Of a DNA stretch of 44,334 nucleotides, positions 1 through 44,334 are shown piece after piece. The first letter of the stretch is position 1, and every line of letters begins with the position of its first letter. The translations under genes were made by a program, and so were the position numbers. A model generated the notes under the pieces. It did not search any database, was not told the origin of the DNA, and worked only from the letters and a program-made list of their open reading frames with translations. The stretch lies in the NCBI GenBank assembly GCA_003216955.1, contig QCHZ01000006.1, forward strand, positions 50,707 to 95,040, read 5' to 3'. This stretch comes from Prochlorococcus sp. AG-402-I21. GTDB lineage: Bacteria; Cyanobacteriota; Cyanobacteriia; PCC-6307; Cyanobiaceae.

Positions 1-397
1 ATTATGTAAAACAGTGATAATTACTAATTTTATACTAGAAAAATTAAATAACTTGTATGATCAATGTTTTATAGACCTTGCAGTCTCTTGTGTATAAATA
101 TTTGTTGAAGAATTTAATTATTTTAAATAATATTTACTCATAAGCTGACAGCTTTAATCTTTTATATATTTTGAACTATGTTTAACTAGTTCTTGTTAAA
201 ACAGTGAGTATATATACTCACTGTTTTGGTTTGTCCTCATCTAAATACTCAGCTTTAAATGCCCGATAGTTGATTTAGAATTTAATTGATTTTCTCGGTT
301 TGAGCTGTTTGATAACGAGGGGTACTAGAGCTACTTCTTTGTTATAAGCCCTGCCAAGCTAACCTAATTACCTCTAACTCCAGTTATATCAGCACTA
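1..397. other. Intergenic region upstream of glyQ
   Basis: No credible coding frame was found in this AT-rich stretch. It holds a perfect 30-bp palindrome (198-227, listed separately) that probably ends a transcript entering from the left. About 170 bases between the palindrome and the glyQ start must contain the glyQ promoter, but I cannot single out a convincing -35/-10 pair. Confidence 0.5.
198..227. terminator. Perfect palindrome, probable bidirectional terminator
   Basis: AAAACAGTGAGTATA is followed directly by its exact reverse complement, giving 15-bp arms with no spacer. The outer AAAA/TTTT tracts make it a plausible Rho-independent terminator in both directions, with a folded loop formed from the central TATA bases. 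It lies upstream of glyQ, so it most likely ends a gene outside the window. An operator for a dimeric regulator is an alternative. Confidence 0.55.
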
Positions 398-1291
398 ATG
401 TACTTTCAGGACATAATTTCCAGCCTCAATAATTTCTGGAGTGAGAAAGGTTGTTTGCTGCTTCAGCCATATGATATTGAGAAGGGCGCTGGGACGATGA
501 GCCCTCATTCTTTTTTAAGAGCGATAGGCCCTGAACCTTGGGCAGTAGCCTACCCAGAGCCCTGTAGACGACCAACTGATGGTAGGTATGGAGACAATCC
601 AAATAGAGCACAGCATTATTTTCAATATCAAGTTCTTATCAAGCCCTCCTTAAACGGCATACAAGAAATTTATTTATCTTCTCTTGAAGCCTTGGGGATT
701 TCACCTAAAGACCATGATATTAGATTCGTTGAAGACAATTGGGAGTCTCCAACTTTAGGCGCCTGGGGAGTGGGTTGGGAAGTTTGGCTTGATGGGATGG
801 AAGTTACCCAATTTACTTATTTTCAACAATGTGGAGGTCTTGATTGCAAGCCTGTTTCAATTGAGATCACTTATGGCCTAGAGAGATTGGCAATATATCT
901 ACAAAATGTTGAAAGTATTTGGGACCTCTCCTGGAATAAAAAGTATAAATATGGTGATATCTGGCTTCCTTTTGAAAAAGGTCAATGTAAGTATAATTTT
1001 GAAGAATCTAACTCAGGAAATTTAAGGAAACTCTTTGAAATTTATGAGGAAGAGGCTCATCAATTAATCGCTAAAAAGCTACCTGCTCCTTGCCTTGATT
1101 ATGTTTTAAAATGTAGTCATACATTTAATTTATTAGAGGCAAGAGGGGTTATTTCTGTTACCGAGAGAACTAAGATTATTGCACGAGTTCGATCTTTAGC
1201 ACGGAAAGTTGCTGAAGCTTGGTTAGAGGAAAGAGAGACACTTGTTTTCCCGCTTTGTGCGAATGATAAATTAACCTCTAGTAATAATTAG
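398..1291 (+). CDS. glyQ: Glycyl-tRNA synthetase alpha subunit
   Basis: This is the catalytic alpha chain of the bacterial alpha2beta2 glycyl-tRNA synthetase, which activates glycine and charges tRNA-Gly in the cytoplasm. The 297-residue length fits the family. The whole chain matches the conserved class II core: the N-terminal [14 protein letters not shown], the [15 protein letters not shown] block, the [16 protein letters not shown] segment, the [10 protein letters not shown] stretch and the ITYGLERLA motif 3 region. The ATG at 398 begins exactly where homologues begin. The beta subunit (glyS) is not in this window, so the two subunits are not co-transcribed here. Identification is secure. 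Confidence 0.97.
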
Positions 1292-1420
1292 AGTTTTTTA
1301 GATAATAAAAAGTTCGAATAATATAATCTGCTGTATAAAAAGATACTTCTAAGAGTTTGAGCTCTGGAATGTTTCATTGAATACACTATTATAAACTCGA
1401 CATATTTGTGTGAGGACACA

Positions 1421-2668
1421 ATGAAGCTTTTTCAGCGTTTGCTGGTAGCTCCTGCTGCTTTGGGCTTAATGGCACCATTGGCTGCAAATGCCGACGTAAC
1501 TGCGGTATCTAACGAGTCAGATCTTAGCTCTGAAGTTATTCAAGCTCGTGTTGATGGCGTTGAAGCTCAACTCGGCGAAATTATGGCTGGTCAGTTCTCT
1601 TCATCTACAAAGATGAGCGGAAAGGCTGCTTTCATCACTGGTTATGTTGATGATGATGCAGAGACTGATACAGACGAGATCACTATGGAATACATGTATC
1701 AGTTAAATCTGAATACAAGTTTCACTGGTGAAGATAATCTTTATACACGTATAAAAACTGGTAATGTAAGTGATCATTTTAAGGACAAAGGACAGAACAC
1801 TTATTTGTCAGCTGCTAACGGAAATGGTGGCGAACTAAAGGTAGATAAGCTTTGGTACCAGTTCCCAGTTGGCGATAGTCTTCAAGTTTGGGTTGGGCCA
1901 AGAATCGAGAACTACTACATGTTAGCTAGTGCTCCATCTATCTATAAGCCAATTACTAAGCAGTTTGCTTTAGGTGGTAATGGTTCTGCTTACGGATCAA
2001 GCACAAGCCCTGGTTTTGGTGCTGCTTGGACACAGCAAGTAGAAGATCCTATGGATCCAAGATTTGCTTTGAGTGTTAACTACACTTCCAAAGATGGAGC
2101 TTCTTCCTCGAAAGGTCTTTTGGGCGACAACAATAGAAATTTCCTATTGACTAAGGTTGAGTATGGCTCTCCTCGCTGGCAAGTTTCTTTGGCAGCTGCA
2201 AAGAAAGATGGTCATTCTAGCAAAAATGGATATGACGGTTATTTCCATTCATCATTAGCAAGTTCTACTGTTGGCGAAATGACAGCTTACGGTGTAAGAG
2301 CTTATTGGAAGCCAGAAACTTCAGGTGCTGTTCCTTCTGTTCAAATTGGATATGATACTGCTTCTTTCGATGAAGCAACAGCTGGTCAAGCTGAAGAGAC
2401 TGAAGGTTGGATGATTGGTCTTGGTTGGAGAGATCTATTCATTGATGGCAACAGTGCAGGAATTGCTATCGGTTCAGAAATGGCTGCTACTGAAATCAAA
2501 GGTGGTGGAACTGATCCATCTGAAGATAATTCAGTTTGGGAAGCTTATTACACTTTCAAAGTTAATGACGGTGTGAGTGTTACTCCAGCTATCTTTGGTA
2601 GCACTGATGTTTCAGGCTCAGACAAAGATGTTAATGGTGCAGTTCTTCTAACTGAATTTAGATTCTAA
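1421..2668 (+). CDS. Outer-membrane porin of the cyanobacterial SomA/OprB type, without an SLH domain
   Basis: A predicted porin of 415 residues. The ATG at 1421 is preferred over the in-frame TTG at 1406 because GAGG lies six bases before it and a clean signal peptide follows (KR, hydrophobic core, cleavage near ANA-D). After cleavage there is a short helical segment (about residues 35-65) and then alternating, glycine- and aromatic-rich beta-barrel sequence. The chain ends in phenylalanine (TEFRF), the usual outer-membrane insertion signal. Cyanobacterial porins normally carry an N-terminal SLH domain that anchors them to peptidoglycan; none is visible here. A strong terminator follows. Solute specificity cannot be read from the sequence; the adjacent iron genes suggest nutrient uptake, as inference only. 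Confidence 0.8.
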   Translation: MKLFQRLLVAPAALGLMAPLAANADVTAVSNESDLSSEVIQARVDGVEAQLGEIMAGQFSSSTKMSGKAAFITGYVDDDAETDTDEITMEYMYQLNLNTSFTGEDNLYTRIKTGNVSDHFKDKGQNTYLSAANGNGGELKVDKLWYQFPVGDSLQVWVGPRIENYYMLASAPSIYKPITKQFALGGNGSAYGSSTSPGFGAAWTQQVEDPMDPRFALSVNYTSKDGASSSKGLLGDNNRNFLLTKVEYGSPRWQVSLAAAKKDGHSSKNGYDGYFHSSLASSTVGEMTAYGVRAYWKPETSGAVPSVQIGYDTASFDEATAGQAEETEGWMIGLGWRDLFIDGNSAGIAIGSEMAATEIKGGGTDPSEDNSVWEAYYTFKVNDGVSVTPAIFGSTDVSGSDKDVNGAVLLTEFRF

Positions 2669-2690
2669 TCTCGACTAATTAGGATTAAAC

Positions 2691-2720
2691 AAAAAAACGC
2701 CCCAAAAGGGGCGTTTTTTT
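2691..2720 (+). terminator. Rho-independent terminator after the porin gene
   Basis: ACGCCCC, loop AAAA, GGGGCGT, flanked by A and T tracts of seven bases. This is a textbook intrinsic terminator 22 bases after the porin stop, and it is symmetrical enough to work in both directions. Confidence 0.93.
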
Positions 2721-2737
2721 GTTTATTTACTGAAATT

Positions 2738-2765
2738 AAAAAAGTCCCCTGAATGGGAGCTTTTT
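2738..2765 (-). terminator. Imperfect hairpin, likely terminator for the small secreted-protein gene
   Basis: Read on the minus strand, an A-tract and a CTCCC arm pair imperfectly with GGGGA, and a run of six T follows. It sits 15 bases after the stop of the minus-strand gene at 2781-3026. Confidence 0.55.
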
Positions 2766-2780
2766 GAACTTAAAAATTTT

Positions 2781-3026
2781 TCACCAACAATTTTCTCCCT
2801 CTCCAATAGGAATGCAAATATCAGCTTTTTTAGCTTTATCAGCAGCTTTTTGAGCAGCTTCGTCAAGCTTCCCTTCTTCATCTGCTTCTTGATCAGTGGT
2901 CCATTCCTTTAAACCACCCATATCTCCATGTTTTTCACCAGCAATTGAATTGTCTGGAATAATTGCATTAGTAGATAAAGCAGCTGCTGCGGCTAGGAAT
3001 ATTCCGATAGGTGATTTACTTGGCAT
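2781..3026 (-). CDS. Small secreted protein of unknown function with C-terminal two-cysteine tail
   Basis: Family not recognised. The 81-residue product has a probable signal peptide (MPSKSPIGIFLAAAAALSTN, cleavage near residues 29-31). A Glu/Asp/Lys/Ala-rich, probably helical middle (about 45-68) follows, and the chain ends CIPIGEGENCW with cysteines at 71 and 80 that could form a disulfide in the periplasm. The ATG is the only plausible start. It faces the porin gene tail-to-tail across two terminators, so it is its own transcription unit. Signal peptide, composition and terminator make it a real gene, but no function can be assigned. Confidence 0.7.
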   Translation of the reverse strand: MPSKSPIGIFLAAAAALSTNAIIPDNSIAGEKHGDMGGLKEWTTDQEADEEGKLDEAAQKAADKAKKADICIPIGEGENCW

Positions 3027-3112
3027 ACGATGTTTTATTTGTATGTATTTTGGTGGGTCATACCTTCTAAGGGAAGTTCTTTTTTTACTTCTGCCTGTAT
3101 AAAGTGATCGAT

Positions 3113-3778
3113 TTAATCTCCTAGTCTTCTTAGGAAATTGCTGTATGACTGGAAAATTAAATCTAGTTCATCTGATCTTCCATGTTTTGCTAGTAGGCCT
3201 TTAGCTCCAGCATCAAGTCCAAATAAGAAATTTCTATCTTCATTATTTTGTACATAGCTTTGAATCCATCCTACACATACATAACGTTCACCATCTTTGA
3301 CTTCAGCAACAGAGTGTAGTTGTGTGCTTGGATAAATTACAATTTCTCCAGCAGAAAGTTTTATTCTTTCAGTTTTATTTATCGTCTGAATACATAATTC
3401 ACCACCTTTATAATCCTCTGGCGGGCTTAAAAATAATGTAAAAGATAGATCACTTCTCCCTGATGGCATGTAAGGATTATCAATATGTGAGCCATAACCA
3501 TGACCAGCTAAGGATTGAGTAAACATAACTCCATGGATAAGGCTAGGTAATGTAAAACTTTTTAGAAGAGGATTTGAAATTATTTTGTCAACAATAATAT
3601 CTCTGAATTTGATTGCCATATTTGAATTTTTATCTAATTGAAAATTAGACTTGATTTTTGCAGCATGACTTCCTGCGGTCTTTTTCCCATCTTGCCATGA
3701 GGATTTTTCTGCTTTTAGTTTTTTAATTATTTTAAGAGCTTCCGATTGATCGATTAGTGAATGAGTTAAATATTCCAT
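3113..3778 (-). CDS. PKHD-type Fe(II)/2-oxoglutarate hydroxylase (PiuC-like)
   Basis: A cytoplasmic dioxygenase of the prolyl-4-hydroxylase fold, 221 residues, close to the usual PiuC length of about 225. The iron ligands are visible as His98-Ile-Asp100 (in HGYGSHIDNPYM) and His155 (in STQLHSVAEV). Arg165 (GERYVCVGW) is in position to bind 2-oxoglutarate. In other bacteria piuC lies beside iron-uptake genes and is iron-repressed; its substrate is not known. Here it is divergent from a FutA-type iron-binding protein with about 150 bases between the two starts, which supports a role in iron limitation. A shared Fur-controlled promoter is likely but not proven. Confidence 0.88.
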   Translation of the reverse strand: MEYLTHSLIDQSEALKIIKKLKAEKSSWQDGKKTAGSHAAKIKSNFQLDKNSNMAIKFRDIIVDKIISNPLLKSFTLPSLIHGVMFTQSLAGHGYGSHIDNPYMPSGRSDLSFTLFLSPPEDYKGGELCIQTINKTERIKLSAGEIVIYPSTQLHSVAEVKDGERYVCVGWIQSYVQNNEDRNFLFGLDAGAKGLLAKHGRSDELDLIFQSYSNFLRRLGD

Positions 3779-3782
3779 CTTT

Positions 3783-3842
3783 ATTAGTTAGATATAATTA
3801 CTATCCTAAAGTATAAATAAGATATCAAATTATACTTAAATA
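3783..3842. promoter_or_regulatory. Divergent piuC-like/futA promoter region with possible Fur boxes
   Basis: This AT-rich spacer holds two Fur-box-like dyads: GATATAATTACTATC (3791-3805), with GATA and TATC at its ends, and a second GATATC-centred stretch near 3831-3836. Neither matches the 19-bp consensus well. The proposal rests mainly on the iron-related genes on either side. Confidence 0.3.
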
Positions 3843-3925
3843 CGTATCAAAGTATCGAAGCTTAATTTCGCAGTATCTTCTTGCCTAGTCTATGCAAAGT
3901 TATTAATCCCTTCCCAGATAGATTA

Positions 3926-4951
3926 ATGAATTTAATTAAGCGTCTTTTTACTTCAGTAATAGCAGGGACTCTTTTAGTCTCTTCAAGTTTTAATCAAATA
4001 AAAGCCTCTGAGAGAGAAGTTAGAATTTATTCAGGCAGACATTACAACACCGATAAGCAGATATATAAGCAATTTGCAGAGGAGACTGGGATAAAAATCC
4101 GATTAATCGAGGCTACAGGAATTTCTCTAGTTGAAAGATTAAAAAGGGAAGGATCAAATTCTAAAGCCGATGTGATTCTTCTTGTTGATGCTGCTCGAAT
4201 TAGCAATGCAGCCAAAAGTGGTCTTCTTCAGTCATATAGGTCTTCCAAATTAGATAAAAATGTTCCAGTGGAATATCGAGATCCTCAAGCAAGATGGTAT
4301 GGGTTAACAAGAAGGGTAAGAGTCATGGTCGCAAATCCTAAAAAAGTTGATACAAATTTAATTAAAGATTATTCAGATCTCGCTAATCCTTCTTTGGATG
4401 GTCTTGTTTGTGTGAGAAAAAGAAGCAGTCCATACAATCAATCTTTAGTTGCTAATCAAATTGTCAATAAAGGAGAAGCGCAAACTAAAGATTGGTTAAA
4501 AGGGATGATTTCAAATATTTCTCAGCCTTTTTTCCCTGGTGACATTGGCGTTATAAGAGCTGTTGCTCAGGGTAAATGTGGCGTAGGTATTGTTAATCAC
4601 TACTATGTTTCAAGAATGCTCGCAGGCGTCACTGGTAGAAAAGATCAAAGGTTGGCTAAAAAAGTAAAGGTTCTTACGCCTAATCCTGCTCATGTAAATG
4701 TAAGTGCAGGTGGAATTGCTAAATATGCTGAAAATAAAGAAGAAGCTATTCAGCTTCTAGAGTATTTGGCATCTCCCATTGGGAGTAAGGGGTTGGCAGG
4801 CCCAACATATGAACATCCTTTGGTTGGGTTTAATAAAACGGATGAGGTTAAACAATTTGGAGATTTTACGCCTGACAGTGTGACTATTGATCAATTAGGA
4901 GCAAATAATAAAAAAGCAATTAACCTTATGAGAAATGCAGGTTGGGATTAA
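3926..4951 (+). CDS. futA: Iron(III) ABC transporter periplasmic binding protein (FutA/IdiA type)
   Basis: The periplasmic binding protein that delivers ferric iron to the FutBC permease/ATPase. The ATG at 3926 gives 341 residues with a Sec signal peptide (MNLIKRLFTSVIAGTLLVSS, cleavage near KAS-E). The earlier in-frame TTG at 3881 would bury that signal. Mature sequence begins with the family hallmark REVRIYSGRHYNTDKQ. The paired tyrosines that bind Fe(III) are in NHYYVSRM, and KADVILLVDAARI and VSAGGIAKYAENKEEA are also typical. The permease and ATPase genes are not in this window. It is divergent from the PiuC-like gene and followed by tRNA-Ser. Confidence 0.93.
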   Translation: MNLIKRLFTSVIAGTLLVSSSFNQIKASEREVRIYSGRHYNTDKQIYKQFAEETGIKIRLIEATGISLVERLKREGSNSKADVILLVDAARISNAAKSGLLQSYRSSKLDKNVPVEYRDPQARWYGLTRRVRVMVANPKKVDTNLIKDYSDLANPSLDGLVCVRKRSSPYNQSLVANQIVNKGEAQTKDWLKGMISNISQPFFPGDIGVIRAVAQGKCGVGIVNHYYVSRMLAGVTGRKDQRLAKKVKVLTPNPAHVNVSAGGIAKYAENKEEAIQLLEYLASPIGSKGLAGPTYEHPLVGFNKTDEVKQFGDFTPDSVTIDQLGANNKKAINLMRNAGWD

Positions 4952-5026
4952 ATTATTTAAGAATTAAACTTTTAAATTTGTTTATTCCTCAGAGAAAATA
5001 GGAGATTGTTTTAAACTTATTTCAAA

Positions 5027-5113
5027 GGAGAGGTGGCTGAGTGGTCGAAAGCGAACGACTCGAAATCGTTTGATAGCTAAAACTATCCGTGGGTTCGAAT
5101 CCCACCCTCTCCG
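5027..5113 (+). tRNA. tRNA-Ser (anticodon CGA)
   Basis: An 87-base class II tRNA. The acceptor stem GGAGAGG pairs with CCTCTCC and the discriminator base is G. The anticodon loop is CTCGAAA on a five-pair stem (AACGA/TCGTT), giving anticodon CGA for serine UCG codons. A long variable arm (GATAGCTAAAACTATC) and the T-arm GTGGGTTCGAATCCCAC follow. The 3' CCA is not encoded. Confidence 0.97.
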
Positions 5114-5149
5114 CTTTTATAGACATTTGTCCATGCATTGTCTAACAAA

Positions 5150-5181
5150 CCCTAGTCTATGCAATAGATCTAGGGCTTTTT
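5150..5181 (+). terminator. Terminator after tRNA-Ser
   Basis: CCCTAGTCTAT, loop GCA, ATAGATCTAGGG with a one-base bulge, then CTTTTT. It lies 37 bases past the tRNA 3' end. Confidence 0.8.
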
Positions 5182-5440
5182 AATCAAGCAGATTTTTGGT
5201 CCATCTGTCATTTGTGGTTTGATTTGTGGTGGGATTTTTGTAGTGAGTTAATAAATTATTCTCTTACCTGCTCAGATGAAACTAAGAGAGTCGTTCACCC
5301 TCTTCGTATCCTTAGCATTGTCTAATAATTAAATTTTAAAGATAAAGATAAAGATAAATAAACCTAGTCTTTATATCCTTTTCTATGTTTATAGTTTAGA
5401 TTCTAAAATAATTTCAACTTAGTAAGTCTAGGTTATAAGC
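5182..5440. other. Non-coding spacer between tRNA-Ser and the sulfotransferase-like gene
   Basis: With the terminator just before it, the gene-free stretch after the tRNA is 327 bases. No coding frame is supported. It contains the first copy of the 17-bp direct repeat (5224-5240) and an AAAGAT simple repeat near 5338-5355. Such debris is common on the 3' side of tRNA genes used as integration sites, but no integrase gene or recognisable remnant was found. Confidence 0.45.
5224..5240. repeat. 17-bp direct repeat, copy 1 (tRNA-Ser side)
   Basis: TTGTGGTGGGATTTTTG, identical to 6321-6337. The two copies bracket the sulfotransferase-like gene, 1,097 bases apart. The core GGTGGGATT equals the reverse complement of part of the tRNA-Ser T-arm (AATCCCACC). 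Confidence 0.75.
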
Positions 5441-6202
5441 ATGAAATATAGCATTTTCCATACAAGTCAATGTGGATCTACTTTATTGGCAACTTTACTT
5501 AAGGAGAAGAGAAGAACATATTCAGAACCTTCATGGGCATGCGCAGGTGATATGTCAAATATTTTTTCTGCTGAAGATGAAACTATTGTTAAATATCCAA
5601 GTTTTGCTTCACTAGCATGCAGGATTATGCCTGGTAAGAAGATTTTTATCTTTCGTGGATTAAAAGATCATTTAGAAAAAATAACTTCTAAACCTTCTGC
5701 TATGGAAAAGCATTTATTACGACATTATCCGTTTAATAAACATGTAAGAAACTTGTTCCCAAAAGTAGTTGCAGATAATGATTTAAAAAAATTAGCATTT
5801 GTTTGGGCACATATGTATCTTGATGCTTTTTACTCTCAAAATGTCTTATTTATAGATGCTAATAAGTTTTTTTTAGAACCAATAATTACACTAAAACTAA
5901 TAACTAATTTTTTTGGTTTTGACCTTGTTGAAGATTTAGAACCACTAAATTTTTATGTGAAGAAAGATTTTCTTGCTACAGAAAATAATCTTAGTGAAAT
6001 CATACCAACAGAGAAAATACCCTTCAATATTAAAGATGGATATATTAAATCGACTAATTTTTCTGAAATAGAGAATTGGGTTCAAGAACATATATTTAGT
6101 CAAATAATTTCAAACGAGATTTTCCCATTATTTCGTAATAAAGATGGAGAGCCTATATATTCGTTTATTCCTGGAAAGACCATTTTATTGGAAAAAAATT
6201 GA
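5441..6202 (+). CDS. Sulfotransferase-like P-loop protein
   Basis: A 253-residue protein that begins directly with FHTSQCGSTLLATLL (residues 5-19). This resembles the 5'-phosphosulfate-binding loop of PAPS-dependent sulfotransferases. SEPSW soon after, and KKIFIFRGLKDHL (near 70-82), where the 3'-phosphate-binding strand is expected, also fit. If active, it would transfer sulfate from PAPS to a carbohydrate or other acceptor. The C-terminal half is not diagnostic. It stands alone beside tRNA-Ser, bracketed by a direct repeat and very AT-rich, consistent with an acquired gene. The general family is likely; the substrate is unknown and activity is unproven. Confidence 0.6.
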   Translation: MKYSIFHTSQCGSTLLATLLKEKRRTYSEPSWACAGDMSNIFSAEDETIVKYPSFASLACRIMPGKKIFIFRGLKDHLEKITSKPSAMEKHLLRHYPFNKHVRNLFPKVVADNDLKKLAFVWAHMYLDAFYSQNVLFIDANKFFLEPIITLKLITNFFGFDLVEDLEPLNFYVKKDFLATENNLSEIIPTEKIPFNIKDGYIKSTNFSEIENWVQEHIFSQIISNEIFPLFRNKDGEPIYSFIPGKTILLEKN

Positions 6203-6220
6203 GAATTATCCTTAGACCAT

Positions 6221-6244
6221 AGGGTTTAAAACCCTTCGAGGGTT
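6221..6244 (+). terminator. Hairpin after the sulfotransferase-like gene, two alternative pairings
   Basis: AGGGTTT (6221-6227) can pair with AAACCCT (6229-6235), or that arm can pair with the next AGGGTT (6239-6244) across a TCG loop. A T-run follows only about 12 bases later, so it may be a weak terminator or an mRNA-end stabiliser. Confidence 0.4.
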
Positions 6245-6320
6245 GGACATTGAATTTTTTAGGATCAAAAATTTCTGGAATATTTGCTAGGATTTCTGGA
6301 AATATTGTGCGATGAAATCA

Positions 6321-6337
6321 TTGTGGTGGGATTTTTG
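6321..6337. repeat. 17-bp direct repeat, copy 2
   Basis: TTGTGGTGGGATTTTTG, identical to 5224-5240. Flanking bases are only loosely similar: TGGACC follows this copy, and TGGTCC occurs 20-25 bases before the first. Confidence 0.75.
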
Positions 6338-6510
6338 GACCGACATCAAGAAATATTTCTCCATTAGTTTCTGACTTGCTTTTTTGTAGGGAAAGCTAAG
6401 TTCACTCTATCCGTTTTGATTTGAAGTTTATTTTCTATCAAGTATTTTCTTGAACACTTTTAAACCGACCGTCTTTATTGTGCTTAAAATGAAGAAGAGG
6501 AAGAAATGAT

Positions 6511-7152
6511 TTGAAAAAATTTGATAAGTCTTTATCTTTTTACGATGAAGCAATTAACTTGATTGATTTAGATGATTACGAAGGGGCCATTGAATCTATT
6601 AAAAAGAATATTGATTTTCTTGAAAGTCATGATGAAATAGCTTTAGGATATTTAAACTGTGGTTTTTTGAATGATAAATTGGGAGATAATCTCTCAGCTA
6701 TCGATGACTTCTCAAAGTCAATTTATTTTGAAGATAAAATAGATATTATTACTGAAAGGTCTAAAGACATTTCATATAGTGGTAGAAGTAATTCTAGGTA
6801 TAAAAATGGAGATTTTAAGGAAGCAATAGAGGATAAAAGAAAAGCAAAAGAAATTAGATTATTTGAAATTGATAAATCTAATGAATTTGATAGTCCTAGA
6901 ATAGATTATAAAAATATTTTATTAGGGACTTTTCTAAAAATGAATCTAGAACCAAAATATAATGTTTTGATTAAAGGTTCACAAGTACGAAAAAGTAAAT
7001 ATGATTTAATTGCAGATTATAAAAAAGTAATTAGTAATAAAAGAAGAGAAGAGGTAATTAAAAAATTAGAGATTATTAGTGAATCCAAGTATAAACATGG
7101 AGATTATAAAGGCTCTATTAAAGCTATTAGAAGGTCAGAGAAATATTATTGA
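6511..7152 (+). CDS. Short TPR-repeat protein
   Basis: A 213-residue, lysine-rich protein with TPR-like helix pairs. Examples are YDEAINLIDLDDYEGAIESIKKNI (about 11-34), ALGYLNCGFLNDKLGDNLSAIDDFSKSI (about 44-71) and SYSGRSNSRYKNGDFKEAIEDKRKA (about 88-112). A last unit, SESKYKHGDYKGSIKAIRRSEKYY, ends the chain. TPRs mediate protein contacts, so the partner is unknown. No signal peptide is seen. The only in-frame start is TTG at 6511. A six-codon ATG frame (MKKRKK, 6489-6509) with a purine-rich site ends one base before it, so either translation is coupled or a frameshift has split the true N-terminus. It lies in the tRNA-Ser accessory patch. Confidence 0.65.
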   Translation: MKKFDKSLSFYDEAINLIDLDDYEGAIESIKKNIDFLESHDEIALGYLNCGFLNDKLGDNLSAIDDFSKSIYFEDKIDIITERSKDISYSGRSNSRYKNGDFKEAIEDKRKAKEIRLFEIDKSNEFDSPRIDYKNILLGTFLKMNLEPKYNVLIKGSQVRKSKYDLIADYKKVISNKRREEVIKKLEIISESKYKHGDYKGSIKAIRRSEKYY

Positions 7153-7180
7153 TTATCTAACAAATTGTATATATTTTTTA

Positions 7181-7414
7181 TTACCAATAAGGATCACTAA
7201 AAAATTCAACATCAAGTTCCTTTTTATCTGGAACTGTTGCAATACATGCGCGTATTACTTCTCCGTTAACTTCTATTTCGCATGCCCCGCAGCTTCCTCC
7301 TAGACACCCAGTAGGGATATCGATATTTGCGTCATATGCAGCTTTTAACCATTCAGCTCCTGGAGAGCAATTGCTTGATTTTTTATTAGGCCAGTTTATT
7401 TTTACAGTTTTCAT
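7181..7414 (-). CDS. Small [2Fe-2S] ferredoxin-like protein
   Basis: A 77-residue electron-transfer protein with the plant-type ferredoxin cluster loop PTGCLGGSCGAC (CX4CX2C). The fourth cysteine comes only 11 residues later (VIRAC) instead of the usual 29 or so, so the chain is a compact variant. It ends with an acidic FFSDPYW tail. Its start is eight bases after the cobQ stop on the same strand, so the two are probably co-transcribed. Its partner enzyme is unknown; the cobQ linkage hints at cobalamin metabolism but does not prove it. Cluster binding is well supported. Confidence 0.85.
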   Translation of the reverse strand: MKTVKINWPNKKSSNCSPGAEWLKAAYDANIDIPTGCLGGSCGACEIEVNGEVIRACIATVPDKKELDVEFFSDPYW

Positions 7415-7422
7415 TGTTCAAA

Positions 7423-8937
7423 TTATTTAATTAGAATATCCATATTTATATTTTTTTCGAAGGCGTCAGTAAGTAAATCTAATAACTTCTCTCTTTTTTC
7501 ATAATTCTTCTCTTCGTTAGTATTTATTTTATTTAATCCTTTTCTCTGTCTTATTTTATTGATCCATTGCCTACGCCATTCATCATTCTCAAAAATTCCA
7601 TGTAAATAAGTTCCTCCAATAAAGCTTTTATCTTTTTTTTCAATTACCCACCCTAAAGAACTGTTTTTAAATAGAGAAATAATTTCGGAGTCTTTATTAT
7701 TGATCAAATCACTTTCACCATAATGCATTTCAAATCCCTTTATATTTTGAGAATCTGGCCATAAAACTTCTTCTTCTCTTTGTGAGGTGTGCTTGATTTC
7801 TCCAAAGGTTGTTTTGATTGGTAGAAGGTTCATCCCTATATTTGAAAATTTACTTAGCTCATTATCACTTTCATGATTATGGGGGTCTTTTAATGATTTT
7901 CCTAACATTTGTAATCCTCCACATATGCCAAAAATATTTCCCCCTTTTTTGGCATACTCTTTTATTTGATTGCTCAAACCAGAATTATTGAGACTCTCTA
8001 AATCTTTAATTGTTTGTTTGCTTCCAGGAATTAATAATACATCAGGTTCGCCTAACTCTTGCCCAGGTTCTATCCATCTCATTTGAATACTTGAATCGCT
8101 AATGAAAGGATCTAAATCAGAAAAATTACTTATTCTAGGTAATTTTATTATTGCTAGTTCTATTTCTGCGCTTTGATTTATTGGTCTCCTTTCAAGTAGA
8201 TCAAGAGAATCTTCAGGTGGAAAAATTTCTTTTAGCCAAGGTAATATTCCTAAAACTGGAATTCCTGTTTCTTTCTCTATCCAAGTAACTCCTGATTCGA
8301 ATAAGGCTTTATCTCCTCTAAACCTATTAATAATTATTCCTTTAATTAATCTTTTTTCATCAGGTTTCATTAAAGCAATCGTTCCAATTATTTGAGCAAA
8401 AACGCCCCCTCTTTCAATATCTGCTACTAAAATACAATTTGCATTTAAATATTTTGCTAATTTCAAATTTGTAAGATCTTTATGTTGCAAATTAACCTCT
8501 ACGGGACTTCCAGCTCCCTCAAGAACGAGTCTTCCATCTTTTTTACTATTTAATAATATTGCTAGTCCTTTTTTAATAGATTCCCATCCTGAATCGAACC
8601 AGTCTTCGTAATAATTTATCGCCTTACTATTGCCGACACTTTTGCCTAGATGAATTACTTCGCTTGTACAATCCCCTTTTGGCTTCAGAAGCACAGGATT
8701 CATTTCAGCACTCGGCTCTAAGCCTGCAGACCAAGATTGAAGTGCTTGAGAATATGCCATTTCTCTTCCCTGAGTATCAACCCAGGCGTTATTGCTCATG
8801 TTTTGTCCCTTAAAAGGTATTGCCTGTTCCCCTTTCCTTTTTAGATATCGACAAATAGCAGTGGCTATGAGCGTTTTTCCTGCACCACTAGATGTTCCTA
8901 AAACCATAAATGGAGTACGTTTGAGGTTTATGTTCAT
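7423..8937 (-). CDS. cobQ: Cobyric acid synthase, glutamine-hydrolysing
   Basis: CobQ amidates carboxyl side chains b, d, e and g of adenosylcobyrinic acid a,c-diamide, using glutamine and ATP, in (pseudo)cobalamin biosynthesis. An N-terminal P-loop (GTSSGAGKT) opens the dethiobiotin-synthetase-like ATPase domain, followed by PFKGQNMSNNAWV and VLEGAGSPVEVNL. A C-terminal class I amidotransferase domain carries the nucleophile in GICGGLQMLG and the histidine in GTYLHGIFEN. The ATG at 8937 overlaps the upstream stop as ATGA, suggesting translational coupling, and gives 504 residues. An alternative ATG at 8964 adds nine residues. Upstream and downstream genes on the same strand form a likely operon. 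Confidence 0.95.
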   Translation of the reverse strand: MNINLKRTPFMVLGTSSGAGKTLIATAICRYLKRKGEQAIPFKGQNMSNNAWVDTQGREMAYSQALQSWSAGLEPSAEMNPVLLKPKGDCTSEVIHLGKSVGNSKAINYYEDWFDSGWESIKKGLAILLNSKKDGRLVLEGAGSPVEVNLQHKDLTNLKLAKYLNANCILVADIERGGVFAQIIGTIALMKPDEKRLIKGIIINRFRGDKALFESGVTWIEKETGIPVLGILPWLKEIFPPEDSLDLLERRPINQSAEIELAIIKLPRISNFSDLDPFISDSSIQMRWIEPGQELGEPDVLLIPGSKQTIKDLESLNNSGLSNQIKEYAKKGGNIFGICGGLQMLGKSLKDPHNHESDNELSKFSNIGMNLLPIKTTFGEIKHTSQREEEVLWPDSQNIKGFEMHYGESDLINNKDSEIISLFKNSSLGWVIEKKDKSFIGGTYLHGIFENDEWRRQWINKIRQRKGLNKINTNEEKNYEKREKLLDLLTDAFEKNINMDILIK

Positions 8938-9308
8938 CTTGGAGATAAATGATATTTTAGACATGTGATTAATTTTTTTATAAGCGATATTTTTTTAGTA
9001 AATAAATCTGCATAGTTTTCAAGGACTTGTCTTCCTATTGGTGTAATACGAACTTTTGAAGTAAGACCTTGGCCGTCTACTTCCCTTCTTAAGACACCAA
9101 TTTTAATTAATTTAAGAAATTCATTTTCTATGAATAAAGAACTATTGACAAACATAAATTCTTGACTCAAATACTTTGATTTATTCTCAAAAACATCTTG
9201 AGCACTGAGACTCTCTTTTTGAAGACTTTGAAAAAGAAATAAGTTAAAGGGACAATTCCTAATCCCTTTCTTTGCTCTCCTAAAGATTTTTTGGTCAATC
9301 AGCAACAT
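8934..9308 (-). CDS. Conserved hypothetical protein, possible winged-helix fold
   Basis: Not recognised as a named family. It is 124 residues, basic, with no signal peptide or membrane segment. The C-terminal half (FIENEFLKLIKIGVLRREV, then VRITPIGRQVLENY) has the recognition-helix-then-hairpin look of a small winged-helix domain, suggesting DNA binding, but this is weak. It ends within a four-base ATGA overlap with cobQ, so it is co-transcribed and may be translationally coupled to it. It is divergent from maf with about 70 bases between starts. Confidence 0.65.
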   Translation of the reverse strand: MLLIDQKIFRRAKKGIRNCPFNLFLFQSLQKESLSAQDVFENKSKYLSQEFMFVNSSLFIENEFLKLIKIGVLRREVDGQGLTSKVRITPIGRQVLENYADLFTKKISLIKKLITCLKYHLSPR

Positions 9309-9379
9309 TTAATTAAAAGGATTTATTTTTTAAATAGAAGATCAATAATGATCCTATGGTTTAAAAAATTTAGTTTTCT

Positions 9380-10000
9380 ATGTTTGTGCTTGCCTCTGCA
9401 TCTAAAGCACGTCAAAAATTACTTGATCAAATAGCTTTGAAACATAGAGTTATTGTAAGTGATTTTGATGAAACACAACTTGAGGAATCAGATCCAATTT
9501 TGAAGGCCAAATCATTGGCTAAGGGTAAGGCTGATAGTGCATTAAAAAAGTTGATAAAAGAAAATCATGCCTTAAATACTTTTCAAGCTTTATTAGGTTG
9601 TGATTCTTTGTTTGAGTTTGAGGGGGAGATTTTCGAAAAACCAATTAATAAAGAGCAATTAATATCCCGCTGGCAAAGGATGTCTGGTAAATCAGGTTTG
9701 TTGCATACAGGACATCATTTGATCTCTCTAGATAATTGCAAATCAGATTTGAAAAATATTTCACCAAACAAATACTGTGAAGGGGTTGTGAGCACCAAAA
9801 TTGAATTTATCTGTTTATCCAATATTGAGATTATCAAATATGCTTCCATTTCAGAACCTTACAATTGTGCGGGTGGATTTGCGATTGAAGGTTATGGAGG
9901 ATTATTTATAAAAAAAATAGACGGATGTTTTAGTAATGTTGTAGGACTTAGCTTGCCGTGGTTGAAAACTAATTTAGAAAAACTTGGTTTATCTATGTAG
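9380..10000 (+). CDS. maf: Maf-family nucleoside triphosphate pyrophosphatase
   Basis: Maf proteins hydrolyse non-canonical or excess nucleoside triphosphates (dTTP/UTP or modified pyrimidines, depending on subgroup) to the monophosphate. The 206-residue chain opens with the signature FVLASASKARQKLLDQ. It continues with the DFDET loop, KAKSLAKGKA, the LLGCDSLFEFEGEIFEKP metal-site strand and the GGFAIEGYGGLFI block. All key acidic residues appear present. A shared terminator separates it from psbC, which faces it. Subgroup specificity cannot be fixed by eye. Confidence 0.93.
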   Translation: MFVLASASKARQKLLDQIALKHRVIVSDFDETQLEESDPILKAKSLAKGKADSALKKLIKENHALNTFQALLGCDSLFEFEGEIFEKPINKEQLISRWQRMSGKSGLLHTGHHLISLDNCKSDLKNISPNKYCEGVVSTKIEFICLSNIEIIKYASISEPYNCAGGFAIEGYGGLFIKKIDGCFSNVVGLSLPWLKTNLEKLGLSM

Positions 10001-10045
10001 CTTTTTGATTGGTAAATAATACAAAGGTCAAATATTTTGAACCAT

Positions 10046-10077
10046 AAAAAAAGCCCTCTATCAAGAGGGCTTTTTTT
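10046..10077. terminator. Bidirectional terminator between maf and psbC
   Basis: AAGCCCTCT, loop ATCA, AGAGGGCTT, bounded by an A-tract and a run of T. It sits between the two convergent stops and is symmetrical, so it can serve the psbD-psbC mRNA on the minus strand and maf on the plus strand. Confidence 0.93.
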
Positions 10078-10090
10078 GTTATTGAGGGAT

Positions 10091-11473
10091 CTAATCTAGA
10101 TCAGGCATTGAAAGAGCAGGCTCTTGTGAACGACTGATACCTTTTTCAAATCCAGCTGCAGCGGCTCTCGCACGACCAGCATGCCAAAGATGGCCTACAA
10201 AAGTAAACCAACCAAGGAAGAATTGAGCACCTGCTAGCCATTGACGCAAGTTAACAAAGTTAACAGCATTAGGCTCAGTAATGATTCCACCAACTGAGTT
10301 GATAGAAGCGTTAGGAGCATGTGTCATGTATTCAGCAGCGCGGCGAACTTGCCAAGGCTGAATATCATTTTGAATTTTGTCGAGACTTAATCCATTAGGA
10401 CCTCTAAGAGGTTCTAACCATGGACCTCGGAAATCCCAAAAACGCATGGTTTCTCCACCAAAGATGATTTCACCTGTTGGAGAGCGCATCAAGTATTTAC
10501 CTAATCCAGTTGGTCCCATAGTTGATCCTACATTTGCACCAATTCGCTGGTCACGAACTAGGAATGTGAAACTCTGAGCCTGAGAGGCTTCAGCGTTTGT
10601 TGGACCATAAAACTCAGATGGATAAGCTGTGTTGTTAAACCAGATGAAACATGAAGCAATGAAACTTGCTACACAGATTCCACCTAATGCATAACTAAGA
10701 AGACCTTCACCATTCCAGATAAAGGCTCTTCTTGCCCATCCATAAGGACCAGTAAGGACATGGAATATACCACCAATTATTTCTATAACAGCTAGGTAAA
10801 CATGTCCTCCGACAATATCTTCCATTGAGTTAACACCAACGATCCAACCCTGGCCACCCCAAGGGGTTGAAAGTAGATATCCAAAAATAACTCTTGGATC
10901 GAGAGTTGGGTTGATCAACCTAACTTCTCCTCCGCCAGGAGCCCAAGTGTCGTATGCACCACCTAAGTACATCCAGTTAAGCGAAAATAGAAGAGATCCA
11001 ATACCCAATACAATCAAATGGAAACCAAGAATATTGGTCATTTGATTTTTATCTCTCCAGTCAGTAGAGAAAAATGGGAAAGCTTCTTCAAGTTTCTCTG
11101 GTCCAGCTAAAGAGTGGAAAACCCCTCCAAAGCCTAGGATTCCAGATGCAACAAGGTGAATAACACCTGCGATGAAGAATGGCCAAACATCTGTAACTTC
11201 TCCGCCTGGACCAATGCCGTATCCAAACATGGCTACATGAGGCATACAAATTAAGCCTTGCTCCCACATGGGTTTATCCATGGTGAAGTGACTTACTTCG
11301 AAAAGCATCATCGCGCCTGCCCAGAACACCATTAGTCCTGCGTGAGCAATGTGAGCACCTAATAATCTTCCTGAAAGGTTGATTAGCCTTGCATTTCCTA
11401 CATACCAGGCGTAACCAGTCTCTTCAAGACTTTGATTAGGAGCGTTGAGTAAATTATTAAAGGGCGTTTCCAC
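10091..11473 (-). CDS. psbC: Photosystem II CP43 core antenna protein
   Basis: CP43 binds chlorophyll a in the photosystem II core and supplies a ligand to the oxygen-evolving cluster. The GTG start at 11473 is chosen because GAGGAGGT lies eight bases before it and VETPFNN then leads into [10 protein letters not shown]; a longer frame to 11500 would need a TTG inside that Shine-Dalgarno site. The 460-residue product has six membrane helices. Its large lumenal loop carries [12 protein letters not shown], with the glutamate and arginine that contact the Mn4CaO5 cluster. It overlaps psbD by 17 bases in another frame, as in other cyanobacteria. Confidence 0.98.
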
Positions 11474-12533
11474 GTGGGAGTACCTCCTCAGGGAATACAA
11501 AGTTTTCGTGTGGTTGGTCTACAGAAGACATCCATGCACGCATACCTTCATTAAGAAGGATGTTTTTGGTGTAGAAAGTTTCGAATTCGGGATCTTCAGC
11601 AGCTCTGATTTCTTGGCTAACGAAGTCGTAAGCACGAAGGTTTAGAGCTAATCCAACAATTCCGATTGATGCTGCCCACATACCTGTTACTGGCACGAAG
11701 AGCATCAAGAAGTGAAGGAAACGCTTATTTGAGAATGCAATACCGAAAATCTGACTCCAGAAACGGTTTGCAGTAATAAATGAGTAAGTCTCTTCTTCTT
11801 GTACTGGGTCGAAACCTCTGAAAGTTGTGCTCTGATTTTTGCCGTCAGAGTACTGACTTGAATCTTCGTAAAGGGTGTTCTGAACTGTTGCACCGTGAAT
11901 AGCACAAAGAAGAGCACCACCAAGAATTCCAGCTACTCCCATCATGTGGAATGGGTTAAGCGTAATGTTATGGAATCCTTGAATGAAGAGAATGAAACGG
12001 AATATTGCTGCAACTCCAAATGAAGGAGCGAAAAACCAACTGTGCTGTCCTAATGGGTAGATAAGGAAGCAAGCAGTAAATACTGCAATAACTGCTGAGA
12101 AAGCAAGTGCGTTATATGGACGGATACCAACTAGTCTTGCAATTTCGAATTGACGAAGCATGAAGCCTATAAGACTGAATGCGCCGTGCAGAGCAACGAA
12201 ATTCCATAGGCCACCAAGCTGGAACCAGCGTGTTAAATCGCCCTGAGCTTCTGGTCCCCAAAGGAATAGAAGACTGTGACCCATGGCATCGCCAGGAGTA
12301 CTAACAGCGGCTGTGAGGAAATTGCATCCCTCAAGGTAAGAACTGGCTACACCATGGGTGTACCAGGAAGAAACGAAGGTTGTACCTGTAAACCATCCAC
12401 CAATAGCTAGGAAAGCTGTAGGGAAGAGAAGTAGTCCAGACCAACCAACAAATACGAATCGGTCGCGCTTTAACCAGTCATCGAGGGCGTCAAACCAACC
12501 TCGTTCTGTTGCGCTTCCAACAGCGATCGTCAT
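11457..12533 (-). CDS. psbD: Photosystem II reaction-centre D2 protein
   Basis: D2 pairs with D1 to hold the photosystem II reaction centre and binds QA. The 358-residue chain has five membrane helices and starts [15 protein letters not shown]. Redox tyrosine D is Tyr159 (FLIYPLGQ), its partner is His188 (GFHN), and the P680 chlorophyll ligand is His196 (NPFHMMGV). The conserved C-terminus [14 protein letters not shown] is intact. The residue after His188-Asn189 is Ile, where freshwater cyanobacteria have Trp. No purine-rich ribosome site precedes the ATG; the leader reads GCTCCTCCC. It is first in the psbD-psbC operon and divergent from ycf4. Confidence 0.99.
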
Positions 12534-12733
12534 GGGAGGAGCGTTGCTGAGCTTTTGTATACGTCGGAGACTTTAACAACGATGACGGTGTTTGTGGGTA
12601 AATCTTTAACTTGATGAAATCCCTTGTATTGAAATGAGATAAAATAAATTTTTTTTATTGCTAGTTAGTAATTGTCAAAAACTTAGTCTCTATAATGTTT
12701 TAAAAGGGATTTTGTCCCCAATTTTACGAGCTT
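12534..12733. promoter_or_regulatory. Divergent psbD/ycf4 control region
   Basis: A 200-base spacer between divergent photosynthesis genes must hold both promoters. On the psbD side TATACA occurs near 12555-12560, a possible -10 element with a poorly spaced TCGTTG upstream. This would give a 5' leader of only about 20 bases. No firm operator is visible. Confidence 0.35.
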
Positions 12734-13309
12734 ATGTCAACCGAATCCAATTTAGGTCAATCAGAAAAAGAGTTATCTGATTTAGTTTTAGAACAAGAAA
12801 TTAAAGGTTCGCGTAAGGTTTCGAACTATTTAGTTGCTTCTATGCTCAGCATTGGGGGCGTTGGATTTTTGCTGGCTTCTTTATCAAGTTATTTTGGTAG
12901 AGATTTCTTACCCTTGGGTAATCCTTCTACTTTGATTTTTGTTCCTCAAGGTTTAGTAATGGGACTATATGGTGTTGCGGCTTTCTTGCTTGCTCTTTAT
13001 TTTTGGAGACTTATTAGTATTGATTATGGTTCTGGAGTAAATAGATTTGACAAAAATAAAGGAGTTCTATCTTTATCTAGGAGAGGGCTTTTTAAGAACA
13101 TAGAAATAGATATACCTATTGATGAGATTAAAGCCGTTAAATTAGAAGTTAGAGAAGGTTTTAATCCACGAAGAAGAGTTTCTTTAAGAATTAAAGGTAG
13201 AAAAGACTTACCAATATCTAGAGTTGGATCTCCTAAACCATTATTGGATTTAGAAAATGAAGGTGCTGAAATTGCGAGATTTTTAGAGGTTAACCTTGAA
13301 GGAATTTAA
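12734..13309 (+). CDS. ycf4: Photosystem I assembly protein Ycf4
   Basis: Ycf4 is a thylakoid membrane protein that scaffolds photosystem I assembly. The 191-residue chain matches the family in length and layout: a soluble N-terminus with [15 protein letters not shown], then two membrane helices (about 31-52 and 72-93). A cytoplasmic domain follows with [20 protein letters not shown] and [16 protein letters not shown]. It is transcribed away from psbD and overlaps the next gene by 14 bases, so the two are probably co-transcribed. Confidence 0.96.
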
Positions 13310-14012
13310 AAAGAAAATTATAATTAAAAAGATATCAAACAATTCAATTTTTATTTATAAGTTTCTTCAACCACTTTACATTTTTCTATTTGTAAATTTA
13401 CTTTTGTTTTCAGGATGTAGAAATTTAAAGAAAAACGAAGATATAAATATATGTTCTAATACAAAACTGCCTTGCCTGAATTCAAATGAATATGTCATTT
13501 TGAAGACCAACAGAGGGAAGATAAAACTAGAGCTTTATGGAAAATCAGCCCCAATTACTGTTGGAAGCTTCATAGATTTTGTCGAAAAAGGAGCTTATAA
13601 TAAAACAATTTTCAATAGAGTTATTAAAAAACCTTATCCTTTTATAATTAGAGGCGGAGAAAATAGTTTGATTGAAAATAAAGATAAGTTTATAGATAGT
13701 ACAACTGGAAAACAAAGATATATTCCTCTGGAAATTAAACTAAAAAATAAAATTTTACCAATATATGGGAGGGTAATTAATGAGACTAGTCAAATAAATA
13801 ATATTGAACTTAAGCATAAAAGATCATATTTATCTATGGCAAGATCTAAAACCGTGAATTCAGCAAGTATGCAATTTTATATTTTACTAAAATCTTTGCC
13901 AGAACTTGATGGTAGGTTCTCTGTTTTTGGAAAAGTCATTAGTGGTATGAATATAGTTGATTTGATTGAAGAAGAAGATTATATAATTGAAGCTAAAAGA
14001 CTCGATTCTTAA
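13296..14012 (+). CDS. Cyclophilin-type peptidyl-prolyl isomerase, probable lipoprotein
   Basis: This protein should speed proline isomerisation during folding outside the cytoplasm. It has 238 residues. A basic, then hydrophobic N-terminus ends in a lipobox-like LLFSGC with the cysteine near residue 41. The cyclophilin domain follows: [42 protein letters not shown], a shortened IIRGGEN, and [18 protein letters not shown]. The TTG start has AGAGG at good spacing inside the end of ycf4, and no ATG is available nearby. The active-site segment deviates from well-studied cyclophilins, so catalysis is less certain than fold. Confidence 0.85.
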
Positions 14013-14022
14013 AGAAAAAATA

Positions 14023-14532
14023 TTATTTTTTAGCTTTTAACATTTCTGTATTTACTCCTGATGCCCTCTTAAGAGCTACTTTTCCAGTCCTGGCAATTTC
14101 TAAAATTCCATAAGGGTTCAATAAGTTTTCTAGAGCAACAAGTTTGCCTGGATCCCCCACGACTTCAAGTGTCAGAGCATTATCCGAAACATCTACAACT
14201 TTTGCTCTAAAAATTTGAACAAGATCTAAAATTTTACCTCTGTTTTCTGATGATGCCGAGACCTTCAAAAGCATCAACTCTCTTTCTACCGCTGGTAAAG
14301 TTGTTAGATCAAGAACTTCTAAAACGTTTATTAATTTGTTGAGTTGTTTGGTCATTTGTTGAAGTGTTGATTCATCGCCATCAACAACCATTGTTAATCT
14401 AGATATCCCTTTGGCTTCCGCAGGGCCAACAGCCAAGCTATCAATATTAAATCCTCTTCTTGCAAAAAGGCCAGCAATTCTGCTTAATGCGCCAGACTCA
14501 TCTTCAACTAAAACTGAAAGTGTGTGCTTCAT
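14023..14532 (-). CDS. ilvH: Acetolactate synthase small (regulatory) subunit
   Basis: IlvH activates the acetolactate synthase catalytic subunit and mediates valine feedback inhibition in branched-chain amino-acid synthesis. The 169-residue chain begins with the ACT domain [29 protein letters not shown]. It continues with [25 protein letters not shown] and the C-terminal domain [22 protein letters not shown]. Length and motifs are normal. Its ATG overlaps the upstream hydrolase stop as ATGA, so translation is probably coupled. The catalytic gene (ilvB) is not in the window. Confidence 0.97.
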
Positions 14533-15524
14533 ATTTGTTTCTTATGAGTTTTTAAGTTCTCTAGCCATTTCAGAACAATTTGATTGAAATCACTTGGTAA
14601 TTCATCATGTAAACAATGGCCTGCATTATCGATAACACATAATTTAAGCCAAGGATGGAGCTTTATTAGGTTTTTTGCTAAAAATATAGGTATCAATTTA
14701 TCCTGTTTGCCCCAAATTAATAAAATTGGTGGTCGATTTGGAAGGTTTTTAATCTTTTCAATGATAAATGGACCCTTTGCAGAATTTGGTCTAATGCTCA
14801 TTCCAATGCACATAGCTCTAAGAGCTTTGGAAGCATTAACTCTCTTCGCAGGTACTGTAACTATTCTTTTTAATGGAGTGTCATCTGAAATTGAGCTAAA
14901 ATAAGCACTTTGAAGAGCAAAAGTAATTAATTTTGTTTTTGAGATTAAATTTACTAAGGGATTAAGCGGAAATAAATGAAATATGATTTTTATAAGAACA
15001 TTTTTAAAGTTTAACAGCCAAAATGGAAAGGAAAATTTAATTGGATTAATAAAAACTGGCTCTGGTAGTGGCGCTGCAATTATTGTTTTTATTAACTGAG
15101 GTCTCTCAGAGAGAATTGTGATTGCTGTTAAAGCTCCCAAAGAATTTCCTATTAATATAGCCTTACCGTTTTTTTGAATATCTACAATTTCATTAAGAAA
15201 AGAAGCTACTTGATTTGCCCAAAATTGATTTTCTAAATACTTTGTTTTTGTTTGAAGATTTTGCTCTGATTTCCCAAAACCTATTAAATCTATTCCATAG
15301 ACCCTAAAACCTTCTGAAGCAAATATTTCGGCATTATTTCTCCAGTGATCACTGCTAGCTCCAAACCCATGAATTAGAACAATGGGAGGATTAGATTCAT
15401 CTCCAGTCACTCTAAAGTGAACTTTAAGATCTTTGTAGCTCCAATATTTAGACTCACCCCAGTCAGGGGATCCAATGAAAAGCTTTTTATTAAAAATATT
15501 TGATTGCATTTGCTCAAGACTCAC
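14529..15524 (-). CDS. Alpha/beta-hydrolase fold protein
   Basis: A 331-residue hydrolase of the alpha/beta fold. The oxyanion segment is [14 protein letters not shown] (about 49-62), the nucleophile elbow is GNSLG with Ser128, and the acid and base are in WGKQDKLIP and NAGHCLHDE. It resembles cyanobacterial and plastid hydrolases annotated only by fold, some acting on esters of pigments or lipids; the substrate is unknown. No signal peptide is seen. It is translationally coupled to ilvH by a four-base overlap, but a functional link is not evident. Confidence 0.85.
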
Positions 15525-15650
15525 TTTAACTTTTGATTTATAGTTTTTAGTTTCATTTTAAGTTTATTTTAAAAATTTGCGTATGCCTTTGGATTGTTAT
15601 CTGAATGTAAGGGCTTTAGGTTTTAATGGTAGATGAGTTAAATTATCTGA

Positions 15651-15749
15651 ATGGCATCAGAAATTTTTGGAATCGCTGCAGTCTTTTGGGTTTTAATTCC
15701 CGTTGGGCTTTTAGGAGGAGTCCTTCTTTTGAAACTTCAAGGTGATTAA
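15651..15749 (+). CDS. petM: Cytochrome b6f complex subunit VII (PetM)
   Basis: A 32-residue single-span membrane protein, starting [19 protein letters not shown] and ending LLLKLQGD. It matches PetM almost residue for residue. PetM is a peripheral small subunit of the thylakoid cytochrome b6f complex and is not itself a redox carrier. The ATG at 15651 is the only start and the stop TAA ends at 15749. It lies just upstream of ycf39 on the same strand. Confidence 0.95.
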
Positions 15750-15804
15750 TTTCCACAATCCATAGTTTGCCCATTTAAGCTCCAATCTTGTAATGAATTC
15801 AACT

Positions 15805-16767
15805 ATGCAAGTTCTGGTGATTGGTGGCACAGGAACTCTTGGTCGCCAAATAGCCAAAAACGCCATAGATGCAGGGCATAAAGTGCGCTGCATGGTTAGA
15901 AAACCAAAATCTGCTTCATTTCTGCAGGAGTGGGGATGTGAATTAACTCGTGGCAATTTAATAAACAAAGAAGATATTGAATACGCTCTTGATGGGGTTG
16001 ATGCTGTTATTGATGCAGCTACTAGCAGACCTGATGATCCTCGCAGCGTTTACGAAATAGATTGGGATGGAAAATTAAATTTATATAATGCTTGCGAAGA
16101 AAAAAATGTAAAAAGAGTCGTATTTCTATCTTTGTTAGGTGCAGAAAAGTATAGAAAAATCCCATTAATGGACATTAAATACTGTACTGAAGAATTATTG
16201 GTAAGTTCATCTTTGGACTACACCATCTTGCAAGGTGTTGCTTTCATGCAAGGGGTAATAGGTCAATTTGCTATTCCTATTTTAAATAATGAACCAGTTT
16301 GGATAAGTGGAAACCCCACTGATATTGCATATATGAATACGCAGGATATAGCTAGATTTGCCGTTGCAGCTTTAGACAGGCCTCAAACCATAAAAGGAAA
16401 ATTCCCTATTGTTGGACCCAAAGCTTGGAGTGCTAGAGAACTAGTAGATCTATGTGAAAAGTTCAGTGAGAAAAGAGCAAGAGTACTAAAAGTCTCTCCA
16501 ACAATTATCTCCATTGCTCAATCAGTTGTATCTTTTTTCGAACCAACCTTGAATGTTGCCGAGAGGCTCTCTTTCTCTGAGTTGAGCGGTAGTGGAGGCA
16601 AATTAGATGCACCCATGGATGATACTTATACTGCTTTTGGCTTGAATCAAGCTGATTCAACAACAATGGAGGGTTATATAAAAGAGTATTATGGGGTCAT
16701 AATGAAAAGGCTTAAAGATATTGGAGTTGATCTTGATATTGAAGAGAAAAAGAAATTTCCAATCTGA
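15805..16767 (+). CDS. ycf39: Ycf39-type NAD(P)-binding photosystem II assembly factor
   Basis: An atypical short-chain dehydrogenase/NmrA-like protein that, with Hlip proteins, helps chlorophyll delivery to newly made D1 during photosystem II assembly. The Rossmann motif VLVIGGTGTLGRQI starts at residue 3, followed by HKVRCMVRKPKSASFLQEWG, GVDAVIDAATSRP and RVVFLSLLGAEKY. Length of 320 residues fits. The start at 15805 (MQVLVIGG) matches family N-termini; the ATG at 15793 would add four residues. It follows petM by 55 bases and is probably co-transcribed. Confidence 0.93.
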   Translation: MQVLVIGGTGTLGRQIAKNAIDAGHKVRCMVRKPKSASFLQEWGCELTRGNLINKEDIEYALDGVDAVIDAATSRPDDPRSVYEIDWDGKLNLYNACEEKNVKRVVFLSLLGAEKYRKIPLMDIKYCTEELLVSSSLDYTILQGVAFMQGVIGQFAIPILNNEPVWISGNPTDIAYMNTQDIARFAVAALDRPQTIKGKFPIVGPKAWSARELVDLCEKFSEKRARVLKVSPTIISIAQSVVSFFEPTLNVAERLSFSELSGSGGKLDAPMDDTYTAFGLNQADSTTMEGYIKEYYGVIMKRLKDIGVDLDIEEKKKFPI

Positions 16768-16819
16768 GCTATTGCAAAAGTATAGTTAATATGTACTATC
16801 AAGGAAAATACTTTTTCTG

Positions 16820-17035
16820 ATGTCAATTAGTCAAATTAAGAACCTTAATAGAAGACTCGAAAATCTATCTCAAGAAGCTTCTAAAGAGCTAGACAAGTTA
16901 TGTGGTAATGAGTTATGGAAAAGTATTGGATTTGAAGCTTTTGATGGTTTAGCTGATGCTGGTTTAAGAGCTTCGGCAAATTATTATTATGGACAATTTC
17001 AAACTGCTCGAGAGTTGCAAGACGTTTTTAGCTAA
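16820..17035 (+). CDS. Small conserved hypothetical protein, 71 residues
   Basis: Family not recognised by name. The protein is soluble, helical and charged, starting MSISQIKNLNRRLENLSQEA and ending with YYYGQFQTARELQDVFS. An N-terminal amphipathic helix suggests oligomerisation or protein binding. No signal peptide, membrane segment or cysteine pair is present. It is flanked by ycf39 and an infA-like gene on the same strand. Clean start, stop and normal codon use make it likely real. Confidence 0.65.
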   Translation: MSISQIKNLNRRLENLSQEASKELDKLCGNELWKSIGFEAFDGLADAGLRASANYYYGQFQTARELQDVFS

Positions 17036-17112
17036 ATATACATTTATTGGTTAATTAAAGACTTTTTAGAATACAATCAATTTAGTTAATTTAGTGATGC
17101 AAAAAAAAACAA

Positions 17113-17382
17113 ATGATTGAAACATCCGGCGTGATTGAAAAAGAGCAAGGAAATGGATTCTATCTTGTAACTCTTGAACAGCCCGCTGGACATCAATGCT
17201 TGTGTAGGGCAGCAGGGAAATTGACAAAATTTAGAATAAAATTGCTCGCAGGAGATAAAGTTCTTGTTGAAATAAGTCCCTATGATTTAACAAGAGGTCG
17301 TATTACATATCGAGAAAGAAACGTTGGTCCTGGAGGAGGAAGGCAAGGGGGCAACAGGCCAGGAGGGCCAAGGAAAAGATAA
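17113..17382 (+). CDS. infA: Translation initiation factor IF-1, with Gly/Arg-rich tail
   Basis: IF-1 binds the ribosomal A site during initiation. The first about 70 residues form the S1-type OB fold: TSGVIEKEQGNGFYLVTLE, CRAAGKLTKFRIKLLAGDKV, VEISPYDLTRGRITYRERN. A Gly/Arg/Pro-rich tail of about 19 residues extends past the usual 72-residue length, so the protein is 89 residues. It sits outside any ribosomal-protein cluster; whether the genome has a second infA cannot be seen here. Its stop lies three bases from the convergent NTRC gene. Confidence 0.9.
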   Translation: MIETSGVIEKEQGNGFYLVTLEQPAGHQCLCRAAGKLTKFRIKLLAGDKVLVEISPYDLTRGRITYRERNVGPGGGRQGGNRPGGPRKR

Positions 17383-17385
17383 TCA

Positions 17386-18762
17386 CTAATCAACTAGTTC
17401 ATCTAATGCGGATTTATATTCACTTCTTGCTTTAACACCTTTCCATTGTTTTTTTAATTCCTTATTTTTGAAAAGATGCACTGTTGGAGTTCCGCTCACT
17501 TCGGCTTGTTTAGCAATATCTTGGTCGTTCTCAATATCAATCTCAACACCTATTGCTTTTCCATTTGATTCGTTAAGAACTCTGTGAAGTTGAGGCTTTA
17601 GTATGTGGCAAGGCCCACAACTACTAGATGTATATATTACAAAGAGAGGTTTTTGGGTTTCATGGTACAACTTTCTCAGTGCATAGCTTCCCTTTTGCCA
17701 AGTTTTTTGGGGATCGAAATTTTTCTCGTTACTAACTTCTAAAGTTTTTGATGTTTCAGCCTTTGATGGCTCTAGTTCATCTCGTTTGATAAGAGTTGCT
17801 AGTTTATTTCTTGATAGCCATCTTTCGGCGGCTAGAGCTGCTTTGCAACCACTGCCTGCAGCGGTAACACCTTGACGCCATTCCGAATCAGCAACATCTC
17901 CCGCTGCGTAAACACCTTCCAGTGAAGTTTCTGGTCTCCCAGGTTCTGTTAGTAAGTATCCTTTTGAGTCTGTGGTTAACTGATCTTTGAACAAAGAAGT
18001 GTTGGGAGTATGTCCAATTGCATAAAAAAGGCCTTTAGCTAAGATTTCATCTTCCTGGTTAGTATTTTTTCGTTTAACTTTTAATTTCTCTAGCCATTCA
18101 TTACCTAAAACATCTAAAAGTTCTGTCTCCCAGTGAATAGTAATATTGGAGTTGGCTTCTACTCGGTCGGCCATAGCGGCAGAGGCCTTTAACTTTTTTG
18201 ATCTGACTAATAAATGTACATGACTGCCGTACTTAGTTAGATATTCAGCTTCTTCACAGGCTGAGTCACCTCCTCCAACTACGGCTAATTCTTCGTTTCT
18301 GAATTGAGGAGTTGCTCCATCGCAAATTGCACAGGCACTAATACCTTTGCTCCAAAATGATTTCTCATTTTTAAGACCTAGTCGATTGGCGCTTGCTCCA
18401 GTGGAAATGATTAACGAGTTTGATTTAATATTTTGAGTGGAAGTAGCAATAGAAAAGGGCCTTTTGCTTAAATCAATTGATATTGCATCTTCTTCAATTA
18501 ACTTTGTCCCCCATCTAACAGCTTGAGCTTTGATTAAATCCATCAATTCTGGTCCTTGAACTCCATTAGGGAAACCTGGAAAATTCTCAACAAATGTTGT
18601 GGTCATTAATTGACCACCAGGAATTCCACCTCTCTCAAAACCAGTAATAAGCAATGGCTGTAGATTCGCTCTAGCCGCATATATAGCAGCTGTGTAACCA
18701 GCGGGTCCTGAGCCTAAAATTACTAAATTCTCAGTTTTTAATTCTTTTTTCTCGGCTGGCAT
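17386..18762 (-). CDS. NADPH-dependent thioredoxin reductase C (reductase-thioredoxin fusion)
   Basis: NTRC passes electrons from NADPH through FAD and a built-in thioredoxin to targets such as 2-Cys peroxiredoxin. The reductase part (about 1-320) has the FAD motif [11 protein letters not shown], the redox pair Cys144-Ala-Ile-Cys147, the NADPH site [12 protein letters not shown] and [11 protein letters not shown] linker of about 40 residues leads to a thioredoxin domain with Cys382-Gly-Pro-Cys385 ([12 protein letters not shown]) and cis-proline SGTPTVHLF. At 458 residues it fits cyanobacterial NTRC. The gene is monocistronic as far as can be seen. Confidence 0.96.
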
Positions 18763-18862
18763 GCCATACCAAAATCACACTGACTTACACGATATAAGAA
18801 AAAATCTTCAAAGTGTATTTAAAGCATAAAAAGGATTATTTAAAATCTCCTTTTTTTGAAAA

Positions 18863-19093
18863 TCAAAGCTCTAAAAGTTCATCTGCGTCATAATTTTCTT
18901 TTTGAAAATTAGGAACTTGTAACGTTGAAGCTTTTAATCCCTCTGGGTAAGTGTTGATACATGTAATCCATTCACAGAATTCCTGGCTGATAGCGTAACT
19001 ATCTTCATATCTTTCCACGCTATCAAGTAGAGCTATTCTGCTTGCTGCCCAACAGCTTGCTATACTTATTCTCTTGTTGTAAGAAGCATTCAT
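18863..19093 (-). CDS. Small conserved hypothetical protein
   Basis: Not recognised as a named family. From the ATG at 19093 it has 76 residues, starting MNASYNKRISIASCWAASR and ending with an acidic YDADELLEL tail. Three cysteines are present from this start (SCWAA, EFCEW, TCINT). The 19093 start is preferred because GGGGA lies about eight bases before it; an upstream ATG at 19123 would add ten residues without such a site. No signal peptide or membrane segment is seen. It is probably a soluble protein of unknown role. Confidence 0.6.
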   Translation of the reverse strand: MNASYNKRISIASCWAASRIALLDSVERYEDSYAISQEFCEWITCINTYPEGLKASTLQVPNFQKENYDADELLEL

Positions 19094-19300
19094 AATTAAT
19101 CCCCAACGAGCACACCTTGACATGCCATTGGTAGATTAACTTGTGTTTTTTGGTACAAATTTGCGTTTTGTCTGGAAAACGAAATTATCACTTAAGATTT
19201 TAGATTTCCTTAATATTTGGGTTTAAGCATGTTCTTTGAAGATAACGTCAATATTGATAGCTAATTAATATGATTCTTTAGATAATTATTGACTAAGAAA

Positions 19301-19879
19301 TTAAACTGCTTCTGTATGATTGATTAATAGTTTTTCAACATCATTAATGCCCTCAATTGCTGCATTTTTAGCTAACTCGTAATCGCCATTGGCTTCGTCC
19401 TCTAATGCTTTGGCTATCTTATTTGTTAACTCTTCTTTTTTGTCTTCGATCATTACTATTATTTCATTCTCTATCACTTTTCTAACTGCTTTAGACGGTA
19501 ATTTGTCATCTTTCGCTTCAGCAAATGTTCCTTGTACAAGTTCTTGAATAAATAATCGATGAACTTCACTGCTTCTTAAAAAACTTTCAGTAGCATTGAT
19601 GATCCCTTCAACCAAAGCTTCGTCTGGCTCAGATTCTTTGTTTGCAAGTTTGAATTCCCAGTCAAGATGTTTTCTCTGCCAACCAGAAGAATGAAGGCTT
19701 GGCATCACTGTTTGAGAAAAAGTATCTACAGACATTTCGTAAATTCGTTCTGCTAATCTCTCACACCATTCTTTGCCATGACTTTGTAGATTTTTTTGCA
19801 TGGCTGTTCTTGGAACAGCATGCCCACCGTGATGGCTATGACATACACCATCAGGACATTCGATAGCAGTGAGGCTCAT
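19301..19879 (-). CDS. Conserved hypothetical protein, largely helical
   Basis: No named family. The 192-residue protein (from ATG 19879) starts MSLTAIECPDGVCHSHHGGH, a Cys/His-rich stretch that could bind metal. Long acidic and basic helices follow (for example VHRLFIQELVQGTFAEA and AVRKVIENEIIVMIEDKK). Other in-frame starts at 19915 (ATG) and 19921 (TTG) exist, and no ribosome site clearly decides. It is divergent from pntA with about 130 bases between starts. It may be a picocyanobacterial core protein, but the function is unknown. Confidence 0.7.
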   Translation of the reverse strand: MSLTAIECPDGVCHSHHGGHAVPRTAMQKNLQSHGKEWCERLAERIYEMSVDTFSQTVMPSLHSSGWQRKHLDWEFKLANKESEPDEALVEGIINATESFLRSSEVHRLFIQELVQGTFAEAKDDKLPSKAVRKVIENEIIVMIEDKKEELTNKIAKALEDEANGDYELAKNAAIEGINDVEKLLINHTEAV

Positions 19880-20011
19880 TTTTTCTTGTTCGATAACATT
19901 TCTTATTTCCTTCATAGCCAAGGAAAACTATTAGGAAAACCTTTCTTAACTAAAAATGCTGGTATTCAAACCTTTCCTCTTCTAATCTGAAGGAGGATCA
20001 ATATTTTTACT

Positions 20012-21157
20012 TTGGTTAGTTTCTTAATTCCCTGCGAATCAGCTTTAGATGAAACACGCGTTTCTGCTACTCCAGAGACAGTTAAAAAGTTTTTGGACTT
20101 GGGCTGTAAAGTTTTTTTTGAAAAAGGTGCAGGAGAGTCTGCAGGTTTTCTAGATAATTCTTATTTGGAGGCTGGGGCTGAATTAGTTGAAAAGGAAAAT
20201 AATGAGGTAAAAAAAATAGTTGATATTGTTTTATGCGTTAAAACTCCTGAAGAAAAATTTCTTTCACATTTAAAATCAGGCTCTTTCCTTGTGGGCTTAT
20301 TGGATCCTTATGGGAATAAATTATTAGCCGAAAAATTAAAATCCCAAAAAATTTCTGCCATTTCTTTGGAGTTGCTTCCGAGAATTAGTAGAGCGCAATC
20401 ATCAGATGCATTATCTTCGCAGGCAAATATAGCTGGATATAAATCAGTACTTTTAGCGGCTAGTGCTCTTGATCGATATTTCCCAATGTTAATGACAGCT
20501 GCTGGTACTATTCAGCCTTCAAAAGTTGTTATTTTGGGTGCCGGGGTCGCAGGACTGCAAGCTATTGCGACGGCAAAAAGACTAGGTGCTGTTGTTTATG
20601 TGAGTGATATTCGAGAGGCTGTTAAGGAGCAAGTTGAATCTCTGGGAGCAAGATTTATTGAGCTTCCAAAGATTGATGAAACTCCATCAGAGTCAGGAGG
20701 ATATGCAAAACAAGTTTCTGATGAATTTCTGATTGCACAAAGAAAAGAATTGGCAATTCAGTTATCTGAAGCTGATGTAGCAATTTGTACTGCTCAGGTG
20801 CCTGGTAAAAAAGCCCCTAAACTTATTGATGAGAATATGTTGGATGATATGCGTCCTGGTTCGGTAGTGGTTGACCTCGCTGTGCTTAGTGGTGGTAATT
20901 GTGCATGTTCAAAGCCAGGAGAAACTATTGTTAGAAGAGGGGTCAAGATTATTGGTGCTTCTGATCTGCCCTGTTCAATTCCCAATCATGCCAGTTCTTT
21001 GTATTCGAGAAATTTATTGTCTCTTCTTCAACCAATGTTTAAAGAGGGTAAGTTTTTAATTGATAACGATGATGAGCTTATTGCTGGTTCTTTGATTAGT
21101 AAGGATGGAGTAATACTCAAATCGGAGATTATTGAGAATGGAGGAACTAGTTCATGA
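20012..21157 (+). CDS. pntA: NAD(P) transhydrogenase alpha subunit, part 1 (NAD(H)-binding)
   Basis: This is the soluble domain I of proton-translocating transhydrogenase, which transfers hydride between NAD(H) and NADP(H). The alpha chain is split in two genes, as in other cyanobacteria. The 381-residue protein has FLIPCESALDETRVSATP at its start and the nucleotide fold KVVILGAGVAGLQAIATAKR. VVDLAVLSGGNCACSKPGE and the loop SGGYAKQVSDEF that closes over the site are also present. The start is TTG at 20012, with AAGGAGGA 14 bases upstream, an unusually long gap. The stop overlaps pntA2 by four bases. Confidence 0.95.
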   Translation: MVSFLIPCESALDETRVSATPETVKKFLDLGCKVFFEKGAGESAGFLDNSYLEAGAELVEKENNEVKKIVDIVLCVKTPEEKFLSHLKSGSFLVGLLDPYGNKLLAEKLKSQKISAISLELLPRISRAQSSDALSSQANIAGYKSVLLAASALDRYFPMLMTAAGTIQPSKVVILGAGVAGLQAIATAKRLGAVVYVSDIREAVKEQVESLGARFIELPKIDETPSESGGYAKQVSDEFLIAQRKELAIQLSEADVAICTAQVPGKKAPKLIDENMLDDMRPGSVVVDLAVLSGGNCACSKPGETIVRRGVKIIGASDLPCSIPNHASSLYSRNLLSLLQPMFKEGKFLIDNDDELIAGSLISKDGVILKSEIIENGGTSS

Positions 21158-21447
21158 GTTTTTTTAGTGAAGCTCTTTGGGTGCTTCTCCTTGGAAGCCT
21201 TTTGGGGTTGGAGCTTATAGGTAAGGTTCCTCCAACTTTGCACACTCCACTAATGAGTGGGGCTAATGCAATTTCAGGTATCACGATGCTTGCAGCTTTA
21301 ACATTAATAATAAAATCTGGAGAAAATTTACCTTTACTAATAATTGGATCAATATCTCTTGGATTTGCTTTGTTTAATGTAATTGGCGGTTTCCTTGTTA
21401 CAGACAGGATGCTTGCAATGTTTAGTCGTAAAAAAACTCGTAAATAG
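21154..21447 (+). CDS. NAD(P) transhydrogenase alpha subunit, part 2 (membrane)
   Basis: A 97-residue membrane protein that forms part of the proton channel (domain II) of transhydrogenase; commonly called pntA2. Helices are LWVLLLGSLLGLELIG, then TPLMSGANAISGITMLAAL, then LLIIGSISLGFALFNVIGG, and it ends with the family tail FLVTDRMLAMFSRKK. The ATG lies in a four-base overlap with pntA, and pntB follows after 11 bases, so the three are one operon. Confidence 0.95.
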   Translation: MSFFSEALWVLLLGSLLGLELIGKVPPTLHTPLMSGANAISGITMLAALTLIIKSGENLPLLIIGSISLGFALFNVIGGFLVTDRMLAMFSRKKTRK

Positions 21448-21458
21448 GATTATCTCTT

Positions 21459-22898
21459 ATGACTTTTATTGCTCCCGTTAAGTTTGCTATTGATCTACTG
21501 GCAGTTTTATTGCTTGCTTTAGGTATTAAAGGCCTTTCAAAAGTTAGATCAGCAAGAGAGGCAAATAGGCTTGCCGCCATTGCAATGATATTGGCTGCTT
21601 TTGGAGTGTTGCTTAACTCTCAAGGAACCATAGGCATTTCTATTAACTCTTGGATTTGGATAATTTGTGGAACTTTAATAGGAGGCCTTTTAGGCGCCAT
21701 AACTGCTAAAAGGGTTCCAATGACTGCGATGCCTGAGGTAGTAGCTTTGTTTAATGGCTGTGGAGGAATGTCATCCCTATTGGTTGCACTTGGCGTGGCT
21801 TTGTTCCCATCTGCAGACGGCTCAGATGGTGTAGTCGGTGAACTTATTAGAAATTTCTCAATAGTCGTTTCACTTTTTGTTGGAGCCATTACATTCTCTG
21901 GATCAATTGTTGCAATGGCTAAGCTTCAAGGTTGGTTGTCTACACCTTCTTGGACGCAAAGCAAAGCTAGGCATTTCTTTAATATTCTTTGTGCTGTTAT
22001 TGCTTTGATAGGTGGAATCTATCTTTCAATTGATGGACAAAATGGTCTCTTTCTTATTGTAGTTGCTTCATTTTTGCTTGGTATTGGAGTGACTCTTCCT
22101 ATTGGTGGAGCTGATATGCCAGTAGTTATATCCTTGTTAAATAGCTACTCAGGAGTTGCAGCAGCAGCAGCAGGTTTTGTTGTTGGTAGTCAACTTTTGA
22201 TTGTCGCCGGTGCCATGGTTGGAGCTGCTGGATTGATACTTACTCAAGTAATGTGCGATGGCATGAACAGATCTTTAGTTTCTGTATTATTTGGAGGTGC
22301 ACTTGGAGCTAGTTCTGTTGCTTCAGGAGGTGGAGGGGGAGAATATACAAATATAACTAGTTGCAGTCCAGAAGAATGTGCACTCACTTTGGAGGCAGCA
22401 GAGAGAGTCGTAATTGTTCCTGGCTATGGTCTTGCTGTAGCACAGGCTCAGCACACTCTAAGAGAGGTTACAAGGGTTTTAGAAAACGCCGACATTGAAG
22501 TCACATATGCTATCCATCCTGTTGCAGGAAGGATGCCTGGTCATATGAACGTTCTGTTGGCAGAAGCAGATGTTCCTTATGAGCAATTAAAAGAAATGGA
22601 TGTAATCAATCCTGAATTTCCTGGGACGGATGTTGTATTGGTTCTAGGAGCGAATGATGTAGTTAACCCTCAGGCTAAGAATGATCAGACTTCACCCTTG
22701 TATGGAATGCCAGTTTTAGATGTTCAAGAAGCTAGAACAGTATTTGTTGTTAAGAGAGGAATGAGTGCTGGATATTCAGGAATAAAAAATGACCTTTTTG
22801 ATTTGCAAAATACTTCTATGGTCTTTGGTGATGCAAAAAAGGTTCTTGGAGATCTTTTATTGGAATTAAAGGAGCTTGGAGTTGGAAGTAAAGGATAA
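21459..22898 (+). CDS. pntB: NAD(P) transhydrogenase beta subunit
   Basis: PntB holds most of the membrane proton channel and the NADP(H)-binding domain III. The first about 270 residues contain eight or more membrane helices, including MTAMPEVVALFNGCGGMSS and ADMPVVISLLNSYSGVAAA. The C-terminal domain has the NADP site VIVPGYGLAVAQAQH, YAIHPVAGRMPGHMNVLLAEA and VLVLGANDVVNPQA. The 479-residue length is normal. It is last of the transhydrogenase genes and overlaps the start of the next gene. Confidence 0.97.
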   Translation: MTFIAPVKFAIDLLAVLLLALGIKGLSKVRSAREANRLAAIAMILAAFGVLLNSQGTIGISINSWIWIICGTLIGGLLGAITAKRVPMTAMPEVVALFNGCGGMSSLLVALGVALFPSADGSDGVVGELIRNFSIVVSLFVGAITFSGSIVAMAKLQGWLSTPSWTQSKARHFFNILCAVIALIGGIYLSIDGQNGLFLIVVASFLLGIGVTLPIGGADMPVVISLLNSYSGVAAAAAGFVVGSQLLIVAGAMVGAAGLILTQVMCDGMNRSLVSVLFGGALGASSVASGGGGGEYTNITSCSPEECALTLEAAERVVIVPGYGLAVAQAQHTLREVTRVLENADIEVTYAIHPVAGRMPGHMNVLLAEADVPYEQLKEMDVINPEFPGTDVVLVLGANDVVNPQAKNDQTSPLYGMPVLDVQEARTVFVVKRGMSAGYSGIKNDLFDLQNTSMVFGDAKKVLGDLLLELKELGVGSKG

Positions 22899-23982
22899 TT
22901 TTAAAAAAGAAGATTTACTTTCAGATTTAGGAATAAGTACTTTTAAAGAGCGTATCCCTTGGATTGGTCCTGACCTTCAGACACTAAGAGATACATTTGC
23001 CTCTGATGAATTGCCTGATGTCAACTCATCAGAAATTCGTATACCTGTACCGCCTCTTAAAAGTAGAAAAACAGGAGGAGGATCATTAGTTGCTTACTTG
23101 GATAAACCACTAAGTTCCTTGCGCATCAATGGTTTAGTTCTGCTTCTGCATGGACTTGGTGGCTCTACTCGTAGAAGAGGTTTGACTAGGATGGCGAACG
23201 CTTTGGTGCAATCAAACTTCGCTGTTTTGAAACTTAATTTGAGAGGTTCAGATCCTTGTAGAAACTTTGTCGATGGTACCTATGCTGCTGAGTGCAATAG
23301 TGATTTAATGCCTGTCTTAAAGCGAGCCAGAGAGATTTCATATCAATTAACTAATCACTATCAATGTTCAGAAAACATTCCTCTTTTTGGTGCTGGGATC
23401 TCTTTAGGTGGAACTATTCTTTTAAATGCTTGCATGTTTGATGAGTCTTTATTAGATGGTTTGGTATGTATCAGTAGTCCTCTGGATTTGAATGAATGTA
23501 GTTCTTCTATTGAAAGACCGAGAAATTTTATTTATCAAAAATGGTTGTTAAATCGTTTAATTAAGCAAACTTTAGAAGATCCTTTTGGGATTGAAGAAAG
23601 AGAAAAGAATGCATTACTAATGAATAAAAAAGATAAAAAAAGAAAAATAAATGACATTAGATCTTTTGATAATTTGATAACTGCTCCAAGATGGGGATAT
23701 AAAGATGTTGCGGAATATTATATAAAAGCATCTCCTTTCTTCTCTCTTATGAAAAATGACAAATCCCTTCCTAAAACATTATTTATACAATCTAAAGATG
23801 ATCCTTGGGTGCCTTTCTTGGCTGCTGAAAAACTAATGGAAAAAATGAGATTTTCTAATAATCAAAAAGTGAATAAATTTATTTTTACTAAGAAAGGTGG
23901 TCACAATGGATTTCATGGAGTTAAAGGTTGTTGGGGGGATCAAGTTGTTTCTAAATGGTTTTTATCTTTGAAAAATATTTAA
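22882..23982 (+). CDS. YheT-type alpha/beta hydrolase
   Basis: A predicted esterase of the YheT/ABHD family, 366 residues from the TTG at 22882. That start is favoured over the TTG at 22876 because AAAGGAG lies seven bases before it. Family hallmarks are [10 protein letters not shown] near the N-terminus, [23 protein letters not shown], the nucleophile elbow GAGISLGG, the acid in SKDDPWVP and the histidine in GGHNGFHG. The substrate is unknown. It starts inside the end of pntB, so it is probably read from the same mRNA. Its stop codon shares TTAA with the convergent dxr. Confidence 0.88.
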
Positions 23983-25223
23983 TCTGATGCTGCAATTTTT
24001 GTAATATTCTTTTTTGAATAATTTAAGACTTCTTTTCTGGCCCAGCTGTCAATTTCAAGAATTTCACTAAGACTTGGACTTAGATTAAGATCGTATTTAT
24101 GTTTCTCACAAATCGCCTCAATTACTTTTGGAATATCGATAAATTTAAATCTTTCTTCTAGAAATAATTCTACTGCTTTTTCATTAGCTGCATTAAGCAC
24201 TGCTGGCATTGTGCCTCCTGATCTACCTGCGTTGTAAGCAAGTTCCATGCATGGATATTTTTTTGTATCTGGTTCCCTGAAAGTTAAATTTCTCACCTCT
24301 GTAAGTTTTAATCTTGGCCAGGGTGTTTTAAGCCGACCAGGCCAACTTAAACAATACAAAATAGGGAGCTTCATATCTGGCCATCCCAATTGAGCTAAAA
24401 CTGATGAATCATCCAATTCAACCATCGAATGAATGATGCTTTGTGGATGGATAATGATTTCGATTTGATCATATGAAAGACCAAAAAGATAATGCGCTTC
24501 AATGACTTCGAGACCCTTATTCATAAGGGTTGCAGAATCTACAGTTATTTTCTTTCCCATGCTCCAATTAGGATGGCTAGTCGCATCCTTAACAGTGGCT
24601 TTAGCCAAATCTTCTGCTTTCCAATCTCTAAAAGCTCCACCTGAGGCAGTTAGTTGAATGGATTTAAATCCAGGAGTAGGCACTCCAGTTGAGAGCCTTG
24701 CATTTTCAGCCCATGGCGTTCCTTGGAGACATTGAAATATCGCTGAATGTTCAGAATCTGCCGGTAAGAGCCTACTTCCACTTTTTTTTAAAGCAGGAAT
24801 GACAACTGGTCCTGCTGCTATAAGAGTTTCTTTATTTGCTAGAGCTAGATCCTTTCCTGCTTGAATAGCTGCAAGTGTTGGTAAGAGGCCTGCACAGCCA
24901 ACTATTCCAGTCACAACAAGATCTGCACTTCCCCAAGCCGCTGCAGTATTAAGTCCTTCTGCTCCTGCTAGCAATAACGGCTTCTTTAATATTTTTGAAT
25001 CTTCAATAAGACTATTTATTCTCCTAGAAAGTTCAGTTAGAAGTGATTCATCTGCTAGTGAAACAACTTCAGGTTGATGGGTTTCAACTTGTTTGACTAC
25101 TAAATCAAGGTTCTTTCCTGCTGTTATTGCGACAATTTTGAATTGATCAGGAAACTCCTCTGCAATTTGAAGGGTCTGAGTTCCAATAGATCCTGTTGAG
25201 CCTAAAACGCTTATGGCTTTCAC
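23979..25223 (-). CDS. dxr: 1-deoxy-D-xylulose 5-phosphate reductoisomerase
   Basis: Dxr makes 2-C-methyl-D-erythritol 4-phosphate, the committed step of the MEP isoprenoid pathway that feeds carotenoids, phytol and quinones. The NADPH motif [13 protein letters not shown] is at the N-terminus. Metal and substrate residues are in [45 protein letters not shown] and [12 protein letters not shown]. The 414-residue length is normal for the family. It is a single gene, divergent from the symporter gene, and overlaps the convergent hydrolase by four bases. Confidence 0.98.
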
Positions 25224-25315
25224 ATTGTGAAGGCAAGTATGACCAGTCTCCCATTTAAAGGTATAACCCAGTTAGGTATTTACCAGTTTCTTCTGGATTT
25301 TAATAGAGATTTATT

Positions 25316-26635
25316 ATGCAAGAAAGGGAACAATGGAGATCAGGACTGGGATTCGCGCTTGCCGCGGCTGGTAGTGCTGTAGGCCTTGGAAACCTTTGGG
25401 GCTTCGCTTATAGGTCATCTCAAGGAGGTGGACTTGCTTTTATTATTCTTTATGTGTTGGTTGTTTTAGTTGTTTGCCTACCTGTCTTAGTGGCAGAGAT
25501 GGTCTTGGGAAGAAGTACTGCAAGTAGTCCTTTTCTTGCGCCAATCAAAGCTGCTGGAGAAAATTGGAAGCCTTTAGGTTGGTTATTCGCAATAGCTTCT
25601 TGTGGAATCCTTTCCTATTACGCTGTGATAATGGGATGGACAATTGATACTTTCTTCCATTCCTTATTCATCGGCCTACCCTCTGATATGAGTGAGGCGG
25701 GAGAATTTTTCGGTAAAATTAGTAGTGGTAATAGTGTATTTGTAGGCCAAATAATAAGCTTATTATTAACCGCTTTAGTTGTAGTTGCAGGAGTACGTGG
25801 AGGCATAGAAAAACTAACAAAATGGGCAATGCCTTTTTTATTTGGACTCCTTTTGTTGTTAGCTATTTGGGCTGCAACTTTATCTGGTGCATGGGAAGGG
25901 TATACATCGTTTTTACTTAAATGGGATTCATCTCAACTTTTTGATAAAAACACAATAAGTAATGCATTCAAGCAGGCTTTCTTTTCTTTAAGTTTGGGCA
26001 TTGGAATTATGGTTGCCTATTCTTCATATCTGAAACGTACAAATCACCTTCCTAAAGAAGCTTTGAGAGTTGCAACTTTGGATACTGCTGTTGGTTTACT
26101 AGCCGGCTTGATTACATTCCCAGTTGTTATGAGTTTTGGCTTGAAAGATGTTGTAAGTGAATCAACCGTTGGAACTTTATTTATTGCTCTTCCAACTGGA
26201 TTCGCAAATCTTGGATTGTTTGGGAGATTGATTGCTGCTGTTTTCTTTGGTTTGGCTTTTATCGCTGCTATTACTTCTTCTGTTTCTTTAATGGAAGTAC
26301 CAGTATCTTCTTTTATGGACAGGCTTAATTGGAGTAGGAAGAAGGCAGTTTGGGCTTCAACTTTATTGATTTTCTTGATTGGAATACCGTCAGCTATCTC
26401 CACGGACTTTTTAGGCAAGTCCGATGCTATTTGTAATACACTATTGATCTTAGGTGGTCTTATGATTTCAATTCTTTTGGGTTGGATTGTTCCAAATCGT
26501 TATGATGAGGATCTTTTAAATTCTAATTTAAGAGTTAGAAGGTACCTAAAGTTTATGCTTCGCTGGGTGTCTCCACCAGTTATTGCTATTGGACTTTATT
26601 TAACAGTGTTATCTACAATAGAAACATTTGCTTAA
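25316..26635 (+). CDS. Sodium-dependent transporter of the neurotransmitter:sodium symporter (LeuT) family
   Basis: An inner-membrane sodium-coupled uptake protein, probably for an amino acid. The 439-residue chain has about 11-12 membrane helices. It opens with the family signature LGFALAAAGSAVGLGNLWGFAY (broken helix 1), which includes sodium-site residues. Later, SLSLGIGIMVAYSSYLKR corresponds to the broken helix 6. Bacterial members are 430-520 residues, so it is full length. The substrate cannot be read reliably. Its TAA stop shares TTAA with the convergent cysS. Confidence 0.92.
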   Translation: MQEREQWRSGLGFALAAAGSAVGLGNLWGFAYRSSQGGGLAFIILYVLVVLVVCLPVLVAEMVLGRSTASSPFLAPIKAAGENWKPLGWLFAIASCGILSYYAVIMGWTIDTFFHSLFIGLPSDMSEAGEFFGKISSGNSVFVGQIISLLLTALVVVAGVRGGIEKLTKWAMPFLFGLLLLLAIWAATLSGAWEGYTSFLLKWDSSQLFDKNTISNAFKQAFFSLSLGIGIMVAYSSYLKRTNHLPKEALRVATLDTAVGLLAGLITFPVVMSFGLKDVVSESTVGTLFIALPTGFANLGLFGRLIAAVFFGLAFIAAITSSVSLMEVPVSSFMDRLNWSRKKAVWASTLLIFLIGIPSAISTDFLGKSDAICNTLLILGGLMISILLGWIVPNRYDEDLLNSNLRVRRYLKFMLRWVSPPVIAIGLYLTVLSTIETFA

Positions 26636-28134
26636 TCTGAAAGTTGTTTCCATTCAGTTAAGCCTTGAGGCTTGTCGATTAATTCAATTCCAATATTTCT
26701 TAAATCAGCTCTTATTTTATCAGCGAGTAAAAAATCATTATTAGCTTTTGCTAAGGTTCTCTTTTTGATAAGTTCTTCAATTTTATTAGTTTCAATTTCT
26801 AGTTTGTTTTTCTGAGATTCTTGCCTTAAATTTACTTTTAATCCTAGAACTCCTGCTAACTCAGAAAGTAGTTGCCATTTATTAAAAACTTGATTTAATT
26901 GATCTTGTTCAACTTCATTAATATCTTTTTCTTTTAAGGAATTTATGAACTTTCTAATTGGTTGAGATAGTTCAAAAAGAATAGATAAAGCTCCAGATGT
27001 ATTTAGATCATCATCCATATATTTTTCAAAGTCTGATAATAATTTAAATGAGTCTTCATCAAGCTCTCTATTGATAGGTTTTTTTATAGCTTTATCTAGG
27101 TTGATTCCATTTATATCTTGATCTTTTATTTTATAAATATGACCAAAAGAAAGGCAGTTGTTTAATTTTTCCCATCCTTTAGAAGCCGCTTTTAGTGCTT
27201 CTTCAGTAAAATCTAGGGGCTTTCGATAGTTAGTTTGTAAGACAAAAAATCTCAAAGTCATAGGTGTAATACCTTCCTCTAATAAAGATCTAATGGTTGT
27301 AAAATTCCCTAGTGATTTACTCATCTTTTCACCACCAACATTAACCATCCCATTGTGAAGCCAGTATTTTGCTAACTCTTTCCCATTGCAGGCTTCTGAT
27401 TGAGCTATTTCATTCTCATGGTGAGGAAATATCAGGTCTGATCCACCAAGGTGTATATCAATACTTTCTCCTAACTCTTGTTTTACCATTGCTGAGCACT
27501 CTATATGCCAACCTGGTCTGCCATTCCCCCAAGGAGAGGAGTAACTAACCTCACCTGATTTGGACTTTTTCCAAAGCGCAAAATCAAGTGAATTCTTTTT
27601 ATTTTTTTCTTTATTCATTTTCAAACGTCCTGCTGCATTATCTTTCTGATTTTCAATTTCTCTACCACTAAGTTTTCCATAATTTTTATGTTTACCTACT
27701 GAAAAATAAACATCACCATTTGATGAGTAAGCTATACTCTTTTGTTCTAATTCTTCTATGAAATTAATAATTTTATGCAGGCATTTTGTTGCTCTTGGCA
27801 TACTACTTGGTCTAAGAATGGAAAGCTTATCCATATCTTTATGAAATTCATCAATATTTCTTTCACTTAATTCATCAGTAGAGCATCCTTCTTCTTTAGC
27901 TCGATTAATAATTTTGTCATCAATATCAGTGAAGTTTTGCACAAATTTAACTTCAAATCCTTTCCAAATTAAAAACCGTCTTAATACATCCCAATTAAGA
28001 TAACTTCTTGCATGACCAAGATGGCAAAGATCATAAACAGTTACACCGCAACAATATATTTTAACTTGATTAGGATTTATAGTAATAAAATCCTCTTTCT
28101 TTTTGGATAAGGTGTTTGTGAATTTTAAGGACAA
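26632..28134 (-). CDS. cysS: Cysteinyl-tRNA synthetase
   Basis: CysS charges tRNA-Cys. The 500-residue class I enzyme has the zinc-site cysteine in YCCGVTVYDLCH, the HIGH-type motif HLGHARSYLNWD and FTDIDDKII. GRPGWHIECSAM, the zinc histidines in FPHHENEIAQSEA, and the KMSKS motif in GEKMSKSLGNF follow. An anticodon-binding C-terminus ends the chain. It is the last gene of a probable minus-strand operon after polA, 43 bases downstream of the polA stop. Confidence 0.98.
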   Translation of the reverse strand: MSLKFTNTLSKKKEDFITINPNQVKIYCCGVTVYDLCHLGHARSYLNWDVLRRFLIWKGFEVKFVQNFTDIDDKIINRAKEEGCSTDELSERNIDEFHKDMDKLSILRPSSMPRATKCLHKIINFIEELEQKSIAYSSNGDVYFSVGKHKNYGKLSGREIENQKDNAAGRLKMNKEKNKKNSLDFALWKKSKSGEVSYSSPWGNGRPGWHIECSAMVKQELGESIDIHLGGSDLIFPHHENEIAQSEACNGKELAKYWLHNGMVNVGGEKMSKSLGNFTTIRSLLEEGITPMTLRFFVLQTNYRKPLDFTEEALKAASKGWEKLNNCLSFGHIYKIKDQDINGINLDKAIKKPINRELDEDSFKLLSDFEKYMDDDLNTSGALSILFELSQPIRKFINSLKEKDINEVEQDQLNQVFNKWQLLSELAGVLGLKVNLRQESQKNKLEIETNKIEELIKKRTLAKANNDFLLADKIRADLRNIGIELIDKPQGLTEWKQLSD

Positions 28135-28177
28135 TTTCTTAGATGAAAATATGAGAAATTATTGAATTTGTCAGCAA

Positions 28178-31138
28178 CTATTTTGCCTCCATCCAATTTA
28201 CTCCAACGCCCGTTTCAACGATAAGAGGGACGCTAAGTTTAACAGCATTTTCCATAGTGTTTTGGACAAGTCGTTTTGTTTCTTCCAAATCTTTGGGATC
28301 AACTTCTAGCACGAGTTCATCATGCACTTGAAGCAGAATTTTTGCAGCTAGTCCAGTCTTCCTTAAAGCGGAATGCAATTGAATCATTGCTAGCTTAATT
28401 ATGTCTGCACTTGAGCCTTGAATAGGTGCGTTTGCCGCGGCCCTTAATTGTTGTGCTTCCATACCTGCTCTTCTGGCGGTAGTTAAATCAATTTCATTTG
28501 GTGGAGTTCCCAGAAGTCTTCCAAGCCCATTTTTATTGAAATGAAAATATCTTCTTCTCCCAAGTAATGTTTCAACAAACCCTTGGCTTAAGGCAAGTCT
28601 TTCTTGATATTCTAAAAATTTAAAAACTGCTGGATAACGTTCCTTAAATTTGCTTAAAAAATATTTTGCTTCTATCAAGGAAACACCAGTTGATCTTGCA
28701 AACCTTTGTGCCCCCATACCATAAATAACACCAAAATTAATTGTTTTTCCTATTCTTCTTTCATCGGTGTCAATAGCATCTTTTTCAAATAAAATTTTTG
28801 CTGTTAAAGAGTGAACATCTTCGTTTTTTAAATAAGCATTTTTTAGTACTTCTTCACCTGAAAGATGTGTGAGTATACGAAGTTCGATTTGTGAATAATC
28901 TGCGCTTAGAAGTTTCCAATCTTTTTGCGGAAGAAAAGCTTTTCTTATTCGTCTACTAAATTCAGTTCTGATAGGGATATTTTGGAGATTTGGATTGCTG
29001 CTACTTAATCTTCCAGTGGCCGTTACGGCTTGATTGAAATCTGTATGCACTCTTCCCGTTTCTTTTTCAATAAGCTGTGGCAAAGCATCTACATAAGTAT
29101 TGAGCAACTTACTTATAGTGCGATGTTCAATGATCATTTTTACTATTTTATGGTCTGATTCCAGCTTTTCTAATACACCTGCATCTGTGCTCCATCCAGT
29201 CTTTGTTTTTCTTGATTTTTTCCTATCTAAATCAAGTTTCTCAAAAAGTAATTCACCTAATTGTTTAGGTGATGATAGGTTGAACTCACTTCCTGCAATC
29301 TTATAAACTTCCTCCTCGATATTATTTAATGTTTTTGTAAACTCTAAAGATAAATCTTTTAGATAAGGAGTATCAATAATGATACCGGTCGATTCGATTT
29401 CCGCTAATACTTGCTCAAGTGGTTGTTCAACTTCTTTAAGTAATTTTATTAATTTTGTACTTGTGTCTTTTAATCTATTAATATAAATAACTGCTAATTT
29501 TCTTGTTAAATAAACGTCCATTCCGCAGTACATACTTGCAGCCTTAATATCCACATAAGAGAAGTCTTCCCCTTTTTTGACAACATCAGAAAAACTTTTG
29601 GGCTTAAATCCAAATTCTCTAAAAGCAATTTCATCTAAACTATGTTTAAGAGTTGCATCACATATATAATCTGCAAGTAAAGTATCAATCACAACGCCAT
29701 TTAATATAATCCCATGTCTTAGTAAAATCAGTCTGTCGTATTTTGTATTCTGAAGGGTTTTAGGATTTTTATTGCTAGAGAACCAATCCTTAAGTGCATT
29801 AATAACTACTTCAATCTTTAATTGATTTGTATGATTCCTTTCTATTAAATCCTCTTCTTTTTTGCGATGTCCTATTGGTATATAAACTATATCTTTAAAT
29901 GATTCACCAAAACAAAATCCTAAGCCAACAAGTTCAGCCTTAAAAGGATTTAAACTCGTTGTTTCTGTATCAATTGCTATTGGCTTCTTCGTGTCTGTAT
30001 GTTTCATTATTTGTGCAACAAAATTATTAAGTTCTTCCAAATTGTCTATAATTTTAGGTTCTATCTCAGGAATCTCTTTCGTTTCATTAATGCTTGCTAC
30101 TTCATAATTCTCATTCTTATTATTAACGAATTTACTTTCTTTTGATGAGAGATGATTATCTTGTTCTGATAATCCCTCTTTAGAAAATAGAGCTTTAAAA
30201 GTTGAAACTTGTTTTAATAAACTATGTAACTCAAGTTTTTCAAGATTTTCAGCTAGTTTTGTTTCGTTAATACCTTCTAAGTTATGTTCTATTTTTGAAT
30301 TTATAGGAATTTTAATTAATATTTCTGCAAGTTTTCTTGAGAGATATGCATTATCTTTGTCCGCTCTTAGCTTTAATCTTACTGCTCCTTTTATGGCGCC
30401 TCTTTTGGCTTTCTCGCCCTCTTCCTCTAGCTCTTGGAGTGATTTATAGACTCCATCAAGATCATTGTTTTCGTTTAAAAGATTTATGGCTGTTTTTGGA
30501 CCTACTCCTTTGACTCCAGGAATATTGTCGGAGCTATCACCAGTTAAGGCTTTCAGATCAATAACTTTGTTTGGAATAACTCCAAGTTTCTCCTTCACTC
30601 CCTTTTCATTAATCAGTCTAGGATTTCCGCTTTTTGCATAAGGACCTCCACCCATGTACAAGACTGCGATATCTCTTTTGTCATCTACTAATTGAAAAAG
30701 GTCTCTATCTCCAGAAAGTATTCTCACACTCCATCCTTTATTAGCAGCATTATTGGCGAGTGTTCCTAAGACATCATCAGCTTCATATCCAGGGGCTTTG
30801 CAAATAGATAGATTGAGACTATCTTTGAGAATCTCTTCAAGTTGATCTAAATCTTGAAAAAATATGTCTGGTGCTACATCTCTATTGGCTTTATAGTTTG
30901 GATCTTCCTTGTGACGAAATGTTGGCTCAGCAGTATCAAAAGCAATTGTGATCCCTTTAGGCTTGATAGATTTGCAATTATCTAAAAGGCTTTTTAGAAA
31001 ACCATAGGTGACACTTGTGGGAAATCCGTCCTTTGTGGTAAGTCCTCCTTCACCTCCTTTGCTAAAAGCATAAAAACTTCTAAAAGCTAAAGAATGGCCA
31101 TCAACCAATAATAAAGTTGGCTTTTTTATTTCTTTCAT
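28178..31138 (-). CDS. polA: DNA polymerase I
   Basis: Repair and Okazaki-fragment-processing polymerase with all three domains. The 5' nuclease (about 1-310) has LLLVDGHSLAFRSFYAF, ILSGDRDLFQLV and LTGDSSDNIPGVKGVGPKTA. The 3'-5' proofreading domain keeps its acidic motif AIDTETTSLNPF, so proofreading is probably active. The polymerase has motif A LLSADYSQIELRILTHLSGE, motif B RRIGKTINFGVIYGMG and motif C LLQVHDELVLEV. The 986-residue length includes a modest linker. It is downstream of the efflux adaptor gene by 26 bases. Confidence 0.98.
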   Translation of the reverse strand: MKEIKKPTLLLVDGHSLAFRSFYAFSKGGEGGLTTKDGFPTSVTYGFLKSLLDNCKSIKPKGITIAFDTAEPTFRHKEDPNYKANRDVAPDIFFQDLDQLEEILKDSLNLSICKAPGYEADDVLGTLANNAANKGWSVRILSGDRDLFQLVDDKRDIAVLYMGGGPYAKSGNPRLINEKGVKEKLGVIPNKVIDLKALTGDSSDNIPGVKGVGPKTAINLLNENNDLDGVYKSLQELEEEGEKAKRGAIKGAVRLKLRADKDNAYLSRKLAEILIKIPINSKIEHNLEGINETKLAENLEKLELHSLLKQVSTFKALFSKEGLSEQDNHLSSKESKFVNNKNENYEVASINETKEIPEIEPKIIDNLEELNNFVAQIMKHTDTKKPIAIDTETTSLNPFKAELVGLGFCFGESFKDIVYIPIGHRKKEEDLIERNHTNQLKIEVVINALKDWFSSNKNPKTLQNTKYDRLILLRHGIILNGVVIDTLLADYICDATLKHSLDEIAFREFGFKPKSFSDVVKKGEDFSYVDIKAASMYCGMDVYLTRKLAVIYINRLKDTSTKLIKLLKEVEQPLEQVLAEIESTGIIIDTPYLKDLSLEFTKTLNNIEEEVYKIAGSEFNLSSPKQLGELLFEKLDLDRKKSRKTKTGWSTDAGVLEKLESDHKIVKMIIEHRTISKLLNTYVDALPQLIEKETGRVHTDFNQAVTATGRLSSSNPNLQNIPIRTEFSRRIRKAFLPQKDWKLLSADYSQIELRILTHLSGEEVLKNAYLKNEDVHSLTAKILFEKDAIDTDERRIGKTINFGVIYGMGAQRFARSTGVSLIEAKYFLSKFKERYPAVFKFLEYQERLALSQGFVETLLGRRRYFHFNKNGLGRLLGTPPNEIDLTTARRAGMEAQQLRAAANAPIQGSSADIIKLAMIQLHSALRKTGLAAKILLQVHDELVLEVDPKDLEETKRLVQNTMENAVKLSVPLIVETGVGVNWMEAK

Positions 31139-31164
31139 GAAACATTCATGATGAGATTAATTTA

Positions 31165-32238
31165 TTAATTTTTCCTTTTTTTAGCCCAAGGAGGAAGATC
31201 AATAAAAACTTTCTCTCCTGGTTCTAACCCAGATATTATTGCAGTCTTACTACCACTACTTGTACCCAATTCAACTTTTTTAAATGTTGGTTGATTGTTA
31301 CTTCCAACTACAAGTACTCCAGCTTTTCCTTCTTCCGTGACAATTGCGACAGTGGGAATAAGCGTATTGATTTTGGTTGCTCCCGTTTGAAAGTTGATAT
31401 CAGAAGTCATACCCAGACGTAAATCTTCAGGCTTTTTACTTAATAACAACGTAACTTCAAATGAAGTTACGTTGTTATTCTTGATGGCGCTTGGAGAGAT
31501 TTTGGAAACAACTGCTTTAAAACGCTTATCAGGAAAAGCATCTACTCTAATTGTGGCTTCTTGCCCTGTTTTTATTCTTCCTATATCACTCTCAGGAACT
31601 TTCGCAACTATTTCTAGGCCCTGTGAAAGTCTTACTATTGATGAACTTGTTGCTCCCCCTTCTCTTGATGAAGATGCAGAGGTTGTAGGAGTCACGAATG
31701 CTCCAGGGACTGCGTATCTGCTTGTTATTACTCCTTGAAATGGTGCTCTTATTTTAGTTTCGTTTTCTTCGACTTCTATTTGTTTGAATTTCGCTTCGCT
31801 ACTTAAAAATCTATTTTTATATTCTTCATACTCTTCTGCACTTATGGCACCTTCATTAAAGAGCATCTTCCTTCTTAGGTAACTTGCTTTTTGAGTCTCA
31901 TAATTAGCTTTGATTTCGTCAATTCTAAATTCCAAGTCTCCAAAATCCATTTTTGCGATTAAATCTCCTTTCTTTACCTGATCTCCTTCTTCCACGAAAA
32001 TTTCATCAAGTATTCCCTGTCTTTTTGGGCTCACATTAACGCTTTTATTTGCTTTTAATTCACCACTTGCTGTTATCAAACCAGGCAAGCTGCCGCTTTC
32101 AGCTGCAATTGTAAATTCAGTTATGTCTTTATTAGATCCATTATCTTGTGAAAGCTTAAAACTAATCGCACCAACACTTAAGACCGAAAGTGCTATGAGA
32201 CCTACAATTTTTTTCTTTTTTAAATTTTTCCAAATCAT
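31165..32238 (-). CDS. HlyD-family periplasmic adaptor (membrane fusion protein) of an efflux system
   Basis: The adaptor links an inner-membrane pump to an outer-membrane channel. The 357-residue protein has an N-terminal anchor (KIVGLIALSVLSVGAISF). A split lipoyl/barrel-sandwich domain follows, with VSPKRQGILDEIFVEEGDQVKKGDLIAKMD and, after an alpha hairpin (about 95-145), KIRAPFQGVITSRYAVPGAFV. A beta-barrel domain has NNVTSFEVTLLL and LGMTSDINF. The pump and channel genes are not adjacent, so the substrate is unknown. The NNVTSFEV segment is encoded by a perfect 18-bp-arm inverted repeat (31442-31479). It probably shares an operon with polA. Confidence 0.9.
   Translation of the reverse strand: MIWKNLKKKKIVGLIALSVLSVGAISFKLSQDNGSNKDITEFTIAAESGSLPGLITASGELKANKSVNVSPKRQGILDEIFVEEGDQVKKGDLIAKMDFGDLEFRIDEIKANYETQKASYLRRKMLFNEGAISAEEYEEYKNRFLSSEAKFKQIEVEENETKIRAPFQGVITSRYAVPGAFVTPTTSASSSREGGATSSSIVRLSQGLEIVAKVPESDIGRIKTGQEATIRVDAFPDKRFKAVVSKISPSAIKNNNVTSFEVTLLLSKKPEDLRLGMTSDINFQTGATKINTLIPTVAIVTEEGKAGVLVVGSNNQPTFKKVELGTSSGSKTAIISGLEPGEKVFIDLPPWAKKRKN
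31442..31479. repeat. Perfect inverted repeat inside the efflux adaptor gene
   Basis: AATAACAACGTAACTTCA (31442-31459), spacer AA, then its exact reverse complement (31462-31479). The arms are 18 bp with no mismatch. Because it is self-complementary, both strands encode nearly the same peptide here (NNNVTS-EVTLL). Confidence 0.95.
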
Positions 32239-32401
32239 ATTTAAAATAAACGCTAAAGAAATTTAGAAGTTTGGACGATGTAAAGAAAAAGCTTAAAAAC
32301 TTTCCTTTGGAGATTTATAACTATATTTTCGCTGTTAAAGGGCACTATTGGGTTTAATTTAGTCAAATTAATCAGCTGGTGTCTTTCAAAGACCCATTTC
32401 A

Positions 32402-33493
32402 ATGCTTAAGGCCGGAATTGTTGGACTCCCAAATGTTGGAAAGTCCACCTTGTTTAATGCTCTTGTCGCGAATGCTCAAGCTCAAGCAGCAAACTTCCCT
32501 TTTTGTACAATTGAACCCAATGTAGGCTCTGTTTCAGTACCGGATCAACGTTTGAATTTTCTTGGTGAACTTAGTAATAGTAAGCAAATCATCCCAACTC
32601 GAATGGAGTTTGTTGATATTGCTGGTCTTGTTAAGGGAGCAAGTAAAGGAGAGGGACTGGGCAACAAATTCTTAGCAAATATAAGGGAGGTCGATGCAAT
32701 AGTTCATGTGATTAGGTGTTTTAGCGATGATGATGTTATTCATGTTTCTGGATCAGTAGATCCACCAAGAGATATTGAGATAATAAATTTAGAATTAGCA
32801 TTGTCTGATTTAAATCAGATCGAAAAACGTAGAACTAGATTAAAAAAACAAATAAGTACTAATAAGGAAGCAAAGTTAGAAGATGAGGTATTGGAAAAGT
32901 TGTGCGAAGCCCTGGAAAATGAAAATGCAGTTAGGAGTGTTTCATTAACTGATGAAGAAAAAAAATTAATTAAACCATTAGGTTTATTAACAGCAAAACC
33001 AATTATTTATGCAACTAATCTTGGGGAAGATGAACTTGCTAGGGGTAATTCCTTTTCAGAAGAAGTAAATATACTGGCAACCAAAGAAGGTTCTGAATGT
33101 GTGAAGATTTCAGCGCAGGTTGAGGCTGAGTTGATTGAATTGGGGAAAGAGGAAAGAGATGATTATTTAAATGGTTTAGGAGTTGAAGAAGGAGGTTTAA
33201 TTAGTCTCATTAAAGCTACATATCGTTTGTTAGGTTTAAGCACTTATTTCACTACTGGAGAAAAAGAAACTAAAGCCTGGACTATTTATGATGGGATGAC
33301 AGCTCCACAAGCAGCTGGGGTAATTCATACAGATTTTGAAAAGGGATTTATTCGCGCTCAAACAATTTCATATAAAAAACTACTTGAAGCAGGATCCTTA
33401 GCGGAAGCTCGAAACAAAGGGTGGTTAAGAAGTGAAGGGAAAGAATATGTAGTAAATGAAGGAGATGTGATGGAGTTTTTATTCAACGTATAG
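32402..33493 (+). CDS. ychF: Obg-family GTPase/ATPase YchF
   Basis: YchF is a ribosome-associated P-loop nucleotidase that prefers ATP. The G1 motif is GLPNVGKST (residues 8-16), with switch and G3 in [20 protein letters not shown]. The non-canonical G4 ATNLGED has the NxxE form that relaxes guanine specificity. A coiled-coil insertion (about 125-175) and a C-terminal TGS domain ([13 protein letters not shown] onwards) complete the 363 residues, ending DVMEFLFNV. The last coding bases and early 3' flank recur at 34382-34419, suggesting that this 3' end was an integration target. Confidence 0.97.
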
Positions 33494-33510
33494 TAGACTT
33501 GTCATACCAA
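33473..33510 (+). repeat. Direct repeat spanning the ychF 3' end, copy 1 (att-like)
   Basis: The stretch begins GAGTTTTTATTCAACGT (the last codons of ychF) and ends TCATACCAA. Against copy 2 at 34382-34419, 32 of 38 positions match: 17 of 17 at the left, 6 of 12 in the middle, 9 of 9 at the right. Confidence 0.8.
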
Positions 33511-33683
33511 GGGCTCTGACTATTCTCAATACGCTTCTATTCTAACTTTGTTCTAACTTTTAAGAACGTTTTGTTGGTGAAGTCCTTAATTGATAAATCA
33601 TAGAAAATGATTTAATTCTTGCTGGAAGGAAGTGATTTTTTTGGAGAAAATATAGATATACTAGAAGAAATATAAAAAAGAAG

Positions 33684-34253
33684 ATGAAGAGTGAAGGCAA
33701 GTCTCAGCTGAACATTAAGATTGATCCGAAACTCTTGCTTAGATTGAAGTCTAAGGCAATTAAGAGTGGAAAAACACTAACAGCTTTTATCACTGAACTA
33801 TTAGAAGAAGGTTCTATCAAAGCGAGCGGTGATATTGAAATCCTTGAGAAGAGACTCTTAAGAATAGAAGAACAACTTAATTTAAAAGATAATTTTTGGC
33901 CTGATAAAGAAGAAGATTTAAATCAAAGGAAGTGTATTTTTTCTGATAGTGGAGCAAAGAGATATGGTGATGTTGCTAAAGAATTGTTTGAGTTTTATCG
34001 GAAAGAAAAGAAACTTTCTTTGGAAGATGCCATCGCAGAATTATCTACTTGCCTTGGTAATTACGATAGTCAACCTGAACTAGTCTTTGAACTCCTCATG
34101 GGAAATCATGTATTAACAGGTTTAGAAATGACAGATGCCTATAGGAATGGGTCTTGTGGAATGAGAAGTGCTCTATCTGAATGGACTAAGAGCTCTTTAG
34201 AGCCATTAAATGAAGCTTTTCTAAACGCTGTGGAGACTAAAAATCTTGTATGA
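33684..34253 (+). CDS. Ribbon-helix-helix-type protein with uncharacterised C-terminal domain
   Basis: A 189-residue cytoplasmic protein. Residues about 7-43 (SQLNIKIDPKLLLRLKSKAI, then KTLTAFITELLEEG) look like a ribbon-helix-helix DNA-binding domain of the MetJ/Arc type, as found in plasmid and antitoxin regulators. The rest (CIFSDSGAKRYGDVAKELFEF, KLSLEDAIAELSTCLGNYDS, AYRNGSCGMRSALSEW) matches no family I know. No adjacent toxin or integrase gene is present. It lies between two copies of the ychF 3' end, so it may be the cargo or regulator of a small inserted element. It could also repress its own promoter; that is inference. Confidence 0.6.
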   Translation: MKSEGKSQLNIKIDPKLLLRLKSKAIKSGKTLTAFITELLEEGSIKASGDIEILEKRLLRIEEQLNLKDNFWPDKEEDLNQRKCIFSDSGAKRYGDVAKELFEFYRKEKKLSLEDAIAELSTCLGNYDSQPELVFELLMGNHVLTGLEMTDAYRNGSCGMRSALSEWTKSSLEPLNEAFLNAVETKNLV

Positions 34254-34557
34254 CTACAAATGGATAGGATTACTGCAAGTTTCGTATCCAGCGTAAGTTG
34301 TTCTACCTTTGTTCCTACTCTTCTAACTTACGTCTAACCCTATTTTTTCGCTGTAATCGTCTGCTATGACTGGACTGCTATGAGTTTTTATTCAACGTCT
34401 AGAAAATTGATCATACCAATGTTTCTCAAGATTTAATAGCTTCATGTGAGACTAGATAAATCTCAAAAACGTCTAACTTTTTTCTAGCTTTGTATATCTA
34501 AATAATTGCTTTAGTGTCTTGGAATGACTTGATATGTAGTCGTTATTATTCAATTAA
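34254..34557. other. Gene-free stretch carrying the second ychF-end repeat
   Basis: No coding frame of note. The stretch contains the second copy of the 38-bp repeat (34382-34419) and three copies of a TCTAAC motif (34321-34330, 34331-34340, 34471-34480). The same motif occurs twice after the first repeat. An 18-codon ATG frame begins at 34380 across the repeat but is probably chance. Confidence 0.45.
34382..34419 (+). repeat. Direct repeat of the ychF 3' end, copy 2 (att-like)
   Basis: GAGTTTTTATTCAACGT is identical to ychF codons EFLFN plus the first base pair of the valine codon, and the next bases CTAG keep valine and the TAG stop in frame. The preceding codons do not match ychF, so the identity starts sharply at 34382. 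Confidence 0.8.
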
Positions 34558-36477
34558 TTAATGCTTTTTAGTAATTAGGTATTCATCTGTCACTAAAAAG
34601 TCAATTTCTGAAGTTCTTAAATACTCCAGAGCAATATTAACATCATTGATTATAGGTTCCCCTCTTCGGTTGCATGAAGTATTCAATAAAAGTATAGGTT
34701 TATTTATTATCTTATCTATAGAATTTAATATTAAGAACAAGTTTTTTGATCGCTTATCTACATATTGAACTCTAGAAGAACCATCTACATGTATAACACC
34801 TGGAAAATATAAATTTTTAGCTTTGCATGTCATTAGCATATATGGATTCTTAGGACCATTGAAAAAATAATTAAAGTATTTTTCGAGGCAAGCAGGTGCT
34901 AGAGGTCTCCATTTCTCACGTTTTTTAATTGAATTTACTTTATTAGAAACTTCATAATTTCTTGGAATTGCAATTATTGATCTATTCCCTAATGCTCTTG
35001 GTCCAATTTCTGAATTATCTTTTAAAATAATACCTACAGCATCCTTTAATAATATTTTTGCAACAGAGTCACTCCACGAAAAAGGCTCTATTTTTTTAAA
35101 CTCTAATTCAGTTGAAAATTCTTCAATAAACTCAGGTTTTAGAGGAATAGCTTTAGGACCAAGATATGGAGATGCATAATTAACTTGATTATCAGTTATT
35201 TGATTTATTGATAAGTCTCTATTAATAATATTCTCTAGAGCCATTGCGGCTCCAAAACCTAAACCTTCATCATTGCAACTAGGCTCTACAAAAATCTTTT
35301 GATAACCTATCTTTTCTGCTATTGAACTATTAGTTGGACAATTTAAAGCAGAACCACCAGACAATATAATTCCTTCACAATCATTATTTAAAATATTGAT
35401 TACTTTATTATTTAAAATAGAGATAGTTTTCAAAAAACATAATTCAAAAAAACATTGAACATTAGCTGCATAGTTTATTATTTCACTTGATAATATGTCA
35501 TACTTTTTATCAAGAATATTAATTGAAAAATAATTCTGATAATATTGTATAAAAGCTTTCTCTGTGATTCTATTAATATCGGTGCCTAATTTTGTTGAGA
35601 TAAAATCTATCAGTTCTGGATTACTTTTACCATATGAAGCTAAGCCCATAAACTTTCCGCAATCAAGACCAATTGCTTTTGCACAAATCTCATAAAATTG
35701 GCCTCCTCTGAAAATTGTATGTGCGAAAGGAAATATTCCTGATTCTGTTTTAATAGAAGCTAAGTTCCCCAACAAAGAAGACCCTGATCCATCTGAGCTA
35801 AAAACTAAAGCCTTTTTAAGTTTTGATTTAGTAGAGGATGAGTATGTATGAGAATAATGATGATCAACAAAAAATCCTGGTATTTTTCTCCCTTGAAGAT
35901 AAACATTAATAGGTATAAAAAAGTTTTTAATTGCCCATAATCTAGACTGATTAAAAGCAGAATCAACTTTATTTATAAAACAATTTGTTATTTCGCTAAG
36001 ATCTGATCTAGATGTAAGCATGTAAGGTTGAAAAGGAATATTGATCTTATTACTAGTTTCATCAATATATGGAATTATTTGTGGATACTGTCTTGCATGA
36101 ATTGGATTTAATCTTGAATTGTTGATAGTATTGAGAGCTTTTGATATCTCATTAGTTTTAATATATTTATCTTTATTTTTAATGAAAAAGTTATCAATCT
36201 CCGAATTTATACCGTTTGGAGAATATTCAAAATTTAAATAATCATAATCTTCGAAAAAGAATTCACGATATTGAGTATTTGTTATAGCAATTTGATCAAT
36301 TTGATTAATATCTGTATTCGAATCTAAAAGACATTTATCTATTAAAATCTTGTCAACTCCAGCATGATCCTTGCTGCAAGAAATTCGTTCTCTTTGTATA
36401 TATGACTCTATATGACCATCATTTAAAATAACAGCATGAGAGTTATGTCCAAAATGTAGAGCTAAGATCTTCGTCAT
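34558..36477 (-). CDS. NodU/CmcH-family carbamoyltransferase
   Basis: This family moves a carbamoyl group from carbamoyl phosphate, through a carbamoyl-adenylate, to a hydroxyl of a sugar or secondary metabolite. The 639-residue chain has the TsaD-like N-terminal domain: ILALHFGHNSHAVILNDG, VDHHYSHTYSSS with metal-binding histidines, VFSSDGSGSSLLG, and the nucleotide site GIILSGGSALNCPTNS. The C-terminal domain has SEIGPRALGNRSIIA, REKWRPLAPACLEKYF and PILLLNTSCNRRGEPI. All blocks are present. The acceptor is unknown; nearby glycosyltransferase-like genes suggest a surface glycan. It is alone on its strand in an accessory region. Confidence 0.88.
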   Translation of the reverse strand: MTKILALHFGHNSHAVILNDGHIESYIQRERISCSKDHAGVDKILIDKCLLDSNTDINQIDQIAITNTQYREFFFEDYDYLNFEYSPNGINSEIDNFFIKNKDKYIKTNEISKALNTINNSRLNPIHARQYPQIIPYIDETSNKINIPFQPYMLTSRSDLSEITNCFINKVDSAFNQSRLWAIKNFFIPINVYLQGRKIPGFFVDHHYSHTYSSSTKSKLKKALVFSSDGSGSSLLGNLASIKTESGIFPFAHTIFRGGQFYEICAKAIGLDCGKFMGLASYGKSNPELIDFISTKLGTDINRITEKAFIQYYQNYFSINILDKKYDILSSEIINYAANVQCFFELCFLKTISILNNKVINILNNDCEGIILSGGSALNCPTNSSIAEKIGYQKIFVEPSCNDEGLGFGAAMALENIINRDLSINQITDNQVNYASPYLGPKAIPLKPEFIEEFSTELEFKKIEPFSWSDSVAKILLKDAVGIILKDNSEIGPRALGNRSIIAIPRNYEVSNKVNSIKKREKWRPLAPACLEKYFNYFFNGPKNPYMLMTCKAKNLYFPGVIHVDGSSRVQYVDKRSKNLFLILNSIDKIINKPILLLNTSCNRRGEPIINDVNIALEYLRTSEIDFLVTDEYLITKKH

Positions 36478-37084
36478 TTATAAAAGATATTATTATCATT
36501 TTCTAGAAGTAGTTTCATTTCTTTAATAGCTATTGGAAAGCGAATAACTTTAGCGGGGCTTTTATTGAGTTGAAGAATCTTTGAAAGGGCAGTTTAAAAA
36601 CTTGATTGCTGATCATGTTTAAAGCCCATCCGACTGCTACAAACTTTTTACTCTCTTTTATAAGCCAACAGGTTGTTTAATCTTAAGTTTAGTCTATCTA
36701 GTACGTTTAGCTCAATTATTTTTTCTATGCAATCTGCAGTAATACTTTTAATAAGACTCAACCTTCCTCTCTCCTCTGTTCTAACTTGCTCGAAAAAATG
36801 GTGATTTAGTTAAATAGAGATTTCTGCTTGTAAACAGCTAGTTTACTTGTTTGTATAGAGCTTTGTTAAAGATATAGAAGACCAAAATATCAAGGTGTTT
36901 TAGAGGTTAGACTGGAATCTTTTATCTTTTTCCATCAATTTATTATTTCGCAAGCAATGAAAAACTACTGAATCATCAGGGGAATGCAACTATAAAGCTT
37001 AGTTTGCGTTTCTCAAGACATAATTAATAATCTAGATTAGATAATAAAATTATGTAAAATATATTTTATATTTAGGAGATATCA
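36478..37084. other. Large intergenic region between divergent carbamoyltransferase and TPR genes
   Basis: About 600 bases with no convincing gene on either strand. It must hold promoters for both flanking genes. Visible items are a weak GTAAAC/GTTTAC hairpin (36830-36846), one more TTCTAACTTG motif (36779-36788) and an AT-rich run before the TPR start. Long non-coding gaps like this are unusual in this compact genome and could host a small RNA. Confidence 0.4.
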
Positions 37085-39565
37085 ATGGATTATATAAAGA
37101 AAGGTGGTGATGAGAAAGGAAAGCAAAAATTCACTGAAATAAAGACATATCCAGTTGCGTTTTCTTTAGGAGATATCAATGAAAATTTTACTCTTAATTC
37201 CAAAACACCCTCTAAAGAAGATATAATTAAAGAAGCATATAGGCTTCATTCTCACGGCAACATTTCAGAAGCAGCTAAATATTATCAAAAATTTATTAAA
37301 CTAGGTTTTAAAGATTATAAAGTTTTTTGTAATTATGGGGCAATTTTACAAGAACTTGGTGATTTGCAAATGGCAAAAATATTCACTCAAAAGGCTATTG
37401 AATTAAAACCTGATTTCGCTGTAGCTCATTCTAATCTAGGAAATATTTCTAGAAGTCTTGGGAATTTAAAAGAAGCAGAATTCTTCCAGCGTAGAGCTAT
37501 TAAATTAAACCCTAATTTTGCTGAGGCTCATTCCTATCTTGGAAGTATATTAAGAGAACTAGGTGACTTAAAAGCAGCAGAAAAATCTATTCTTAAAGCC
37601 ATTGAACTGAGACCTGAATTAGCAAATGCTCACTTGAACTTAGGAATTATATTGAGAGAAAAAGGTAACTTGAAAGCTGCTGAAAAATCTACTCTTAAAG
37701 CCATCGACCTGAGACCTAAATTTGCAAATGCTCACTTAAATTTAGGAATTATATTGAGAGAAAAAGGTAACTTAAAAGCAGCAGAAAAATCCACTCGTTT
37801 TGCCATTAAACTAAAACCTAATTTTGCAGAGGCCTATTCAAATATTGGAGGTATATTAAGTGAGCTTGGTAAATCACAAGAAGCAGAAATATCACTAAGA
37901 AAAGCGATAGGACTTAATCCTAATTTTGCAGAAGTATATTCTAATTTAGGAAATACATTAAGAGATCTAGGAAACTTACATGAAGCGGAATTATTACAAC
38001 GCAAAGCCATTGAGCTGAATCCTGATTTTGCTAATGCTTATTCCAATCTTGGAAATACATTGAGAGATCTCGGCCAACTTGAAGAAGCAGAATTATCACA
38101 AAGAAAAGCTATTGAACTTAATCCTAATTTTGCTCAGGCTTATAGTAGTCTGGGGGGGTTATTTAGAGATTCTGGTAAATACAATGATGCTATAAAATTC
38201 TATACAAAGAGTATAAAATTAGATAATAATTTGACCTCCGCTAAGTTTGGCTTAATTACATCAAAAGGAAATATATGTCATTGGAGAGACCAAAACGTTG
38301 AAAATACTTGGTTTGATAAGCTTGGTACAGATGGAGACCCTGTCAATCCATTAGATTTATTTTGTTATGAAGATAATCCATATAAACAGTTAAAAATGGC
38401 AAAGAATTTCTATAAAAAGACGTATCAAAAAAAATCAAAAACAATAGCTAGTTTCAAAAATAAAAAAATTCATGTTGGTTATTTTTCTGCTGACTTTAGA
38501 GCTCACCCAATGATGTTCCTAATGGGTTTTTTGTTTAAGTTGCATGATAAAAGTAAATTCCAAATCTACTTATACTCATTTGTTTCTAAAGAAGATGAAT
38601 ATACTAAGATAGCAAAAGAATCTGGATGTATATTTAGAGATATAAAAGATCTAAATGATCTTGAAGCTGTTGAATTAGCTAGAAGTGATCAGCTAGATAT
38701 AGCTATTGACCGGATGGGTTATGTTAGGGGACATAGAATGAACATATTTTCTTACAGAGTAGCTCCAATACAAATACATTATTTAGCATATCCAGGAACT
38801 CTTGGCGCTGATAATATTGACTATCTAATAGCAGATAATATTATTGTTCCAAAGCAATATGAGAAATATTATTCTGAAAAAATAATACGATTACCAAATT
38901 GTTATCAATGTAATGATGATAAAAAAGAAATATGTAGTAAACCTATTTTCAGGAAGGATTGCAATCTTCCTGATAAAGCATTTGTATTTACTTGCTTTTG
39001 CGCTAATAAAAAGATCACTCCAAAAGAGTATGATATTTGGATGAAATTGCTCGAGAGAACAAAAGGGAGTGTTCTTTGGTTATATAAATCAAATTCATAT
39101 TCAGAAAAAAATTTAAGGAAAGAGGCTGCTAGAAGAAATGTAGATCCTGATAGATTAATATTCGCTCATAAATTGCCATTAAAAAAACATTTAGCAAGAC
39201 ATTCACTCGGGGATTTAGCACTAGATACTTTTAATTACAATGGGCATACAACCACTTCTGACGCTTTGTGGGCAGGATTACCAGTCCTAACCAAAATAGG
39301 AGAAAGTTTTGCTGCAAGAGTTTCTGCCAGCCTTTTGACAACTATTGGTATTCCTGAACTTATTACTTATAATGAAAAAGAATATGAAGAAAAAGCTCTC
39401 TATATAGCTAGTAATAAAAATTACCTTCTCAGTTTAAAGGCAAAATTAGTTAACTTAAAAGTAAGTTCACCTCTGTATAATTCAAAATTATTTACTAGAG
39501 ATCTTGAAAGCAAATTTACTGAACTAGTCAATAATAATTCTAAATTCAATAGAGAATTTAATTAA
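37085..39565 (+). CDS. TPR protein with SPINDLY/O-GlcNAc-transferase-like C-terminal domain
   Basis: An 826-residue probable protein glycosyltransferase of family GT41. After a 45-residue leader, about ten 34-residue TPR units (about 48-390) form a superhelix, as in consensus NAHLNLGIILREKGNLKAAE. The catalytic half (about 395-815) has HVGYFSADFRAHPMMFLM, IQIHYLAYPGTLGADNIDYL and DLALDTFNYNGHTTTSDALW followed by AGLPVLTKIGESFAARVSAS, the family's nucleotide-sugar site. GT41 enzymes add GlcNAc or fucose to Ser/Thr; the acceptor here is unknown. AGGAG precedes the ATG. Neighbours are a carbamoyltransferase and a convergent methyltransferase-like gene sharing its stop. Confidence 0.88.
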   Translation: MDYIKKGGDEKGKQKFTEIKTYPVAFSLGDINENFTLNSKTPSKEDIIKEAYRLHSHGNISEAAKYYQKFIKLGFKDYKVFCNYGAILQELGDLQMAKIFTQKAIELKPDFAVAHSNLGNISRSLGNLKEAEFFQRRAIKLNPNFAEAHSYLGSILRELGDLKAAEKSILKAIELRPELANAHLNLGIILREKGNLKAAEKSTLKAIDLRPKFANAHLNLGIILREKGNLKAAEKSTRFAIKLKPNFAEAYSNIGGILSELGKSQEAEISLRKAIGLNPNFAEVYSNLGNTLRDLGNLHEAELLQRKAIELNPDFANAYSNLGNTLRDLGQLEEAELSQRKAIELNPNFAQAYSSLGGLFRDSGKYNDAIKFYTKSIKLDNNLTSAKFGLITSKGNICHWRDQNVENTWFDKLGTDGDPVNPLDLFCYEDNPYKQLKMAKNFYKKTYQKKSKTIASFKNKKIHVGYFSADFRAHPMMFLMGFLFKLHDKSKFQIYLYSFVSKEDEYTKIAKESGCIFRDIKDLNDLEAVELARSDQLDIAIDRMGYVRGHRMNIFSYRVAPIQIHYLAYPGTLGADNIDYLIADNIIVPKQYEKYYSEKIIRLPNCYQCNDDKKEICSKPIFRKDCNLPDKAFVFTCFCANKKITPKEYDIWMKLLERTKGSVLWLYKSNSYSEKNLRKEAARRNVDPDRLIFAHKLPLKKHLARHSLGDLALDTFNYNGHTTTSDALWAGLPVLTKIGESFAARVSASLLTTIGIPELITYNEKEYEEKALYIASNKNYLLSLKAKLVNLKVSSPLYNSKLFTRDLESKFTELVNNNSKFNREFN
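37330..38250 (+). repeat. Tandem 102-bp TPR-coding repeats
   Basis: About nine consecutive 34-codon units lie in this stretch. Most have diverged, but two neighbours (about 37620-37720 and 37722-37822) are nearly identical in DNA across the segment encoding NAHLNLGIILREKGNLKAAE, which suggests a recent unit duplication or gene conversion. Confidence 0.8.
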
Positions 39566-40245
39566 GAAATAACATTTTGAAATGACTTAATTAAATCTTC
39601 TGAGATTTGGTCTTTGGCAGTTTGGCTTACTTCGAATAATGCTTGCCTTCCACATGTATCTATCTTTGGACAGAAATCTTCGACAACATGATAAAAAGGA
39701 CGATTTATATAGTCATCAAATAGGATTCTGCATCCAGCCTGGGCAAATTTAACTGAAGTTAAGAAACACAATACTCTAAATCTCCCATCGATCAGAACCA
39801 AGTCAGGTTTTTCAATATTAAGCCATAATGATTCAGCATATTTTATAAAGTTGTGCTTCATCTTAAAAGAAGTGGGGGTACCCCAATTCGCAACTTCACC
39901 TACATCTACCCAAGTTAAATTCAACCGTTCTGATCCTTTAATGCCTACTAAAGACTTTATTTTTCGAACCCAATCTTTAGATGTGTCAACAGAAAAAATG
40001 TAGGCATTTGAATACTTAAAAACAAACTCAGTTGATTTCCCACATCCATATTCAAAATAAGTTTGAGAGTGTTTTATTAACTCCTTAAAAAGTCCATCAT
40101 CCCCATCAAATAATGTCTTGGCTGCAAATCGTTTAGCTAAATTCTCAGGTAATTCTATATTGATTCCATGCCTTTTTAGAGTGCTTATGGCATTTGTTAT
40201 TTCAAGTTCTTTTTCCTCAAAACTTGAAGGTATATATTCATTCAT
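39562..40245 (-). CDS. SAM-dependent methyltransferase-like protein
   Basis: A 227-residue soluble protein with a Rossmann-type core. TYFEYGCGKSTEFVFKY (about 87-103) resembles the SAM-binding glycine motif, NAYIFSVDTSKDWV the following acidic strand, and PDLVLIDGRFRVLCFL a later strand. The family is usually annotated only as methyltransferase-like; the acceptor is unknown and activity is not certain. It lies in the glycosylation-type region and is convergent with the TPR gene, sharing TTAA as both stops. The ATG at 40245 fits the usual N-terminal helix. Confidence 0.65.
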   Translation of the reverse strand: MNEYIPSSFEEKELEITNAISTLKRHGINIELPENLAKRFAAKTLFDGDDGLFKELIKHSQTYFEYGCGKSTEFVFKYSNAYIFSVDTSKDWVRKIKSLVGIKGSERLNLTWVDVGEVANWGTPTSFKMKHNFIKYAESLWLNIEKPDLVLIDGRFRVLCFLTSVKFAQAGCRILFDDYINRPFYHVVEDFCPKIDTCGRQALFEVSQTAKDQISEDLIKSFQNVIS

Positions 40246-40476
40246 TTCATGTACCTTTCTATTCTTTTAAGCTAATTGCAGTCTGATTCAGATTTTTTAG
40301 TTGACACCAGATTATTCTGTTTTATGTATAAGTTTTTAGGCTGTCGCCTGTTTGGCTAACTTTTGCTGTATTGGTCTAAAATTGATCTTTGCTAATAATC
40401 GATTCATAAGAATATCTTTAGATAACAGTGATGGACTATGAGTGTAGGCTAGTCCGTATAGGATTTCTAGCTTTTC

Positions 40477-40983
40477 ATGAGTTCTTCCTCTCTGACAAAG
40501 TCATTTAATAGATTAGTTATATTAATTTCTTTATTTTCGATATCATCTTCTGCATTAGCAGGCAGCTACAACGCTTTATGCGGTGGAATGAAATGTAATA
40601 TTTATATTTCGCCAGAGATTATAACTTCTCCTTATGGTTCAATCCCAACTGCTCGCGTAACAAACTGGGGAGGAGGAGGAGACTCCAGTACTTCTGTAGG
40701 GACTGGAGTAGCAACAACAATATTTTTAGGTCCAATAGGTTTATTAGGTTTTTTAGCAAAAAAGCATGACTATAATTTTTTAATTAATGGTTATGACGAA
40801 GATGGTAAAAAGACCTCAATTCAATTTTCGTTTAAAAATGATAAACCTGCTAAAAGATTAATTAATGAATTGCAGATGGTCACAGAGCTGGGCATGGGGC
40901 AAAAGAGGACAGCTAAAGAGATAAGAAATCACGAAAAAAAAGGTAAGGAACCTTCAGAGTTAGGAAGGTATAAATCTTTTTAA
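40477..40983 (+). CDS. Secreted protein of unknown function, paralogue A
   Basis: Function not known. The 168-residue product has a signal peptide (LVILISLFSISSSALA, cleavage before GSYN). Mature sequence starts ALCGGMKCNIYIS with two close cysteines. It then has IPTARVTNWGGGGDSST, a hydrophobic VATTIFLGPIGLLGFLAKKHDY, and NFLINGYDEDGKKTSIQFSF. A helical end carries ELGMGQKRTAKEI. The VATTIFLGPIGLLGFL stretch could insert in a membrane. It shares this layout with the gene at 41251-41877, so the pair arose by duplication. A periplasmic or outer-surface location is likely. Confidence 0.75.
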   Translation: MSSSSLTKSFNRLVILISLFSISSSALAGSYNALCGGMKCNIYISPEIITSPYGSIPTARVTNWGGGGDSSTSVGTGVATTIFLGPIGLLGFLAKKHDYNFLINGYDEDGKKTSIQFSFKNDKPAKRLINELQMVTELGMGQKRTAKEIRNHEKKGKEPSELGRYKSF

Positions 40984-41250
40984 AACTTTTAATCTATTTA
41001 GTTAGATATATTAAGTATTTGTAAATTTTTATAATCTTGATAGGAAGTAAACTCCTAAATTAATTAAGTAATTATCTAATATGATAGTTCTAAGACTATT
41101 AAATCATAGAACTTCTTAGGAGACTTAAAAGAAAGGAAATGAATTAAGTAATTCTATTAATGAAGAAAATTGATAAAGCTTGCTGATTTATAATTTATAC
41201 TTAATAAGTTTGCTTTTATGATATACTAAACTAGTTATAGAAACCTTGTT

Positions 41251-41877
41251 ATGGCTAATAAGTTAACTAAAAAAAGGATAATAACTTTTAGTATGTTTTT
41301 GTCTTTTTTAAACCCTATAGCGGGCATAAATACTTTGCATGCCTCAGCAGGTACTTTTCAAGCTGTCTGTGATGAAGAAACATTGATTGAATTTGAACAG
41401 AAATTTTCAGAGCCAAGGATGTTTGCTCTTAAGAAAAATAAAAAGAAAGATAAAAGACCTGAATGTTTTATGGAAATTTCTTTGAATTCGGAAAGAATAA
41501 CTAATAAATATGTAACCATACCAAACTCTAGAGTTACCAGTTGGAGCGTTAGTGGAGAGTCGAAATCAGATACTGGTGGAAAAGTAGTAGCGACTCTGGC
41601 CTTTGGAGTAATTGGTTTGCTTGCGGCGAATCCAAAAAAACATGATTATATACTTTTGATAAATGGATATGACTTAGAAGGTAAAAAAGCAATCATTCAA
41701 ATGAATTTTAAAGATGGAAAGCAACCTCCTAAATTAATTACAGAATTATCAATGATGACCGGACTAGGCATGGGGCAGAAAAGATCTTTTAAAGAGATAA
41801 TAAAAATAGAGAAAGAAGGAAAGTTTAATAATTTAAATGGTAATAATAATTCTCAAGAGCCTGAAACTTTATATTGA
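41251..41877 (+). CDS. Secreted protein of unknown function, paralogue B
   Basis: Paralogue of the gene at 40477-40983, 208 residues. A signal-like N-terminus (ITFSMFLSFLNPIAG, cleavage near HASAG) is followed by an insertion of about 40 residues (EETLIEFEQKFSEPRMF and a lysine-rich stretch) before the shared core. The core has ISLNSERI, IPNSRVTSWSVSGESKSDTG, VVATLAFGVIGLLAANPKKHDY, LLINGYDLEGKKAIIQMNF, then TGLGMGQKRSFKEI. The glycine-rich GGGGDSS of paralogue A is replaced here. About 270 bases separate the two, enough for its own promoter. A terminator follows. Confidence 0.75.
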   Translation: MANKLTKKRIITFSMFLSFLNPIAGINTLHASAGTFQAVCDEETLIEFEQKFSEPRMFALKKNKKKDKRPECFMEISLNSERITNKYVTIPNSRVTSWSVSGESKSDTGGKVVATLAFGVIGLLAANPKKHDYILLINGYDLEGKKAIIQMNFKDGKQPPKLITELSMMTGLGMGQKRSFKEIIKIEKEGKFNNLNGNNNSQEPETLY

Positions 41878-41923
41878 TTTTATTTACTTAAATTTATACT
41901 ATAAGATTAAGTGCTTTTAGAAC

Positions 41924-41964
41924 GAGAATATCCAGAAAGCTTTGGAGGTATTCTCTCTTTTTTA
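41924..41964 (+). terminator. Terminator after secreted paralogue B
   Basis: GAGAATA-TCC pairs with GGAGG-TATTCTC around an AGAAAGCTTT loop, followed by CTTTTTTA. The stem has a small bulge and lies about 47 bases after the stop. Confidence 0.7.
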
Positions 41965-42163
41965 TTAAGTCTTGATACCCTATCTACTGATTTTTTAATG
42001 ACTTAGTGCTCTTGACTACCTCAACTATATTGATTCTAAATAAGTCGTAGCATTTCAGAATGAGTAGAAGGCGATGTATAAGATATTTCTAATGGTAGTG
42101 TTTTCCAGTTTTTAAACGTTTACACTAAGAAATTAAAGATTATGTTTTGTCATTACTAACCCT

Positions 42164-43810
42164 ATGTCCTCAGCAATATTTTATTCAAAAGATGCTTTTA
42201 GAATTAATAAGAAAAAAATTATGGGTAGGCAAGTAGCAGGAAATGATTTTTTACAGGCTTATTGCAAATACACCGATTATTCTGAATTTTGGTTGTATTC
42301 AAAGACGAAAGAAGAAGTAAATGATTTCGCTCAATTTGCAAATTCGGAGGGAGTCAATAAACCTATAAATTTTATTAATTATGGCAATACAGGTGCATTA
42401 AAAGAGCCTGGGTTGCTTTTTTATCCCGGCCCAAATCTGTCAATCTCATCAAAAAATAGATCTTTTTTTAAAGATAATTCTTGGAGTATTTGTGGAGTAA
42501 CTCATACAACAAGCTCCTCAAGAGTTATGCAGGAAATTGAATCTTTAGTTTATTCTCCAATTCAAAAATGGGATGCTCTAATTTGCACTAGCAAATCAGT
42601 ATATTTAAATGTATTAAAGATAATCAAAGTTACCGAAGAAAATCTAAAATATAAACTTAATGCAACAAGGTTCATAAGACCACAGTTGCCAGTAATACCA
42701 CTGGGAATAAATACTTCACAATTTAACTTTACTGATAAAGAAAAATCTGAGGCAAGACAAACTTTTAAAATTAATAATGATGAAATAGTTGTTCTTTATG
42801 TAGGAAGGCTTTCTTTCCATGCAAAGGCAAACCCCTTCCCAATGTATAAAGCCCTAGAGGCAGCATCTAAAAGGGCAGATAAGAAATTAGTTTTGATTGA
42901 ATGTGGCTGGTTCCCAAATAATGCATTAAAGAATGCATTTGTTAAAGCTTCGGAATACTTATGTCCAAATATTAGAGTTGTTCATGCTGATGGCAATAAT
43001 TTCAATATTAAGTTAAAAGCATTTGCATCAGCAGATATCTTCTGTTCATTTGCAGACAATATTCAAGAAACTTTTGGTATTACTCCTATTGAAGCAATGG
43101 CATCTGGTCTACCTGTTATTGCTTCTGATTGGGATGGCTACAAAGACTCAATTAGAGATACTATTGATGGCTTCCTTATACCTACATTAATGCCTCCTGC
43201 AGATTCGGGAATCGATTTGGCTTTTCGATATGCATTTGAAATTGATACTTATGATAGATACATAGGATATACCTCTAATCTTATTTCTGTAGACATTGAA
43301 TCAGCTACAAAAGCATTTTATACATTATTGACCAATAAAAGACTTCGTAAGGAAATGGGTAAAAATGCAAAAAGTAGAGCAGTTAGTACATTTGATTGGA
43401 GCAGGATAATGAAAAAATACTTAGATTTATGGGGAGATTTAAAAAAAATTCGAGAAAGCTCAGAATCTGTATTATTTACTTATAAAAGTGCTGATAGATT
43501 AGATCCATTTTATGCATTTGACTCTTATCCAACAAATGTTCCGTCAGAGAAATCAATTATTAGTTTGATTGAAAATAGTGCAGAAATTTCTCTCCAGAGG
43601 ATGAGAGAAATTAAAGAACTATATATGATTAATTATGCTTCTTATGTAATTCCAGATGAGACTTTAATAAATAACCTTTTTAATTATATTGAAAAACAAG
43701 AAAAATCAATCAAAGAGCTTATGCTTCATTTTAGTAATATTAATTATACAATACTAATTAGAGCCATTACATGGCTTCATAAGTTTAACTTAATTAATAT
43801 AAAAATATAG
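42164..43810 (+). CDS. Glycosyltransferase family 4 protein
   Basis: A 548-residue retaining glycosyltransferase with the GT-B fold. The C-terminal Rossmann domain has EIVVLYVGRLSFHAKANPFP and IRVVHADGNNFNIKLKAFAS. The donor-binding signature follows: QETFGITPIEAMASGLPVIA, SDWDGYKDSI and DTIDGFLIP. The N-terminal half binds an unknown acceptor. About 100 extra C-terminal residues, predicted helical, follow the usual domain. No signal or membrane helix is seen. It ends the accessory region and probably works on a cell-surface polysaccharide with other enzymes there; sugar and linkage cannot be stated. Confidence 0.85.
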   Translation: MSSAIFYSKDAFRINKKKIMGRQVAGNDFLQAYCKYTDYSEFWLYSKTKEEVNDFAQFANSEGVNKPINFINYGNTGALKEPGLLFYPGPNLSISSKNRSFFKDNSWSICGVTHTTSSSRVMQEIESLVYSPIQKWDALICTSKSVYLNVLKIIKVTEENLKYKLNATRFIRPQLPVIPLGINTSQFNFTDKEKSEARQTFKINNDEIVVLYVGRLSFHAKANPFPMYKALEAASKRADKKLVLIECGWFPNNALKNAFVKASEYLCPNIRVVHADGNNFNIKLKAFASADIFCSFADNIQETFGITPIEAMASGLPVIASDWDGYKDSIRDTIDGFLIPTLMPPADSGIDLAFRYAFEIDTYDRYIGYTSNLISVDIESATKAFYTLLTNKRLRKEMGKNAKSRAVSTFDWSRIMKKYLDLWGDLKKIRESSESVLFTYKSADRLDPFYAFDSYPTNVPSEKSIISLIENSAEISLQRMREIKELYMINYASYVIPDETLINNLFNYIEKQEKSIKELMLHFSNINYTILIRAITWLHKFNLINIKI

Positions 43811-44017
43811 ATTTAAAATTTAATTTTATTTCAAAACTTCTATATTGATTATTACATATTCTAAAAGAAGGATCTTAGATTATTTTAATTGCAAAAAAAA
43901 TACTTATCTATGTTTTCTTTTTAGGTGAGAATACTCTTAGTCAATAGTTTGAATATTTTCTTGTAATTATCTTTTTAAAGACTTTAGTTTAGGTAGAGGG
44001 ATATTACTAGTTGACAT
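43811..44017. other. AT-rich spacer, no gene seen
   Basis: Between the glycosyltransferase stop and the terminator of the small minus-strand gene I find no supported coding frame, RNA gene or strong hairpin. Confidence 0.4.
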
Positions 44018-44044
44018 GAAAAAAGCTACAAATTATTTGTAGCT
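44018..44044 (-). terminator. Rho-independent terminator for the 45-residue protein gene
   Basis: On the minus strand, AGCTACAAA, loop TAA, TTTGTAGCT (nine perfect pairs), then a run of T. A second perfect 11-bp hairpin (AAGATCAAATC/GATTTGATCTT, 44075-44100) lies between it and the stop codon. Confidence 0.85.
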
Positions 44045-44100
44045 ATGTAAAAAAATTGATTTGTAAAATTATTCAAGATCAAATCTTATGATTTGATCTT

Positions 44101-44238
44101 CTAGCCGAATAGAGCTGAAGCGACACCCGCTACTGCAATTACTATGCCTCCCCATTTGATTACAGGTTGATCTTTGTCATAAGTATTTGAAACAAGAATG
44201 GCAGCGAGAAGGATCTCGACAAGGTTCTCATTAATCAT
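44101..44238 (-). CDS. Small membrane protein, 45 residues
   Basis: A short complete frame starting MINENLVEILLAAILVSNTY and ending VAGVASALFG. It has two hydrophobic stretches (about 6-17 and 30-44) joined by a polar DKDQPVIKW turn, so it probably forms a helical hairpin or single span in a membrane. No function is known. It is supported by coding-like composition, an ATG start, a stop just before two hairpins and a proper terminator. The alternative is a chance frame, but the terminator placement argues against that. No strong ribosome site is visible. Confidence 0.6.
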   Translation of the reverse strand: MINENLVEILLAAILVSNTYDKDQPVIKWGGIVIAVAGVASALFG

Positions 44239-44334
44239 GGGTCGAAGCCAGAAATGTAGTTCTTGATACTGTTTCTAGCCAGATTTTTTTAAAGGGGCAA
44301 CAATTATTAAGTATGAAATGAACAAATTATCTCT

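Follow-up and report, generated by a model that had tools for sequence, protein, structure and literature searches.

The tycheposons of Prochlorococcus, reportedly described by Hackl et al. in 2023, are said to integrate at tRNA genes, to use a tyrosine recombinase and to carry variable cargo. The attachment sites of lambda-type tyrosine integrases combine a core, where strands are exchanged, with arm sites, which are direct repeats at a fixed spacing. As far as the accessible parts of the sources go, tycheposons are also treated in PMC10187409, which describes a previously unrecognised integrase class in picocyanobacteria, located mostly by tRNA-Phe or tRNA-Cys. In the same partial sense, cassettes added serially at a tRNA gene with repeats of the tRNA end are described at tRNA-Lys of Methylophilaceae (PMC10872708) and in Ca. 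Actinomarinales (PMC7771536), and integron arrays without an integrase (CALIN) in PMC11389934; excerpts of PMC2784084, PMC8776855 and PMC12416821 served as general background. Islands hold much of the gene variation between Prochlorococcus strains, and many patches that are linked to a tRNA but lack a recombinase look dead. A signature at cassette ends that predicts the acting protein would make such patches identifiable and testable mobile units.

The window analysed here is the whole stretch of 44,334 nucleotides from Prochlorococcus sp. AG-402-I21 (contig QCHZ01000006.1). With a rough probability of 0.68, we interpret the patch that follows its tRNA-Ser(CGA) gene as two tandem, decayed cassettes without an integrase, inserted at the tRNA 3' end, whose repeats are putative arm-type integrase sites.

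The locus and its empty and filled counterparts

A sequence-only reading of the window had suggested a possible decayed island downstream of tRNA-Ser(CGA), with two copies of a 17-mer, a sulfotransferase-like gene and a short TPR gene. The tRNA gene adjoining the patch was confirmed by ARAGORN. The features of the locus are as follows:

5027..5114, + strand: tRNA-Ser(CGA), found by ARAGORN; integration target
5102-5113 (G000:C6:55808-55819): 3' end of tRNA-Ser(CGA), CCACCCTCTCCG, an exact match to the core sequence
5114..5306, + strand: first cassette, about 190 bp, with no gene recognised, between the tRNA end and the first core copy
5212..5240, + strand: two repeats in the first tail, the 17-mer (5224-5240) with its partner TTGTGGTTTGAT (5212), 12 bp apart
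5295..5306, + strand: core copy that closes the first cassette, TCACCCTCTTCG, differing from the tRNA end by 2 mismatches
5307..6413, + strand: second cassette, about 1.1 kb, with the sulfotransferase-like gene
5441..6202, + strand: sulfotransferase-like cargo gene, 253 aa, so called from a predicted model and a fold search; in 3 of 41 genomes
6321..6337, + strand: 17-mer of the second tail, 81 bp ahead of the core
6402..6413, + strand: core copy that closes the second cassette, TCACTCTATCCG, with 3 mismatches; the empty-site flank comes next
6511..7152, + strand: TPR protein gene (PF07719); conserved flank, outside the island

The interval from tRNA-Ser(CGA) to the TPR gene was taken from relatives wherever searches with CobQ, TPR or sulfotransferase gave a usable place, and was resolved, with both ends on one contig, in 26 genomes (24 from 23 loci plus the window, in addition to G022 and G021). 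This interval is an integration hotspot in relatives. It is empty in 10 genomes (77-97 bp) and filled in 16, with lengths from 337 bp to the approximately 24 kb of G021, so the strain comparison that the sequence-only reading had suggested yields a variable locus. The DNA of the first cassette is missing in the 10 genomes with an empty interval. At empty sites the tRNA end CCACCCTCTCCG passes into a largely conserved flank, TATTGxxTAGAAGTT and variants. In 6 of 14 filled intervals, the window included, the TPR start is preceded at a distance of exactly 109 positions by a core with up to 3 mismatches, at the point from which the empty-site flank runs. The others have a more degraded or unrecognisable junction, and in the fill of G010 no core was found at up to 3 mismatches. 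Since the core copy occupies the same place in filled intervals, the tRNA 3' end is taken to be the duplicated att core.

The TPR gene does not belong to the patch as had been proposed, being a core gene that is complete in 26 other genomes and truncated at a contig end in 2 more. In the remaining 12 genomes, where it was not found, the neighbouring CobQ gene is likewise missing, weak or cut, so the locus is probably unassembled there. As the TPR gene is core, the island spans only about 5114-6413, and the cores at 5295-5306 and 6402-6413 suggest that it holds two tandem cassettes instead of one island bounded by the 17-mers. The third copy of the sulfotransferase gene is in G022, about 4.9 kb downstream of a tRNA-Ser(GCT). 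We were not able to find an integrase in the window patch with Pfam, PF00589 included. The proposal of a decayed insertion without an integrase at the tRNA 3' end agrees well with a patch that varies between strains, with 10 of 26 intervals empty and the sulfotransferase gene in few genomes. We looked both for synteny of the patch in all strains and for an occurrence of the repeat unrelated to tRNA genes, and found neither.

Anatomy of the tail

The 17-mer TTGTGGTGGGATTTTTG is present in two exact copies (5224-5240 and 6321-6337) spaced by 1,097 bp, as had been noticed before, and no other exact copy was found in the genome (1.73 Mb, 96% complete; 0 for the backward-read control). Among 41 genomes of the genus, a 16-mer inside it occurs in the window's own and is missing from the other 40. 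At up to 3 mismatches, there are 4 matches in the window against 0.24 expected, a number reached by 0 of 100 shuffles, and 14 places genome-wide against 5 for the backward-read control. One of these near copies, at 5212 (3 mismatches), is the partner repeat located 12 bp upstream. Comparison of the aligned ends identifies the 17-mer as the proximal one of two repeats in a conserved tail, and not as a crossover repeat. This tail has about 105 bp and contains two 12-bp direct repeats, near -92 and -80, a spacer of about 70 bp and the 12-bp core of the tRNA end.

In 15 filled intervals (56.7 kb), cores with up to 2 mismatches, a limit that leaves the second window core (3 mismatches) outside, number 24 on the tRNA strand and 0 on the opposite one, with a shuffle mean of 0.15. 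The repeat pattern in the same intervals gave 39 matches against 0 on the opposite strand (shuffle mean 0.35); this pattern, which includes the 17-mer, was composed after the sequences had been seen, and its overlapping matches were tallied separately, such as two in the first window tail. For ten of the 24 cores a pattern match lies within 160 bp upstream, with 13 of the 16 distances being 80-82 or 92-94 bp. No match occurs within 160 bp of the other 14 cores, some of them bearing variant paired units and others none. When the ends were aligned on the core without gaps, they proved to have roughly 105 bp of tail in common, and variant units were seen at the ends that the pattern had missed.

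Self-similarity in 52 ends from both serine tRNAs peaks at lag 12, with 0.51 versus 0.23-0.33 (lags 5 to 20). The two units of one end co-vary, matching at 7.06 of 12 positions versus 4.43 of 12 across ends, and although 0 of 20,000 permutations reach this value, the result is inflated since the rows share descent. Paired units are identical at 9 or more of the 12 positions in 24 of the 52 ends; they match at 7 of 12 in the first window end, the second one being outside this set. The same design is found at tRNA-Ser(GCT), where CCTCCCTCTCCG is the core sequence and the units of a pair, TGTTGTGAGGAG, TGTTGGGTGGAA or GAGGGGGATTTT, are again near -92 and -80. There are 0 consensus base pairs in 22 tails and no common fold is predicted, which gives no support to a folding site of the attC type. 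The window tails deviate from this layout, with the proximal repeat of the first tail at -71 rather than -80 (the 17-mer starts 71 bp ahead of the core at 5295) and with cores containing 2 and 3 mismatches, and both are likely decayed.

A tail model, R1, was made with 22 of 28 ends, all from other genomes, the two window ends being held out. Its alignment omitted L061:1269, L067:7630, L081:1600 and L087:6944 (overlapping, out of register or without repeats), and L088:4961 was shifted by one base. In the window, R1 recovered the second tail at 6322-6413 (26 bits, E 3.2e-7) and the first tail at 5212-5303 (16.5 bits, E 2.9e-4). The tRNA end scored 11 bits (E 0.015), and the match ranked after it had an E of 0.064. 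It matched 43 places in 20 of the 41 genomes, being restricted to this locus in the window's own genome, whose tRNA-Ser(GCT) locus has no R1 tail match. By our assignment, most places (36) are at the tRNA-Ser(CGA)/TPR locus, 3 lie on stretches that also hold the adjacent tRNA-Ser(GCT), 3 show a GCT-type core with no tRNA on the stretch, and 1 (G021:C11) falls in none of these groups. One of the 36, in G032, is an exception to the use of one strand: a clear tail oriented against the TPR gene, the contig ending short of the tRNA. An insertion in G007, on the other side of the TPR gene, gave no tail match.

Portable tails, their cargo and the integrase

Nineteen pairs of ends align across the tail alone. 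The tails of G006 (two ends), G010 and G035 are 91-99% alike over 91-113 bp and end different cassettes. When the preceding 700 bp were compared, 14 of these 19 pairs had no further similarity and 5 had some: G006-G010 and G010-G035 have other short shared stretches (51-89 bp), two pairs share 32-33 bp, and G008-G022 share the remainder of the element. In a wider comparison of 57 ends, which include 4 chance core matches in conserved flank (L087 4530, L086 1139, L075 3656 and L068 5074), similarity is lost 75-125 bp before the core in 34 pairs, counted by this upstream limit alone (the TAIL label also took in pairs sharing just downstream sequence), and in 30 of them the loss occurs at 79-101 bp, i.e. 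at the repeats. Whole cassettes are also common to several strains. Conversely, the same sulfotransferase cargo carries different tails in another strain, G013, whose cassette is 85% identical to the window one over 5406-6185, with no DNA similarity detected in 5114-5405 or 6186-6444, where the tails lie. Because related tails end many different genes in sister strains, the locus resembles an island that swaps genes with the help of a recombinase now located elsewhere.

The cargo survey took in the window protein and 93 ORFs, each 100 aa or longer, of the filled stretches that had been fetched, two of these ORFs belonging to the unrelated G007 insertion. The Pfam families listed (25 of 108) include TPR (11), Sulfotransfer_3 (5), FkbM methyltransferase (4) and DUF4282 (3). 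For the window protein (5441-6202), the AlphaFold model is of moderate quality (mean pLDDT 71), and a fold search with it gave sulfotransferases among the 50 PDB rows listed, with a best E of 2.3e-4 and TM-scores of only 0.23-0.45; these include the sulfotransferases Teg12, Teg14 and StaL. The protein has no Pfam family at E up to 0.1, no match by sequence in PDB and nothing convincing in PHROGs. The earlier label is supported by the predicted fold but not by a Pfam family, and we call the gene sulfotransferase-like. Its protein has 14 relatives in viral contigs, including one of 57% on an 8.4-kb viral contig.

One integrase was found at the site. G040 encodes, directly after tRNA-Ser(CGA), a 427-aa protein with PF00589, Arm-DNA-bind_3 and Phage_int_M (L065:3674-4954, minus strand). 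Its element has repeats before the integrase gene, at interval positions 203, 215 and 235, and at the other end, at 3646 and 3658, corresponding to 92 and 80 bp ahead of the core at 3738. PF00589 has no place in the other filled tRNA-Ser(CGA) intervals or in the fetched GCT stretches. Diverged integrases can escape Pfam. The G040 integrase has no match in viral contigs, and in GTDB contigs it matched itself and one short sequence from AG-409-L14. A 'distant' BLAST against phages recovered no record carrying the patch, the 7 records found matching within the tRNA gene. Three of 4 tail-repeat patterns gave nothing in viral contigs. The other gave 3 contigs, which were discarded as tail carriers, with R1 matching the repeat part only, and the viral matches of L226 and L227 are a coding repeat (NNTS) in reading frames.

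In the mechanism that we propose, a tRNA-Ser-targeting tyrosine integrase of the G040 type would most likely bind the paired repeats with its arm-binding domain and exchange strands at the core. A circular cassette whose core recombined with the tRNA end would become inserted next to the tRNA, displacing older cassettes downstream. Since most cassettes have no recognisable integrase, they were probably mobilised in trans. Binding by an integrase rather than another protein, movement in trans and the order of cassette insertion are what we infer from the arrangement of the sequences.

The 17-mer could instead be the duplicated att of one decayed island, derived from the T-arm of the tRNA. Two exact copies do flank the sulfotransferase gene, and the T-arm match noticed in the sequence-only reading is real, since GGTGGGATT, literally present, has a 9-base identity to the reverse complement of the T-arm. 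The origin drawn from it fared worse: at this tRNA, repeats that occupy the equivalent position read TGTTGTTGGATT, GTGCTAGGGAAA and others, paired 12 bp apart and without a T-arm match, and tRNA-Ser(GCT), with a different T-arm, shows the layout too. Given that the unit sequence differs between element families yet changes together within a tail, the resemblance is probably a coincidence. Empty and filled relatives place the junction at the tRNA 3' end, which discards the 17-mer as the crossover site, and the first copy sits about 110 bp inside the inserted DNA; an att role for the 17-mer is therefore very improbable. Just as improbable is a regulatory or terminator function at gene ends: the tails do lie downstream of genes, but they end in a copy of the tRNA 3' end, share no predicted fold and, in the window's own genome, are matched by R1 at a single locus.

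A quite unlikely alternative is that the tails are inert relics of one old element family, kept by common descent with no present movement. It would suit the degraded tails of the window, the patch without an integrase and the whole cassettes shared by strains. Against it stand tails 91-99% alike on different cassettes, as in G006, G010 and G035, a loss of similarity concentrated at the repeats, and two units of one tail changing together. The main rival, unlikely but to be considered seriously, keeps the paired repeats as part of the recombination site and has them bound by an accessory factor, either an excisionase-type directionality factor or a DNA-bending protein. Paired direct repeats at a fixed distance from the core fit such factors, and would suit them as well as an integrase. 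Against it, the G040 integrase has an arm-binding domain, and the repeats of its element are on both sides and before the gene, as arm sites should be. We therefore favour putative arm-type sites of an integrase, in two decayed tandem cassettes.

Comparison with known systems

The putative arm sites resemble lambda-type attachment sites in having a core and direct repeats at a fixed distance from it, which in the single integrase-bearing element, G040, are on both arms. Most cassettes here differ in having repeats at the right end only and no recognised integrase. To tycheposons, as described second-hand, the locus is similar in its tRNA integration, in the involvement of a tyrosine recombinase and in its variable cargo. 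However, the window patch has 1.3 kb and no recombinase, the G040 relative having one at the site, whereas a size of 4-200 kb is given for tycheposons in the accessible part of PMC10872708.

The likeness to integrons and CALIN, as presented in the portion of PMC11389934 available to us, lies in the pairing of cargo with a short recombination site, in tandem arrays whose members share one orientation, in the presence of similar sites on unlike genes and in an integrase expected in trans. The locus differs in being anchored at a tRNA-Ser end, in having no predicted folded site (no single-strand fold of the attC type in the 22 tails) and in an integrase with an arm-binding domain rather than IntI: there is no PF00589 in the window patch, and the G040 enzyme has Arm-DNA-bind_3, as judged with Pfam. 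Tentatively, and with somewhat less than an even chance, there may be an integron-like system on two serine tRNA genes, in which a portable tail of about 105 bp is attached to many genes, and rare integrases of matching arm specificity would act in trans to move cassettes without an integrase from strain to strain, and from one of the two sites, CGA and GCT, to the other. The tail signature would allow islands to be split computationally into cassettes, and would help to explain the gain and loss of single genes, one at a time, in streamlined genomes.

A description of a paired-repeat tail was not found in the literature searched, as far as the parts seen go and with most subscription journals outside its scope. 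In additive flexible genomic islands, as here, cassettes are added one by one at a tRNA gene, each with a direct repeat of the tRNA end, and the locus shows both a duplication of the tRNA end at the junction and variation in presence/absence and size. The accessible parts of PMC10872708 and PMC7771536 do not mention paired 12-bp repeats with a constant spacing to the core, or tails reused for different cargo, which are present here. The best reading of the locus is thus a tRNA-anchored additive island, of a known kind, to which a portable, integron-like tail is added.

Tails and repeat pairs outside the window

In the Prochlorococcus genome G032, a clear tail was found close to the contig end, in reversed orientation. 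The window's own genome (G000) contains paired G-rich repeats about 120 bp past its tRNA-Ser(GCT), where the tail model gave no match. Some units found in G006 resemble this pair.

L076:1700-1791, clear tail in G032, orientation opposite to the TPR gene
L155:1635-1662 (G000:C11), G-rich repeat pair beyond tRNA-Ser(GCT), GTGTGGGGGGAAA TGTGGGGGGGAA

The genome G007 has a 3.5-kb insertion beyond the TPR gene, bordered by an imperfect duplicate (~144 bp, 85%) of the 3' end of that gene. The tail model found no match on this insertion, which therefore probably arose by a mechanism other than that of the tails.

L066:496-4054, insertion in G007, with the TPR gene on one side and the ferredoxin gene on the other

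Short elements and integrase relatives

Two short elements of ~0.9-1.0 kb, both containing a related ORF of 124-125 aa, were found in G022 and G008, with no integrase in either. Each looks as if it derived from an integrase-carrying element through internal deletion.

L128:12806-13813, element in G022, repeats at each end
L088:2702-3569, element in G008, repeats at each end

In the stretch L138, from Prochlorococcus AG-409-L14, four repeat units precede a core. Residues 123-169 of the G040 integrase have a short match in L138 too, close to another core that is on the opposite strand. This stretch is possibly a broken integrase element. In G005, a distant relative of the integrase, at 30% identity, has a tandem repeat upstream, and the two repeat copies are possibly arm sites of that relative itself.

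L092:1053-1074, 11-bp tandem repeat in G005, TTTTGGGGAAC x2

A viral relative of the cargo

A relative (57%) of the window sulfotransferase-like protein was found on an 8.4-kb viral contig, L139, with three tRNA genes. Reading of the frames suggests a putative PhoH-like gene and putative 2OG-Fe(II) oxygenase-like genes there. Judging from this contig, the cargo may be one that T4-like cyanophages have as well.

L139:3614-4315, relative of the sulfotransferase-like protein
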